Shown piece after piece: positions 1-64,000 of a stretch of 64,000 nt of DNA (position 1 is the first letter of the stretch; every line of letters begins with the position of its first letter). The notes under the pieces were generated by a model, which was not told where the DNA came from, ran no database searches, and saw nothing but the letters and a program-made list of their open reading frames with translations. A program made the translations under genes and the position numbers. This stretch comes from Diplonema papillatum (lineage: Eukaryota; Euglenozoa; Diplonemea; Diplonemida; Diplonemidae), in NCBI GenBank assembly GCA_030068145.1, contig JAPJBO010000286.1, forward strand, positions 62,001 to 126,000, in the 5' to 3' direction.

Positions 1-197
1 AAGCACGGCGAAGAGTGGATGGTGCAGAGCTACGAGGCGTATTTCCTCGAGGGAAAAGTGTGCATCCTCATGGAATGGATGGAGCACGGCACCCTCCTCG
101 AAATCCTGCCGCGACTCCTAGACAGCTGCCACCAATCGCCGTGCTACCCAGTGCGACCCGATCCCGAGTACCAAGAACTCGCAGCCCCCGCGTACCG
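1..197 (+). CDS. MAPKK-like protein kinase, partial N-lobe/hinge exon
   Basis: The window opens inside an exon read from base 1. It encodes the end of a kinase N-lobe and the hinge, with EAYFLEGKVCILMEWMEHGT and then LLEIL, which fits the MAPKK pattern of a 'g.i.ILMEyM..GsL' hinge. I place the donor at 198 (GTGTGC). The same hexamer starts introns in two other genes here, and the phase (two bases left over) matches the acceptor at 4063. Joining the exons completes an Arg codon and leads to LDKFMQIPGPKV. An alternative donor at 141 (GTGCTA) has the same phase. Glycine loop and VAIK lysine lie upstream of the window. The kinase identity is secure as a family call; the exact MAPKK subfamily is inference. 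Confidence 0.7.
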
Positions 198-504
198 GTG
201 TGCCTTTCCACATTTTTCAGTACGTCATTTGCCAATGAAAATGCAAAAGTCAAGACCGTTCCTCTCCCATGGACTCGTTCCAGATCCGAGTTAGCATACT
301 CGTATGCGCTCGATTAAATGGCCAAGGTAATCGGGAAGACACAATGGTGAAAAACAAAGAGAGCAACGAACAGTGCAACTACTTATCCTTAAAAAAAAAA
401 ATTTCACTATCGAGAGCGACGACGTCACGCACTTCGAAAAGCGCAACGTTCGTTTCTACCCGCAAACCTCTCTGAGCTATTCTACACTCTTCTACGTAGA
501 GCCA

Positions 505-846
505 TGGTGCGAACAATGGACCGGTACGGTTTACAGGGCAACTCCTGCTCAACTTGGTGCTCGCCTGCCTTGATGGCACTTGCACCTTAAAGAACTCAAT
601 GCTCAACTTGTAAGACGTGGGGAGCCCAAGAGCACTCACCTATCCTGGCGAGAACTTGGTGTCGGTCACAAATTGTTTCGAACCTGACTCGTCTAAGCGA
701 GCAAATAAAGTGTACACGAAAGAAGCCATGCATGCCCCCCCAAACCCACTCAGTACGTATTAGCTTTAAAAGAACCCATTCGACGAAGGTCACCCGGAGA
801 CTCTAAAATCCCGGATTCTCAAGCGAACTATAACTCTAAAAAAGGC
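505..846 (+). repeat. family D repeat (non-LTR-like), diverged 3' fragment
   Basis: This stretch resembles the better preserved copies at 39315-39668 and 39676-40015: a 'chTACrGGCaAC..CTGCTCAACTTG' region, a 'TTGGTGTCGGTCACAAA' block and the 3' signature GTCACCCGGAGACT...CAAGCGAACT followed by an A run. All family D copies end at the same 3' point but start at different places, as expected for 5'-truncated retrotransposed copies. Confidence 0.5.
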
Positions 847-954
847 AATCGAGGAAAGCTATCGGTCGTAGAGATACGATCGAGGACAGCCCCTTTTGAA
901 AGCTGAAGAATGAATAGAATGATCATGCATCAATCTAGGCTTGACACGATACAA

Positions 955-1425
955 TTGTGCGACACGAATCTTGCGGGTTGCCCCCGCAAAAAACAGTACG
1001 ACACGAATCTTGCGGGTTGCCCCCGCAAAAAACAGTACGACACGAATCTTGCGGGTTGCCCCCGCAAAAAACAGTACGACACGAATCTTGCGGGTTGCCC
1101 CCGCAAAAAACAGTATGACACGAATCTGCGGGGTTGCCCCCGCAAAAAACAGTACGACACGAATCTTGCGGGGTTGCCCCCGCAAAAAACAGTACGACAC
1201 AAATCTTGCGGGTTGCCCCCGCAAAAAACAGTACGACACGAATCTTGCGGGGTTGCCCCCGCAAAAAACAGTACGACACGAATCTTGCGGGGTTGCCCCC
1301 GCAAAAAACAGTACGACACGAATCTTGCGGAGTTGCCCCCGCAAAAAACAGTACGACACGAATCTTGCGGGGCTGCCCCCGCAAAAAACAGTACGACACG
1401 AATCTTGCGGGGTTGCCCCCGCACA
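955..1425 (+). repeat. minisatellite, about 12 copies of a 39-40 bp hairpin unit
   Basis: The unit is GACACGAATC, then TTGCGGGTTGCCCCCGCAA, then AAAACAGTAC. The middle part is an inverted repeat (TTGCGGG, short loop, CCCGCAA), so each unit can form a 7-bp hairpin. Copies differ by one or a few bases, including the extra G that makes some units 40 bp. The word ATCTTGCGGGTTGCCC is the head of dispersed family B (for example 9008 and 14256), and the array runs straight into the remainder of a family B copy at 1405-1550. The array therefore arose by amplifying the head of one copy. Confidence 0.9.
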
Positions 1426-1550
1426 ACGTATTGTGCAGGCTACAAAGAAGTAGGGCGGCGTGTTTTGGTGGTCGCTCGGAATTCTTAACCTGAAAAACAA
1501 ATCAGGAAATACGAGTGGATAACGATCAACCGGCACGCACAGCAGAACGA
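1405..1550 (+). repeat. family B dispersed repeat (diverged copy continuing the minisatellite)
   Basis: After the last hairpin unit the sequence continues as family B: TATTGTGCAGGCTA, a variant of 'AAAAGACGTAGGCAGCG', GTGTTTTGGTGGT, a 'GGAATTCTTAACCTGA' block and AACGATCAACCGGCACGCAC. Compare 8998-9312, 16921-17230 and the reverse copies at 16108-16266 and 20277-20417. Confidence 0.8.
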
Positions 1551-1568
1551 AGTGCCTGTATTTTTTTT

Positions 1569-1859
1569 TACATAAGCGCCAGCTTGAAAGGAAATGCTCG
1601 ACGATGCTGCCCGACAAAGAACAGAAGGGATCCAAAGTGCTGTAACTACCGAACCACGTGTTGAACGGACGTGAGGTCATGCGGGTCTACCACTACACGA
1701 CAAATCACACAAACACAACAGGTCAAAAGTCCTGAGTGAGAAAACAACACACGGTGGTGTAAGCGAAGAACAAATCAGATTGTGTTTGTATTGTATTTGC
1801 CCCTTACCTCTATATTTCCCCCCTTCCATTCGGAGTCGAAGCAGCTACGTCGAGTATTT
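1569..1859 (+). repeat. family C solo repeat (tyrosine-recombinase-type terminal repeat)
   Basis: Full-length family C copy of about 290 bp, from TACATAAGCGCCAGCTTGAA to GTCGAGTATTT. Both ends parallel family A (TGTATAAGCACCTGC...CGAGTATTT). Near 1760 it has GTAAGCGAAGAACAAA, which matches the family A core GTAAGCGTTCAACAAA except for three central bases. The final CGAGTATTTT runs directly into the start of a family A copy. Confidence 0.8.
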
Positions 1860-2074
1860 TGTATAAACACCTGCTTTGTAGGAAATGCTTGAGGAGACTG
1901 CCACTTGCGATAGACAAAGGAGGTAAATGTGCTGCAGCCCACACGAAACACAGATAAATCTGGGTTCTGTGGCGGGCGTAAGCGTTCAACAAAAAAGACC
2001 CACTTTGTAGTTGTATTGTTTTCGCCCCCTCTAGCCTCCTTCGAAATGAGCACGAGGCAGTCCCTCGAGTATTT
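1860..2074 (+). repeat. family A solo repeat (A-core-B)
   Basis: About 215 bp from TGTATAAACACCTGCTTTG to CTCGAGTATTT, with the core GTAAGCGTTCAACAAA near 1979. It is the solo form of the terminal repeat of the retrotransposon at 23033-27631: the part up to the core matches A, the part after it matches B. It lies head to tail with the family C copy before it. Confidence 0.85.
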
Positions 2075-2139
2075 ATTGTTCTTTGAGTCAATTGAGACGA
2101 TTGCAACGTGTTCCAAAAAAATCTCTCTAAGAGAACCCT

Positions 2140-2206
2140 TTCATGAACGGTCACACGGAGACCCTAAAACCCCAGAATTTCAAGCGAACTTTAACTCTAA
2201 AAAAAG
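2140..2206 (+). repeat. family D 3' end fragment
   Basis: Short copy of the family D 3' terminus: CATGAACGGTCACACGGAGA, then ACCCTAAAACCCC, CAAGCGAACTTTAACTC and TAAAAAAAGG. It is close to 39603-39665 and 39950-40012, which carry the same 'ATGAACGGTCACA' variant. Confidence 0.7.
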
Positions 2207-2998
2207 GAAGTTTGAAGCTTGAGCTTGCCGGGGTGAGCTGCGTGAGTGCGAAAAAAGAGAAGGAAAAATACTAGCCGCCAGAAGGGCCGAGGATGGATGG
2301 ACCCATGCTCTCGTAGTGGTTAAGGCATCTTTACGTAGTAGTACTACACGTAGTAGGTGTCCATACCGTCATAGTTAGTGGGTGGGAGTTTCTCCACACC
2401 AGCAGGCTCTAGACCTAGGTGGTAGGGCATTATGGCCCCACGGACACAGCCGGCGTCGGCAACAGCAGTAAGCCGGTCCCATCCCCTCCTGGTAGACTGT
2501 GATAGACAGAAGAATGCAGCTCCAGGCAATCCTATGCAGCTCCAGGGGATAGGGATGTACCTGATAGACCGTGGTGGACGTCGATTCGCTACAATGAACA
2601 GCGGCAGGCAATTCGATGCAGTTCCAGGAGATAGGGATGGACCGGCTTAAAGCATAGCATCACCACATGTTTAGTAGCATGAACTCTTAGCGGCAGCTTC
2701 GGCGGCGCCGAAGCTTCACCAGCTTCGGCAATAGAGAGTGCAGTTCAGTCTGTCACATTCGCTCAGCCGCCAGCGGGGAGGTACCACACGAACCCTGCTG
2801 AGTGCCAGGAAGGGGAGATGTAGTGCTTACCGCGACACAAAGAGGATAGGAACCGCTCGGTTGGGGACGCGCCGCGTATACAACGGGCTCGCTTTCTCCC
2901 CCGCCCCTTCAATTACAAGTTGAACCATGTGACCGCCTTCTTTTTGGCAAACGTTCTTGTTGGCAAAACCACAGTAGACACCATTTGCGCACTTAACC

Positions 2999-3727
2999 AT
3001 GGTTAAGAAGACGACTGAAAACAGTAGACACAAAGATAGCTCAAAGCATCTACGAAACGCCTCCAGACAAAAAACCTGTTTTCACACTTCTTTGAGAGGG
3101 GCAAAAGGGGCTGCAAAGCTCCGTAGGGGATGTCGGAAGGAAGACAGGGGCGAGTTGTTACACTTTCATTTTCTGACGCCGACTTCGATGGCCACCGTCA
3201 GTGCTGTCAAGATGAACCTGTCGATCCGACGAACGGCCACCGTGCGTCAGCTCTCGGTTCATTCCGCGTCTCTCGCCATCGTCCAGTGCATGGCGTCACA
3301 TCGCTTATACGTCAAAAACAAACGCAGAGGGGACGGCCTCGGTTCATTCTGGCATGCACCACAGTGTGAACGCTACAACTGCGCACACTCCATGCTGCCT
3401 TCGTACCTATCAGTGATTGAAAGAAATGATGGCACTACGCGGCGGAGTACGACTTTCAAATCGTTTTTCTTCGAGCTTACCCCAGGGTACCAGGGAAAGC
3501 CTGCTACACGGGAGCCAAGCTTCACGTGTTCGGCGGTACTGCAGAGCCACGGGCCTACGGGTCAAGTGGCTACAGATTTCCCAAACAAAAGCATCAAGGC
3601 GTGGCGCACCTTGGGGCTTGGCGCTTGCGCTGAACACAAGCTCGTCGAGACGGTCATCCACAGGGCAAAGCGGACGGGGTTGTGGCACTGTGCTGCCTCC
3701 GACTCAAGCTTTACAAGCTGTGGTTGA
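2999..3727 (+). other. unidentified open frame inside the kinase intron, probably repeat-derived
   Basis: A 242-codon frame with no recognisable domain. Its first 100 bases (from ACCATTTGCGCACTTAACC at about 2978) are repeated in diverged form at about 19845-19960, which argues for a dispersed repeat rather than a gene. The rest has no visible coding bias, and reverse-strand frames of similar quality overlap it. Confidence 0.3.
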
Positions 3728-3769
3728 CCGTCACGTTCCTGGACCAGGAACGGCCTTTTTTCTTTTTTT

Positions 3770-3984
3770 TGTATAAGCACCTGCTTTGTAGGAAATACTT
3801 GAGGAGGCTGCCAGCTGCAAAAGATCAAAGGAGGTAAATGTGCTGTAGCCCACACGAAACACAGGTGAATCTGGGTTTAGTGGCGGGCGTAGGCGTTCAA
3901 CAAAAAAGACCCATTTTGTAGTTGTATTGTTTCTCCCCCTCTAGCCTCCTTCGAAGTAAGCACAAGGCAGCCCCTCGAGTATTT
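3770..3984 (+). repeat. family A solo repeat close to the kinase splice acceptor
   Basis: Full A-core-B copy starting TGTATAAGCACCTGCTTTG and ending CCTCGAGTATTT. It belongs to the subgroup with GGCAGCCCC near the 3' end and GCAAAAGATCAAAGG in the A part, close to 42395-42609. The copy ends 79 bases before the kinase exon, so a CT-rich tail is all that separates it from the acceptor. Confidence 0.85.
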
Positions 3985-4063
3985 CTTTTTCTTTTTCTTT
4001 TTCTCTTCTTCTTCTTCTCAAGCTTACCAGAAGTGGCCCCCTTAGAACCTCTACACCCTGCAG

Positions 4064-4721
4064 ATTAGACAAGTTCATGCAAATTCCGGGTCCGAAGGTG
4101 GGCACGACGCCGTTTGAGGAGAATCGTGGGCGGTTGTGCCAGCACGATCTCGCGCGGGTTGCGCTGTCGGTGCTGTCCGGGCTGCACGAGCTCAGCCAGA
4201 TGAGCAAAGTGCACAACGACATCAAGCCGGCCAACATCCTCGTGGGCACGCAGGGCGAGATTAAAATCTGCGACTTCGGCGTGTCCAAGTGGACGGACAC
4301 CATCAGCATAGCGAAAAGCGGGACCGGCACCGAACGGTACATGGCGCCCGAGAAGATCATGGGGCCGTACGGGTACAGAGCGGACATCTACTCCCTGGGG
4401 ATCACGCTGGCCCACCTGGCCCTCGGCGACTACCCGCTCAGCAGTTCCTCCGGGAACAAGTTCGACGTCGTGATGGCGATCGCGAACGGCAAGGCGACGG
4501 TCACCTTCCCGCCCGAAATGGGCGTGCACCCCCACCTGCAGGAGTTCATTTGGGCGTGCCTGACGCCCGACGCGGACGACAGACCCGACGCGAAGACGCT
4601 GCTGGAGCACCCGTTTCTCGCGAAGTTCGCGTCCGACACCGTGCATTTCATCCCCGTGATCGGGCAAGCTTCCGCGCGGCCCTGCTCCGTCGAAGCGCAG
4701 AAGCACTACCTCAGGCGCTAG
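4064..4721 (+). CDS. MAPKK-like protein kinase, terminal exon with catalytic core
   Basis: Terminal exon after the acceptor CAG at 4061-4063; stop codon TAG at 4719-4721. It encodes the C-lobe of a serine/threonine/tyrosine-type kinase. The catalytic loop is KVHNDIKPANILV, so the usual HRD arginine is Asn. The Mg-binding motif is CDFGVSK, the activation segment is about 20 residues, and the P+1/APE segment is TERYMAPEKIMGP. The αF Asp is in YRADIYSLGI, and the αH-αI conserved Arg is in ADDRPDAKTLLEHPFL. The short activation loop and the GVSK sequence are typical of MAP kinase kinases, which phosphorylate a MAP kinase in the cytoplasm; that role is by family, not shown here. The gene continues upstream through 1-197. 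Its last 190 bases and 3' flank are duplicated downstream three times. Confidence 0.85.
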
Positions 4722-5870
4722 GATCGGGTTTCTCCCCCCCGGCCTGCGGTATTTTCACGCTGGATGATGCTGGCGCTCTCGCCCCATGGGAACCACCCAT
4801 CCTTCCCGATGGAAGGAACTGGTGGTCGATTTTACACAAGTCGCCTGGCGCAGCTCGCAGTTTTGCATCCATCGATGAGGCGATGGTTCTTCTTCTGGCA
4901 TAGTTGCACCCCCACGTGCAGGAGTTCATTTGGGCGTGCCTGACGCCCGACGCGGACGACCGACCGACGCTGCTGGTGCACCCGTTTCTCGCGAATTTCG
5001 CGTCCGACACCGTGCACTTCATCCCCGTGATCGGGCAAGCTTCCGCGCGGCCCTGCTCCGTCGAAGCGCAGAAGCACTACCTCAGGCGCTAGGATCGGGT
5101 TTCTCCCCCGGTATTTTCACGCTGGATGATGCTGGCGCTCTCGCCCCATGGGAACCACCCATCCTTCTCGATGGAAGGAACTGGTGGTCGATTTTACACA
5201 AGTCGCCTGGCGCAGCTCGCAGTTTTGCATCCATCGATGAGGCGATGGTTCTTCTTCTGGCATAGTTGCACCCCCACCTGCAGGAGTTCATTCATTTGGG
5301 CGTGCTTGACGCCCGACGCGGACGACCGACCGACGCTGCTGGTGCACCCGTTTCTCGCGAATTTCGCGTCCGACACCGTGCACTTCATCCCTGTGATCGG
5401 GCAAGCTTCCGCGCGGCCCTGCTCCGTCGAAGCGCAGAAGCACTACCTCAGGCGCTAGGATCGGGTTTCTCCCCCCGCTGGACTTTTAACGCCGGATGAT
5501 GCTGGGGCTCTGCCCCCGCCCCATGGGAGACTCTCATCCTTCCCGATGGAAAGAACTGGTGGTCGATTTTACACAAGTCGCCTGGCGCAGCTCGCAGTTT
5601 TGCATGCGATGGTTCTTCTTCCGGTTCCAGGGATCAGCAGTGAGAGGCCGCTGACCTGCTGGTATCTGACGTGCAATGCATAGCATAGTTGCACCCCACC
5701 TGCAGGAGTTCATTTGGGCGTGCCTGACGCCCGACGCGGACGACGGACGCTGGAGCACCCGTTTCTCGCGAAGTTCGCGTCCGACACCGTGCACTTCATC
5801 CACGTGATTGGGCAAACTTCCGCGCGGCCCTGCTCCGTCGAAGCGCAGAAGCACTCAGGCGCTAGGATCG
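4722..5870 (+). pseudogene. three tandem decayed copies of the kinase 3' end
   Basis: The segment from the kinase codons for HPHLQEFIWACLTPDADDRP through the stop and about 180 bases of 3' flank is repeated head to tail: 4906-5092, 5268-5458 and 5695-5867. All lack the codons for DAKT seen in the parent. Copies one and two share a changed hinge (PTLLVHPFLANF), so they descend from each other. Copy two carries a 6-base insertion (ATTCAT). Copy three is further deleted near RRTLEHPFL and near its stop. The repeated flank has GCTGGATGATGCTGGCGCTC and GGAACTGGTGGTCGATTTTA. No copy contains an active site, so these are not kinases. Confidence 0.85.
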
Positions 5871-6015
5871 GGTTTCTCCCCCCCGCGGGAATTTTGACGC
5901 CGGATGATGCTGGCGCTCTGCCCCCGCCCCATGGGAGACACTCATCCTTCCTGATGGGAGGAACTGGTGGTCGGTTTTACACTCGCAGTTATGCATCCGC
6001 TGTCCGTCGGGTGTT

Positions 6016-6110
6016 CAAGTGGACGGACACCATCAGCGTAGTGAAGAGCAGCACCGGCACGGAACGGTACATGGCGCCCGAGAAGATCATGGGACCGAAA
6101 CGGTCCGCTC
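6016..6110 (+). pseudogene. kinase activation-segment fragment
   Basis: About 90 bases repeat the parent exon at 4286-4375: FKWTDTISVVKSSTGTERYM, followed by APEKIMGP. It then diverges. It is a separate fragment of the same duplication and has no catalytic loop. Confidence 0.8.
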
Positions 6111-6353
6111 GGAAGACGGGCAGGTCTTTCTCAGGCTAGCTAAAGCTGCGAAGCAATACCCCTCCCCCCCCTCGCACTCTTTTTCCTTTTGGTACTTCAA
6201 CCATTGGTGCTGCACACGGCAACCCCATGCCCACTGTGCTCTGCGGAGTTTACTTCGCAGATTGCCACCGTAAAAAGAAGACAAGTCAGTGCTGCCTAGC
6301 AAGTCGCAGTCACAATCAGGGCGAGTGCCCTGAGTTTTTTAACTGATTGCTCA

Positions 6354-6606
6354 GACACGGTTGTAGGGGCCTTCTCCCTGTGACGGATTCGCCTGTGCTC
6401 TCGTAGCACGGGTGGTCCTGGCTGTGACGAGCTACGAACAGCCGCCTGACAAACCAGACTCACACCGCTGTCCTGTCTGCAGACACTCAGGTTCCGCGCT
6501 GATGATGGTCCGCCTTATGTGTCCGTGGCTTAAAGGACCGAAACACGGCGCAGACGGGACCAGTGCGGTGTTGAGCACATACCCATTCCAAGCACGTTCT
6601 TGCAAT
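6354..6606 (+). repeat. family E repeat, copy 1
   Basis: About 250 bp starting GACACGGTTGTAGGGGCCTT and ending CACGTTCTTGCAA before a C run. Nearly the same sequence is at 15500-15740 and 35202-35453. It has a small hairpin (GTGCTctcgtaGCAC). The contained open frame (CPVCRHSG...) is shared by all copies but I recognise no domain. No terminal inverted repeats or target duplications were found by eye. Confidence 0.8.
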
Positions 6607-7019
6607 CCCCCCCCCTGCGGATGGCTTTGACTGCGTTTCCTAGTGGCCGGGCGACGGTGACTACTTTCCGCCCAAAAATGCGCAGCTGCGAGGGTCGGCA
6701 TTCGCAGACGACCGCGAAAACCTGTAGCCGTGATTCGGGCGCTGCAGTTGTTGCAACTGTCAACCTTCTCACCAAATTTGCGCCAGAGGACGAGTGCACT
6801 ACACCCTCTCCCCGAGATTCTGATTGAACGAAGATTTTCCCCCTATATCGGCAGAGTTTGCATGCTCGAAGCCCTGAGTTACTCACGCGTTTCCTCTAGA
6901 CTGGCTTCTGGCTTAGAGGCGTTCAGCCACAATTCATCCAGTGGTAGCATCGCGGCACTGTCCGATCGAACAAACGTAGATACCAGGGACTGGAACCGGG
7001 ATTCCGCTTGTACTACCCC
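6607..7019. other. no recognised feature
   Basis: I see no conserved domain, RNA gene or repeat shared with the rest of the window. Short open frames exist on both strands but none has clear coding character. Confidence 0.4.
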
Positions 7020-7130
7020 GTATTGCTGTCGGAATGCGCTGGCCCGATGGGCTCTCTCTCCATCCGCAGGGTGTAAACAGCCTGTCTTGCGACTTTGCGA
7101 ACACGGCTCGGGAACAGCCCTCGGGCAACC
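7020..7130 (-). repeat. diverged, inverted copy of the 28S-derived repeat
   Basis: Read on the minus strand, this stretch follows the 28S segment at 7465-7513 with about 70% identity (GAGCCGTGTT, GTCGCAAGACAGG, ACACCCTGCGGATGG). It then continues with GAGAGAGAGCCCATCG and GGCCAGCGC. That continuation is not rRNA, but it is shared with the 3' flank of the copy at 32328-32532, so both are members of one composite repeat. Confidence 0.6.
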
Positions 7131-7302
7131 TCCCGACGCCGACCCGGCCGACGCCGCTGCAACCCGCAGTCGGCCACGCTGCCGAGCGGACCTTGCACCA
7201 GCTGTTCTGATCCTAGGTCGTCGTCGCCCCTGAAACAACAAGGATCCTCGAAAGCCCGATACGTGATACATGGCAAATGGTCTCGCTTCATGTTCAAGGG
7301 AT

Positions 7303-7374
7303 GAAGCCGGAGGTGACAGAAAAATTACCACAGGGATAACTGGCTTGTGGCAGCCAAGCGTTCATAGCGACGTT

Positions 7375-7406
<32 letters not shown>

Positions 7407-7454
7407 ACCTAGACAAGCAGAATTGTCTAAGGGTTGGATTGTTCACCCACGAAC

Positions 7455-7498
<44 letters not shown>

Positions 7499-7513
7499 TT
7501 ACCCTACTGATGG
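7303..7513 (+). rRNA. 28S rRNA fragment (domain V), probably a dispersed non-functional copy
   Basis: About 210 bp matching the peptidyl-transferase region of cytosolic large-subunit rRNA: CACAGGGATAACTGGCTTGT, CCAAGCGTTCATAGCGACGT, CCTTCGATGTCGGCTCTTCC, GGATTGTTCACCCAC, GTTTAGACCGTCGTGAGACA and TACCCTACTGATGG. The cytosolic rather than organellar type is clear from the CTTCGATGTCGGCTC context. Nothing rRNA-like flanks it on either side, so this is not part of an intact rDNA unit. A second copy at 32328-32532 has the same left and right limits. Confidence 0.85.
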
Positions 7514-8480
7514 TATCACGCATCTGTGTGCATATGACACTTACGTGTCACAGGCCGGAAGTCGTGATACAATCAAGATGAGACATATCACTTACTTGAT
7601 ACGTGGTACTCGTCAGATACGTGATACATGTCAAATACGTAATACGCATCAAGCATCGAAGCATCATTATGTACATCTTTGTGAACCTTGGGAAGAAGGG
7701 GGATGGGGGGAGCATTGTTTCCAGAGGTTGGTGGGCCTTCCGTTCGTGGCTGCTCCCCGCAAGCACGTTTCGTACGAAAGCAGAGGGCCTAGGTATCCTG
7801 AGATAGGGTGGTCCCACCGAAAATTGTTATGGGGCCAGGCTTACGAAGCAGGGGGGAGGGGGGCAAAATTTTACCGGCCGTCGCGCCTCTTCAAGGGTGC
7901 AGTCACTCACCCACACCGCCGGCATGGTGTCCGTCCCGTTGACGAAGGACAAGGCCTTCCAGAATGTTCCGGCTTTGCCGGAGCTCCGCAGCAGCTTCTG
8001 CACGTCAACGATCGGGACGCGCACGCTCACCTCACAGACTCCTTGCCGGCGGTGCACCTTTGTGAACACTGCGCTCCAATCCATGCGCAGTCCTTCCGCT
8101 TCTCGGTCGCGTGTTCCGAAGCGCACGCGGTGGTGACCACGTATTTATCGCCACGCAGTTGGCGCTTCGACAGCTTTTTTCCGACCGCGGATTCGGTGGC
8201 GGCAACGTGTTCCGGGGTCGTCCGAATGCCGAAGACACCCGTCTTTGTGCCCGCGATTACCCCGAACGGCTTCGTGGGTCGTCGTGGCCAGTTCGATATC
8301 CGCGCAAGCTATTGCTCTTCGACGGCGAAAGGGGGGGCCCAAATCACAAAGAAGACCTTGTTCCCAAAAAGCTAGCCTGGGAATGTGTCCACCGTGCCCA
8401 GTTTGGAACCCCCTATCAAATCCTTTATATCGACGCGGAGGCTAGAGGCCAGACCAACTACGAATAAATGACTCTTATCT
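7514..8480. other. no confident gene; weak minus-strand coding signal at 7890-8330
   Basis: TACGTGATAC-type words repeat around 7535-7650 (forms of GATACGTGATAC and GTATCACG) and give a degenerate local repeat. From 8330 down to 7890 the minus strand has frames of reasonable amino-acid composition in two phases, as if one coding segment had been frameshifted. I recognise no family and do not assign a gene. Confidence 0.3.
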
Positions 8481-8667
8481 TTGAATAAGCACCCGCTATG
8501 CAGAAATTACTGGAGGCCGCCCGTTGCGAAGGAGGAAATGCGCTGTGGTTGGGGTCTTGCGGCGCTGTTGGGTTCAGCTCATGACAAAGTGAACTGTTGC
8601 TAGTGCGCTTTGAAACCGGTGGCCTCCTCAAAGAGTGTTTCCTGCAAAGCAGGTGGGGTGTTCAAAA
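8481..8667. repeat. folded family A 5' end (inverted pair)
   Basis: The plus strand starts as family A (TGAATAAGCACCCGC...GGAGGCCGCC). About 90 bases later the same end returns in reverse: GGCCTCCTC...TTTCCTGCAAAGCAGGTG, ending TTCAAA. The B part is missing. The pair could form a long hairpin. Confidence 0.65.
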
Positions 8668-8800
8668 TATGAGAGCTCGTACATCTGCGGGAGAGAGTTG
8701 TTGGTTCGTGGAACGCAGTGTCCTGATTGCTTTTCACGTTGACTTCCAATAAGGACGCAAGTTAAACCGTCACAGTTTGCGGTGACGAGCTCGTTTGCGG

Positions 8801-8810
8801 TATAAAAGGA
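8801..8810 (+). promoter_or_regulatory. TATA-box-like motif
   Basis: TATAAAAGGA preceded by GC-rich sequence. No coding exon follows at a suitable distance; a family B repeat starts 190 bases downstream. It may be the promoter of a degraded element. Sequence match only. Confidence 0.25.
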
Positions 8811-8997
8811 GCAGTCTGAGAGAGCGGTAGCACGGAGAATACAGGTCTAGTCGCCGTGTTGGCAGACCGGACCAGCAGCCGGCCCGCAGGTGGGGCTTTA
8901 CTCGGGTCCGCCGTGCCTCGTGCGCATCCTAGGTGGGCAACGGCAAACTAGTCTTCCGCTTAGCGGAAAGAGCAGGTGCCTGGGACAGCTTTACTTT

Positions 8998-9312
8998 TTA
9001 GTTCTAACAATCTTGCGGGTTGCCCTTCAATGTGATGTGCAGGGCTAAAAAGACGTAGGCAGCGTGTTTATGGTGGTTGATCAGAATTCCTTACCTGCAT
9101 ATACACACAGGGTAAATACAAGTGGGAAAACGATCAACCGGCACGCACAAACAAAATGAAGCGCCTGTCGAGGTGTCTCTAGGTAGCTTCGCTGGCTGTG
9201 GTGGACGGCTGATTTGGGGCTTGGCTTTGACCGGCTTGACCGGCGGACTGACCGGCTGGCTGGCTAGGCTACCTACGACAGCTAAGCAACCCGCGTTCCT
9301 TCTGATCATACA
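8998..9312 (+). repeat. family B dispersed repeat, long copy
   Basis: About 315 bp from AACAATCTTGCGGGTTGCCC through AAAAAGACGTAGGCAGCGTG, TGATCAGAATTCCTTACCTG, AAACGATCAACCGGCACGCA and the distal block GATTTGGGGCTTGGCTTTGA, ending near CTTCTGATCATACAC. The copy at 16921-17230 spans the same range. No coding domain; the shared short frame (IWGLALTGL) is a by-product of the repeat. Confidence 0.85.
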
Positions 9313-9503
9313 CCGAGCTCAGATCGTTAAAAAAGTCATTATGACTTCGGCAACTACCAGAGCTCGGCTCGTTTAGATGAAGAATGGACAATTCAAATCG
9401 GTGTTTGACCTACAGTCTTCGACCTAATCAAGGAATCAAAGTATCGCGGAATCGGTGATATATCAGAGTCACATCATCCTACTTGATGCAGTTTTTTTGT
9501 TTT

Positions 9504-9780
9504 TGTATACGCCTGCTTTGTAGAAAATACTTTGAGGAGACTGCCGGCTGCGAAATCTCAAAGAGGGTCGAGTGTGGTACTCGTCGGCACGCCGATGACT
9601 CCCCACTATCGCAACGGTATTCCAATCTCGAAGGAGGGAACTGTGCTGTAGTCCACAAAACCCATTGGTAGGTAAATCTGGGTGAAGTGGTGCGAAGCGC
9701 TTAACATAAAATACCGCTTTGTCGTTGTATTGTTTCTCCCCCTCTAGCGAGGTAAGCACAAGGCAGCCCCTCGAGTACTT
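9504..9780 (+). repeat. family A solo repeat, long-A variant
   Basis: Diverged A-core-B copy, TGTATACGCCTGCTTTG to CTCGAGTACTT. It has an extra segment of about 70 bases in the A part containing GTGTGGTACTCGTCGGCACG and CCGATGACTCCCCACTATCG. The copy at 19273-19544 has the same extra segment. Confidence 0.75.
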
Positions 9781-10332
9781 CCTCGGTGCTCGATCAACGT
9801 TTCAAATAAGAAATCGCTTGGGATATGAATCGTGTCAACCCGTTGGTCGTCCGTTGATTCATCGTCAGTAGTGAAGGGGCTGAGCCGCTCCACTCCCGCC
9901 TCCTGGAGCTAACATCAATTGCCTGGTGCTGGCTTTACGGTTCATCCGTTCCCAGCAAAGAGGAAGGGATGCGCGCAAACGATGGGAGCAAGACTCGACT
10001 CGACTGGCGCAGATTGTCGCCAGACGATTAGTTGCATCTGAGCCTCAAAAGCTGCGCTCTGTCTTTCAATTCTAATTTCCGGTATCGAAACGCCTGTCAA
10101 CCGTTCACGGTCTATCATCCGAAGAGCATTGGCCGGCTCTGGGAGGGGGGTGGGCAAGATGGAACCAGCCCCAGGAACTCTGCAGTTAAAAAGCGGGTGT
10201 CGCACCCGCTTTTCGGGTACATGTTCACACGCGTTTTCGTGGTGGCACACACGCGGGTGTGTTTCGGGCCACACTCTCTTGACTTCAGCTTCCGAGGGCG
10301 AACTGCACCGTGCAGGGCGGCCTTTTATCTTT
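9781..10332. other. no recognised gene or repeat
   Basis: Nothing shared with the rest of the window except AAGCGGGTGTCGCACCCGCTT at about 10188-10208, a short perfect inverted repeat. Confidence 0.35.
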
Positions 10333-10620
10333 TACATAAGCGCCAGCTTGAAAGGAAATGCTCGACGATGCTGCCCGACAAAGAACAGAAGGGATCCCAA
10401 GTGCTGTATCTACCGAACCACGTGTTGAACGGACGTGAGGTCATGCGGGTTTACCCCTACACGACAAATCACACAAACACAACAGGTCAAAAGTCGTGAG
10501 TGAGAAAACAACACACGGTGGTGTAAGCGAAGAACAAATCAGATTGTGTTTGTATTGTATTTGCCCCTTATCTTATTTCCTCCCTTCCATTCGGAGTCGA
10601 AGCAGCTACGTCGAGTATTT
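10333..10620 (+). repeat. family C solo repeat
   Basis: Full-length copy, TACATAAGCGCCAGCTTGAA to CGTCGAGTATTT, very close to 1569-1859, with the variant core GTAAGCGAAGAACAAA at about 10525. A family J fragment (CACCTGAAACCACGTTCAGG) follows immediately. Confidence 0.85.
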
Positions 10621-10989
10621 CCACCTGAAACCACGTTCAGGTCCTTGGTTCAGGGTAGCGCTGTCCAGCGCAATTGAAAAAAGGTTCCCTTTCTTCAAGA
10701 TTACCCGATACCACTGTTTTACCTTCAACCATACTTCAACCTTCTTTCCCCTCTCCTCTCGCGGTGTACGGGTTTTTAAGACCGGCGCAGCGTCACCCGG
10801 GCGTCTTTCTGACATTCAGTAAAAACAACTACGCAAATTCTTCAAGTTCCGCGCTGTCATCATGGTCTTCCCGATTGCGCTCGACCGACTGATCGAGGGC
10901 ACTCGGGAAGGTGGGCATTACATCCTCGCAATCAGCCAAGACGCCGAGCGGGCGCCCACTGATGCCGACAACGTCGGTTCTCTTTTTTT

Positions 10990-11205
10990 TGTACAAGCGG
11001 CCGCTTTGTAGGAAATGCTCGAGGAGACTGCCAGTTGCGATAGATCAAAGGAGGTAAATGTGCTGTAGCCCACACGAAACACAGGTGAATCTGGGTTTAG
11101 TGGCGGGCGTAAGCGTTCAACAAAAAAGACCCACTTTGTAGTTGTATTGTTTTCTCCCCCTCTAGCCTCCTTCGAAATGAGCACAAGGCAGTCCCCCGAG
11201 TATTT
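10990..11205 (+). repeat. family A solo repeat
   Basis: Full A-core-B copy, TGTACAAGCGGCCGCTTTG to CCGAGTATTT, with an intact core near 11111. It is followed within 4 bases by a family C copy. Confidence 0.85.
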
Positions 11206-11208
11206 TTT

Positions 11209-11465
11209 TACGTAAGCGCCAGCTTGAAGGGAACTGCTCGACGATGCTGCCCGACAAAGAACAGAAGGGATCCCAAGTGCTGTAACTACCGGGCGTACCC
11301 CTACACGACAAATCACACAAACACAACAGGTCAAAGTCCTGAGTAAGAAAACAACACACGGTGGTGTAAGCGAAGAACAAATCAGATTGTGTTTGTATTG
11401 TATTTGCCCCTTGCCTCTATATTTCCTCCCTTCTATTCGGAGTCGAAGCAGCTACGTCGAGTATT
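11209..11465 (+). repeat. family C solo repeat joined to family A on both sides
   Basis: Starts TACGTAAGCGCCAGCTTGAA and ends CGTCGAGTATTT. A short internal deletion removes the CGAACCACGTGTTGAACGGA part present in other copies. It abuts family A at 11205, and TGTATAGGCACCTGC (a truncated family A start) follows at 11472. Confidence 0.85.
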
Positions 11466-11921
11466 TCTTTTTGTATAGGCACCTGCGGCAGTCAGTTGTG
11501 TCTGGCAGGTGAGCAGCGTCACCTCCCCTAGCGAGCTCTTGGATCAAGCTGCGTCTGATGCAGCTGTTGTATGGATCGCCTACATACACTCAGCCGCGCG
11601 TGCCTTCATTGCGAAGGTTACTGCTGCGGCCTTCTGGGTGGCAGCTGTGTCAGGTCAAGTAGCGAGATCTGAGGCCCTGTGATGGCTGAGTGCACACCTA
11701 AGCAGGGCTGCATCCTCGTGTTGTAGCCGTGTTGTGTATTAGGCTTCGTGGGGGCCTGGTCAACCACCTCATCACTATAGGGCACAAACCTTTGTCGACA
11801 GTGATTGGACAGTCGGGATTGCCGAGGCGGGTCTCCATGAAGAAGAAAATTGTAAAGCAAGACCTGCCCCCTGCGCCTGCTGTCTCCGGCTGCTTCGGCA
11901 GACGACACATACTACTACTAC
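11466..11921. other. no recognised gene
   Basis: After the truncated family A start there is no identifiable domain. An ACT trinucleotide run precedes the next family A copy. Confidence 0.35.
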
Positions 11922-12135
11922 TACTAAGCACCTGCGTTGAAGGTAGTTACTCGAGGAGGCCGCCAGTTGCAAAATCGCGAAGGAGCGAATTGCTTTTAGC
12001 CACACGAAACACAGGCAAGTCTGGGTTAGTGCTGGGCGTGAGCGTTCAACGAAAAGTACCCATTTTGTCGTCAGCATTTTTTCTCCCCCTCTAGCCTCCG
12101 TCGAAATAAACACAGGGCAGCGCCCCTCGAGTATT
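11922..12135 (+). repeat. family A solo repeat, diverged
   Basis: Begins in an ACT run (CTACTAAGCACCTGCGTTGA) and ends CCTCGAGTATTT. The core is changed to GTGAGCGTTCAACGAA. A 26-base T run separates it from the next copy. Confidence 0.75.
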
Positions 12136-12154
12136 TTTTTTTTTTTTTTTTTTT

Positions 12155-12366
12155 TGAACAAGCACCTGCTTTGTAAGAAATGCTTGGGGAGACTGCCACT
12201 TGCGATAGATCAAAGGAGGTAAATGTGCTGTAGCCCACACGAAACACAGGCATAGCTGGGTTTAGTGGCGGGCGTAAGCGTTCAACATAAAAGACCACTT
12301 TGTAGTTGTATTGTTTCTCCCCCTCTAGCCTCCTTCGAAGTAAGCACAAGGCAGCCCTCGAGTATT
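12155..12366 (+). repeat. family A solo repeat, tandem to the previous copy
   Basis: TGAACAAGCACCTGCTTTG to CCTCGAGTATTT, with core GTAAGCGTTCAACATA. It lies head to tail with 11922-12135. Confidence 0.85.
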
Positions 12367-13146
12367 TTGGTGCCGGGTTTTGAGATTTGAAGGGAGTGTG
12401 CCTGTATGGTGGCATGGCGTGACACGGCACTCCACTTGTCTTCATTCCTTCTGTTCAGCAAAATTAAGAAGCATTGCATTCCTGTCGTAACTGTGGCAGC
12501 AGCTCTCGAATCTAAGTCTCATGCAGCTGCTGGATAAGGTAGCGACTACAGCAGGGATGCAGATTTGGTGTCGGCGCGGAGCCTGAAAGCATGACTGCGC
12601 CACGATTAACGCCAACCGGCCAGGCATCGAAACTGTCTCATCTGAACCAGGGGGGACAAGGAAGGATGGTTTTCCTCGTAACACCGACTGATTGCAAACT
12701 CGAAAGAGAAGGCCGACCGCGTGCTTGGGAGGAAATTGATCGAACGATCATGTTCACTCACATACAGGCTAGCTTCTCCCGGCACGTACAAACACGACAG
12801 CAGCCAGAGCTCAGAATTGTGACTGCAGTCACAGTTCGCTACGAGAAACGATATCTCTGCCATAGAGAAACAAAGGAGAAAATGAGAGGCGGTGTGAATT
12901 TGTCTCAACATGGAACTATGATTTCTGTCATCCCCGGCCGCCTTCGCAACTCAGCAAACTGTACTTTTTGAGCTCCGCAATCGGCCTCGTAGCCGAGCGG
13001 ACTGGATGTGTTTTCGTGCCGTCCACACTGGGAACTCACTCTTTATCGGAACCCAAGCAATGCCTCCGACCGTGGTGAAGAAGCAAAAACCGAGCCAGCG
13101 AGCTTTTTGTGTGCCAAACAAAAAAGGGTTTTGCTCTCTCTTTTAT
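12367..13146. other. no recognised gene or repeat
   Basis: Open frames up to 126 codons exist on the plus strand and overlap frames on the minus strand. None shows a known domain. Confidence 0.35.
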
Positions 13147-13280
13147 TTTTAGCCACCATGCAAAATGTGTGAGGAAACTGAACCGCCCAAGTAGGACCTT
13201 CTGATCATGATCATGTGCCAAATCTGCCACCTGAAACCACGTCCAGGATTTGGGCTCAGGGCAGTGCGGTCAACGAAAAC
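13147..13280 (+). repeat. family J repeat
   Basis: About 130 bp: TTTTTAGCCACCATGCAAAA, GAACCGCCCAAGTAGGACCT, CATGATCATG, CACCTGAAACCACGTCCAGG and GTGCGGTCAACGAAAAC. It is nearly identical to 37732-37866. Diverged copies are at 34750-34880 and a 3' piece at 10621-10680. Confidence 0.8.
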
Positions 13281-13482
13281 TCGCCTTGTAGGAAATGCTT
13301 GAGGAGACTGCCAGTTGCGGTAGACCAAAGGAGGTAAATGTGCTGTAGCCCACACGAAACATACGTAAATCTGGGTTTAGTGGCGGGCGTAAGCGTTCAA
13401 CAAAAAAAGACCCACTTTGTAGTTGTATTGTTTTCTCCCCTTCGCCTCCTTCGAAATGAGCACAAGGCAGTCCCTCGAGTAT
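13281..13482 (+). repeat. family A solo repeat, 5' truncated
   Basis: Starts at CCTTGTAGGAAATGCTTGAG directly after the family J end, so about 15 bases of the A end are missing. The core GTAAGCGTTCAACAAA is intact and the copy ends CCTCGAGTAT. Confidence 0.8.
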
Positions 13483-13667
13483 ATTCCGCTAAGAATACCA
13501 GAAATAGCAGAAACGTAGAAGCCCTACCCGAACCTCGAAACAAACCCTCCAACAGTGGGATGACACACGTGCTGTCGTCGGGAGGAGAAGCAGGCTGTTT
13601 CGAACTGTACCGTACGTTGCCCTCACCTCACGTCTCCATTGTTTCCTTTTGCGCGCTAGAGCAATCT

Positions 13668-13770
13668 CTAGCGGGTTGCCCTTCAACGTATTGTTGAAGG
13701 CTCAAAAAGACGCTGACATCATGTTTCGGAGGTGATCAGAATTCCGATTCTGAAATAATCAGGGCAAGGT
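13668..13770 (+). repeat. family B fragment
   Basis: GCGGGTTGCCCTTCAACGTA, TTGAAGGCTCAAAAAGACGC and GTGATCAGAATTCCGATTCT, a diverged head of family B. Confidence 0.7.
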
Positions 13771-14250
13771 ACGAGCACTCAGGCAAGGTGCACTGAAGGG
13801 AACATTTCCGGAATAGCGGTTGCACGTGAAGAGCGAAGCCAGTGAAAGAAATCGTGAATCCAGGAACCGGGTCTGGTTTCCTTTACACACGGAGAACAAG
13901 GGCATCTGCCTCAAAATCTTCACCCATCGTCGATTAGTTGGTGCTGACTTCGTTTATTAGTGCAAACGTTCTTGCGAGAACTAGCAGCTGGTGGCTTGCG
14001 GGGGTAGTCGCACCCATTTTTGCACAAGCATAAATAAACTCGTAGGGACCGCCGGGTGCTTATTCAAAGTCTTTTTTGACGGAGAGGCAAGAGGGGGGAG
14101 GAAGAACCAAAACACAACTGCAAAAAGGCGTTTTTCTGCAATGGACCTGCTCAAGCTCTGGTCGCGGGACCCTAGCGACTGACGATTTCAAAAAGGTCGT
14201 CCAGTCACGTGAGGTTCACGCTTCAAAGGCATGGATTGATTTTCGTACGT

Positions 14251-14306
14251 AACAATCTTGCGGGTTGCCCTTCAATGTATTGTGCAGGCTAAAAAGACGT
14301 AGGCAC
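14251..14306 (+). repeat. family B head fragment
   Basis: AACAATCTTGCGGGTTGCCC followed by TTCAATGTATTGTGCAGGCT and AAAAAGACGTAGGC. It is cut off by an ACT run. Confidence 0.8.
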
Positions 14307-15060
14307 ATACTACTACTACTACTACCGGCTCGCGTAGCGAGCCGGAAGAAACGGTGTATCCCATCAAGCTCAGACGTTCAAGCCAGCCAGCCTCCTCCTT
14401 CACCACCGTCGCAATTCTTCGAATTGAGAGGTCAGCAATTAGTGGATTTCTGATTAGTGGAGCAATTCATTATTTGTTCGCGATTCTTGGGGATCCACTG
14501 ATTAGAAATCCACTACTTAGAGTGCAGTGTGCAGTAACGGCGAGTGAACAGTGCAGAGAGACGGAGAACGAGGCGCGCATAATCGCGCGGTGACAACAAA
14601 GAGAGCAACAAAGGGCCCAAGTCCCCTGTTCCTTATTCACAGAGTCTTGTTCTCCCTTTTTTTTCTCCGTCCCATCTTCGACGAAGAAGACTTGACGATG
14701 CTTGCAGCAGTGTCCTGCAGTCAAACTGAGGTTCCCTCCCCAAACCCACAAGCTGTATCGTCAGCGTGGGAAACGGGAACAAGAACCGAAGGGATCCCAA
14801 GTGCTGTAGCTACCGAAAACGTGTTGAACGAGGTAGATCATGCGGGTCTCCCTGCTCTGCCGTGAAATTCCTATCAGGGTAGGGTCAAGGGATCGAATCC
14901 GGGGGGATCTGACAGCAAACGAAAATTCGTTCTGACTCACGGGGGTGCTATTCCGGAGGAGGGTGTTATCTGCTGATTCCGTTGCGGCGTTGTTCGTTTT
15001 GTGTCGCGCCGCCGCGCCAAGGCGTCAAAAAAGCTGGAGTTAAAAAAAGCCACGTACTGA
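14307..15060. other. no recognised gene; family C fragment at 14781-14850
   Basis: The only shared sequence is a 70-base internal piece of family C (ACCGAAGGGATCCCAAGTGC, GTGTTGAACG, TCATGCGGGTCT). GGGATCGAATCC at 14889 looks like a tRNA B box, but no A box or cloverleaf is present upstream. Confidence 0.4.
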
Positions 15061-15064
15061 TGTT

Positions 15065-15281
<217 letters not shown>

Positions 15282-15417
15282 GGCTTGCTCCGCGCGCACG
15301 GCGCAACGACTTACGCCCGCCGTAGTAGTACGGGATAGTAGTGGGGCGACCGGATACTCCTCGGAGAGATGGTCCCTGCACTCTAACTCGTCTCTCTCTC
15401 TCTCTCTCGTATTTTCT
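15282..15417 (+). repeat. family F repeat, copy 1
   Basis: About 135 bp almost identical to 29403-29540: GGCGCAACGACTTACGCCCG, CCGTAGTAGTACGGGATAGT, CGACCGGATACTCCTCGGAG, ending in a CT run. Another family E copy follows at 15500. Confidence 0.85.
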
Positions 15418-15499
15418 CGTAGAGTAGTGCTTGGGTTTCGCGACACAACTTTTTATTTGAGTTCTGTTCTCTCTATTGGGCATTCCCCCCCTTCCCACG

Positions 15500-15740
15500 T
15501 GTAGGGGCATTCTCCCCGTGACGGATTCGCCTGTGCTCTAGAAGCACGGGTGGTCCTGGCTGTGATGAGCTACGAACAGCCGCCTGACCAGCCAGACTCG
15601 CACCGCAGTCCTGTCTGCAGACACTCAGGTTCTGCGCTGATGGTCCGCCTTGTGTGTCCGTGGCTTAAAGGACCGAAACACGGCGCAGACGGGACCAGTG
15701 CGGCGTTGGGCACATACCCATTCCAAGCACGTTCTTGCAA
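15500..15740 (+). repeat. family E repeat, copy 2
   Basis: GTAGGGGCATTCTCCCCGTG to CACGTTCTTGCAA. It lacks three bases (GAT) present in the other two copies in the TGATGATGGTCCGCC region. Confidence 0.85.
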
Positions 15741-16107
15741 TCCCCCCCGCGAAAACCCGGGGATTGGCAAGCCAAAGAGAGTTACAGTAGTGAGTAGAGA
15801 AGAGAACGAGTGTGAAAGAATGGAGGTAGCACAGACCACCAGCAGCGGAGGCCACCGCAAAAATATTTCTTACCTTTTCCTTATCCCTCAAAACCAGCAC
15901 CAATAACAACGACCCCCCGCGAGCAAACCCCGGTAATCACTCGGGTAGGCGAACAAGCACGGTGTGAAGTCCAGCCTCAAGAAGCTTTGTGACTCGGGCA
16001 CACCCTCTTTAACTCCAGCTTCTGAGGCTGGACCGCGCCGTGCACCTGCACGTGGAGAGGTAAATTCATATGCCCGACGTCAAGCCAGCAGAACATCCGA
16101 AAAAAGA

Positions 16108-16266
16108 CAGGCGCTTCGTTTTGTTTGTGCGTGCCGGTTGATCGTTTTCCCACTTGTATTTACCCTGTGTGTATTCAGGTAAGGAATTCTGATCAACCAC
16201 CAAAACACGCTGCCTACGTCTTTTTAGCCATGCACAATACATTGAAGGGCAACCCACAAGATTGTT
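16108..16266 (-). repeat. family B repeat, reverse orientation
   Basis: On the minus strand: AACAATCTTGTGGGTTGCCC, AAAAGACGTAGGCAGCGTG, TGATCAGAATTCCTTACCTG and AAACGATCAACCGGCACGCA. With 16921-17230 it forms an inverted pair about 650 bases apart. Confidence 0.85.
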
Positions 16267-16562
16267 AGTACTAAAAAAAGAACTGAGCAAGCAGCAGTGG
16301 GTGGCAGTGCAGTCGAGAGAAGCACGAGTTAGGCGTGTACTGTCGCAATGTCCGGGGGCCTACAACCCCTCCCACGCTCTCAACACAGTGTTCCGCATGC
16401 CTGTCTGTGTGGGCTTTGCTGCGCTCGGGGACCATGCTACTTTCCGGGGCGGGAGAAATCTGAAGAAAAAGAGGGCCCCGGTTCCACATGGTTCCATACC
16501 GCTATTTCCGGAGTCTTGCACTCCCTTTTTCTCTCATCTTTCTCGTCTTCTTATCAGTGGTA

Positions 16563-16720
16563 CGGTCCTTTGACAGAGTGAGCCGATGCCTCGCATCTCA
16601 CCTTTAAAACTCGGCTGGGTCACGCACGCTCTTGTCAGACACACTGCCAGACGCTAGCGTCTGGCAGTGTGCATGCGTGTTACCATCGTTGGGTGGTATG
16701 GACAAGGAGCTTCATCGGTC
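16563..16720 (+). repeat. family H repeat containing a 32-bp perfect palindrome
   Basis: GGTCCTTTGACAGAGTGAGC, GCATCTCACCTTTAAAACTC and GTTGGGTGGTATGGACAAGG are shared with 60486-60640, and in part with 44325-44460. At 16640-16671 CACACTGCCAGACGCT is followed at once by its exact reverse complement, and the other copies lack this palindrome. Confidence 0.7.
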
Positions 16721-16920
16721 ACTCGCTTCCCTTTTGTTGTTGCGCTAGTAGGAAGTCATGCGCAAAGCAACTGAGTACCACACGGCGGACCCCCCACCGG
16801 ATGGGGGAGCGTTTGTGCGGTCGTTTGTGCGGTCGTTTGTGCGATCCGCATTTATCTCGTTTACCTTGTATTTTAGAGTTAATTTTGCCTGGGAAATGCG
16901 GGAGTGGGACTCCCGCACTT

Positions 16921-17230
16921 TTTAGTACTAACAATCTTGCGGCTTGCCCTTCAATGTAATGGGCAGGCTAAAAAAGACGTAGGCAGCGTGTTTTGGTGGT
17001 TGATCAGAATTCCTTATCTGAATATACACAGGGTAAATACGAGTGGGAAAACGATCAACGCACGCACAAACAAAATGAAGCGCCTGTCGAGGGGTCTCTA
17101 GGTAGCTTCGCTGGCTGTGGTGGACGTGGACCGGCTGATTTGGGGCTTGGCTTTGACTGGCTTGGCCGGTGAACCGACCGGCTGGCTACCTACGACAGCT
17201 AAGCAACCCGCGTACCTTCTGATCATACAC
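16921..17230 (+). repeat. family B repeat, long copy
   Basis: Starts TTTTTAGTACTAACAATCTT and covers the same range as 8998-9312, ending near CTTCTGATCATACAC. There is a 6-base duplication (GTGGACGTGGACCGG). Confidence 0.85.
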
Positions 17231-18544
17231 GCATTCACTTTACATGATTTTCAACGAAACAACGCATTTCTTTGTGGCCCCGGCCATTTAGGTCACGCAA
17301 ACTACTTTCCGCGAAGACGTTTTTGAACGGTTTCGAACAATTTAAGTCCACTGCCCGAGCTGAGATCGTTTGAAATAGCTATTTTATTACCGGAAAATAA
17401 GAAGCATTTATTCGGCAAGATAGTTTCCGTTTATTTTGTCGAGGTGTCGGTCTTAGTCCCGAGGGAGGCCCGAGGGGGGGTTTGCAACCCCGAGCCACGA
17501 GCGGACTACGTTGTTTCATTACCGGCTGCGGAATTTTTTTTCCCGGGCTGGGCTTCGGTCTAGCTCTCACAGCGTCATTCTAGTGGCTTCGGTTTAGCTC
17601 TCGTGGCTTCATTCTTGTTTTCGCACTCTTCAGGCCCTGATATGCTACGAAAATCACCTTCTTGTGTTGTGAGCATCCTTTGCAATCAAACGTCCTTGAT
17701 GTGGATTCTGCGCAATTCAGCACAGCGCAAGCCACCGCAGTACACAAGGATCGCGAGAGCTCTTGGTTGTGTGTCTACACCATTCCCAGCTTGCGTTTCG
17801 ACTTGCACGAATTGATCGGTCTGCTCTGGTGTGAAGACTTCACTTTCCTCGAAATGTGCACCTGCTGTGCAGGTCTTGAGGCTCTTCCTCGCGGTTTCAC
17901 CGTGAAGTGTCGTGTTATTACATCAGCATGCATAGTCGCTGTGAATCCTCTTGCGGAGCGCCTCGAGGTGTCCCTGTGAGCCGGTTTTACCCGCCAGAAA
18001 CCCATTTGCTGCCCCTTTCAAGTGGTTTTATGCACCGAAACCCTATTTGTAGACGGTACCTGCCCCTATTTTCCCGCTTTGCGCCCAGTAGAAATTGCCG
18101 GGAAAATGAGCCCGCTGTCCACACTCCCTTTTTCTCACTTTCTCGTTCTCTTCCGAAGATGGCCGGATGCTAGCATCGAACACGCACGGTGAACTCCAGC
18201 CACGTGCGAAACACACGAAGCAGTCTAGAGAAAGAAAAAACCTCCCCCCCCCCCCCTCTGCATTCCGCGAAGAAGACTTGATGCTAGCATCAAACACATG
18301 AGAGGCAAGTAGCGCCTGAACACGAAACTAAGATTTTCCCCCCCAAAAATTACTTACATATTCTCCACGGGTACCTAGTGTGCCCAGAGAGCCTTTTCAA
18401 CAGACTAACCTCCCTGAATTTTTAAATTTTTTTTTATTTACTTCTATTCGCGATTCCTTGCTACGTTAATTGTAGCACCCCACCCGTATTGCAATACGAT
18501 ATAGTTACGGATATTCAACCTGCGCAAACCATAAGCAGCACCGC
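17231..18544. other. no recognised gene or repeat
   Basis: The word GATGCTAGCATC(A/G)AACAC occurs twice (about 18167 and 18281), giving a weak local repeat. There is a 14-C run near 18245. No domain is visible. Confidence 0.35.
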
Positions 18545-18832
18545 AAATACACGAAAAGAGACGGTCAGACGGTACCAAGAAGACAGACAGTCACCTACTG
18601 CGGCACCATACTGAGGAGGGCCTACCGTAAGTAAGGTATGTGGACAATGGCCGAAACCACCAATGACCAACGACCAAGGTACCCACCGATCCTCTTACCT
18701 CGTGTAACCACCACTCTTACGACACTCAGAGCACAAAGAATATCTTCCCTTAACGACGAAGGTCACCCGGAGACTTTAAAACCCCGGAGTTTCAAGCGAA
18801 CTTTCACTATAAAAAAAAAAAAGGATCGACGG
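18545..18832 (+). repeat. family D repeat, longer 3' fragment
   Basis: Shared with 38495-38740: GACAGACAGTCACCTACTGC, GGAGGGCCTACCGTAAGTAA, GTACCCACCGATCCTCTTAC and the 3' end GTCACCCGGAGACTTTAAAA, CAAGCGAACTTTCACTATAA plus an A run. This copy is followed head to tail by a more diverged one at 18845-19105. Confidence 0.8.
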
Positions 18833-18844
18833 TAACACAAAAAA

Positions 18845-19105
18845 CACGAGAAGAGGCGGTTCTACGGTACCAAGAAGACTATCCGCCACCCACCTACTAC
18901 GGCGCCATGCTGAGGATTTGTGCATGCTAATCCACCATGTGGCTCATGCTGAGGTGGGTGGAGAATGGCTGAAACCACCAACGATCGTACCCACCGATCC
19001 TCTTACCTCGTAACCGCCTTTAAGAACACGCCCGCGAATCCCGAGTGCTGCCAGTCACCCGGAAACCAAAACCCCGGAGTTCAAAACTTGCACTTTAAAA
19101 AGGAC
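18845..19105 (+). repeat. family D repeat, diverged tandem copy
   Basis: Repeats the order of the previous copy (ACGGTACCAAGAAGAC, TACCCACCGATCCTCTTACC, CACCCGGAAACC, CCCCGGAGTTCAAAACTT) with substitutions and small deletions. Confidence 0.65.
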
Positions 19106-19272
19106 GCGCAACCGACAAAGAGTGCTACAACCTTGCTTACCCCTTGTTTCCAGAATTTTCAAAATCAAAGGCAACAAAGACTTGCCCCGCTTCAACCGGA
19201 GACTCAAGCATCCCGGCTTCTGAAAACTCGTCTACGAGTCGCCGTACTGTGTGACCGGTCTTTTTTAATTCT

Positions 19273-19544
19273 TGTATAAGCACCTGCTTTGTAGGAAATA
19301 TTTGAGGAGGCTGCCAGTTGCGAAAGATCAAAGGGGGTGTGGTACTCATCGGCATGCCGATGACTCCCCACTGTCGCAACAACATTCCAAGATCAAAGGA
19401 GGTAAATGTGCTACGAAACACAGGTACATCTGGGTTTAGTGACGGGCGTAAGCGTGCAACAAAAAAGACCCACTTTGTAGTTGTCATGTTTTCTCCCCGT
19501 CGAGCATCCTTCGAAGTAAGCACAAGGCAGCCCCTCGAGTATTT
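19273..19544 (+). repeat. family A solo repeat, long-A variant
   Basis: TGTATAAGCACCTGCTTTG to CCTCGAGTATTT. It shares the extra A-part segment of 9504-9780; here that segment includes the perfect palindrome ATCGGCATGCCGAT. The core is GTAAGCGTGCAACAAA. Confidence 0.8.
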
Positions 19545-19712
19545 TACCAAACATGAAATGTTGAAGGAAATGAGAAGCTCGCCGCCGCAAACCGTGGTGT
19601 TTTCATTTAGGAAAACATAATTAGCCATACTTCAACTCACTTTGCGTCCTGAATCCAGCTTGACGTAAAAACGATCAGGCACTGCGTTCAACGAAAACAA
19701 CTCTCTCTTCCC

Positions 19713-19752
<40 letters not shown>

Positions 19753-20276
19753 CCATCATCATTAGTTTTGTATCAGCCGCGGTTGTGCGAGTGACGAGCT
19801 CTTCTTTTTCGGAAAATATGCTTGTTTCATCAGCTTCGGCTGACACTATTTGCGCACTCAATCGTGGTTAAGAAGACGTACGAAAACCTAGACACAAGTA
19901 TATCTCAAAGCATCTGCAGAATAACACGCAAAGCCTAGGCATAAACCTGTTCCACGTTTCTTGTCTGGGGACTGTACGACGAAAAGAAAGTGACCAACGG
20001 GGCTGGGACAGCTTTACCTTCGCCTCGCAGCCAGGCTTGACTTAATAGCCACACTGCCTGGGGTACGATACAGAGCAAGCTTTTTCTTTCGGTTCCGCAA
20101 AAGCCTCAACAACCCCCCGTGCTGACCAAATCCTTCCCTCTCCCCCCCCCATCTGCTCCCCTTTTTTTTGTGGATCCCCTGCTCAACATGTATGCACGTG
20201 GGGGGCCCAGGGCCACATTCATTGCGAATGTGTTCGTGGTGTCGGTCGCAGGAGTCTTTTTTTTGGCTAGCCAAAG
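19545..20276. other. no gene; ATC microsatellite and a repeat shared with 2970-3090
   Basis: An ATC run of about 16 units lies at 19717-19764. Around 19845-19960 the sequence repeats 2978-3090 (ATTTGCGCACT, GTGGTTAAGAAGACG, CTCAAAGCATCT). Confidence 0.5.
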
Positions 20277-20417
20277 TTTGTTTGTGCGTGCCGGTTGATC
20301 GTTTTCCCACTTGTATTTACCCTGTGTGTATTCAGGTAAGGACCACCAAAACACGCTGCCTACGTCTTTTTAGCCTGCACAATACATTGAAGGGCAACCC
20401 ACAAGATTGTTAGTACT
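20277..20417 (-). repeat. family B repeat, reverse orientation
   Basis: Minus-strand copy nearly identical to 16108-16266 in its first 140 bases, including the GGGTTGCCCTTCAATGTATT head. A short deletion removes the AGAATTC block. Confidence 0.85.
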
Positions 20418-22115
20418 AAAAAGAGTGAAAGAGTACGCACAGTAGTGAGAAGAGAAGAGAACGAGTGTAAAAGAAGTTGGCGGTAGCACAAACTACCGGG
20501 CCAGCGGAGACCACCGCAAAAAGATTTCTACTGTTTCCTTATCCCTCAAAACCAGCACCAAGAACAACGCCCCCCCACCCCCCCATCCGCTCCCCTGACT
20601 TTTTGTGGATCTGTCAACGGGATCATATTGTCCCTCTCGCACGCTTTTTCTGCCATCCGTTCCGGCGCGCTCTCTCTTTTTCTGGTGTTTTCGTTTTTGC
20701 GTGTCTCTTTTTCGGGAAGGGTCGCCCCCTTTTGGCAGAGCGGTGCCTCTCATCGCACCTTTCAGCGTCGTTGTGCTCGCAGGCTCGTGAGCGTTCTTCT
20801 AGTACCCGTCTTGAAACACGGACCAAGGAGTCTAACACGTGTGCGAGGCTTGCCGCCATGCTTGCTCTCGCAGGGCGCCTCGTAGCCGTTGGCTAGGGAA
20901 CTGCACCGCACACACGCAGTCGGCTCGCTGTTCAGATACCAGGTGGTGCAAATCCTGGCTGTTCCTGGCAGTTCCTGGCGGCGCAGACCTGGTTTCTAAC
21001 ACTTCACAGCAGCAGACATTGATCTTTTTTTTGACGTGTCGTTACTCGGAAGGCTCAGCGTCCGAACTCCAGCTCGGGTTTTGGCTTCGGGCAAGGGGTT
21101 AAAGTTCGCTTGCGATTCCGGTGTTTTAGGGTCTCTGGGTGGCCGTGGTTCGCAATTGTACCGGGGAGAAAGCCAGTTGCACATATACACCGGAGATCCA
21201 AGCTTCTCTCACCGACCGTATACGATACAATCCAAGCCGTACGGTTCGTCGTGATCCACAGGGGTTCGTTGATGATAAATGCTTCCCTATCTCTCTCTTC
21301 CCTCAACTTTTTGCAGGCACCCGCGATTGCGGTCGTACGATCCCGTTGCCGCGTTCTTCATGCGCTTGAAATCCAGGTCAGAAGAGGAGGAAGACGTTTA
21401 AAGAAAAGAAATGAAAAAAAAAAGAAGAAAAAAAATGAAGATAAAACCACAACGAAAATAAAATACTACATTCCTCGCCCTTACATCGCGCTTCGATTCG
21501 ATTGGTATAGTGCGTTGCTCAGGGTAGTCGAAGGCCTGACAATCACACTAATGCAACAAATTCGGTGGGTGGTGACCCCTCCGAACAGTCTCCCTGGCCC
21601 CGGCCCACGCCTGATGCCGCAACCCCTTAACCCGGGCGGCGGCGCTTTGGCATGAGCCAGGAACCTCAAGGGGAGCAGCGCGAGAGGCATCATCCACGCT
21701 TCAAAGGCCCACACACGAATGCAACAAATTTACAACGATTGGTGGCGTCAGAAGACTGGTTGGATTCCGACCCACGACCACCAGGAAGAGATCCTGGCTA
21801 GACTAGTATCAGACCCTTGCCGACAGAGGGTTTGGCAGCCGAAGGACTACTGAACAGAGAGAACTGAAAGCACTGTCGCCAGCAGCGGAGGACAGTTTGT
21901 ATCGTGCTGTGAAGCATGAACAGCAACCTGTGTGTACAGCTTCGGTCGTTATGATACAAAACGCAGACTCCAACAGCGGAGGATACGTCTCCCTGTCATT
22001 TCAACTACGAGGGCGTCGACAACATGCGTAGCATAGACGGGCGGCACTACTACGGAGCTCTGGTCAGATACAGACCGCTGAGCACCGCAAGAAGTTCTTG
22101 CGTGTAACAACTTGG
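20418..22115. other. no recognised gene
   Basis: Several overlapping frames of 70-180 codons occur on both strands without any domain. A poly-A-rich stretch is at 21400-21460. A weak match to the family H start lies near 20738. Confidence 0.35.
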
Positions 22116-22194
22116 AAATACTCGACGTAGCTGCTTCGACTCCGAATGGAAGGCGAGGAAATATAGAGGTAAGGGGCAAATACAATACAAACAC
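22116..22194 (-). repeat. family C, B-side fragment, reverse orientation
   Basis: The reverse complement of the family C 3' end: AAATACTCGACGTAGCTGCT, TCGACTCCGAATGGAAGG, ATATAGAGGTAAGGGGCAAA, TACAATACAAACA. It stops about 20 bases short of the core, so the A side and core are absent. Confidence 0.8.
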
Positions 22195-22267
22195 TTCGAA
22201 GCGGACGATAAGATGGAGCGTCTTGGTGTCGAACTGGACCGGGTGGACCTACCGAAACTGTACAGCG

Positions 22268-22425
22268 TATACAGAGCCCCTTCAGAAAAGTTGGCCCACA
22301 TCAGGCATTTAAAGCCCAGTCCTTCAGAAAAGTTGGCCCGCATCAAGGCTTCTAGAGCCCAGTTCCTTCAGAAAAGTTGTCCCACATCAAGACTTCTAAA
22401 GGCCAGTCCCTTCAGACCCCACAGA
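22268..22425 (+). repeat. three tandem copies of a ~48-bp unit
   Basis: The unit is CCTTCAGAAAAGTTGGCCC, CACATCA, a 12-15 base variable part and AGCCCAGT. Three and a half diverged copies. Confidence 0.75.
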
Positions 22426-22483
22426 ACACACTCCGCAGGCTGTAGTTGTAGGGAGGGGGGAGAGAGGGAGCCGGCGCATCCTC

Positions 22484-22649
22484 CATGCGCCCTGGCCGCG
22501 TGGGCGCGATCCACTCGGCGTACCGAGGGCACCATAGCCAGTCGATCGTGCACAACCAGCAGAGGCTCGCCGCCGCCGCGAAACGCAAAAGGCGCGAAGA
22601 CGAGCTCAAGCACCGGCACGATGCCGCGTTCCGCATGGCGATGGCTAGG
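22484..22649 (+). CDS. possible exon of an unidentified gene
   Basis: About 55 codons of hydrophilic sequence from ATG at 22484-22486: HSAYRGHHSQSIVHNQQRLA followed by AAAKRKRREDELKHRHD. The composition is unlike the shadow frames around it. It ends at AG before GTATCC (22650), a possible donor. I recognise no family. The following bases form another tandem repeat. Confidence 0.3.
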
Positions 22650-22805
22650 TATCCCCCATGGTTTTTTTTCCGAGTCTAGGGGGGGGGTTAGGTAAAATTG
22701 AAAGGTATCCCCTGGTTTCTTGCCGAGTCTAGAGGGTTAGGTAAATTTGAAAGGCTAGGTATCCCCCATGGGTTCTTTTCCAGTCTAGAGGGTTGGGTAA
22801 GTTTG
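22644..22805 (+). repeat. three tandem copies of a ~57-bp unit
   Basis: The unit is GGCTAGGTATCCCC, CATGG, TTCTTTTCCGAGTCTAG and GGGTTAGGTAAATTTGAAA. Copies differ by small deletions. Confidence 0.75.
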
Positions 22806-23032
22806 AAGTTCTCGAATTTAGCTCTCCAGCGAGCTATCCCGCCTTTCTGGGGCAGGCCATAAGGTACCCCCTGTCCAGGATATTTTTGTCGAGAGGAAAA
22901 ACACGAAGACTTTTTCCGGAAGGTTTTATTATCTTGCCACAAACAGGTACCCACCCATACACACCTCTTTACCCTTTCCTGTGGTTTGCGACGTCTTTTT
23001 TCTTGACCCGCAGGTCAGAAACATTTTTTTTT

Positions 23033-23167
23033 TGTATAAGCACCTGCTTTGTAGGAAATGCTTGAGGAGACTGCCAGTTGCGATAGATCAAAGGAGGTAA
23101 ATGTGCTGTAGCCCACACGAAACACAGGTAACCCTGGGTTTAGTGGCGGGCGTAAGCGTTCAACAAA
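23033..23167 (+). repeat. A1 half of the split direct repeat
   Basis: TGTATAAGCACCTGCTTTG to the core GCGTAAGCGTTCAACAAA. Identical in layout to the A part of solo family A copies. The B part does not follow; the gag ATG does, one base after the last A-run position counted here. Confidence 0.9.
23150..23167 (+). other. putative recombination core, left
   Basis: GCGTAAGCGTTCAACAAA. It is the point where A sequence ends and element-internal sequence begins, and it is repeated at 27397-27414 and 27614-27631. By analogy with known tyrosine-recombinase elements, I infer it is the crossover site. Confidence 0.65.
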
Positions 23168-23168
23168 A

Positions 23169-24662
23169 ATGCCGAAGCAACTCGACAGGTCGGGCGCGGT
23201 GAGTTGGGTGAAGAGGGTGGTCGGGACTGATGTCCCGTCCCTTTTTTCCTTCACCGCGAACAACCGCCGTCTCTCGACGGTGTTGAAGGTCGCCCGCGAG
23301 GTCGAGGGCACCGCGGAAGCCGGGCTGAGGCGCCTCCTGGGCGCCTTGGGCTACACCGACGAGGAGGCCCCCCCGGAGGGCGTCGCCCAGTGGGTACTGG
23401 CGTGGCTCGCAGTCGCGTCGGCGCCTTCCGCCACCGAGGGCGAGTTCGCAGACCTGTTGCGCTCGTCCCCGAAGGCCGCGCCCCCGCCACAGACGCCGGG
23501 GCACATGCCGCTCCCCGCCACCCCCACCGACTCTACCGCGGCCCTATCTCCGCCGGCGGCGCGCCGCGTTTCGTTCGCTGAGAGCGACGACCCGGGTGAT
23601 GGCGACCTCAGGGACTGCGGCTCCACCGAGGGCAGCCGGGGCGGCGACTCAGACCGCATGGACCGCCTGCAGCGGCAGGTCGAGCGCCTCACCGAATTGG
23701 TGATGGCGGCTCTCCCGACGCGCGACTCGCCGCGGCCTGAGCCTGTCCCCGCGGCGACGACTCACCCCGCACGCGACGCGCCTCCTGGTTGCCCCGCGCC
23801 TCCGCCGGTAGCGATGCCCGTTGGGTCCTTCCCCGCCGCCGCGGCCACGCCGCTGGACTCCTGTCCCTGCCCAGCGCCCCGTCAGGGGCCGCTCGCAGGC
23901 CAGCTCCCGCCACCTCCGCCTCTTATCGACGTCTCTCGGTTACCCCGGGCTGTCCTGCTGCCGGGCTCCTCCTGCGGCCTCTTGCGGGCCATCGAGGACG
24001 CCGCGCCGCCAGTGTACCGACACCATCCGTACGCTGAGCTCTACCAGCCCCGCGCCGAGCCCCCCCAGCCCTACGCTGGGTCTTCACAACCCCTTCCGGA
24101 TTTTCCGGAGGGCCCGCCTTCGCTGGGGGAGGGCGGGTCGGTCCAAGGCTCCCCCACGCTCCTCTCCCCCGGGCCAGAGCTCCTCGACCCCCAGCTCTGG
24201 GTCGGCCTCAGCCCCATCGAGAAGTCGCTGGCCCTGGTGCACATCCGCGACTTTTTCGCCGACATCCTCGATGCCATCCCGAGCGTCGCCAACGACGCCC
24301 AACATCTCACCAACCACGTCACCACCATCATGCGACTGATGGACGACACCACCGACCCAGACGCCCTCGTCCAGCTGGGAAGGGACACCATCCACCGGAT
24401 GATGGTCCTGAAGACGGCTCTGAAAGCCGGGTGGTCTCTTGCAGGCAGCCTCCAGCACCGGCATCAGCACGAGGCCGGGTTTCCTCCGTTTCTACGGAGC
24501 GTCTTCCAGGCTCTACAGAAAGCCGAGGAGCAGCCCGCCTCGAAGCCGCCCAGGAAGCGCAGCCCGAGGCCCCGCACCCGACACTCGGGCGAAGCTCTTC
24601 CCCCCGACGCTCCCCAGGCCCCTCAGCGGACGAACGCAACCAGGAGCAAGGCCAAGCAGTAG
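23169..24662 (+). CDS. gag-like protein of the retrotransposon
   Basis: 497 codons, ATG immediately after the left core. Probably the RNA-binding or particle-forming protein, by position only. Visible features: a basic N-terminal helix-rich segment (to about residue 110), a heptad-like stretch MDRLQRQVERLTELVM near residue 160, a long Pro/Ala-rich middle, a folded-looking segment around residues 340-430 (IEKSLALVHIRDFFADILDA), and a basic C-terminus (PPRKRSPRPRTRHSG). No CCHC knuckle is present. The last 230 bases overlap the recombinase frame, so the two may be linked by frameshifting or re-initiation. Confidence 0.8.
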   Translation: MPKQLDRSGAVSWVKRVVGTDVPSLFSFTANNRRLSTVLKVAREVEGTAEAGLRRLLGALGYTDEEAPPEGVAQWVLAWLAVASAPSATEGEFADLLRSSPKAAPPPQTPGHMPLPATPTDSTAALSPPAARRVSFAESDDPGDGDLRDCGSTEGSRGGDSDRMDRLQRQVERLTELVMAALPTRDSPRPEPVPAATTHPARDAPPGCPAPPPVAMPVGSFPAAAATPLDSCPCPAPRQGPLAGQLPPPPPLIDVSRLPRAVLLPGSSCGLLRAIEDAAPPVYRHHPYAELYQPRAEPPQPYAGSSQPLPDFPEGPPSLGEGGSVQGSPTLLSPGPELLDPQLWVGLSPIEKSLALVHIRDFFADILDAIPSVANDAQHLTNHVTTIMRLMDDTTDPDALVQLGRDTIHRMMVLKTALKAGWSLAGSLQHRHQHEAGFPPFLRSVFQALQKAEEQPASKPPRKRSPRPRTRHSGEALPPDAPQAPQRTNATRSKAKQ

Positions 24663-25603
24663 ACGCCGTGAACCGCTTCCCTCCTCCGGTCTCGGGGCGA
24701 TGCGGACGTCCCCTCCTCTCGGAGCCCCCTCTCTCACCCGGCGAACGGAACCGTCTTGTCCGGACTGCGAACGCGTACGTGGCGGATGCACTGGCGCTGT
24801 CCACACGACGCGGGATCCACTCCGTGTACCGGCGCTTTCTGGAGTTCCGACGTCACTGGGATGCAGAGGCAGATTCGCAGCTCGATGTCCCGACGGCGCT
24901 GGTCTTGTTCGTGACCCGTTTGCTCTCTCGTGGAGACATCTGCGCGGCCTCGGCAGTACAGTACGTCGTCAACGTACAGTCGGCCGAGAAGCGGTTGGGG
25001 CGGCCTGTCGACAGCCAGCTCGTCAGGGACTTTGTCAGGTCTCTGAAACGGGCCGGCGCGATGAAGCCGTCGAAGCAGGCTGTACCGGTGACGAAGGACG
25101 AGCTGCATCTTGCCGTTGCCCTGGAAGCGGACCCCAGGGTGCGTGTTGCGCTGGCTTTGGCCTGGCAGGGTGCCGCCCGCGTGGACGACGTGCTGACGAG
25201 AAAGGCAGAGCACGTCACCGAAAGTGCTGGTTTCTGGGCGGTGAACTGGGTGGGCTCGAAGTCGGATCCTTTCCGTCTCGGCCAGGTGACAGGAGTGATT
25301 CTTCCTCCAGCCCAGGACCAGGAGCTCCGGACGCTGTTGTCGCAAACACCTCCGGGACGCCTCCTGTTCCCGGACCTCCCTTTCCGACGAGTTGTGACCG
25401 CGCTGAAGCGCGCGAACATTTCACTCTCCGGCCATTCTCTCCGGCGGGGCGCCCTGTTTCATCTCCTGAGAAGCGGGATCGACCTGAAGGTGATCCAAAG
25501 TGTGTCGCGCCATACGACGCTGAGTGCGCTAATGCGATACCTTCCGGAGGCCGAGGTTCCGCTCGTCCGGAACACCGCGAGGGCGTCGGCGTCCCTTCTC
25601 TAA
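24431..25603 (+). CDS. tyrosine recombinase
   Basis: An open frame of 390 codons; the true start is uncertain because the first 77 codons overlap gag. From about residue 95 it shows an N-terminal core-binding region (LSTRRGIHSVYRRFLEFRRH) and then the catalytic domain. The catalytic set is complete: Arg250 in GAARVDDVL, a Lys in WVGSKSDPF, His335 and Arg338 in GHSLRRGA, His361 in SRHTT and Tyr370 in LMRYLPE. This enzyme cuts and rejoins DNA through a 3'-phosphotyrosine link, and in such elements it inserts a circular DNA copy. It lies between gag and RT. The closing stop overlaps the upstream extension of the RT frame. Confidence 0.9.
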   Translation: MVSCRQPPAPASARGRVSSVSTERLPGSTESRGAARLEAAQEAQPEAPHPTLGRSSSPRRSPGPSADERNQEQGQAVDAVNRFPPPVSGRCGRPLLSEPPLSPGERNRLVRTANAYVADALALSTRRGIHSVYRRFLEFRRHWDAEADSQLDVPTALVLFVTRLLSRGDICAASAVQYVVNVQSAEKRLGRPVDSQLVRDFVRSLKRAGAMKPSKQAVPVTKDELHLAVALEADPRVRVALALAWQGAARVDDVLTRKAEHVTESAGFWAVNWVGSKSDPFRLGQVTGVILPPAQDQELRTLLSQTPPGRLLFPDLPFRRVVTALKRANISLSGHSLRRGALFHLLRSGIDLKVIQSVSRHTTLSALMRYLPEAEVPLVRNTARASASLL

Positions 25604-27402
25604 CCCTTCGTCTTGAACCCCCTTTCCCGTTTAAGCCGCCCAAGAAGTTCCCCGACCCGTTGGCTACGTTCTACCAGGGGCCGGGAGAGGGTCCCGAAGA
25701 AGACTTGCCCCCCTCGATGTTCACTCCCTTTGTTGGTGTTGCTTACGGGGGTGAACTCCTCATCAACAACCTCACGGCCGTCCCTACGCAACGCAGAATC
25801 GGCGAGGCTCTCGCGCCCATCTCGTCATCGTTCATGAACCTTGAGAGGTTGACGGCGCTGGACAGCCGGGGGCTGCTGCGCGGTGTGCTGGACGTGGTCC
25901 GTTCGTGGGAATCCTTCCGGTCCGCCCTGCTCCCGGGGGCGGAGGAAGCGCTGATGGCATCGGCGATCACACGAACGACGTCGAGGCGCATGCTACGCCA
26001 CTTCCCGGATCTGGTGAGATATGGCGTGGCAGAGGTCGCATCGGGCGGGTTGAGGGTCGTCCTCCCCGCCTTCACTGTCGACAAGAAGAGCGGTGGGCAG
26101 AGGTTCGTGTGTGACGGTCGCAAGCTCAACGCGATCATGGCGCGCCCGCCTCCAATGCTGCTCCCTTCGGTTCACGAGGTGATCGACCGCGTGTTGGCCT
26201 CATCGGTGGTGTTTCTCGCGGACGCCCGGAGCTATTTTTATCAGTTCCGGCTCGACGCAGACATCCGACCGTATTTTGGCATGCACCTGGCAGGGCCGCG
26301 GGGCCGTTTTGTACAGGCACAACTCGCCGCAATGTGCATGGGGTGGAGCTGGGCTCCGGCGATAGCTCAGAGGGCCTCCCGGGTGCTCCTACCGGAGGCT
26401 GACGGTCTACCCTGGGTGGACAACTTTGTCGTCGTGGGAAGCTCGTTGCGGGAGGCAACTTCGCGGTTCGACTCTTTCGTGCAACGCTGCAGGGACGTTA
26501 ACTGCGAGCTCAACGAAGACGACGAGCAGTTTGGAGCCCCCCTCAGGGAGTTCGACCTCCTAGGACTCCATTTCGAACTCTCCCGGTTCGACCGCCCCGC
26601 CCGGTATAGGATGGCAGAATCGTGGGTGTCGAAATTGCTTGGTTCCCCCGAGCTCGCCATGGTTCGGCTTGGAGGAGTATCCCCTCGCCAGTTCTACCGG
26701 GTGTTCGGATCTTTGGTCTGGTTCGCGTACACGACACGTTTCCGACTGGCCTACGCCCGATGTTCCTTGTCGTTCCTGCAGAGGCTGGCCTCGACTCTGG
26801 CATCGGATCCAGCTGCCTGGGATGTGACGAGGGCTGTGCCGCCCTCGACGGTGCGTGAGGTCGAGCATCTTGTTTCCCTTGTGGAAGAGAATCGCTGGGT
26901 CAGTCGGTCAGAATCCTTTCCCTCATCGGTCACTCTCTGGACAGACGCCTCGTCCAAATGGTGGGCTGCGGTCCTCGAAGGGGAATCTGAGCGCGTGTCA
27001 CAGGGCCCCTTTGTGGAGTTGAGTCACACCCACATCTTTTTGAAGGAACTCTTTGCAGTCCTTCGGGGCATCGAGATGACCGCCAGTTTCCATTCGAACG
27101 TCCGCGTAAGGCTCATGGTAGACAACCTCCCGGCGGTCCATTGTCTCAACAAGGGACACTCAAAGAATTTTGCGGCCAATGTCCTTTTGACGAGGATATT
27201 CGACGCCGCACGGGCTGCCGGCCTTGTCATCAGTGCCGAGTGGGTTCCGACCGATGCGCAAAGGGCCGACCCCTACACCCGCGGGGTGCTGGCCCTGGTG
27301 AGCGACACGCCAGAGAGTGTCTGGTCGCCTCATGCAGAGGATCTAGCTCCGCCCTCAGATTTGGTGTGCCACTGCGTGGTCCCTGGGGGTCCTGATGCGT
27401 AA
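25604..27402 (+). CDS. reverse transcriptase - RNase H
   Basis: The frame is open well upstream, but before about 25600 it only shadows the recombinase. The first in-frame ATG is at 25717, so translation may need a frameshift from the recombinase frame. RT motifs: FVCDGRKLNA, motif A FLADARSYFYQF (Asp at 26221), motif C WVDNFVVVG at 26413-26439, where the usual second Asp of YxDD is Asn. RNase H motifs: WTDASSKWWAAV, LKELFAVLRGIE, MVDNLPAVHCLN and WVPTDAQRADPYTRG supply D, E, D and D. The protein copies RNA into DNA and removes the template. The stop TAA is inside the right core. No methylase domain follows. Confidence 0.88.
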
Positions 27403-27496
27403 GCGTTCAACAAAAAAGACCCACTTTGTAGTTGTATTGTTTTCTCCCCCTCTAGCCTCCTTCGAAATGAGCACAAGGCAGTCCCTCGAGTATTTT
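27397..27496 (+). repeat. B1 half of the split direct repeat
   Basis: Begins with the core GCGTAAGCGTTCAACAAA, continues AAAGACCCACTTTGTAGTTG and ends CTCGAGTATTT, exactly the second part of a solo family A repeat. Confidence 0.9.
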
Positions 27497-27631
27497 TGTA
27501 TAAGCACCTGCTTTGTAGGAAATGCTTGAGGAGACTGCCAGTTGCGATAGATCAAAGGAGGTAAATGTGCTGTAGCCCACACGAAACACAGGTAACCCTG
27601 GGTTTAGTGGCGGGCGTAAGCGTTCAACAAA
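27497..27631 (+). repeat. A2 half of the split direct repeat
   Basis: TGTATAAGCACCTGC to the core, same as A1 including the GTAACCCTGGG variant. After the core the flank is GATTAAAGTCCGC, not B sequence. Confidence 0.9.
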
Positions 27632-27744
27632 GATTAAAGTCCGCTTGAAAAAATCAAGAAGTCATGCCGCCGAAAATGAGACCGGCCGACGAAGAGAATC
27701 TGCCTGATGTTTCCGCGATTGCACACGGAAGAGGCGCCACGCAA

Positions 27745-27952
27745 AAATGGACAATGGCCGAAACCACATTACCAACGACCAAGTTGCCCACCCTCGTGTA
27801 ACCACCACTCATACGACACAAAGAATATCTTCCCTTAACGACGAAGATCACCCGGAGACCCTAAAACACCGTGAATCGCAAGCGAACTTTAACCCCTTGC
27901 CCCAAGCCACCCGCAAACCCGGAGTTTCAAGCGAACTTTCACTCTAAAAATG
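27745..27952 (+). repeat. family D repeat, 3' fragment
   Basis: GGACAATGGCCGAAACCAC, CTTCCCTTAACGACGAAG, CACCCGGAGACCCTAAAACA, then an internal duplication before GTTTCAAGCGAACTTTCACT and CTAAAAA. Confidence 0.75.
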
Positions 27953-28190
27953 GCTTTTCACGCCGTAGCAGAACGACCACACCCTACCCAATCCCAAGCA
28001 CCCCCTAAACGCGTTAGGGGACTTCACAAGGTTTCACAACGGAGTGACACAACACCCGAAACGAGCTGCACCCTCTCACTTTCCTCAACCCCCCGCCATA
28101 CTCAAGCCTCTACGGTCAACCGCAGACTTTAAAATACCGACCTTCTAATCCACAAATAACGCTAAAAAGAGTACCCGTCGTAGCTGCGTG

Positions 28191-28200
28191 TATATAAGGC
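28191..28200 (+). promoter_or_regulatory. TATA-box-like motif
   Basis: TATATAAGGC in GC-rich context (GCGTG before, GCGTCC after). No recognisable first exon follows. Sequence match only. Confidence 0.25.
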
Positions 28201-28454
28201 GCGTCCTCTCCAAAGCGGATCTGAAACTGGACAGTTCGTGAAAGTTTAGGCAGCCCGTGCCCCTCCCTGGAGCAAGGTGGCCTGTGTGAATCCGCGGGTC
28301 CCGGCGCTCGCCTTGCGCCCCTGCACAAAATCCCAAGAAACGTACCTCTTGCTATTTTCTCTGACCATTCGAACGCTTCGAACGCTTCGACCGCTGCGTC
28401 GCAAACACAGTGAGGGGAAATATAATCAATGGGTTTTGGGGGTCTATTTCTTTT

Positions 28455-28670
28455 TGTATAAGCACCTGCTTTGTAGGAAATGCTTGAGGAGACTGCCAGT
28501 TGCGATAGATCAAAGGAGGTATGTGTGCTGTAGCCCACACGAAACACAGGTAAATCTGGGTTTAGTGGCGGGCGTAAACGTTCAACAAAAAAGACCCACT
28601 TTGTAGTTGTATTGTTTTCTCCCCCTCTAGCCTCCTTCGAAATGAGCACAAGGCAGTCCCTCGAGTATTT
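28455..28670 (+). repeat. family A solo repeat
   Basis: TGTATAAGCACCTGCTTTG to CCTCGAGTATTT. The core reads GTAAACGTTCAACAAA. It is near the consensus of the group with GAAATGAGCACAAGGCAG. Confidence 0.85.
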
Positions 28671-28830
28671 TTGATTTTTCCTGATACTCAAGAGACCGCC
28701 GACTCCGCCAGGCGCATCTGGCGGGGCGCAGTCGTCGGTGCCTGGCGTTCCTGACCTGCGGGTTCCGGGCTCGGATCCCGCCGGGGAGACTTTTTTCTGT
28801 GTCAGTTGCCGTAAACCCGGCTTTTCTTTT

Positions 28831-29012
28831 TTACATAAGCGCCAGCTTGAGAGGAAATGCTCGACGATGCTGCCCGACAAAGAACCGAAGGGATCCCAAG
28901 TGCTGTAACTACCGAACCACGTGTTGAACGGACGTGAGGTCATGCGGGTCTACCCCTCCACGACAAATCACACAAACACAACAGGTCAAAAAATCCTGAG
29001 TGAGAAAACAAC
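28831..29012 (+). repeat. family C repeat, truncated before the core
   Basis: TACATAAGCGCCAGCTTGAG up to GTGAGAAAACAAC. It ends about a dozen bases before where the core would be, and the B side is absent. Confidence 0.8.
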
Positions 29013-29127
29013 TTGGGGCTTCCCGGGTACGGACCCCGAACTTGCCATCACACGCTAGCACCAGCCTGAGCAACACGTTTCTCCTCGAGACTCGCAAGGG
29101 CGCCCTAACGCCCCATTTGATTTGAAA

Positions 29128-29262
29128 GTTATGCGAATCCTGCAAGGACGAGTTGGCTAGACCTCTCGAGTTTGTGCTGAGTCGGGAGTGCGGAGCCGAA
29201 ATCCTTATTCCGCAGTTTTTCACCCGTCTTTTCGAAAACACCTTCTTTATTTTTTTATCTGT
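29128..29262 (+). repeat. family K repeat, diverged
   Basis: GAAAGTTATGCGAATCCTGC, GGCTAGACCTCTCGAGTTTG and AAAACACCTTCTTTA correspond to the two better copies at 38181-38359 and 61631-61810. Confidence 0.6.
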
Positions 29263-29402
29263 CTTATCATAGGGCGGGCTATTGCCAAAAGGAGGAGAGC
29301 CCGCGAAACAACGTGTCAACACACGCCTGCCAGGCGGTCTCGTCCGCCAGTCAGAACGCCCGGCTGCGCCACCATCGGTGCAACAATCATCTTTGACTGG
29401 GC

Positions 29403-29540
29403 CACGGCTCGCTCCGCGCCCACGGCGCAACGACTTACGCCCGCCGTAGTAGTACGGGATAGTAGTGGGGCGACCGGATACTCCTCGGAGAGATGGTCCC
29501 TGCACTCTAACTCGTCTCTCTCTCTCGCTCTCTCTCTCTG
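29403..29540 (+). repeat. family F repeat, copy 2
   Basis: Near-identical to 15282-15417, from CACGGCTCGCTCCGCGCC to a CT run. It lies about 80 bases upstream of the EF-hand exon. Confidence 0.85.
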
Positions 29541-29622
29541 TCTTGTGCAGAGCTGCGGCCTCAACTATTCCAGACCTTCTGGTCTACTAAATAACGGTAG
29601 TACCTTATACACCTTCTCGCAG

Positions 29623-30076
29623 GTACGACACGAACCACACCGGACGGCTGGAGCGTGAACAGCTGGAACAGGTGATGCGCGCGTGGAGCGACGCCGACGA
29701 AGACGTTCAACATGAGGATGTGACGTGGCTGCTCAAGCTGTGCGACAAGGACGCAGCCGGCGGAATCGACGCCAGCGACCTCCCGGAGGCGTTTTCGTGG
29801 TGGGAACACTACCGCACGTCGCTGCCCGTGCTCCGCGCCTTGCTGCTCAAGTACGACGTTTCAGACACCGGCATGCTCGAGCTCTCGGAGCTGCAAGCCA
29901 TGCTGACCCACCTCAACGACGGCCACCCCGTTGAAGAGGAAGAGGCGGCCCAAATCCTTGCGCTGTGCGACACGTCACAAACGGAGGGCCTCAACACTTC
30001 GGAGCTCATGTACGCTATATCTGTGTGGTACGCTTCACACGACGACTTAAGCCGCGTTGAACTGTCGTCCGTCCCA
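29623..30076 (+). CDS. EF-hand calcium-binding protein, internal exon
   Basis: The acceptor is CTTCTCGCAG at 29613-29622. The exon encodes four EF-hand loops at regular spacing: DTNHTGRLEREQ, DKDAAGGIDASD, DVSDTGMLELSE and DTSQTEGLNTSE. The first three keep acidic or Asn/Ser ligands at positions 1, 3, 5 and 12 and the central Gly. The fourth has Glu in place of that Gly and is probably weak. Such proteins change shape on binding Ca2+, and the absence of a kinase or other domain leaves the target unknown. I place the donor at 30077 (GTATGC, phase 0), the same hexamer as the second CAP intron. The frame stays open to 30217, so a terminal exon is possible. The remaining exons are not identified. 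Confidence 0.8.
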
Positions 30077-31930
30077 GTATGCCCCGACCTCACCTCCTGC
30101 GGGAATGCCGCACACTCGATTCCCCACCCCATTCCACGAAATAATGTGACATTCGTTCGTGTAATGGGTGAAGTAGCGTTCGATGATAGGGCTCAACGTC
30201 AGGAAGGTGTACAATAATGGGAAATGACCCCGCCAGACCGTAGAGGAGGATTTTCTGCTCTTCGTGTTTCTGAGAACTGCCAAGAAGAACGGGAGAAGTA
30301 AAAAGCGCGTCTTTGTACCTGATATCACTGGCGCAAGGGAATGACTGCCTTGACTCGACGAGCTAGGGTGGGGTCACCGGGGGAAGAGCGGTTACCGAGA
30401 TGCAGATAGAAGCCTGCATGAGGCGCAAGATGACTGACTGGGGGCGATGCCATCGAGAGCTGACGAGTGTGCCTATCCACGCAAAGATATGTATCGTATA
30501 TGGATTCCATTGAGGAACGCTTTCGACGAGAGACTCTAAAACCCCGGATCCTCATGTTATTCCAACTGGTTCAGTGATTGCTTCGGCTTCCAAACCACAA
30601 GAAAAGCGCTAGAAAGTACATTAAACTATGCAGAAGCCGCCGCGGTTGTCAGACGTCGACGAGATTCGGAAGACGATCCAGCAAAGGAAAAAAGCGAAGA
30701 AGGCGCAAAGCGGCTGTTCGTGCGTGCTCAGTTGACACACGCGGATCCCTCTTCACACGGGTCACACGAAAAGTTGTCACTGCATGCGGTTATTGGAAAC
30801 CGACGCTTGCATACCCTTGACCAGGTCAAAGAGGCACTGCCGTGACTACCTTTCCGCACAAGTCGGACAGCGCCGTGATCGCGGTATCAGCAGGAATGCG
30901 GGTTCTGAGGCAGCGAAGAGAAATAGCCCCGACATGTGTTTAGCACATTAGAAGCAACGGGTGGTTTCTAGTCAAGGCACACAATCCGGTCAAGGCACAC
31001 AATTGGTGGACCGACATTGTTGGTGCGTGGATAGCTCAGGACACCCCTCCCGTCTATCTCTGTTATACTTGTTCTTGCCACAGTCTTACCGTCTCCAAAC
31101 GTTTTACGTGCACCTCGGTTGCTAGCTTGTCCTTTCTCCCGCTCACACCTACGAGCAGGTGCTCATCGCCTCGAACCTGGTTAGACATCTCCCATGTGTG
31201 TTGTACGTCGCATTCCGTCCACACTGCTGCTTCTGTCGCAGGGGCGGGAACGGAGCGCGGCGAAAGAAAACAAAACCCTTTGCGTTTTCTTCCCACTTGC
31301 TTACGGTGGCTCTTGCTTTTCGTTGTGCACTGATGCGCTGGGTTTACCTGCAACATATATGTTCAGATCCCGTATTACCAGGATCTCCTGCAACGTGAGG
31401 GTAAGCAAACCTTTATGAGCCGGTCCGTCCCTATCTCTTGAAACTGCGTCGAGGTGCCTGCCGCTGTTTATCACAGTGAATCACGGTCCACCACGGTCTA
31501 TCAGGTCCATCCCTAGTCCCGAGAGCTGCATCGAATTGCCCGGTGCTGTATTCTTCGGTCCATCACGGTCTATCAAGAGGGGATGGACCGGCTCACTTCA
31601 CCACTTTATTACCGGGCTGCCCAGTGTATGCCTTATCCCCCTCTTCCCTGTACATGCCATGTCATGGTTCTGTTGGTGCCGGGGCAAGGGGGAGACAGGA
31701 ACTCATTGGGGCATCGTGAAAATTGTGTGGATACGGTGTGCGGTGTCAGCAGCTCGAAATCGGGCGGGGGGGAAACTTCGCATTTCGAAGGCGCAATTAC
31801 CTGTAATTGCCGCTGGGATTGGAAAGAACACCTTATTAAGTAAACCAATTACCGGTAATTGACGCTGTACCACGATTTTCGCCGGTCAGTGTCAATTGCA
31901 GGGTGTGTGCCTTGTGAAATCTGTACTTTA
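30077..31930. other. no recognised gene; a partial family D end near 30530
   Basis: A diverged family D 3' fragment occurs at about 30525-30555 (GAGACTCTAAAACCCCGGAT). Around 31495-31580 and 2520-2640 a shared word family (CGGTCCATCACGGTCTATCA and its complement TGATAGACCGTGGTGGACG) marks an old dispersed repeat. No coding domain. Confidence 0.4.
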
Positions 31931-31937
31931 CGTTACG

Positions 31938-32162
31938 TACCTACCCCCCCCCGTGTTAGTGTCGCCTACCTAAAGGCACCTTTTCCTAAAAGGCGACACT
32001 AACACGGGAAGCCGTTTGTGAGGATGAGGCATTCTTCATGCAAGTGCAGGGAACCGTATTGAGAACCGTCTTCCCGTGTTAGTGTCGCCTCGCGTTTTCA
32101 GGCAAAAAGGCGACACTGACAAGGGCTAAACGGAGGTGACACTAACACGGGGGGGGTAGGTA
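31938..32162. mobile_element. hairpin-type short element (MITE-like), word GTGTTAGTGTCGCC
   Basis: The ends are inverted: TACCTACCCCCCCCGTG and CACGGGGGGGGTAGGTA, flanked by TA. Inside, the word CCCGTGTTAGTGTCGCC occurs in alternating orientation: plus, minus, plus, then two diverged minus copies. No coding capacity. A TA duplication would suit a mariner-type insertion; that is inference. Confidence 0.7.
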
Positions 32163-32213
32163 CAGATTTATAATTATGGAAGACAGATCTTGTCAGTTTT
32201 CGGCCGAAACGTA

Positions 32214-32310
32214 GACCACCGCGGAAGTTTCCTTCCGCAGGTTCTACTGATAGTAGCTTTTAGACCGCCGCGGAATTTTCCTTCCGCGGGTTGCACTTTT
32301 GACCCTCCTC
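32214..32310 (+). repeat. two copies of a ~49-bp unit upstream of the 28S fragment
   Basis: TAGACCACCGCGGAAGTTTC and TAGACCGCCGCGGAATTTTC, each followed by CTTCCGC(A/G)GGTT. The word resembles the reverse complement of the 18S 3' end but is too short to claim it. Confidence 0.55.
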
Positions 32311-32327
32311 GTGAGCCGGTCCAAGGT

Positions 32328-32532
32328 GAAGCCGGTGGTGACAGAAAAATTACGACAGGGATAACTGGCTTGTGGCAGCCAAGCGTTCATAGCGACGTTG
32401 CTTTTTGCTCCTTCGATGTCGGCTCTTCCTAACCTAGACATGCAGAATTGTCTGAGGGTTGGATTGTTCTAACAGGGAACGTGAGGTGGGTTTAGACCGT
32501 CGTGTGACAGGTTCGCTTTACCCTACTGATGG
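32328..32532 (+). rRNA. 28S rRNA fragment (domain V), second dispersed copy
   Basis: The same segment as 7303-7513 with a few more changes (TTACGACAGGG, a deletion in the GGATTGTTC-TAACAGGG part, GACCGTCGTGTGACAGG). It starts and ends at the same positions. After TACTGATGG it runs into GAGAGAGAGCCCATCGAGCC, which is non-rRNA and shared with the inverted copy at 7020-7130. Confidence 0.85.
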
Positions 32533-32769
32533 AGAGAGAGCCCATCGAGCCAGCGCTGGAACCGCGTCGACTTGCCTGCGGCACCCCCTTCACGTGCGAA
32601 GAGTTGAATGCGACGCCGGCGATGCAGATGATCGCCACAGATTATTTGCATTCTTCCGAGCTGCCAGAGCCAATCAGCAATCCATCCGCAGGGGGGGAGA
32701 CCGGCTCACTTCGGGAAGTCAAAGTATTTGACCAGGCGACGCAGGAAAGCGGTGTTTCTCAAATCAAAC

Positions 32770-32925
32770 AGGATCTTCGCTTTAGAGATGTTCACTTTAT
32801 ATCCTGGGTACGGAGTGAAGACCCTGTTTGGATACAAAGTGAAGATTTCAAGGCGAAAAATCTTCACTTTATATCTGGCTGGATCTTCACTTTAGGGATC
32901 TTCACTTTAGATCCAAATCTCAGCA
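32770..32925. repeat. hairpin-type short element, word ATCTTCACTTTA
   Basis: GATCTTCGCTTTAGAGATG, TTCACTTTATATCC, then the reverse form GGATACAAAGTGAAGAT, and three more direct copies ending TTCACTTTAGATCC. Same design as the elements on either side, with a different word. Confidence 0.6.
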
Positions 32926-32986
32926 TCCCGTCACAAGGCCTGGACAGGTGAGTGTGGACCCAGCTACCCTGGTAGACAGAAAGGGG

Positions 32987-33214
32987 CCCGTACCTACCCC
33001 GTGCATAAGATGGATGAAAAATTCGGGTTTTGGCGGTATCCATCTTAATCAAGGGGGGTATCCATCTTAAACACGGGGCACTGTAGACTACAGTGTAGTC
33101 GCCTTATACGGGAGTACCTCACCCCCGTGTTTAAGATGAATTGGCATTCTCACCCGTTATCCATCTTAATCGAGGGGGTTTGGCTATCCATCTTATGCAC
33201 GGGGGGGGGTAGGT
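32987..33214. mobile_element. hairpin-type short element (MITE-like), word TATCCATCTTA
   Basis: The ends TACCTACCCCGTGCATAAG and CTTATGCACGGGGGGGGGTA match in inverse. The outer TACCTACCCC...CGTG is the same as in the element at 31938. Inside are four direct and two inverse copies of TATCCATCTTAA. The right end lies against the family A half repeat at 33214. Confidence 0.7.
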
Positions 33215-33309
33215 AAGCGTTCAACAAAAATAGCCGCGTTGTAGATGTACTGTTTTCTCCCCCCTCCAGCCTCCGTCGAAATAAGCACAAGGCAGTCCTT
33301 CGAGTGTTT
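33214..33309 (+). repeat. isolated B half of family A, 120 bp upstream of the CAP start
   Basis: Starts TAAGCGTTCAACAAAAATAG, inside the core, and ends CTTCGAGTGTTT. No A part precedes it; the hairpin element does. Since that element may duplicate TA, the TA of the core could be its target. Confidence 0.8.
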
Positions 33310-33391
33310 CCGTGGCAAAGAAGCGCACGCTGTCAGCAGCATCGAACCGACTGCGGCACCCCCCTGGGTCCCGACGGCTCGCACACAATCA

Positions 33392-33397
33392 TATAAA
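33392..33397 (+). promoter_or_regulatory. TATA-box-like motif before the CAP gene
   Basis: TATAAA in CACAATCATATAAAGGGAG, 36 bases before the start codon. If it works as a TATA box, the leader would be very short. Position fits; no other evidence. Confidence 0.35.
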
Positions 33398-33427
33398 GGG
33401 AGAAGAAGCACACAGACAAAGAAAACG

Positions 33428-33769
33428 ATGAATTGCTGCTCAGCCCCCGCCGACGACGGGAAAAAGAAGAAGGAAGGGTCGCCCAGGGCGCCACCTCCCG
33501 GGTCGAAGCCTCCGGGACGGGGGTCGCCGAGCACGAGCCCCAAGGTGTCTCCGCGGATGGAGGCGGCTCTGAAGGGGGGGAATACGGAGCAGCCCAAGAA
33601 AGCCGACCCCCCAGCGCCCCCAGTGACAAAAGAGACACCCGCGCCCCCAAAGGCCGAGGAAGCAAACATGGCCGCAAAGCCGGCTCCGAAGGGTGGCGCG
33701 CCGCCGCCGCCGCCGCCGCCCCCGCCGCCGGCGGGCTTCATGGAGAACCTCATGAAGAAGTCCGGCCAG
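33428..33769 (+). CDS. CAP: cyclase-associated protein (CAP), exon 1
   Basis: 114 codons from ATG at 33428 to the donor at 33770 (GTGTGC), phase 0. It begins MNCCSAPADDGKKKKEG: two cysteines next to a basic patch, a layout common in palmitoylated N-termini. Then follow a Ser/Pro/Lys-rich linker, a run of ten prolines (a likely profilin- or SH3-type ligand) and AGFMENLMKKSGQ. Joined to exon 2 the reading frame continues as GEVGKATDFAELERKKAARQ, a charged helix typical of the WH2-like part of CAP. The helical N-terminal CAP domain of animals and yeast is absent. CAP recycles actin by binding monomers and exchanging nucleotide. Confidence 0.8.
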
Positions 33770-33779
33770 GTGTGCTCTC

Positions 33780-34310
33780 CAACCCCCGTCCCTGTTCAAC
33801 ATCCTTGCAATTACTCAGAACAGAAGACATTGCATTTGACTACCTCAAGAGATTCCACTCGCTTGTATAGCGACGTGCACTCCGACCCCCCATCCCTGTT
33901 CAACATCCTAGCAATTACTCAGAACAGAAGACATTGCATTTGACTACCTCAAGAGATTCCACTCGCTTGTACCTATTCAACATCCGAGCAATTACTCAGA
34001 ACAGAAGACATTGCATTTGACGACCTCAAGAGAGTCCACTCGCTTGTATAGCAGCGCGCGATCCAACCCCCATCCCTGTTCAACATCCTAGCAATTACTC
34101 AGAGCAGAAGACATTTCATTTGACTATCTCAAGAGAGTCCACTCGCTTGTACCTATTCAGCATCCGAGCCATTACTCAGAACAGAAGACATTGCATTTGA
34201 CGACCTCAAGAGAGTCCACTCGCTTGTATAGCGGCGTGCGCTCCAACCCCCATCCCTGTTCAACATCCTAGCAATGAAGAAGAGAGTCCACTCGCTTGTA
34301 AACCGACAAC
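33780..34310 (+). repeat. tandem array of a ~100-bp unit
   Basis: The unit has ACCCCCATCCCTGTTCAACA, TCCTAGCAATTACTCAGAAC, AGAAGACATTGCATTTGACT, ACCTCAAGAGATTCCACTCG and CTTGTATAGCGGCGTGCGCT. About six copies, alternating a full form and a shorter form in which CTTGTACCTATTCAACATCC replaces the end. It starts 10 bases inside the intron. Confidence 0.85.
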
Positions 34311-34589
34311 AAGAGTAGTGGTAATTCATTGTTGCGGCCCTCCCACCTATTCTCCACCTCTCGTGTCGGTTCACAAAGTCGAACTGCTGACATGCGGCCT
34401 CCCACCTATTCTATACTTCTCGTGTCACTGCACAAAGTCAGACTAGAGGCAAACTCAACAGGGTCTTCGTTTCCCGCTGACAGTTTCAAGTCCGTTCCCT
34501 TGACTGCTGTTTCGCCAGATTGTAGGTGGGAACAGAAGGAATCTCTTTGGTTCTTTCATACGCGTCTTTAATCAGAAGTAAACGACACC

Positions 34590-34668
34590 TCAAAGGAACC
34601 TTTTCGACGATTGCCACCCAGAGACTTTAAGCTCCCGATCCTCAAGCGAAGTTACACTCTACAAAATC
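34590..34668 (+). repeat. family D 3' end fragment
   Basis: CCTTTTCGACGATTGCCACC, CAGAGACTTTAAGCTCCCGA, CCTCAAGCGAAGTTACACTC then TACAAAA. Confidence 0.65.
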
Positions 34669-34749
34669 ATCACAGGGCAAGAACGACGGCTCTGCAGCGC
34701 GGGCGGCACTCTTCGCCGACATTGCCAAAGGCATGCCCACTGTTCTTAT

Positions 34750-34880
34750 TTGCTTTAGCCACATGCAATGTGTGAGGGAACGAATGTGCAGGATCCTCCG
34801 GTTGTCATTTCCCAATCCGCCAGAGTTCGCCACGTCCAGGATCTGGGCATCTGGGTTCAGGGCAGTGCGGTCAACAAAAA
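34750..34880 (+). repeat. family J repeat, diverged
   Basis: TTTAGCCACATGCAATGTGT, CACGTCCAGGATCTGGGCAT and CAGGGCAGTGCGGTCAACAA. The middle differs from 13147-13280. Confidence 0.65.
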
Positions 34881-35201
34881 CTTGCTTTTGTGGTCTGCCA
34901 CACAAGGCCCATTTCCGAAGTGATTCCGAAGTGATTCCACTCTCCAAAACACAAGGGGTGCAGACAGTCGCTTTTCGGTGGGCTGGGATGTGCGCCCCGG
35001 ACCCCCTGCACGTATTACCCCATTTCCGAAGTGATCCCGAATTGATTCCACCCCTTTTGTGGCAGACCTTTTGGCAAGAAATCCTCGAGGAGGTTGCCAG
35101 TTGCGGCCGCAGGCAGCCCGTACTAGTGCTAGTTGCGCCACGACGAAACAAAAAGCTGACACCGTAGATTGGGCTTGCCAATACCTCCACACCCCCACAA
35201 T

Positions 35202-35453
35202 GACACGGTTGTAGGGGCCTTCTCCCCGTGACGGATTCGCCTGTGCTCTACTAGTACGGGTGGTCCTGGCTGTGACGAGCTACGAACAGCCGCCTGACAA
35301 AACAGACTCACACCGCAGTCCTGTCTGCAGACACTCAGGTTCCACGCTGATGATGGTCCGCCTTATGTGTCCGTGGCTTAAAGGACCGAAACACGGCGCA
35401 GACGGGACCAGTGCGTTGTTGAGCACATACCCATTCCAAGCACGTTCTTGCAA
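35202..35453 (+). repeat. family E repeat, copy 3
   Basis: GACACGGTTGTAGGGGCCTT to CACGTTCTTGCAA. The hairpin loop differs (GTGCTctactaGTAC). Confidence 0.85.
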
Positions 35454-35888
35454 ACACCCCCCCACAGTGCACCACACACGAGTCCTGCACCTGAGCCCGT
35501 ATCAGCGTGAAGAAATCAGTAGCCGCTTGTGACTGGTGGTCCGTACTCAGTATGGAAAAGAAACCACCGACCCGTCTGTAGTCTGAGATTCGTAGTAGTT
35601 GGCGACCTCAACAGGGGGGTAGAAGCCCGGCTCCACAACTGTTCCTTCCCCGACCGCAACAACACAACACGCAGGCACTGATATCACGAAGGGTCTGCGA
35701 AAGGTGAGCGACTCCGACAAACGGCACAAGAACCGCGCCGAGGTATCGCACGACTTGTTCTTTTTTTACGCCGACGAAACCTTGCCCGGCTCCTACCATT
35801 ACGATCATTGCCGGGGGGTCTTTTCTCCTTTTTCGAGACTGGAGGTCTTATGAACATGCAATGTGAATAGCCTCTATTCGAGCCAACC
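35454..35888. other. intron sequence, nothing recognised
   Basis: No domain, RNA gene or shared repeat seen. Confidence 0.4.
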
Positions 35889-35889
35889 C

Positions 35890-36966
35890 CACTTTTCTCT
35901 ACACTAAAAAAGTGTATTGTTTTTGAACTAGATAATAGCGCGGAGCTGGCTTTTTCTCCCCCTGGGAAAATGTATATGGGTGGCAGAGTGAGCGGGTGTC
36001 GGCCTTCAGGCCGGTGTGTCCGGGTTCAAACCCCGCCCATGACACTTTTCTCTACACTAAAAAAGTGTATTGTTTTTGAACTAGATAATAGCGCGGAGCT
36101 GGCTTTTTCTCCCCCTGGGAAAATGTATATGGGTGGCAGAGTGAGCGGGTGTCGGCCTTCAGGCCGGTGTGTCCGGGTTCAAACCCCGCCCATGACACTT
36201 TTCTCTACACTAAAAAAGTGTATTGTTTTTGAACTAGATAATAGCGCGGAGCTGGCTTTTTCTCCCCCTGGGAAAATGTATATGGGTGGCAGAGTGAGCG
36301 GGTGTCGGCCTTCAGGCCGGTGTGTCCGGGTTCAAACCCCGCCCATGACACTTTTCTCTACACTAAAAAAGTGTATTGTTTTTGAACTAGATAATAGCGC
36401 GGAGCTGGCTTTTTCTCCCCCTGGGAAAATGTATATGGGTGGCAGAGTGAGCGGGTGTCGGCCTTCAGGCCGGTGTGTCCGGGTTCAAACCCCGCCCATG
36501 ACACTTTTCTCTACACTAAAAAAGTGTATTGTTTTTGAACTAGATAATAGCGCGGAGCTGGCTTTTTCTCCCCCTGGGAAAATGTATATGGGTGGCAGAG
36601 TGAGCGGGTGTCGGCCTTCAGGCCGGTGTGTCCGGGTTCAAACCCCGCCCATGACACTTTTCTCTACACTAAAAAAGTGTATTGTTTTTGAACTAGATAA
36701 TAGCGCGGAGCTGGCTTTTTCTCCCCCTGGGAAAATGTATATGGGTGGCAGAGTGAGCGGGTGTCGGCCTTCAGGCCGGTGTGTCCGGGTTCAAACCCCG
36801 CCCATGACACTTTTCTCTACACTAAAAAAGTGTATTGTTTTTGAACTAGATAATAGCGCGGAGCTGGCTTTTTCTCCCCCTGGGAAAATGTATATGGGTG
36901 GCAGAGTGAGCGGGTGTCGGCCTTCAGGCCGGTGTGTCCGGGCTCAAACCCCGCCCATGACACTTT
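35890..36966 (+). repeat. seven-copy tandem array of a 153-bp tRNA-like unit
   Basis: Seven units of exactly 153 bp. Units one to six are identical in the compared parts; unit seven has a T to C change in the B-box region (GGGCTCAAACC). Each unit has, in order, a CACTTTT/AAAAGTG inverted repeat, GTTTTTGAACTAGATAATAG, CTTTTTCTCCCCCTGGGAAA, then the tRNA-like part. Because 153 is divisible by three, a 406-codon open frame runs through the array; it has no coding meaning. Confidence 0.95.
35973..36047 (+). ncRNA. tRNA-like module (one per repeat unit)
   Basis: The first of seven. An A-box-like TGGCAGAGTGAGCGG is followed 30-odd bases later by a perfect B box, GGTTCAAACCC, and by TTTT six bases past the end, which suits RNA polymerase III. 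A D-arm (GGCA...TGTC, 11-base loop) and four pairs of a T-arm can be drawn. The middle forms GGCC-TTCA-GGCC instead of a 7-base anticodon loop, so this is not a working tRNA. The other modules start at 36126, 36279, 36432, 36585, 36738 and 36891. Confidence 0.55.
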
Positions 36967-37137
36967 TCCGGTCGAAGATTATTTCGAGGTTTGCTGTCGT
37001 TTCGGGGCCTGATGTGCCCGAAATTTGCGTTTTTTGCGGAGTTTCTCAGCCCCCCGGAGAAATACCGGAGGGGGGGGCGGCGGGAAAAGGCTGCCCCAGG
37101 GCGGCCCCCCCCCGTGCTGGGCCCCGGGTACGAGGCC

Positions 37138-37682
37138 AAACTTTACACCCGAACTTAGCTTCGCCCGGACTTTGTTTCGCCCGAACTTAGCTTCACCCGA
37201 GCTTTGCTTCGCCCGAACTTTGCTTCACCTAACTTTGCTCACCCGAACTTAGCTTCGCCCGAACTTTGTTTCGCCCGAACTTAGCTTCACCAGAACTTTG
37301 CTTCACCCGAACTTAGCTTCGCCCGAACTTTGCTTCACCAGAACTTAGCTTCGCCCGAACTTTGCTTCACCCGAACTTAGCTTCGCCGAACTTTGTTTCG
37401 CCCGATCTTAGCTTCACCAGAACGTCCGAACTTTGCTTCACCCAACTTAGCTTCGCCCGGACTTTGTTTCGCCCGAACTTAGCTTCACCTTCGCCCGAAC
37501 TTTGCTTCACCAGAACTTTGCTTCACCCGAACTTAGCTTCGCCCGAACTTTGCTTCGCCCGAACTTTGCTTCGCCCGAACTTTGTTTCGCCCGAACTTAG
37601 CTTCACCCGAACTTTGCTTCACCAGAACTTAGCATTGCCCGAACTTAGCTTCGCCCGAACTTTGCTGTTCCCCGAACTTTAA
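37138..37682 (+). repeat. tandem array of a ~17-bp unit
   Basis: About thirty copies of CCCGAACTTTGCTTCGC and its variants (TTAGCTTC, CACCAGAAC). Alternating CTTTG and CTTAG forms give a loose 34-bp higher order. It follows the 153-bp array after about 170 bases. Confidence 0.92.
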
Positions 37683-37731
37683 CTGCTGCCTCCAGTCTCG
37701 CCACGCGCCGGCCTTAGCCGAGCGCACGTAC

Positions 37732-37866
37732 TTATTTTTAGCCACATGCAATGTGTGAGGAAACTGAACCGCCCAAGTAGGACCTTCTGATCATGATCAT
37801 TGCCAAATTTGCCACCTGAAACCACGTCCAGGATTTGGGCTCAGGGTAGTGCGGTCAACGGAAACT
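37732..37866 (+). repeat. family J repeat
   Basis: Nearly identical to 13147-13280 (GAACCGCCCAAGTAGGACCT, CACCTGAAACCACGTCCAGG, GTGCGGTCAACGGAAACT). Confidence 0.85.
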
Positions 37867-38180
37867 TCTAGTTTCCCTTTCTACTTTCTCCTACTCTCGC
37901 GGTGTACGGTTTTTTCAAGACATTGCAATGTGTTCCAAAAATGTAGGCCTGAGCAATGAGCGAACCAACACCAAACGAACCAAAGAAAGCGCCATGCAAA
38001 CCTTTTTACCAAACATGCAATGTTGAAGTAAATACGAACGCGTCACAGGCCATCCTCGGCGTTTCCTTCCTGTACCAAGAAACTAACGTCCAGGGCAAAG
38101 CGTTCAACGAAAAACAATTCCCTCCCCTCATCATTTCCGGTTTCAACCGTGATTAGCCAGTGACGAATCTTATTTTTCTT

Positions 38181-38359
38181 GAAAGTATGCCAATACTGCA
38201 GGGAATAATTGACTAGACCTCTTGAGTTTGTGCTAACCACGAATTGGGGAGTCGGGAGAACCTACAAAGCCAAAAGCAGGACCGACCCCCCCCGTTCGTG
38301 AGAAAAAGCGACGAAATAAAAACACCTTCTTTTTTCCATCTATCTTTGTCAAGAGCTGC
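38181..38359 (+). repeat. family K repeat, copy 1
   Basis: GAAAGTATGCCAATACTGCA, TGACTAGACCTCTTGAGTTT, CTAACCACGAATTGGGGAGT, CAGGACCGACCCCCCC and CTTTGTCAAGAGCTGC. It matches 61631-61810 almost base for base. Confidence 0.85.
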
Positions 38360-38494
38360 AACTCAACTATTTCCCCCTGGCGTTTTGCAACGCTTGCTCC
38401 GGCCACACCGCACCCAGCGCCATCGCTATCACGATGGCCGTCGATGCACGCGGCTGTAGCCCCATTCTGAGAAGGACTCCGAAAGGACACAAAA

Positions 38495-38740
38495 AGCAGT
38501 ACCCAAGAAGACAGACAGTCACCTACTGCGGCACCATACTGAGGAGGGCCTACCGTAAGTAAGGTATGTGGACAATGGCCGAAACCACCAATGACCAACG
38601 ACCAAGGTACCCACCGATCCTCTTACCTCGTGTAACCACCACTCTTACGACACTCAGAGCACAAAGAATATCTTCCCTTAACGACGAAGGTCACCCGGAC
38701 ACTTTAAAACCCCGGAGTTCCACACACTCACTCTAAAAAG
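38495..38740 (+). repeat. family D repeat, longer 3' fragment
   Basis: Close copy of 18545-18832, ending CACACACTCACTCTAAAAA. Confidence 0.85.
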
Positions 38741-39039
38741 TATCCTCCTCTCAGGGTGCTCTTGGTGCTTTATCGGTCCTCGCGGGATTCTCTTTTATCT
38801 TAAACATACTTCAGCCCTCTTTGTCCACTTCATCATCATGTGCGTTGACAGCGGGAAGCAGTTGCGATGTAAATTCGGACCGGGGAAGGGACCGGCTCAC
38901 AAATACTCCAAAACGAAGCCGACCATAGAAGGACTCCAAAAGGACACAAAAAACAACAACAACCGGCCTCAAACTGAAGGGAAACCAAGGATTACGGACG
39001 CACCTACGTTACTGCAAGAAGAAACCAACCAGAACTAAG

Positions 39040-39668
39040 TCACAAGCAGAAACAACGCTGCGAAGCACCACCCAGAAACGAGAGAGATGTCCCTACTGCC
39101 ACAGCGACGGACGAACCGTGGGGAAACCACTCTTCAAAAGTCTACGGCACCATAAGCCCTGGTGCAAATAGAAGCACTGTAAACAACGCACACACAGCAA
39201 CGACGACTCCATCAGACGAATAACCTCACTAACCACGGGTACCCAGTGCCTTAACTGTGGCGAGCAACGAACAGTTTTACCCTGCAAATCTACCCAAAAA
39301 AAAACCTTATTTTAGGACGGAAACAACCCGCACCACGTGAAGCACCGCAAGTGCCGCGAAATCCAAGCACCACACTGCGAGAAAATACATCTAAACGCGG
39401 ACAACAGACCGGTACGGGCTACAAGGCAACCCCTGCTCAACTTGTAGAACGTGGGGGGCCCAAGACTACACTCCACGAAGGAATGTACTTGGTGTCGGTC
39501 ACAAACAGTCCCGGACATGGCTAGCCATAACCCATAACGAAAGCGTGCACTAAATATACAACCCGTAACCACATAGCCCTTTCTTGCTCTAAGAGAATCC
39601 ATTCATGAACGGTCACATGGAGACCCTAAAACCCCGGAATTTCAAGCGAACTTTAACTCTAAAAAAAA
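39040..39668 (+). pseudogene. decayed zinc-finger-rich frame and 3' end of a family D (non-LTR-like) element
   Basis: In one frame 39086-39170 reads RCPYCHSDGRTVGKPLFKSL followed by RHHKPWCK, and after a stop TQCLNCGEQRTVLPCKS and then NPHHVKHRKCRE. The C..C...F.SL..H...C spacing resembles the zinc fingers at the N-terminus of some non-LTR retrotransposon proteins. Stops break the frame. From 39315 the sequence continues as the family D 3' region and ends with CAAGCGAACTTTAACTC and an A run. Family membership by this pattern is inference. Confidence 0.5.
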
Positions 39669-39675
39669 ACCTTAT

Positions 39676-40015
39676 ATTAGGGCGGAAACAACCCGCACCA
39701 CGTGAAGCACCGCAAGTGTTGCGAAACCCAAGCACTACTCTACGAGAAAATACATAAAAACGCGGACAACGGTACGGGCTACAAGGCAACCCCTACCCAA
39801 CTTGTAGAACGTGGGGGGCCCAAGAATACACTCCACGAAGGAATGTACTTGGTGTCGGTCACAAACAGTCCCGGACACGGCTTGCCATAACCCGTGCACT
39901 AAATATACAACCCGTAACCATTTAGCCCTTTCTTGCTCTAAGAGCCCATTCATGAACGGTCACACGGAGACCCTAAAACCCCGGAATTTCAAGCGAACTT
40001 TACCTTTAAGAATTA
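39676..40015 (+). repeat. family D repeat, tandem copy
   Basis: Repeats 39315-39668 (GGGCGGAAACAACCCGCACC, GGCTACAAGGCAACCCCTAC, CTTGGTGTCGGTCACAAACA) and ends GCGAACTTTACCTTTAAG. It lies head to tail with the previous copy, inside the CAP intron. Confidence 0.85.
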
Positions 40016-40203
40016 TCCTCCTCTTGGAGGGTCCTCTAGGTGTGCTTTTGAGGTTCTCATACTTCAACCCTCTTTTGTCCACTATATTATCAAGTGCGTT
40101 GTAGTGCAGACAGCGGCGGGCAATAGCGCTGCAAATTCGGACGAGTTCGGAGGGACCGACTCACGAATATACTCCAAAACGAAGCCGACCATACATTCCA
40201 CAG

Positions 40204-40713
40204 GGAGAAGTCGGGAAGGCAACCGACTTTGCGGAGCTGGAGAGGAAGAAGGCAGCGAGGCAAGAGGAGCTCGAGAAGAAGAAGCGGGCAGGATACAGCT
40301 CAGCCGCAGTGAAGGAGCCGAAGTTGGCGTTGGAAGGCAAGCTGTGGAAAATCGAGAACCAACTGGGAACGAAGTTGGACAGGAAGAACGACGTCTTGAA
40401 GGACTGCGACATGAAACAGTCCATCGCGCTCGACGGGTGTGAGAACTACGTTCTCGAAGTTGAGAACAAGATCAACATGATCAGCATCTCGAACTGCAAG
40501 AACGTCGGCATCATGGTGAAGAACGATGTCGTAGCCAGCATTGAGGTGTCGCGAGGTGAAAAGATCGAAGTGCTGGCCGGCGGGAAGCTGCCCAGCTTCA
40601 TCCTGGACCGGAGCAACGAGGTCATGCTGTACACCAACGAGAAGAGCAGGGACGTCGAAATCACCAGCTGCGCCTGCACGTGCGTCAACGTGACCTTCTC
40701 AGACGAGACAGGG
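40204..40713 (+). CDS. CAP: cyclase-associated protein (CAP), exon 2 with the CARP domain
   Basis: 170 codons, phase 0 on both sides. It encodes a charged helix (FAELERKKAARQEELEKKKR), then the β-helix C-terminal domain: LEGKLWKIENQ, CDMKQSIALDGCENYVLEVE, NKINMISISNCKNVGIMVKN, VVASIEVSRGEKIEVLAGGK, then LPSFILDRSNEVMLYT and SRDVEITSCACTCVNVTF. These match the repeated β-strand pattern of CAP C-terminal domains, which bind actin monomers and dimerise. The donor at 40714 is GTATGC. Confidence 0.92.
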
Positions 40714-41661
40714 GTATGCTTGACTTATTGACCTGCTGCCTGTTGAAACATCAAGTCATGGAGACCCAGACTTCCACGCGTATTGTGCCAAACTCCAAAA
40801 AGGGTTCGCATGGTGACCCCTCTAACATAAAGGTACCTGCCGAACCAGCACTACTTGAGCGGAAGAAGATACAAAAATCTGATATTACTCCGTGCCGTGG
40901 TGGGACATGAGCCCTGCACGATAGAAGCGTCCGAACAACCACACGAGATCAGGTACCAAGAGGTACCAAGTAGCAAGACCAAGTATCCGACTATGAGACT
41001 AGTGCCAGTTAGAACACACCTTACATGTGCTTCCGAGTTAGATCACACCTTTGCCGTGCTTCCAAGATAGAACATGCCCTATTTGTGCTTCCAAGTTAGA
41101 ACACACCTTAGTGTGGTTCCAAGTTAAATCACACCTTCGTCATGCTTCCCCGTCAGAACATACCTTATTCGCGCTTCCAAATTAGAACACGCCTTACGCG
41201 TGCTTCCAAGTTAGATGACGTGCTTCCAAGTTAGAACACACTTTATTTGTGCTTCCAAGTTAGAACACACTTTATTTGCGCTTCCAAGTTAAATCACACC
41301 TTCGTCATGCTTCCACGTCAGAACATACCTTATTCGCGCTTCCAAATTAGAACACGCCTTACGCGTGCTTCCAAGTTAGATGTCGTGCTTCCAAGTTAGA
41401 ACACACTTTATTTGCGCTTCCAAATTAAATCACACCTTCGTCATGCTTCCACGTCAGAACATACCTTATTCGTGCTTCCAAGTTAGAACACGCCTCATGC
41501 GTGCTTCCAAGTTAGATGACGTGCTTCCAAGTTAGAACACACCTTATTTGGGCAAATCACACCTTCGTCATGCTTCCACGTCAGAACATACTTTATTCGC
41601 GCTTCCAAGTTAGAACACACCTCATTTGTGCATCCAAGCGACAACACACCTTCTTCCTCAG
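40714..41661 (+). other. second intron of the CAP gene
   Basis: Donor GTATGC, acceptor CTTCCTCAG ending at 41661. Most of it is the tandem array at 40990-41650. Phase 0. Confidence 0.85.
40990..41650 (+). repeat. tandem array of a ~30-bp unit with higher-order structure
   Basis: The unit is GTGCTTCCAAGTTAGAACAC followed by ACCTTATT. About 22 diverged copies. A block of about 150 bases (CATGCTTCCACGTCAGAACA, CGCCTTACGCGTGC, TTAGATGACGTGC, AAATCACACCTTCGT) is repeated three times, so the array grew in multi-unit steps. It ends 12 bases before the acceptor of CAP exon 3. Confidence 0.92.
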
Positions 41662-41778
41662 GGACCAGACGCCGACCCGATCGAGCGCCCTGTTCCGGAG
41701 CAGTTCGTGACGAGAATCGTTACAGGTGCCGACGGCCACCCGAAGCTCGAGACGGGACCCATGGAGCACGCGGGGTGA
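41662..41778 (+). CDS. CAP: cyclase-associated protein (CAP), terminal exon
   Basis: 38 codons and TGA at 41776-41778. It encodes GPDADPIERPVPEQFVTRIV and ends HPKLETGPMEHAG. The signature P(I/V)PEQF and the C-terminal 'LeT..sEhaG' are the conserved end of CAP proteins, so this short exon completes the gene at 322 residues (114 + 170 + 38). Phase 0 joins exon 2 to give SDETG-GPDAD. Confidence 0.92.
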   Translation, partial: GPDADPIERPVPEQFVTRIVTGADGHPKLETGPMEHAG

Positions 41779-41857
41779 CCGCGCTCCCGCACGAAATACG
41801 CGCAGATTTTCCTTCTGTCCTCTCTTCCGTCTTTATTCCAGGGTGGGGGGGGAGGGT

Positions 41858-41904
41858 CTCCCCCTAGGCATAGTGGTCAAACGATTCACTATGCCTAGGG
41901 GGAG
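41858..41904. repeat. 18-bp perfect inverted repeat with T tract, 80 bp past the CAP stop
   Basis: CTCCCCCTAGGCATAGTG, an 11-base loop, then the exact reverse complement, followed by CGCTTTTTTTC. It may be a small element remnant or a structure in the CAP 3' UTR. Confidence 0.7.
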
Positions 41905-41919
41905 CGCTTTTTTTCTCTT

Positions 41920-42389
41920 CGAATAAGCACCTGCTTTGTAGGAAATACTCGAGGAGGCCGCCAGTCGCAAAATCTTAAAGATCTTCCACGCCGGTGACGA
42001 GAGCCCCAGGAATGCTACATCAGTCCAAATCTCAAAGGAGGAACGTGCTGCGGTCCCGTACGAATCACAGGTAAATCTGGGTTCAGTGCCGGGACGTGAT
42101 CGTTCACCAAAACAGACCAACACGGTGCACTAGTCATTGGAAATACAGCGTCATCTTACTAGTGAAAATGGCTTGTTAGTGCCACTAGTAAGAATGACTA
42201 GTAGCATTAGTTTTGAACTTGCTACAGCAGCAACTAAATTTTAGCAACGTTTAGTGTGTGACTAGTAAGATCACTAGTAGATGACTATTGAATGGCATGA
42301 CTAGCGTGCTGTGAACTTTTGTAGACCTCCCCCCCCCCACATCCTTCTAGCCCGTCGAAATAAGCACCGGGCGGCCCCTCCGAGTATTT
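41920..42389 (+). repeat. family A solo repeat interrupted by a hairpin element
   Basis: CGAATAAGCACCTGCTTTGT to CCGAGTATTT, diverged, with an extra 55-base segment in the A part. The core (GTGATCGTTCACCAAA) is changed. The B part is split at about 42128 by the element listed next. A second copy follows head to tail. Confidence 0.8.
42128..42315. mobile_element. hairpin-type short element, word ACTAGT
   Basis: The ends GCACTAGTCATTGG and CATGACTAGCGTGC are inverted, and ACTAGT or a variant occurs eight times within 190 bases in both senses. It interrupts a family A copy, so the insertion limits are clear on both sides. Confidence 0.7.
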
Positions 42390-42394
42390 TCTTT

Positions 42395-42609
42395 TGTATA
42401 AGCACCTGCTTTGTAGGAAATACTTGAGGAGGCTGCCAGCTGCAAAAGATCAAAGGAGGTAAATGTGCTGTAGCCCACACGAAACACAGGTGAATCTGGG
42501 TTTAGTGGCGGGCGTAAGCGTTCAACAGAAAAGACCCATTTTGTAGTTGTATTGTTTCTCCCCCTCTAGCCTCCTTCGAAGTAAGCACAAGGCAGCCCCT
42601 CGAGTATTT
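42395..42609 (+). repeat. family A solo repeat, tandem to the previous copy
   Basis: TGTATAAGCACCTGCTTTG to CCTCGAGTATTT, nearly identical to 3770-3984. Confidence 0.88.
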
Positions 42610-43130
42610 CTGCTTCAACCGTTCTGTTTCCTTGCGGCGTGTGCACCTATAAAGTGGACCTGGGTCTCCTCGGTCAGGCGCTGCCAGCGCCCACACCCCC
42701 CCTTTCGGTGGTCATTGGCAGCAACCGTGCCGGGTTAGACTGTCCCGATCTTGTACCATTGCACGCTACTAAGGCAGCAACATTGCTTGCTGGGGGTTGG
42801 CAGGTCCAATACTCATTGGACCCACTGCGCGCTGAGAGTGTGCACTGGCATCTTCTGGGCGTCGGCACGGCCCACAACCGCCCGTTAGTTTATGACAGGC
42901 CACCCCCTGAGCAAAAGGGAGCTGCCATCGACCCCCAACTTGCTTTTTGGTCAACGGCCGTCATATTGCGGCTTTCCGCGGCTTTCGGCAAGCACCAGCA
43001 CACTAAGAAGTGCACTGGTCTTTGTGTGCAATGCAACACCACCGGATTCTAACCGTGCGGTTTACCTGACAGATAGAAGGTGGGGCTACCGCCAGTCACT
43101 CTGGACTTAAGTCTGACTGGCAGCATCTTG
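42610..43130 (+). other. unidentified open frame 42639-43052
   Basis: 137 codons, GC-rich, with fairly natural composition (LGLLGQALPAPTPPLSVVIG, AGGWQVQYSLDPLRAESVHW). It could be a gene fragment or a captured exon. No domain recognised. The reverse strand is also open for 67 codons. Confidence 0.25.
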
Positions 43131-43133
43131 TTA

Positions 43134-43425
43134 TACACGGTGAACTCCAGCAACTTTTGCTCGAGTGAAACCAGGCTCTCCGAAAGCGGGTTTGCCACAC
43201 ACCCGCGAATAGGGTGTGCACACCCTATTGCACACCCTATTTCACACCCTATTTCACACCCTATTTCACACCCTATTTCACACCCTATTTCACACCCTAT
43301 TTCACACCCTATTTCACACCCTATTTCACACCCTATTTCACACCCTATTTCCGGGTGTGGTCACCCCCGCACTTGAGGCCGGACTGTAGCTCGAGCAAAA
43401 GTTGCTGGAGTTCGCCGTGTAGGGC
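43134..43425. mobile_element. 12-bp satellite enclosed by ~32-bp inverted repeats
   Basis: ACACGGTGAACTCCAGCAAC plus TTTTGCTCGAG on the left is answered on the right by CTCGAGCAAAAGTTGCTGGA plus GTTCGCCGTGT. Between them are about twelve copies of CACACCCTATTT (43215-43350). It has the layout of a foldback element whose middle is a satellite. Confidence 0.75.
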
Positions 43426-43564
43426 AACGCTGCCTGAAGAGAGTGCCCCATCGCGCTGCATGAACAGTTTCGCACTGTACCTTCGTCGCTCCTGCGTCTG
43501 GTGCAAAACTTCCGCTTTTGGATTCTACACGATGAAGCCCAGTCTCAGAAGCTAGAGTTAAGGA

Positions 43565-43682
43565 GGTCAACCACGCATGAAATGAAAATCAAAGACTGGC
43601 AAATGAAAGAGACTGGTATTCATAAAGCAAGAACGCTAATCACTAGAGTGAGTCAATCACATTATGAATCGGAGCAGCACTC
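43565..43682 (+). repeat. family L repeat, copy 1
   Basis: GGTCAACCACGCATGAAATG, AAAATCAAAGACTGGCAAAT, GAGACTGGTATTCAT and AATCACTAGAGTGAGTCAAT are also at 58043-58160 and 58675-58792. Confidence 0.85.
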
Positions 43683-44324
43683 CGCTCCAGTCTGCCATGC
43701 ACCCGCAAAGCGGGCGTGACACCCGCCCTCAACTCCAGCTTTAGCTCCAGGTTCTGAGGCTGGGCTTTAGCTTGTGCCTCCGTTCCCCCCTTGCACGTGT
43801 TTGCGCACACGCACGACCACAACGTCTTTGTAGCATTTTCTTCACTAGCAACACTTGAATAAAAAAAAAGAGAGGAGCAGAAGGGGAGACGTAATGCAGA
43901 AGAGGCTGCGCAGAAGGGGGCACCCACTCCGAAGGCCCCCATACCCCACGCGCGGACACCATGGATGAAGCAAAAAAAAAAAAAAAAAAAGAAAACGCAG
44001 AGTCCCCGTTTCTGTTTTGGTGCGTTTTCTCGCAGTTTCCTCGCTGGCCCGGGGAGAGAGTAAACATGGTTTGGTCTAATGACCTGTTTTCTTTTGGCGC
44101 TTCTTTCACACTGGCACTGCAGTTCACGAGACAATTCAGAGCTGCGGCGAGCAGAATGTGACTTCTGCCCCGTGCTCTGAACGACAACGCAAGTCAAGCG
44201 TGAGGAAACGACGAGAGTACCTATGACTCTCTTTTATTGTAGCCAGCTGCTTCGTCTTGTAGACTATGTATCGACAGTGTAGTTAAAGACGCGAATTAAT
44301 GGACCGTGGGTTGGTTCTAACAGA
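43683..44324. other. no recognised gene
   Basis: Around 43730 AACTCCAGC...TCTGAGGCTGGGC is the same repeat word into which the piggyBac element inserted at 56689. A 19-A run starts at 43972. No domain. Confidence 0.4.
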
Positions 44325-44460
44325 TGAACCGAACCATCTCACCTTTAAGGTGGCTTACTGGACGCTAGGGCCTGGTATTGTGCAATGCGTGTCACAGCCA
44401 GTTGGGTGTTCTTGACAAGGGGTTTCACTGGACACTTGAGCGAGGCTTCGTTACATGTTA
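44325..44460 (+). repeat. family H repeat, diverged
   Basis: CATCTCACCTTTAAGGTGGC, GTTGGGTGTTCTTGACAAGG and GTTTCACTGGACACTTGAGC correspond to 60520-60640. Confidence 0.55.
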
Positions 44461-44559
44461 TTGATAAATGAGCATGACTTCGCTTCAGACAGGGTGACGT
44501 AAAGCCATGCACACCGCGGTAGGCAACAAAGATATTCCTCACTTTGAGGGATTGAGGGG

Positions 44560-44835
44560 CCCCAGGGGAGAGTGCAAGATGGTGCAACCACTGTGCACCC
44601 CGAAACCACCTCCACGCGAATGACCGGGGGACGGGTGGTGCCGCCGACGACGCGAGGCTTGTCGTGGGTGCTTAATTCAACCTCGCCGCACGCCGCCCTG
44701 CGCGGGAAGCTCTTCAGGCTCCAGCAGAAGATCGAGGCAGCCGGGTTGGCAGCAAAGTTCCCATTGAAGGAGGAGGTTGCCTTCGCGCAGAGAGCGCCAT
44801 CCACCCTTCGTAGAGCAGTTACGGGACTCAAAAAT
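44560..44835 (+). pseudogene. duplicated exon fragment, copy 1 (unidentified gene)
   Basis: Encodes TTRGLSWVLNSTSPHAALRG, then KLFRLQQKIEAAG. The same segment recurs at 46030-46290 with about 85% identity. This copy has a deletion after EAAG and a stop soon after. I do not recognise the gene. Confidence 0.5.
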
Positions 44836-44914
44836 GCAGTGCGAACACACTGCACTTCGCTTCAGACAGTGAGTAACTTAGAGCCATGCATCGTGACACA
44901 CACACACTCACACA

Positions 44915-45340
44915 CACACGGCAAGAAGCGGAGATTGTACTGCCCCTGCCAAACGTGCGCACGAACAACGTCGCGGAGTATGAAGGACTCCTGGCTAGCT
45001 TAGAGCTCCTTCAGCAAGTAAGAGTCGAGCGGGAAGTGCGCTGCGTGGTCCGCGGTGTCTCCGCCCTCGCAGTGGGCCAAGTGACACGACGAACAAGTTG
45101 CTCTGAGCAGCTAAGGCCGATGCTCACCCGCGTAAGTACCGCATAAGCGCCATCCAGCAGCGGTTCCAAGTGGCAGTCGAACACGTTCGGCGGGAGCGCA
45201 ACCGCGATGCGGACGCGCTCAGCAACGCGGCGATGGACGTAGTGCAGCGGAGCCGGCCACCCCGACAGGAGCAGATGCTGCTGCTGCGACAGTTGCAGAA
45301 GTCACTCCTTGGGAAGGCACTGAGCCTGATTGAGCTGTGA
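44915..45340 (+). pseudogene. broken RNase H domain (retroelement-type)
   Basis: Frame one gives VRTNNVAEYEGLLASLELLQ and then VVRGVSALAVGQV. After a one-base shift near 45130, another frame gives KYRISAIQQRFQVAVEHVRR, then ERNRDADALSNAAMD. The 'NN.AEYe.L..gLe' helix and 'HV.Re.N..AD.L.N.AmD' end are typical of the RNase H family found in plant-type and LTR retroelements. The catalytic Asp of the usual GDS motif is Val (GVSA), and the N-terminal strand with the first Asp is missing. It is therefore inactive. It is preceded by a CA run and lies between the two copies of the unidentified exon. Confidence 0.7.
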
Positions 45341-45965
45341 AACTCATACACGAAGGTGACGAAGCGGCCATGGCACTTCGGGTTCGACACGCCGACGACC
45401 ATACTTACGTCGCTTGGAGGGACCATTGTGCGGGGAGTATCGTGCAGATCACGAGAGCGGCCGAGGACGTTATCCTGGGTGTCAGGGAGCATGTACAAAG
45501 CGATCACTTTTCTGCAGAGGAGACACCGCTGTTCCCGCAGCACCTGGCATGGGCCGCTACTTTTCAGCCGGAGGAAACATACCCCGAAGGATGGTCGCAA
45601 CCCGGAGCCAGACGGGCGAGGTCGCAAAACGTCGACGAATACCGCAGGGAAGGAACTCGAAGGGAAGCCCCACGGAGCCCGGTTAGACCCCAGGAGAAGG
45701 AGGGCCCGGGCGGACGAGAAGTCAAGGAACTTGTGTGCGCGCGACGCAGCCGACAGTGCCCACGTCCAGAAGCCGAACGCTGCCGACCCCATGGACTAGA
45801 GCGGTGCAGAGAGACGGAGGAAGAAAGACCATGCTGCCTCAAGCACCACTCCGGCCCGCATGAAACTCCAGGCCCCCATCAGCAGCCCGGGGGAGCATCG
45901 GCAGAACCTAGAAGAAACCGCGCGTGGACGCACTCGCTAAGAGGGGGCGCCACGTTAAAATAGGT
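45341..45965 (+). other. open frames downstream of the RNase H fragment, unidentified
   Basis: A 208-codon frame and a second frame containing MVATRSQTGEVAKRRR overlap. 'TRSQTG' is often seen in retroelement polyproteins, but that alone is not evidence. The stretch may be further decayed element sequence. Confidence 0.25.
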
Positions 45966-46029
45966 TCTTAACACACACACGGCAGGAAAAAAAGATACGT
46001 CCACTTTGAGGGATTGAGGGGTTCCAGGG

Positions 46030-46440
46030 GAGAGTGTAAGATGGTGCAACCACCGTGCACTTCACCCCGAAACCACCTCCACGCGAATGACCGGTGGACG
46101 GTGGTGCCGCCGACGACGCGAGGCTTGCTGTGGGTGCTTAATTCAGCCTCGCCGCACGCCGCCCTGCGCCGGAAGCTCCTCAGGCTTCAGCAGAAGATCG
46201 AGGCAGCGGGGGGCAGCTGGCCCAAGCGGAGGAGCCACAGCGCGGGCGAGGTTGCCTTCGCGCCGAGGGCCCCGTGCACTCCTCTGCATCAACCACGGCC
46301 AGCCTCGTCGCAGCACCATCCGCCGCAGGCAGAGGGTGAAGGCGAAGGCAAGCGGAAGAAGGTCGGCAGTGTGTCTTCGCGGCTGTACAGTGGCGCACCG
46401 GCCAGGCACGTGAAGGCAGGGGCCTCGAACAGGTACGACA
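46030..46440 (+). CDS. unidentified gene, exon with the longer copy of the duplicated segment
   Basis: The frame reads TTRGLLWVLNSASPHAALRR, KLLRLQQKIEAAGG, a low-complexity linker, then GKRKKVGSVSSRLYSGAPAR and HVKAG. The helix and the 'RLY..A..R' segment look like real protein, and they are conserved in the shorter copy at 44560. A following frame segment, DESFAERFYAQRLKRQKHVA, begins the next repeated block. I cannot name the family. Confidence 0.35.
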
Positions 46441-46489
46441 GCAGCCCGGTTGCCTTGTGGAGCGGTGCGCTGAGGTGTGGCTCGGTGGA

Positions 46490-48060
46490 CCCGTGGGGGC
46501 AGGATGACTGCGCAAAAGCTTGCCACCGCACGTCGGCCGACGAGTCGTTCGCCGAGAGGTTCTACGCGCAGCGGCTGAAGAGGCAGAAGCACGTGGCCGA
46601 GGCTGCCGTCGCGCGGTTTGCGCCGCCGTGTTGCGGCAAGAAACTCAACGCTTCCTCGACGCGTGCTATTGCACACCGCTTGTGCGTTGCTGACACAGCT
46701 CTGCGTAGACAACGACATGAGAAGGCCCTCGCCGCCTTGTGACCTGCAGCAAGGCGTAGAAATGGCAGACGGCTCTAGAGAACGACATGCGAAAGCCTTT
46801 GCCACCTCGTCACAATTAGAAGACGCTGGCGGCGGCTCTAGACAGCGAAGGCCCTTGCCGCCTTGTGACCAGCAGCAAGGCGTAGAAGGCTCGTCGGCCC
46901 ACCCTCAGAAGCTTGGAGACTTCCCGTGCTTCAGGACAACAGCCCGGAGCTGCGGTGTGACCTGGGGGCAGGATGACTGCGCAAAAGCTTGCCACCGCAC
47001 GTCGGCCGACGAGTCGTTCGCTGAGAGGTTCTACGCGCGGCGGCTGAAGAGGCAGAAGCACGTGGCCGAGGCTGCCGTCGCGCGGTTTGCGCCGCCGTGT
47101 TGCGGCAAGAAGCTCAACGCTTGCTCGACGCGTGCTGTTGCACTGCGTAGACAACGACACGAGAAGGCCCTCGCCGCCTTGTGACCTGCAGCAAGGCGTA
47201 GAAATGGCAGACGGCTCTAGAGAACGACATGCGAAAGCCTTTGCCACCTCGTCACAATTAGAAGACGCTGGCGGCGGCTCTAGACAGCGAAGGCCCTTGC
47301 CGCCTTGTGACCAGCAGCAAGGCGTAGAAGGCTCGTCGGCCCACCCTCAGAAGCTTGGAGACTTCCCGTGCTTCAGGACAACAGCCCGGAGCTGCGGTGT
47401 GACCTGGGGGCAGGATGACTGCGCAAAAGCTTGCCACCGCCACGTCCGCCGACGAGTCGTTCGCTGAGAGGTTCTGCGCGCAGCGGCTGAAGAGGCAGAA
47501 GCACGTGGCCGAGGCTGCCGTCGCGCGGTTTGCGCCGCCGTGTTGCGGCAAGAAACTCAACGCTTGCTCGACGCGTGCTGTTGCACAACGCTTGTGCGTT
47601 GCTGACACAGCTCTGAGGAGACAACGACATGAGAAGGCGCCGCCTTGTGACCAGCAGAGTCGCGGCCCTGACGGCTCTGGGCACCGACATGCGAAAGCCC
47701 TTGCCATCTTGTCACAAGCAAGTACACGGCGCTAGACAAGCAGCAAGGCGTAGATGGCGCTGCACAGCTGACATGCAAATCCCTTGTCACCTTGTCACAA
47801 ACAAGTACACGGCGCTAACGGCTCTACACAACGACATGAGAGGTCTCTAACCGCCTTGTGACCAACCACAGCAAGACGTAGAAGGCTCGGTCGGCCCACC
47901 CTCAAGCTTGAAGACTTCCCGTGCTTCAAGACAATAGCGGAGCTGCGGGCAGCACGACTGCGCAAAAGCTTGCCACCGCACGTCGGCCAGCGAGTCGTTC
48001 GCCGACGCGGCTGAAGAGGTAGAAATACGTGGCCGAGGCTGCCGTCGCGCGGTTCGTGAA
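46490..48060 (+). repeat. four tandem copies of an exon-bearing block (~440-550 bp)
   Basis: Each block starts near GGCAGGATGACTGCGCAAAA (46499, 46970, 47410; a shortened form at 47950) and includes codons for SADESFAERFYAQRLKRQKH and VAEAAVARF. It then has a tail of ~60-bp subrepeats (GACATGAGAAGGCCCTCGCC, GCCTTGTGACCTGCAGCAAG, GCGTAGAA). Blocks two and three are almost identical over 430 bases. Block four is diverged and shifted. The coding part may be a real exon of the upstream gene. Confidence 0.8.
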
Positions 48061-48360
48061 GGAGAAGTGTCAGCAGCTCAAGTCGAAAGCGCAACCTCAG
48101 CCAATATTTTTCTATTATCGCCCCCACGACTGCCACGCTAGCCGACTTCATGACAACTCGCTCTCCGAGGATTCGCATACCAATCGACGCATGCAGGAGC
48201 TATGAGCGGGAATTTTGCAAATCGCAGAGAAGTCTAGAGCGCGAGTGCTGCCGTGTTGCGGTGTGCTGTTGCACAACGCTTGTGCGTTGCTGACAGATCT
48301 GAGGAGAACGACATGAGGAGGCCCTTTCCGCCTTGTGACCAGCAGCAAGGCGTAGAAGTT
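48061..48360 (+). repeat. outlying piece of the 46.5-48 kb block
   Basis: CCGTGTTGCGGTGTGCTGTT, GCACAACGCTTGTGCGTTGC, GACATGAGGAGGCCCTTTCC and CTTGTGACCAGCAGCAAGGC are block parts. The same ~60-bp subrepeat reappears in reverse at about 49020-49130. Confidence 0.65.
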
Positions 48361-49531
48361 GAGCTCTGTTCACTGCACGCGACCATTTGTCGGGCAGTCG
48401 CGCCGCAGCTTCATTACGTTGCGTTTTCGTGTATTTGGACTTGCACATCCGTGCGTTTTCGCAGTGCATACACAGCCGTGTCAGCAACGCACAAGGGAAT
48501 CTCTACCGGCTAGCCTCAGTGTTGGGCATTGCAGTAGGAAATGCAGGCATTGCGGCAGCGGTTTTCGTTCAATGAGAGGAAAGGAATGAACAAATCCGAA
48601 TAACAACTTACGATGGGATGATACCCCAAGGGTACTTTGGACACCCTGCGGGGTCACGGGAACAAGGTGGGAGGGCTCTCACGAAGTACTCGTGGACGGC
48701 TAGGAAAACGGCCGACAAATTCGCCCCGCGTCCCGCCAATCCTGCCACTGGGCGGGTGGGAGGGAAAACAAAATGTTTCCCCCGTAGAACAGACACCCTG
48801 TATGTAGATTCGTCAAGTCTCGCAGTTTCCCTCGGAAAATCCATGATATATATATGTTGTGAACCACCGCGTGTAGAGTAAGCGTGCTTCTCCGAAAGGC
48901 ATCGGGCTCGGAGCCCGCTGAGCCACACCTGTTGTCGTAAACGCACGGAAGAGTATCAAGCCTGTGAGTGCGCAGCAGCCTTGCGCGCCTTGCAGCCAGG
49001 GTTTTGCGGCGCAAAATCCTTGTCACAAGACGGCAAGGGCTTTCTCACATCGTTTATCAACAGCGTCTACTTGTTTGTGACAAGGTGGCAACGGCCTTCG
49101 CATGTCGTTCTTTAGAGCCGTCTGCCACTCCTTGTTCTCCCTTCACGCAAGGGACGTAACCTCGCTAACCACATCCCAGCCCCTCCCCGCATTTACACGT
49201 ACAGGCTTCTTGCTCATACAACGGATTACCAACACCTAGCAAAGTGACTGGGTTGCTCCCTTCGTTTTTGATCGTGTCTTGAAAGCCGAAGCATAACTAT
49301 TACAAACGGCCGCCTGACGTGTTCAGCACTGAGTTCTTTTGAGTACATGAACCGCGTGGATTAGCATGCACTGTGTTCAGCATGGCGTGTTTTCCAGGAG
49401 ATTTCGGAAAGAATCCCGGACAGTCTCGTGAAGTAATGACACGCTGATGCACACAGTCGTTGTGCATGCGGCTAGATCCAAGTAGAGGGGGAAGGGAGAA
49501 ACGATACAACCGCAAAATCGGTCTTTTTTTT
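48361..49531. other. no recognised gene
   Basis: Apart from the reverse subrepeat (GACAAGGTGGCAACGGCCTT, CGCATGTCGTTCTTTAGAGC) at 49076-49125 I see nothing shared and no domain. Confidence 0.4.
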
Positions 49532-49745
49532 TGTATAAGCACCTGCTTTGTAGGAAATGCTTGAGGAGACTGCCAGTTGCGATAGACCGAGGAGGTAAAT
49601 GTGCTGTAGCCCACACGAAAACACAGGTAAATCTGGGTTTAGTGGCGGGCGTAAGCGTACAACAAATGACCCACTTTGTAGTTGTATTGTTTTCTCCCCC
49701 TCTAGCCTCCTTCGAAATGAGCACAAGGCAGTCCCTCGAGTATTT
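49532..49745 (+). repeat. family A solo repeat
   Basis: TGTATAAGCACCTGCTTTG to CCTCGAGTATTT; core GTAAGCGTACAACAAA. Near consensus. Confidence 0.88.
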
Positions 49746-50576
49746 CATTGAGCTCTTGCGCTCAGCTCTGCACGCTCTCTTGGGGCAATACGTGTTTGAA
49801 AACGCGCTTGCGCCGGCACGAAAACCACGGTTTTACCCTGTGATTTGCGTAGTCTAAGGATTACGGGCATGGCAGCTGGTACAAGACGCACCTCCAAAAG
49901 ATTCCAACACGGGACGTGAAGGACATTGGATGCCTCGATAACAACCCTTGGTGGTGAAGGCGAGACCTGCAACCCATTGCCTGTACGGCAGTTCCCCTGC
50001 TGCCTGCTAGTGACACAACCTTCAGAGAGAACACAAGGGTGCTGAAGATGCCCACCGCCGTCGACGCCCGCCGGCGCTAGCGGGAGACAACGAGACTAAC
50101 GATCCCGTTCGAACGGCGTTGATTGGCGAAATTGAAGTTGGAGCCAAAGCAAATCGGCGGTCGAAACCGCGCCTTTGGCGTTTTCAAGAGGGTCGCGTTC
50201 AGTTGGCGTCCGCTGGTTGCCAACGCAACACGCTGAACAAAGGTTCGAGACGACGAGCCGAAAAACACGCTTGGCTGCGGTGCGCCCAGGAGGCGTCGGC
50301 ATCCACGCACGATTCGCTTGAAAGGACTGGAATTCCCCGCTACCCGTTAGCCACGGTAGTCGACCACACTACCGTCAAAAGCTGATCGAGCAGAAGGTCT
50401 TGCTTGCACTTTGAAGTCGTGTGCTATCACTCGATTGACCTGTTTCATCCACACACCGCTGATATTGCTAGCGTTGGTTCTTATCTCGGTCAACTGTATC
50501 CACCTCGACACCGCGGTTTTAAGGCCACGGAGTTGAATCGAGTCGGATTCTTCCGTGAGGTAGGCGATTCCGTCAG

Positions 50577-50750
50577 ACCTGTTGGGTGGCCGCGGGGACA
50601 TGTCGTTCCAAGTCGACATCATGCCTGAGGGGTTCACTGTCGCTGAGATGACTTCGAACGTCAAGCACCGGCCCGAAGACGACATGGAATGCGACGAGTG
50701 GATGTACGAGTTGGAGAGGGTGAAGGCTGAACACGAAGCCCGGGCCGGAG
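50577..50750 (+). CDS. possible exon of an unidentified gene
   Basis: An acidic, natural-looking frame: GDMSFQVDIMPEGFTVAEMT, then KHRPEDDMECDEWMYELERV and KAEHEARAG. It ends exactly at a textbook donor, GTAAGTATT (50751), with a possible acceptor CCGTCAG before 50577. The donor is followed by TTTTTTGTACAAGCATCTGC, which resembles a family A start. No family recognised. Confidence 0.4.
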
Positions 50751-51226
50751 GTAAGTATTTCCCTTTTTTGTACAAGCATCTGCTTGTACAATGTGGCAAT
50801 GTCACAATCTGCGCTGTCCTATTCCGGGCTCGTCTTCAGCGCGAGCCCAAATCAGACGAACACCACGTGGCTGCGTTCCGGCGCTCTCCTGTCGTTGCAC
50901 CGTCGGATCCCTTCAGGATACTTGACAGGCCTCTAAAGACCAGGGCAACAGTTGCACGACGAACGCCTCCAGGCAAACCATTACTTCGGCTGTGCGCGGA
51001 AATCCAAGGCACGCTGGCACGTTTCTCTCTTTGCGGGTTGCTGCCTCTGCGCACACTCGACTGCAATTAAAATCGCAGGCGAGCTGGCAGGCTTTTGAAC
51101 CAATGACCTGGCGGCGTATTAAATACTGCCAGTTCTCAAAGGATGCCAGTATTGTCACCCGCTCTTTGGGTGTGGACTTACACGCGTTTTGATTGCAGCA
51201 CACCCTTGCTTTGATTCAGGCACACT
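50751..51226. other. no recognised gene (left flank of the piggyBac element)
   Basis: The flank ends GATTCAGGCACACTTTAA. Its continuation after the element is CTCCGTTTCCGAGGCTGGGC. The joined site resembles the uninterrupted repeat at about 15995-16031 (GGGCACACCCTCTTTAACTC, then CAGCTTCTGAGGCTGG). Confidence 0.5.
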
Positions 51227-51267
51227 TTAACCCTTTACCGACCGGGGGGGGGGGGGGGGGGGGGGGG

Positions 51268-51560
51268 CAGCGCTCTTGTTAAGGATCAGCCACTTTGGCC
51301 GGATGGCCGGATAAACCAGACCCCCCCCCCCCCCCCCCCTCTACAGTGCAGTTGCCTTGGAGGCTGGGTGGTCAAATTCTCCAAGGTGAAATGGTCAAAA
51401 TTCCCTGCCAAAAGTGGGCCCACAAAAATTTTCCAAAGTGTGGTATTTGGGGTATTTGGGGCAAAAAAAAATTTTTTTTTTCTGACCGCCCACCGTGGTG
51501 ACCACCTTAGAGTGTGACAGGTGCGTCTCCCCCCTCCACAGTGAAAATAGCCTGAGGGGG
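51268..51560 (+). repeat. ~300-bp repeat inside the piggyBac element, copy 1
   Basis: CAGCGCTCTTGTTAAGGATC, GTCTACAGTGCAGTTGCCTT-like block, CCAAGGTGAAATGGTCAAAA, CACCGTGGTGACCACCTTAG and CCACAGTGAAAATAGCCTGA. A second copy is at 54163-54460. Long G and C runs bound both. Confidence 0.85.
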
Positions 51561-51574
51561 GGGGGGGGGGGTAG

Positions 51575-52786
51575 GGGGGGTCAAAAGCTGTCAAAATAGG
51601 TCATTTTTTTGGGAACCACATAGGGGCTCTTAAAAGGCAATAAAATTTGGTAAACCACCCCAGAACCGTATAGAAAAGCCTAAAACATGCTTTTTGGCTG
51701 CTGAAGTGCCCCGAAAAGGCCTTTTTACAAGTGCCCAATTTTTGGACTCAGGGTGGACACCGTTTGGTACCGGTGTTCTTCTTTTTAGGTGACAACCCCA
51801 AAAATAGTGACAGCATGAACCGAAGAAGGAAAACAACACTGCCCAAACCTATGTATTTTTACTCAAAAGACTTTCCTGAGAGTTGGGGATGGTGGGGCTT
51901 CGTAGGAGGCATCGACAAGCGACTCAATGAGGTACGGCTTCGTAACGTGCCGCCCCCTCGAGTCCTTGACGTCAGCGCCAGCTTTCGTAGTGGCCTGTGT
52001 CGTGTAGCGTGCTACCGCAAGCTGCAGATACCCTGCCCTGAGCTGCTATGTCGTGGCAGTCCTATAAATCCACCGCCGAACCTTTTCGTTCAAGTCCAGT
52101 TTTCTATTTTTGTTCAAGCTCAACGTGCGTTGGGGTTAGGTACCAGAGATACACCCCGGTGACCAGTATTGTCTTCCGTGCGTGTGCAATGCGACCCTTT
52201 CGGGGTGGTGTACGAAAGGCGAACTTGAATAAAAGACACTGTCGCGTGCATCCCTTCAACAAAAACGTTGGAATCTGGAAAATCCCACTACGGATGAGAG
52301 CATCTCATTGTTTTTCTCGGAAAGACATCGAACTTTGTGAATATCGCTCTAGCAGAAGTTCGGGGAAGAGCTGCTGCCTGCGGTGTCAACAACACCTCAG
52401 CTTGCGCAAGACCCAGAGAACCTTTTGGGACGTTGTTAACCATCCAGACGAGCAACGTTCATAGCTGCCTTCCTCCTGGGTGTCGTTCGCCCTTTTGTTG
52501 CTTCCATTTGTGGCTGCCTGTACGTGATTGTAGTCTCATCTTTGCATGGTATGAACAGTGAAGCACACCCACAGGCTGCTAGCCGGTACCAAACGGTGTC
52601 CACCCTAAAACCATCAACTAATACACCCCCCCCTGGGCCATTTTCCATGAAACTTCCCCCAAAAACACGTTTCCGGGCATTTCTGAGGCGGGTTGCATGT
52701 TTTTTTAGCCTTAAACTGCCGTTAAGTCTACAGGCTGAAAATGTCACCATTTTGACGCAAAAAAAGACCTTTTGACCCCCCCTAGG
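51575..52786. mobile_element. nested element with ~200-bp imperfect inverted repeats
   Basis: The left arm runs GGGGGGTCAAAAGCTGTCAA to GGGTGGACACCGTTTGGTAC (51773). The right arm starts at 52583 with GTACCAAACGGTGTCCACCC and ends TTTTGACCCCCCC. The arms are imperfect in the middle but agree at both ends. The interior has no recognised coding domain. Confidence 0.65.
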
Positions 52787-54105
52787 GCTATGTAGGATGG
52801 AAACGTTGGAAACGTTTCCGTTTCCGTTTCCGTTTCCGTTTCCTTCTTTTTGGCGGTGGATGGAAACGCCGTTTCTTTTCAAAAGAAACGGCTGGTATGC
52901 CACTAGTATACTGGCTGAAGGTCCGACCGGAAATGTGTTCCGAACGGCGGACCCCGCAATCCAGTGGGAAACCATGGACAAGGAGGCTCCGAAAAAGAGG
53001 GAGGAAAGAAGCATAAGAGTTGCGACCGCGCAACCACACGCATCCGGTTGTGATGACTTTGAGGTCTGCAGCTCTTTATACCAATGGCTGTTGTGGCGAC
53101 GATGCTCTGTTGATGCGAGGCCGTTAGCCAGCGCGCTGAAGACGATCGGGAAAGCACATCCGCTTCCAATAATAGGCTATACAGATACGATCGTTCAGGA
53201 CAGCGGGAGCACCGCCGCACCACAGGCTACAAGACCGGGGGTTTTCAGCGGTGTAAGACAAAGAGGGAGTGCAATCAGCATCAGGAGGTGAGAAGGGCAC
53301 ACATATGCCGGGGCAATGTTGAACCCGCCAGAAAAGCGATGGCCACGCAGTAACGTGTGTGTTAAACATCGATTGCCACAGTGCACCTTGCATACGACGA
53401 CGGGTGGCAACCGTCACCGGAAGGGGCACCATCGGGCGGTGTTGTCGGAGCATAGACAGCGACGGCAGGAAGAACCCCACCGACAATGCAGAAGAGGACT
53501 GCAGATTCAAAAAGCCCCACTCGGCACGGCCGCCGATACAAGTAAACATGAGAACGTGGGTTGGAAGCAGCGGAGGACGAAGTGGATGGGTAGGCACAGA
53601 ACAGTGGAATCTGGTGTCAGAAAACCTCAGCATCCGCATGTGACGATATTCTGCATCATTAGCTTGTGGTTTTCTATTTGCTCGTCTCAGATCGCCGACG
53701 AAAGAAACCGGTGAGCATCAGCGACTGCTCTGCACAAACGAGACCGCGACGACACACAAGAAGGGGCCGAGCCAAGTCGAAGAACAGCCCAGGAAGGGCC
53801 CTGAAGAGTCAGAGAGCCCGCCAGAAGACGGAGGAAGAGAAGTGCCCGCTGGTAGATCAAAAGAAGAAGGTGATCCCGCCCTCTGAAAGGAAAGCCAAAA
53901 TTTGGCTGGAAACGGACACCCGACGGACACACAGAAGGACCCGCGAAGTGGTATCCTATAGGACCCCTCAGCATGAGGAGCCTTCCGGCGTTTCTTTTAA
54001 AAGAAACGGAAACGTTTCCGTTTCCGTTTCCGTTTCCGTTTCCATATTTCGAAAAAACTAAAAGAAACGGCGTTTCCATCCAACTTAGCCCTAGGGGGGG
54101 GGGGG
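52772..54105. mobile_element. nested element with ~115-bp inverted repeats carrying GTTTCC hexamers
   Basis: Left: CCCCCCCTAGGGCTATGTAG, GATGGAAACG, a (TTTCCG)n run, then CGTTTCTTTTCAAAAGAAAC. Right: TTTCTTTTAAAAGAAACGGA, a (TTTCCG)n run, GTTTCCATCCAACTTAGCCC, TAGGGGGGG. It overlaps the previous element at the C run. The interior shows no recognised domain. Confidence 0.65.
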
Positions 54106-54535
54106 GGGTCAGCCGGCTGATGGATGGATGGATGGTTCTTAACAAGATGCCTGGGGGGGGGCCAGCGCTCTTGTTAAGGATCAGCCACTTTGGCCGGATG
54201 CCGGATAAAGGCCGGATAAACCCAGACCCCCCCCCCCCCCACCGTCTACAGTGCAGTTGCCTTGGAGGCTGGGTGGTCAAATTCTTTAAGGTGAAATGGT
54301 CAAAATTCCCTGCCAAAAGTGGGCCCACAAAATTTTCCAAAGTGTGGTATTTGGGGTATTTGGGGCAAAAAAAAAATTTTTTTTTTCTGACCGCCCACCG
54401 TGGTGACCACCTTAGAGTGTGACAGGTAGCGTCTCCCCCCTCCACAGTGAAAATAGCCTGAGGGGGGGGGGGGGGGGGGGTCAGCCGGCTGATGGATGGA
54501 TGGATGGTTCTTAACAAGATGCCTGGGGGGGTTAT
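54090..54535 (+). repeat. ~300-bp repeat copy 2 between two copies of a 65-bp spacer
   Basis: The spacer GTCAGCCGGCTGATGGATGG, ATGGATGGTTCTTAACAAGA, TGCCTGGGGGG occurs at about 54107-54160 and again at 54481-54530. Between them lies copy 2 of the 51268 repeat (54163-54460). Confidence 0.8.
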
Positions 54536-54854
54536 TCTGAGGAAATTGCCTATTTTCGGGTACACTTCGTCCGGGGTGTATCAAGCCGCCGACAGCAAGA
54601 TTTGTGGCATCCGAGGGGTGGAACTAAGCGCATTTTCGTCGATCTTTTCATTGCGGCCATTTGCCGCAACAGGTATCCAGGCTTTTTGCCGTGCGAAAGC
54701 TGTTCCAGGTCGGCAGGGTGTGAAGTTGTTTCCCGCTATTCATTGGTCCTGCAACCATCGTCGAGTGCGCTATTGGTTCGCAGTGTTCTTCTCGCCTCTC
54801 TCCGGGTTCGTTTCGGTCGCTGCCTCCCATTCGTGCTGGTCTTGTATCAGGCAC

Positions 54855-56370
54855 TCATGTCATGTTCGGCGTGCAGGGGGGCCGGGCCGTCGCAAAAGTA
54901 TCGTGTCCGGTTGGCCAGGCGTTGCTCAGCCAGCCACCTGGAAACTTTACGAAAGAATGAGAGTGAAAGAATAAGCTCTGCCACGGAAGGTATGAAGAGA
55001 GACGAAATTGGTAGCGAGATTGCACTCCTACGCGTCGAAAAAGTAGAAGGCGATCCAAGCACAGCCAGGTCTTGCGCTCGTTGTGCGCAGGGCTGTTGTT
55101 TGACTGGAGACTGCGCTTCCTCCCGCGCTTGAATGGGCGCCCGTTGGGATCCTTGAGTCGGCGCTGCGCGTCCTTCAAGTTCGGGTCGTCGAATTTGTGG
55201 TCCTGCTTGGTGTGAAACCGCCCAAAGCAGGGTGCAGGGCACAATGGCACACCACACTGCTTGCACATGTATTGGACGTCCTTGCGCTGCACGTGGCACT
55301 TGCAAGTCGTCCGGCGGTCCAGGGGCACAAGGTAGTGGGTTTTACCGTCAAGCCGGCACGGATGATCGTCAGCACGTGACGGAGTACTTGGCGAGAATGG
55401 GGTCGACGGTGCGCTGTCCTGCTGCGATTTGGTGGGAGTCGTGGGTTCGGGGCCGGCACTTACCTCATCCGGTTCTGTGCTGCTGTCATCGGCAGGATCT
55501 GCGTTCAGGAGCCCCGCAATAAGCGCACGCTTGAAGTTAGCGAAGGAAAAGCTCTGCAGATCGTCTTTGTGGAGATGTTTCCAAATAACAGATGCGTTGA
55601 GGCACGAAACTTCCAACAAGTAGAAGAAAAGCTTCAGGTACCACCTCCGACCCTTCATGAGCCGGCCACAACTGGCCATGAGCTGGTCGCTGAGGTCGAC
55701 ACCGCCCATGTACGCTATTGAGGAAAACAATGTTCACGGGACGCTGTGCTTCGTACTCCTCCCTGTGCGTTGTGTCTCCTGTAACACGGCGATACAGGAT
55801 TGTCTTCATGCAGTCCGGCGAGAGTACGAATCCAATGCCATGCGTGTGGCAAAACTGCTGAACTTCAAAGCAATCCAGCGACCTCAAGCTCCCCACGCTC
55901 GTTTTCTTCTCATGGAAGTTCTCTTCTGCAAAGTTGAGGAGGACAGCCTTAGTCGGGAGATCTGTCTTTCCGGTAGTTCGCCATGCAAGTGCACGCCACA
56001 ACGCGATGTAGGCGCATTCACACCCCTTCTGCTCGTTTCTCAGTCTCAGTGTCACCCCGGGTATGGACCCGAATTCGCGCCTGCTTCGGTGGTCGTCGTA
56101 CTGCTCCAGGGAATCAACGACGGTGCACGTGCGAAAGGTGTCCGCAGGCAACTTTCTCAGGAAGTCATCCACAGGCCCCATACCCTCTGTCCACCCATCT
56201 ACCGGCTGCTGAGGCTTCCCAGTCTGCTTTTCAGGTTTCTGCGCACGGGAAGGGGACTTTCTCGGCTTCACCTCTTCCTCATCCGTCGACGAGCTGTCCG
56301 ACTCTGTCTCGGACGATGTGCTTTCTGAATCGCACACTTCATCACTGACAATCACGCCTTTCCTGACCAT
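54855..56370 (-). pseudogene. piggyBac transposase, frameshifted and lacking the first catalytic region
   Basis: Two frames on the minus strand meet near 55730. The downstream one holds AYMGGVDLSDQL, the hallmark with the third catalytic Asp, then WYLKLFFYLLEVSCLNASVI and a C-terminal cysteine-rich domain (CKCHVQ, YMCKQCGVPLCPAPCFGRFH) that binds the transposon ends in known piggyBac proteins. The upstream frame starts MVRKGVIVSDEVCDSESTSS, an acidic N-terminus, and ends EEYEAQRPVNIV, which fits the residues just before the hallmark. Between them I do not find the expected D...FKGR and D...Y.D segments with catalytic Asp one and two. The protein is therefore neither continuous nor complete. 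Confidence 0.8.
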
Positions 56371-56981
56371 TTTTTGCAGTTCTTTTGTTCAGTCCGCAGT
56401 TCTGTCCTGCTCGTTTTTTTGTTACCGGTGCTGATATTTCAAAATCCGTGTGTGACTGGCCCAAGAAAACCTCCCAGTTTTCTGGGGACACCTCGAGTTC
56501 CAGCCGTGAAAAAAGAGGGGGGGCAGGCACTCTTTTTTGTCGGCAGTTGCTTTAATGGAAAGATACGCTAAGAAATCTTTAAAATACGTCCCTTGGGTGC
56601 CGGATTAACCACAGGGGCACCCTTCGGGAGCTACTCATGATATTCGCTGCATTATCTACGCATATATGCGTAGATGGTCGGTAAAGGGTTAACTCCGTTT
56701 CCGAGGCTGGGCCTCAGCTTGTAGATTTGTTCTCGATGCTCACGGCATCCTCTGCTGTGTATGCACTCTAAGAAGCTCCCTTACTTGGTCAACCAAGACG
56801 CACCTCACGTTACGGTAGAGAGTCTTGCCTCTTCTCTGTTCTATTCCTGCGCAGAGTGATATGCTTACAGTTAGCGCGAAGATCAAAGTGGTGAGAGTTT
56901 CATTCGAGCGACTAGCTTTTCGCCAGAATCGACCCAAAAATGCCTTTTGATGTCTGAACCCACAACACACACACACACACA

Positions 56982-57386
56982 GTGCCCGGCCCCGTCCGCT
57001 CGTCGCTGCCGCACCATAGCGCGGACGCAGCGGCCGCGTGTGGCGTGAAGCTGTCGCGGTCATGTTCGGTGTCCCGCACGGACACGTTTCCGTCGTCTCT
57101 CTCGTTCCAGTCGTCCATCCGGTCGGGTTGTGTGCGGACGGCGCTGTCTTCCAGCTCGAGGACCCATGGCAGGTCCGTCCACCTGCAGGTCCCAGCCACG
57201 TTCCCCGAGGTGTCCGCAGGATCGTCAACTTGCTCTCCTGATGGCGACCCACACAGCGCGGCGCAGAGTGTCACGCGGGCGCAGGTTTTGCGGTACAAAG
57301 AAGCGCTGGCGGGCCTGCTTGTCTTCATCCTCGTTTCCGTATCGACGGCTGGCTTGGCTGCGTTCACAGCGTGGTCGTGGCTTTAG
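56982..57386 (+). CDS. unidentified small protein with C-terminal hydrophobic segment, copy 1
   Basis: The frame follows a CACACACAG, a possible acceptor. About 130 codons: Ser/Thr/Arg-rich (SRTDTFPSSLSFQSSIRSGC), then AQVLRYKEALAGLLVFILVS and VSTAGLAAFTAWSWL with a stop at 57384-57386. The end would make a single membrane helix. The opposite strand is also open (56912-57367) and rich in D/E, so coding strand is not certain. No family recognised. Confidence 0.35.
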   Translation: MPGPVRSSLPHHSADAAAACGVKLSRSCSVSRTDTFPSSLSFQSSIRSGCVRTALSSSSRTHGRSVHLQVPATFPEVSAGSSTCSPDGDPHSAAQSVTRAQVLRYKEALAGLLVFILVSVSTAGLAAFTAWSWL

Positions 57387-57470
57387 AACCGATGCTATGC
57401 ATGCTCGCGGCGAGGCAATCTCAAGGGCATGTTTTGCCGGAGACACTTGGATCGATAATCAGCCTGATGT

Positions 57471-57881
57471 GTGAACTCATATCGCACAGTCCGCTCGTCG
57501 CTGCGGCACCATAGCGCGGACGCAGCGGCCGCGTGTGGCGTGAAGCTGTCGCAGTCATTGTGTTCGGTGTCCCGCACGGACAAGTTTCCGTCGTCTCTGT
57601 CGTTCCAGTCGTCCATCCGGTCGGGTTGTGTGCGGACGGCGCTGTCTTTCAGCTCGAGGACCCATGGCAGATCCGTCCACCTGCAGGTCCCAGCCACGTT
57701 CCCCGAGGTGTCCGAAGGATCGTCAACTTGCTCTGATGGCGACCCACACAGCGCGGTGCAGAGTGTCACGCGGGCGCAGGTTTTGCAGTACAAAGAAGCG
57801 CTGGCGGCCTTGCTTGTCTTCATCCTCGTTTCCGTATCGACGGCTGGCTTGGCTGCGTTCACAGCGTGGTCGTGGCTTTAG
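57471..57881 (+). CDS. unidentified small protein, copy 2
   Basis: The same frame as copy 1 with three codon-length differences (SQSLCSVSRTDKFPSS) and the same C-terminal hydrophobic stretch. An intact frame in two copies mildly favours coding on the plus strand. Confidence 0.35.
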   Translation: MNSYRTVRSSLRHHSADAAAACGVKLSQSLCSVSRTDKFPSSLSFQSSIRSGCVRTALSFSSRTHGRSVHLQVPATFPEVSEGSSTCSDGDPHSAVQSVTRAQVLQYKEALAALLVFILVSVSTAGLAAFTAWSWL

Positions 57882-58042
57882 AACCGATGCCATGCATGCT
57901 CGCGGCGAGGCAATCTCAAGGGCATGTTTTGCGGGAGACACTTGGATCGATGATCAACTTGATGTGTGAACTCATATCGCACAGTCCGCTCGTCGCTGCG
58001 GCACCATAGCGCGGACGCAGCGGCCGCGTGTGGCGTGAAGAT

Positions 58043-58160
58043 GGTCAACCACGCATGAAATGAAAATCAAAGACTGGCAAATGAAAGAGACTGGTATTCA
58101 TTAGGCAAGAATGCTAATCACTAGAGTGAGTCAATCACATTCTGAATCGGAGCAGCACTC
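58043..58160 (+). repeat. family L repeat, copy 2
   Basis: 119 bp inserted in block three; see 43565-43682. Confidence 0.85.
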
Positions 58161-58177
58161 AAGGTGTCGCGGTCATT

Positions 58178-58513
58178 GTGTGCGGTGTCCCGCACGACAA
58201 GTTTCCGTCGTCTCTGTCGTTCCGGTCGTCCATCCGGTCGGGTTGTGTGCGGACGGCACTGGAAGACAGCTCGAGGACCCATGGTCCTGCAGGTCCCAGC
58301 CACCTTTCCCGAGGTCTCCGAAGGATCGTCAACTTGCTCGCCGGGCTGGAAGACAGATCGAGGACCCATGGCGACCCACACAGCGCGGCGCAGAGTGTCA
58401 CGCGGGCGCAGGTTTTGCGTTACAAAGAAGCGCTGGCGGGCCTGCTTGTCTTCATCCTCGTTTCCGCATCGACGGCTGGTTTGGCTGCGTTCACAGCGTC
58501 GTCGCGGCTTTAG
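58178..58513 (+). pseudogene. copy 3 of the small protein frame, 5' part lost
   Basis: The front is replaced by family L. The middle has a deletion and a changed frame (PAGPSHLSRGLRRIVNLLAG), then the frame returns to DPHSAAQSVTRAQVLRYKEA and the hydrophobic end. Confidence 0.6.
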
Positions 58514-58674
58514 AACCGATGCCATGCATGCTCGCGGCGAGGCAATCTCAAGGGCATGTTTTGCGGGAGACACTTGGATCGATGATCAACTTGATGTGTG
58601 AACTCATATCGCACAGTCCGCTCGTCGCTGCGGCACCATAGCGCGGACGCAGCGGCCGCGTGTGGCGTGAAGAT

Positions 58675-58792
58675 GGTCAACCACGCATGAAATGAAAATC
58701 AAAGACTGGCAAATGAAAGAGACTGGTATTCATTAGGCAAGAATGCTAATCACTAGAGTGAGTCAAGCACATTCTGAATCGGAGCAGCACTC
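58675..58792 (+). repeat. family L repeat, copy 3
   Basis: Same as the copy in block three, with one base different (AGTCAAGCAC). Confidence 0.85.
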
Positions 58793-58809
58793 AAGGTGTC
58801 GCGGTCATT

Positions 58810-59145
58810 GTGTGCGGTGTCCCGCACGACAAGTTTCCGTCGTCTCTGTCGTTCCGGTCGTCCATCCGGTCGGGTTGTGTGCGGACGGCACTGGAAGACA
58901 GCTCGAGGACCCATGGTCCTGCAGGTCCCAGCCACCTTTCCCGAGGTCTCCGAAGGATCGTCAACTTGCTCGCCGGGCTGGAAGACAGATCGAGGACCCA
59001 TGGCGACCCACACAGCGCGGCGCAGAGTGTCACGCGGGCGCAGGTTTTGCGTTACAAAGAAGCGCTGGCGGGCCTGCTTGTCTTCATCCTCGTTTCCGCA
59101 TCGACGGCTGGTTTGGCTGCGTTCACAGCGTCGTCGCGGCTTTAG
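58810..59145 (+). pseudogene. copy 4 of the small protein frame
   Basis: The same state as copy 3, including the deletion and the frame change. Confidence 0.6.
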
Positions 59146-59230
59146 AACCGATGCCATGCATGCTCGCGGCGAGGCAATCTCAAGGGCATGTTTTGCGGTT
59201 CAAACAGTTCGCTGGGAAGCCGCGTCGTTG

Positions 59231-60454
59231 CGCACGTCGTTGAAGCACGAGCTGAAGGGACGCATAAAAGGAAGGGAAAACTCGTTCAATTGTCATTCAT
59301 GAATCAACCAACTTGCGAGATGGAAGAAAAGGTCTCAACAAGGTTGAAGAAACAACCTGGTGAAGTCACTTTGGGGGAACACGGAGGGTGGGCAATTTTC
59401 CAACGGTTAGTTAGGGGAAACAACCCACTACCTGTGTTGTTCGTACGTGCACTTCCGCACCTCCTCTGTACACAAATTCCCTCAGTGGGGTGCTGCAAGA
59501 GGCCGCGTTTTTGCGCACGTCGTTGAAGCAGAAGCTGGGGGGAACCTTGAGCCGTGACCTCCTATCACCGGAGGGAGGCCGCGTCGCTGCACAGGAAATC
59601 TCGCCTTTGCGGCTGCAGCAGGATTGGCCGCAAGCCACTCCAGCCGATTTACAGGCGTGCGAACGCCCTCCACTTTCGCCGGCTTCAAGTTCGACGTCGA
59701 TCTTCGGGCTTCCACGAGATACAGACCTTTGTTGGCCCATCTACCGCATCATACCGCCGTGCGTATGGAAGGTCCCCAGCGAATAGCACAAACTGGCACC
59801 ACAGGCGACCACGAATCTGATGAACCCTGTGTCCTGGTCCATCCAGGGGAAGGAAGGAGGAGGAAGTTCAAGGGAACTCAATTCCACCAAACCGCATTTG
59901 AACTCATTTGCGCGCGCACATTGGCGGCGTGGTACCCGCAGATACGAAAGGGTCTCTTAGCGCGAGAAAAAGCGGGTGTCACGTCTTCACCTCCAGCTTG
60001 CTGCAGCGTCCAACGTGCCCCCTGCTGGTACTTGGCCAACCTTACACTCACGCAATCAAAAGACGAAAACCCCCGTTCCCATGAATTCTTGCCTCCGGTT
60101 GAGTGTCGGTAGACCCTCGCTGTTCTCAGCGATTCCACCTCGCTCCCCAGTCGCCCGCGGACGCTTCGGTTGGCCATTTTTCCTTTGCACAGTGCGAAAG
60201 GCTGGGTGGTGTCCCCTGTTTGAGTGGCGAGATGCGGAAGGGCATCTCTACCGCATAGATGCTGCAGCGCATCTCATTTCAGCTCGCTTCGCTGTGTGCG
60301 GGGCGTACAAAAAGGGGCAAACGGTGGGGCTTGCGGATTGTCAGTTTCATGCTATACTTACTCCTCCAACCTCGTTTCTTGCGAGTGGACACGAGGAGTC
60401 CGACAAGGGCAAACATAGAGATTCCCCGCCACGGCAACTACTTTCGCGTGGACG

Positions 60455-60486
<32 letters not shown>

Positions 60487-61084
60487 TGGTCCTCTGACAG
60501 AGTGAGCCGATGCCTCTCATCTCACCTTTAAAACACGGCTGAGTCACGCATGTTCTTGACGAGCGCCCGACATGCGTCGCAGTCGTTGGGTGGTATTGAC
60601 AAGGGGTTCCATCGGACACTCGGATGAGCTTCGTTACTTCACCGCCGCAGGTTCGGCGCGCCGAAAGCGCTACAGTAAGCTTGCTGTGTGTCTGTGTGTA
60701 TGTGTGACCCACTTGAACGTGGTGCCCTCCCAAGCTGGCTAGCCAAGGTGAAAGTGAACGACAATGTCTACAGCCCTCTCCACTACCCGCCTCCCAGCCG
60801 CAGTGTTATCGTGCCAGCTAGGGCAGGAGTTTCTGCTCTTCGTATTGTCTGACGAGAACTGCCTAGAAAAGTTTTCTGCTCTTCGTATCGTCTGACGAGA
60901 ACTGCCTAGTAGTAGAAAAACTTGAATTTTTTCTTTGAACCAACCACACCCTGAAGGCTTAACCTTAAAACTCGAAGCAGTCTTAAAAACCGCACGCAGG
61001 CCCACCCACCGGGTTTCTCTGCGAGCCGCCCTGCCCTACTTGGCTTTCGTTCTTCCTGGTGTCATAGAGCATACCGGTATTCGA
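59231..61084. other. no confident gene; family H repeat at 60486-60640
   Basis: The word CGCGTCGTTGCGCACGTCGT with TGAAGCACGAGCTG (59217) returns at 59506 and in part at 59580, a local duplication. An AGT run lies at 60458-60485, followed by the family H copy (GGTCCTCTGACAGAGTGAGC). The frame at 60120-60420 (FGWPFFLCTVRKAGWCPLFE) is open but unidentified. Confidence 0.4.
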
Positions 61085-61150
61085 TACCTGTCAAGGATAC
61101 CGGAGACTTTAACACTCCTAATCCTCAAGCGAACTTTCACTCTCAAAACA
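61085..61150 (+). repeat. family D 3' end fragment
   Basis: CCGGAGACTTTAACACTCCT, ATCCTCAAGCGAACTTTCAC and TCTCAAAAC. Confidence 0.7.
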
Positions 61151-61289
61151 CACTGCTGAGACCCACCAACAGCAGACGAACTACTGAACAGGTACCAGCC
61201 ATGCCCAGACCCAAGGAAAGAACAACCCCAACCCGCCTTGGCTGCCGACAGTAGCCACCAAACACCGAACCTTGCAGTTCGAAGCAGTC

Positions 61290-61585
61290 TTAGCACGCAG
61301 GCCCACCCCCCGCATCGACCGAAAGAAGGCCTTTGCCGCCGCCCAAAATGATGCCGGCCAGCCCGCGCGAGGGCTGCCTGTCGCGCGGGGCGATGCTGGT
61401 GCGGGTGTGCAGCTGGAACGTCGGCGAGGCGAGCTGCCGGGACAGCGCGGACGCGTGGCTCGACTCGTGGCTGCTGGGCCGCGGCAAGGAGAGCTCGCCC
61501 GAAGGGGTGCAACCGCAACCTCCACCGAAGTGTTGTCGTGCCAGGCAGGGCCGCAGCCCCACCGAATTATTCCTGCGGTACAGTT
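61290..61585 (+). pseudogene. duplicate of the 5' part of the inositol phosphatase gene
   Basis: From CGCATCGACCGAAAGAAGGC the sequence repeats 62088-62280 almost exactly. It encodes MMPASPREGCLSRGAMLVRV and CSWNVGEASCRDSADAWLDS up to RGKESS. After AAGGAGAGCTCG it diverges and stops at 61585. Only the first 60 codons are present, so there is no catalytic domain. Confidence 0.85.
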
Positions 61586-61630
61586 GAGGCAACCCAGGCC
61601 TACCTCCCTGCCCTACTTGGCTTCTGTTCT

Positions 61631-61810
61631 TGAAAGTATGCCAATACTGCAGGGAATAGTTGACTAGACCTCTTGAGTTCGTGCTAACCACGAATTGGGG
61701 AGTCGGGAGAACCTACAAAGCCAAAAGCAGGACCGACCCCCCCCCGTTCGTGAGAAAAAGCGAAGAATAAAAACACCTTCTTTTTCCCATCTATCTTTGT
61801 CAAGAGCTGC
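61631..61810 (+). repeat. family K repeat, copy 2
   Basis: Nearly identical to 38181-38359. It lies between the partial duplicate and the main phosphatase exon. Confidence 0.85.
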
Positions 61811-61869
61811 TTCTCAACTACTCTTCCTGGTGTCGTACTGCATACCGGTATTCGATATCTTTCAAAAGG

Positions 61870-61943
61870 AAGCCTTTCGACGATGTTGAGCCGGAGACTT
61901 TAACGCTCCGGATCCTCAAGCGAACTTTCACTCTGAAAACACG
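61870..61943 (+). repeat. family D 3' end fragment
   Basis: GCCTTTCGACGATG, GCCGGAGACTTTAACGCTCC, GGATCCTCAAGCGAACTTTC and CTCTGAAAAC. Confidence 0.7.
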
Positions 61944-62122
61944 CTGCTAACCAGCCATGCCCAGACCCAAGGAACGACCCCAACCCTCCAACCACAGCCA
62001 CAAAACACACACGGAACCTTAAAACTCGAAACAGTCTTACCACCGCGCTGCACACAGGCTCACCACACCCCCCCCCCTCGGGGTGATTCGCATCGACCGA
62101 AAGAAGACCTTTGCCGCCCAAA

Positions 62123-63315
62123 ATGATGCCGGCCAGCCCGCGCGAGGGCTGCCTGTCGCGCGGGGCGATGCTGGTGCGGGTGTGCAGCTGGAACGTCGGC
62201 GAGGCGAGCTGCCGGGACAGCGCGGACGCGTGGCTCGACTCGTGGCTGCTGGGCCGCGGCAAGGAGAGCTCGCTGAAGGGGTACGACCGCAACCTCGCGG
62301 AGCCGGACGTGGTCGTCGTCGGGCTGCAGGAGGTCGACATGACCTGCTTCGCGATGTGGCTTGGCTGCTGCTCGGCGTTCACGTCGTCGGGAAGCAACTG
62401 GAAGAGGTGCCTTGACGCCCGCCTGAAAGACTACACCCTCGTAGCCGACGAACAGCTTATGGGCCTCGTGCTCCTAGTTTGGATTCGAGATTCAGTCATC
62501 CAACGGTCGAAGGTTGCGGTGGACGTTCGATCGGCGTCCAGCGGGTTCCTTTGCGGGCTTTTCGGTAATAAAGGAGCGACTGCGTTGCGCCTCTCGGTGC
62601 TCAACTCGCGGTCGGGGCAGCAGACGCACGTCTGCTTCGTGAACAGCCATCTCGCGGCGAAGGACCGGAACACCGAGCGCCGCAACGACGACCACGACCG
62701 GATCTCGCGGAAAATCCGGTTCAAGGACCACCCCCGCGAGATCCAGGAGAACGACTACGTGTTTTGGTTCGGCGACTTGAACTACCGGCTCGAGGCCAGC
62801 GACGAGGAGTTCGTGCAGGTCTGCCTGCCGTCCGCCGAGAAGCACCACATAATATCCCGCTCCGACCAGCTCCATGCGCAGATGGGGACGGGGCGCGTGT
62901 TCAAGGACTTCACGGAGCCTGTGATCACGTGGACCCCGACGTACAAGGTGATGAAGCGGAGTGGCGGTGAATACGACACCCGACGGAATCCGTCGTACTG
63001 CGACCGGATCTTGTACTACACGTATTCGTCGGCCGGTGACCGGAAAGAGAGCGAATGCAGCGCGGTGTTCAGCAGGAGCATCGGCGACATTGAATCGTCG
63101 ACGCAGTCGCCGCTGCTGGGGGACGTCGAACTCGGCTTGCACAACGGGACTTCCATCGACAACACGATGCTCAAAGAGCTCAATTCGACGACTAGCGGGC
63201 TCCGCATGAAGCCGACGCCCGTCCTCCAGCTGCCCCTCGAGCACCCGTCTCTCGACGGCCACCTGCAGAGCCCGATCATCTGCCTTGACTACGACGCCCC
63301 GGCTGACCACGGCGG
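62123..63315 (+). CDS. inositol polyphosphate 5-phosphatase, main exon
   Basis: 397 codons plus two bases from the first ATG (62123) to a donor at 63316 (GTGTGC). The complete order of IPPc motifs is visible: RVCSWNVGEAS, VVVVGLQEVDM, SGFLCGLFGNKGA, CFVNSHLAAKDRNTERRNDD, VFWFGDLNYRLE, EPVITWTPTYK and RNPSYCDRILYY. Asn, Glu, His and Asp of these motifs bind the metal and the phosphate. The enzyme removes the 5-phosphate from inositol phosphates or phosphoinositides. An unusual ~85-residue insert follows CDRIL; the last motif, normally SDH, may be the ADH at the exon end. A further exon is needed for the C-terminus. The 5' part exists in a truncated duplicate 0.8 kb upstream. Confidence 0.9.
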
Positions 63316-63347
63316 GTGTGCTATTTTGTTCGTTTTGGCCTTTTCTT

Positions 63348-63600
63348 TTACGTATGCGCCAGCTTCGAAGGAAATGCCCGACGAAAGCCAGACAACGATA
63401 TCTTCCCTTAACGACGAAGGTCACCCGGAGACTTTAAAACCCCGGAGTTTCAAGCGAACTTTCACTCTAAAGAAGCGAAGGGGGTGCTGTAACTACCGAA
63501 CCACGTGTTGAACGGACGTCAGGTCATGCGGGTCTACTATTACACAACAAGACACAGCAAACCCAACAGGTCAAAAGTTCTGGGTGAGAAAACAACACAC
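63348..63600 (+). repeat. family C copy split by a family D insertion
   Basis: Family C starts TACGTATGCGCCAGCTTCGA and is interrupted after AAAGCCAGACA by 63392-63472. It resumes at GCGAAGGGGGTGCTGTAACT and runs to GAGAAAACAACACACAC. The core and B side are missing. It begins about 30 bases after the phosphatase donor, so it lies in the next intron. Confidence 0.85.
63392..63472 (+). repeat. family D 3' end inserted in family C
   Basis: ATATCTTCCCTTAACGACGA, AGGTCACCCGGAGACTTTAA, CAAGCGAACTTTCACTCTAA. It ends at the usual family D 3' point, which shows that family D 3' ends move on their own as short 5'-truncated copies. Confidence 0.85.
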
Positions 63601-64000
63601 ACCCCGAAAACATTGGAAACTTCACCCTTGCCCCCTTTTCTAAAGCCCCGTGTGCTGAGGCGTCGCGGTTGTGACAAACACCGCTCCAGATACAAATCTC
63701 GCCTGAAGCACCACCGCGCACTTGAAGGTAGCAATTTGCCACAACTACACAGATCCGACCACCGCGCACTCGTTGGGTTGTATCTCTTACGAAATGTGTG
63801 TCTTGAGCGAGCTGTGGACGACGACTTCGAGTGATCGAAGCAGTACGGAGGCTGGGCATTAGCAGAGATACTCACCTGTTGCACGGGGCCGAAACCCCCG
63901 CGCTGCCAACACCGCAAGATGAAAACAGAATTCCCGAGCCGAATGCCGGGTCGTGAAGCATGGCAACCCCCTCCACGCTCTATCCGTCCCCCGAAGGATC
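63601..64000. other. no recognised feature
   Basis: Frames of about 110-125 codons overlap on both strands. No domain, and no family repeat after 63600. The next phosphatase exon may lie beyond the window. Confidence 0.35.

Follow-up and report, generated by a model that had tools for sequence, protein, structure and literature searches.

A tyrosine-recombinase retrotransposon with split direct repeats in Diplonema papillatum and the possible origin of its short solo copies

A stretch of 64,000 nucleotides of DNA from the marine flagellate Diplonema papillatum (contig JAPJBO010000286.1, positions 62,001 to 126,000 of the forward strand; hereafter the window) contains a short repeat, family A, both as solo copies and as part of one long protein-coding element. 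A sequence-only reading had taken family A for the split direct repeat (SDR) of a tyrosine-recombinase (YR) retrotransposon, with the solos arising by recombination at a shared core. Is the element of this kind, and how are its solos formed?

The segment 23034-27631 is a YR retrotransposon of the order A1-core-gag-YR-RT/RH-core-B1-A2-core. All these parts were located, with A1 identical to A2, and their coordinates bear out the order proposed in that reading, A1-core-ORFs-core-B1-A2-core beside solos reading A-core-B:

23034..23151, + strand: A1, left half of the split direct repeat, 118 bp, identical to A2; a T-tract precedes it
23152..23167, + strand: core 1, GTAAGCGTTCAACAAA, exact match; identity reaches about 20 bp
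23169..24662, + strand: ORF1, gag-like by position, 497 aa
24431..25603, + strand: tyrosine recombinase ORF (PF00589, E 1.2e-8; PDB 4a8e, XerC-like, E 1.6e-4)
25636..27402, + strand: reverse transcriptase / RNase H-like (RT/RH) frame (PF00078, E 1.6e-5, below the curated cut-off)
27399..27414, + strand: core 2, exact match
27415..27495, + strand: B1, right half of the split direct repeat, 81 bp
27493..27497, + strand: T5 where B1 meets A2, GAGTA-TTTTT-GTATAAG, presumably the circle junction
27498..27615, + strand: A2, 100% identity to A1
27616..27631, + strand: core 3, with unrelated DNA directly after it and no B2

A and B share the core as their overlap. The claim that every junction falls at the core is thus in part an observation and in part a matter of definition, and A2-core-B2 within a full copy already displays the solo junction. 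The window copy is atypical in missing the terminal B2, unlike most other copies examined.

The gene order gag-like, YR, RT/RH follows from the order of the ORFs, with Pfam matches for the YR and, below cut-off, for the RT; motifs gave the same order in subfamilies 2 and 3, each represented by one copy. ORF1 had no Pfam match at E 0.1, and a pattern search found no CCHC motif in it. The YR ORF, of which the part from 24668 was used for searches, carries HSLRR...H...Y motifs as read by eye. The RT/RH frame is open from 24439, and its TAA stop falls within core 2. Its RT motif C is WVDN, and WVDNF is invariant across 13 aligned sequences; RNase H in the window element is recognised by a motif, with RVT_3 found in 2 of the 13 sequences. 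Pfam matched no methyltransferase domain, a DIRS/PAT trait, in the three frames scanned. Protein searches gave no named VIPER protein, and the organism-named matches were from Diplonema papillatum, to which the RT matched at 99%.

Allowing up to 3 mismatches, the window has 19 occurrences of the core (0.53 expected); the exact core is found 6101 times in the 271-Mb genome (reversed control, 0). Tabulated over the genome, the junctions number 2147 for A-core-B, 203 for A-core-ORF, 139 for ORF-core-B and 0 for ORF-core-ORF; A-core places of every kind number 4568. The B-T5-A junction was found as 185 exact 24-mers, and at least 47 of the first 100 belong to full copies. Near-identical tandem units were seen at 7 of 26 other B-A loci fetched, six of the 26 (L171, L175, L177, L179, L181, L186) not being scorable for two units. 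Subfamily 3 is diverged and has a core of its own, GTAAGCGAAGAACAAA, with the same core architecture and 1680 short junctions (its own solos); its gene order and ends are those of one full copy, L052.

Full copies read either A1-core-ORFs-core-B1-A2-core-B2 (D form) or A-core-ORFs-core-B (S form). Both ends were examined in 20 other copies, of which 15 have A2-core-B2 (including L060, with the last B2 bases changed) and hence the split direct repeats A1...B1-A2-B2, which the subfamily 3 copy also has. Two of the remaining five pass from A2-core into a second ORF start, one is without B1-A2, and two are without core 2 at the expected place. We classified 65 of the 139 ORF-core-B places (contigs up to C307): 49 go on into A2, 15 have B and then foreign flank and are S forms, and one is broken in B. 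The scheme proposed below accounts neither for the chimeric A1 seen in L057 and L063 nor for the first copy in L053.

The window had been said to hold over a dozen solo copies, and BLAST with A and B found 13 copies besides the full one: 12 with A (11 running from A to the end of B, one with B interrupted) and one of core and B alone. Some of the 11 are old, and A is split into two hits in two. These copies, with two subfamily 3 solos, are:

1565..1860, + strand: subfamily 3 solo, 98.7% identity to A2-core-B2 of L052
1861..2074, + strand: solo A-core-B
3771..3984, + strand: solo A-core-B, subfamily 2 type
9505..9780, + strand: old solo A-core-B, A as two hits
10326..10620, + strand: subfamily 3 solo, 96.7% identity to L052
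10991..11205, + strand: solo A-core-B
11925..12136, + strand: old solo A-core-B
12160..12367, + strand: solo A-core-B, adjoining the preceding one in one T-tract
13283..13482, + strand: solo A-core-B without the first 12 bp of A
19274..19544, + strand: solo A-core-B with a longer A
28456..28670, + strand: solo A-core-B
33213..33309, + strand: core-B, no A
41923..42121, + strand: old A-core and start of B; B end at 42343-42389
42396..42609, + strand: solo A-core-B, subfamily 2 type
49533..49745, + strand: solo A-core-B

The solos correspond to the A2-B2 region: one (L095) is identical to A2-core-B2 of subfamily 1 (sub1) copies, and others differ by up to several percent or more with age. A and B of most solos match one and the same full subfamily, the window solo at 12160 being mixed. 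The youngest type has 203 A-core-B sites, about 13 of the first 100 listed lying within full copies (by eye), and at least 45 full copies with identical YR, a lower bound like all our full-copy counts (127 of 1789 candidates scored); its solos are several-fold commoner. Half-solos also occur: in a sample of 32 A-core places, A-core-B and A-core-ORF excluded, 12 stop within 5 bp past the core, and their breakpoints cluster at the core edge. Half-solos and the window copy, which likewise stops at the core, are not explained by insertion at a B-A circle junction. That a strong-stop DNA primer site at the core gives rise to half-solos is only an idea; a tRNA primer or ribozyme at the core was also considered, and window scans gave no tRNA, only rRNA families.

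In the copies examined, D, S and solo forms share their left end point, TTGTATAAG, and their right one, GAGTATTT, and these lie mostly within genomic T-tracts. No target-site duplication (TSD) was detected in 24 solos, the mean longest shared word being 3.96 compared with 3.92 (sd 0.20) for shuffled pairs; the test covered solos only, namely those of 34 with both ends complete, including two units of tandem array L092. Empty copies of one host repeat have T6 at the insertion site in 10 of 12 fetched (the other two, T7 and TTTTAT), and both filled copies read T7-element-T4. Since 7 + 4 = 6 + 5, the T count is conserved as the target T6 plus the T5 of the element's B-A junction, a result obtained on two solos that have host repeat and T split in common and may go back to one duplicated event. 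The fewest T's seen, 2 to the left of the element and 3 to its right, also sum to the junction T5. The lack of TSD and the conservative insertion at the empty site agree with the earlier view that the solos are not ordinary SINEs.

Taken together, the empty site, the lack of TSD, the T5 sum, the S forms, the element's own A1 (see below), the matches of solos to full subfamilies and the excess of solos support a reading to which we give about an even chance, that short elements arose, as circles or short transcripts, ahead of integration and that the element's YR inserted them. The circles and transcripts are what we infer from genomic sequence. D, S and solo forms would all integrate as circles closed at B-TTTTT-A, through YR crossover with a T-tract, the A-core-B short element being made beforehand and inserted as such. 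A D circle could be resolved at its repeats into one S circle and one 215-bp A-core-B circle, with one B-A junction each; alternatively, transcripts starting in A2 and ending in B2 could be used in trans. The core would be the site of strand exchange during replication, and not mainly of chromosomal excision. The ORF-core-ORF count of zero would follow because the product circle of core 1 and core 2, without a B-A junction, could not integrate.

More tentatively, a full circle may be resolved before integration into a 215-bp A-core-B minicircle and an A-core-ORFs-core-B S circle, both integrating at T-tracts via their single B-A junction. If so, a single retrotransposon would regularly release a minicircle parasite resembling a SINE, and the origin of SIRE, the short element of Trypanosoma cruzi, would be explained as well. 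Private mutations common to tandem units were considered as proof of minicircles and dropped, because same-lineage full-copy dimers would share them.

It is unlikely, in our estimate, that the solos were left behind, in the manner of solo LTRs, when A1-core and A2-core took part in ordinary homologous recombination or strand annealing. In the window copy A1 and A2 are identical direct repeats of 118 bp plus core with a spacing of 4.46 kb, and recombination between them in place would leave a solo indistinguishable from one inserted as such, with its T-tract ends inherited. The D. papillatum genome is described as haploid in the part of PMC10161547 drawn on here, so there would be no allelic pair to separate the two; an allelic search with a single 4-kb query from the window turned up no other full-length match, and a joined-flank search in fetched DNA gave, among the matches listed, mainly self and tandem. 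However, B1 and B2 with the core (97 bp), about 217 bp apart, should far more readily give S forms, yet these make up just 15 of the 65 ORF-core-B places, and youngest-type solos exceed full copies several-fold.

We regard it as rather unlikely that the short elements and deletion derivatives come mainly from reverse transcription, either of transcripts starting in A2 or with template switching between cores or at micro-homology, followed by the same integration. Eight of 20 chosen truncated copies have the ORF, 28 to 160 bp past core 1, joined to core, B or A2, and L142, L147 and L080 are further cases of internal deletion; the L119 deletion joins at a common CAAC, and in L082 a piece of SSU rRNA is fused to a short A' piece. 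These joins speak for this route, but host DNA repair could produce them too.

The mechanism originally proposed, in which the YR recombines chromosomal cores, ORFs-core-B-A circles enter solos and excision leaves solos, appears quite unlikely. It is consistent with ORFs flanked by the core in three subfamilies with two core sequences among them, it predicts S forms, dimers and solos, all of which were found, and half-solo breakpoints gather at the core edge. However, entry of a circle into a resident solo predicts resident A1 and B2, whereas 9 of 10 sub1 copies carry an A1 of the element's own, young type, compared with 203 of 2147 A-core-B sites (9.5%; P = 5.5e-9, binomial, for random choice of A1 type). 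As the 203 young sites were counted with a longer exact pattern, 9.5% is something of an underestimate; with 20% instead, the binomial value, by hand, is 4e-6. On the A1 types we reject entry into resident solos as the general route. The mosaic copies C116 and C346 also carry their foreign pair at A2-B2, not at A1-B2 (A1 is unusual too in C346). The reverse reaction, core-core excision, is unlikely to be the main source of solos, since core 1 × core 2 should yield ORF-less dimers about as often as core 1 × core 3 yields monomers, and dimers are rare (185 B-T5-A junctions, many in full copies, vs 2147 A-core-B sites); chromosomal excision may still account for a minority of solos. Copying of A and B alone can keep cores 1, 2 and 3 alike.

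That a LINE moved the solos as independent minus-strand SINEs, their poly-A lying on the A side, is hardly credible and was rejected on the missing TSD and the empty-site T count: the T-run on the A side does vary from 2 to 20 and B is missing more often than A among sampled truncated copies, but protein-coding full copies have the same ends and T-tracts, and a tRNA gene scan of the window found none.

In Ngaro and most PAT elements the YR follows the RT/RH. Here it precedes the RT/RH, although the SDRs A1-B1-A2-B2 and the YR are shared with Ngaro and PAT, and Ngaro is likewise without a methyltransferase domain in the relevant section of PMC4157794. For DIRS1-like elements the part of PMC3266345 cited models integration as recombination of a circle at a junction motif of 3 bp, TTT in some elements, with no TSD; whereas DIRS1 is built with inverted terminal repeats and internal complementary regions, the present element has SDRs. 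The window family is an SDR element that is VIPER-like in gene order. As in VIPER/SIRE of T. cruzi, the order is gag, YR, RT/RH with A1 5' of the genes and B1-A2-B2 3' of them, and the short element is A2-B2 of the autonomous one (SIRE of VIPER). For VIPER no TSD is reported in the relevant sections of PMC6681497 and PMC12278014; the 24 solos tested here show none. Unlike VIPER, the host is a diplonemid and the core shared by A and B also flanks the ORFs, and the likeness is one of layout, not of protein comparison; S forms, tandem arrays and half-solos are not met in the VIPER descriptions in those sections, and the short copies here exceed 2000 by exact junction. According to the same sections, TATE also has gag-like, YR and RT/RH parts and SDRs, but it is named for telomere association, whereas the element here lies on many contigs and enters T-tracts.

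The available part of the main text of PMC10161547, the Diplonema genome paper, mentions TATE-resembling ORFs and makes no mention of DIRS, VIPER or tyrosine recombinase. A literature search of titles and abstract openings, the sole basis on which novelty is claimed, returned no paper describing such an element in Diplonema. As VIPER is known only from kinetoplastids according to the relevant part of a fungal survey (PMC3783388), our results suggest that VIPER-like elements exist outside this group; if right, this would account for part of the published repeat-rich genome. Whether SIRE moves with the aid of VIPER or is a remnant of VIPER insertions is a question that the VIPER paper does not decide (PMC6681497, section 6). 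Diplonema, a free-living flagellate, makes this question directly testable, since its genome combines many near-identical full copies and short copies in the thousands with an empty site and with forms ranging from D and S to solo and tandem.

The short repeat family A in the window had been taken, from the sequence alone, as the split direct repeat (SDR) of a tyrosine recombinase (YR) retrotransposon, and this assignment proved right. The SDR has a left half (A), a shared overlap (core) and a right half (B), numbered along the element. The order A1-core-ORFs-core-B1-A2-core noticed in that reading is present at window 23034-27631, with the following parts:

23034-23151, A1
23152-23167, core 1
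23169-24662, ORF1
up to 25603, YR (Phage_integrase, E 1.2e-8; XerC-like structure, E 1.6e-4)
25636-27402, reverse transcriptase/RNase H (RT/RH; RVT_1 match, under the curated cut-off)
27399-27414, core 2
27415-27495, B1, then TT before A2
27498-27615, A2
27616-27631, core 3, with unrelated DNA directly after it and no B2

The RT frame ends with a stop codon within core 2, and the RT is 99% identical to DIPPA_33724 of Diplonema papillatum over the aligning half of the query, which points to that species (class Diplonemea, Euglenozoa) as the host. RT catalytic motif C usually has DD; in the window RT (25636-27402) it reads WVDN at about 26425, WVDNF being invariant in 13 of 13 aligned sequences, and WVDN was also read in one copy each of subfamilies 1, 2 and 3.

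We searched the 271 Mb genome with the YR protein and, among 127 matches scored of 1789 candidates, found at least 45 copies at 100% identity (subfamily 1, the type of the window element), at least 63 near-full-length copies at 91% (subfamily 2), at least 12 at 71% (subfamily 3) and 7 others, all copy counts being lower bounds. When both ends were inspected in 10 copies of subfamily 1 and 10 of subfamily 2, 15 of the 20 had the layout A1-core-ORFs-core-B1-A2-core-B2 (D form), one of them (L060) with the last B2 bases altered. The window copy is thus atypical in having no B2. As for the other copies, A2-core continued into a partial second ORF start in two, B1-A2 was absent from one, and core 2 was not at its expected place in two, one of which (on contig C121) still had B-A and A-core-B nearby. 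Two subfamily 2 copies (L057 and L063) share a chimeric A1, where TTTAAAAGCTACAGTTTCTGTACTTTATT and other DNA replace much of A and the last ~30 bp of A are kept. The single subfamily 3 copy read (L052) was laid out alike around a different core, GTAAGCGAAGAACAAA; its A and B halves are distinct too and constitute the window's second short repeat family.

The junction tabulation suggested in the sequence-only reading was run genome-wide as exact matches on both strands, by which mutated copies are missed; reversed controls gave 0. There were 6101 cores, 4568 A-core, 2147 A-core-B, 203 A-core-ORF and 139 ORF-core-B matches, together with 185 of B-TTTTT-A (the B1-A2 join, presumed to be a circle junction), while ORF-core-ORF gave 0 exact matches on either strand. 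The youngest type of A-core-B, with AACCC in A, gave 203 with a longer pattern, and subfamily 3 A-core-B gave 1680.

In the copies inspected, the short A-core-B copies (solos), the A-core-ORFs-core-B copies (S forms) and the full copies have a common left end, TTGTATAAG, and right end, GAGTATTT. Among 24 complete solos, the left T-run was 2 to 20 long, the right flank contributed 0 to 4 further T's, and no target site duplication (TSD) signal was found (mean longest shared word 3.96, against 3.92 after shuffling, sd 0.20). Two solos (L140 and L102) sit in one repeated host sequence, for which at least 40 empty copies were listed, each matching across the joined flanks. Ten of 12 empty copies fetched read CTTTC-T6-G, with T7 and TTTTAT in the remaining two, and at the filled sites the element stands between T7 and T4. 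These 7 + 4 T's are the 6 of the empty site together with the 5 of the B-A junction, so the insertion was conservative. This agrees with the published DIRS model, in which, according to PMC3266345, a circle integrates at a junction motif of 3 bp and no TSD is formed.

We favor a mechanism in which a circle of the D form would hold a B-A junction both where it closes and internally. Any exchange between cores 1 and 3, cores 2 and 3, A1 and A2, or B1 and B2 would split it into two products, an S circle and a minicircle of A-core-B; as each would retain a single B-A junction, either could enter T-tracts. The products of an exchange between cores 1 and 2 would instead be a dimer circle and a circle of ORF-core that lacks the B-A junction. 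The S forms, the solos, the rare dimers and the zero count of ORF-core-ORF fit such resolution. Short A2-to-B2 transcripts copied in trans would fit too. In both cases the recombination at the core that had been proposed from the sequence is retained, but its stage is moved from the chromosome to before integration.

Excision in the chromosome had also been suggested to leave the solos. With three cores per full copy, core 1 x core 3 gives a monomer, core 1 x core 2 an ORF-less dimer, and core 2 x core 3 an S form. Among the first 100 B-TTTTT-A places, 47 lie next to an exact ORF-core-B; of the other 53, 8 belong to one array, and some are full copies with an altered junction (e.g. C48:183249, C121:177201 and C254:51840, beside YR genes). 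We fetched 26 loci out of the 53 or their neighbours, and in 7 (L165, L166, L167, L168, L172, L183 and L187) at least two adjacent units were identical or one difference apart, the last B of L167 differing by 4; in the remaining loci neighbouring solos were more different from each other or not scorable. At L165 (G000:C122:202400-205100), a full subfamily 2 copy is followed by 10 tandem 216-bp units, 9 of them identical and the other carrying one change. That dimers are far rarer than monomers argues against core-specific excision, which does not hold as a general route. Among 65 ORF-core-B places classified on contigs up to C307, 49 run on into A2 (not every one was followed to B2), 15 stop in B with foreign flank (left end read for C210 only), and one has a broken B. 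Two of the 15, both on C104, have identical flanks and are probably one event; the first element of L051, both of whose ends were read, is an additional S form. S forms need only recombination between 97-bp repeats ~217 bp apart, yet they are fewer than solos, which argues against simple collapse by homologous recombination. Of the first 100 youngest-type A-core-B sites, about 13, judged by eye, are inside full copies. Insertion as solos therefore seems to account for most of the young ones, an argument from ratios and not a proof.

Entry of circles (ORFs-core-B-A) into resident solos, the other half of that proposal, predicts A1 and B2 from the solo and B1 and A2 from the circle, and was not borne out as a general route. 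A1 was of the element's own AACCC type in 9 of 10 subfamily 1 copies, compared with 203 of the 2147 A-core-B sites (P = 5.5e-9, assuming random choice among sites, with the 203 from the longer exact pattern). A1 and A2 were identical in 11 of 16 comparable copies, as were B1 and B2 in 12 of 14. Two copies are clear mosaics (C116, L059/L060; C346, L039/L040). In both, the A2-B2 pair is the odd part, as though a unit of the S form had gone in next to an older solo; A1 of C346 is likewise unusual.

Judged by gene order and repeats, both of which match, the closest known relatives are the kinetoplastid elements TATE and VIPER, the latter with a short derivative, SIRE. PMC6681497 gives VIPER as A1...B1-A2-B2 and SIRE as A2-B2, and leaves the choice between a mobile SIRE and a remnant undecided; PMC12278014 gives no TSD for VIPER and TATE. 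For the Diplonema genome, PMC10161547 reports 52% repeats, a commonest dispersed motif of ~6000 copies and ORFs resembling TATE. A known kind of element is found in a new host group, and it offers a test case for the open question of SIRE mobility.

Half-solos (A-core stopping at the core edge) and the end of the window copy, which lies at the same point, do not fit the favored mechanism. By exact match, 2218 of 4568 A-core places are neither A-core-B nor A-core-ORF. In the first 32 of these in list order, B was mutated in 15 and partial in 2, and the break lay 9 to 19 bp past the core in 3 and at most 5 bp past it in 12 (L076, L078, L081, L082, L090, L092, L135, L137, L146, L149, L151 and L152). 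Breaks are thus in excess at the core edge among these 32 places, where an exact core was required and breaks within it are invisible. The flanks of L081 are continuous, to ~20 bp, in a neighbouring repeat unit, so this half-solo looks inserted, not deleted. We also read 20 chosen A-core-ORF copies that lack a matching right end. Eight have internal deletions joining the ORF, at 28 to 160 bp past core 1, to core, B or A2 (L113, L116, L117, L123, with just ~7 bp of B, L124, L128, L130 and L131), and L119 is joined to the core end and B through a shared CAAC. Foreign DNA begins ~15 to 17 bp past the core in four (L118, L120, L121 and L127) and further along in three (L114, L115 and L132); L122 has a local repeat, and L125, L126 and L129 extend past the stretch read. 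Template switching by RT is a natural but unproven explanation for the truncated copies.

In L082, what follows the half-solo is subfamily 3 sequence in reverse complement, then a short piece of A' and the SSU rRNA 5' end (RF01960). By eye, L073 looks like a solo with B running into the 18S 3' end, with no Rfam match there. L091 (C2:546022) is a core flanked on both sides by sequence other than A or B. Older solos (window 19274-19544; L082, L086 and L093) have a longer A with ~50 extra bases, and some carry the palindrome TCGGCATGCCGA. Rfam placed three short LSU rRNA fragments (RF02543) in the window:

6886-7038, minus strand, LSU rRNA fragment
7335-7494, plus strand, LSU rRNA fragment
32360-32513, plus strand, LSU rRNA fragment

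They agree with the ~3600 scattered 28S rRNA pieces given in PMC10161547. Window 44923-45980 (1.06 kb) is 96-98% identical to at least 39 other places in the genome, among 40 scored of 1385 candidates; the repeat is abundant and young.
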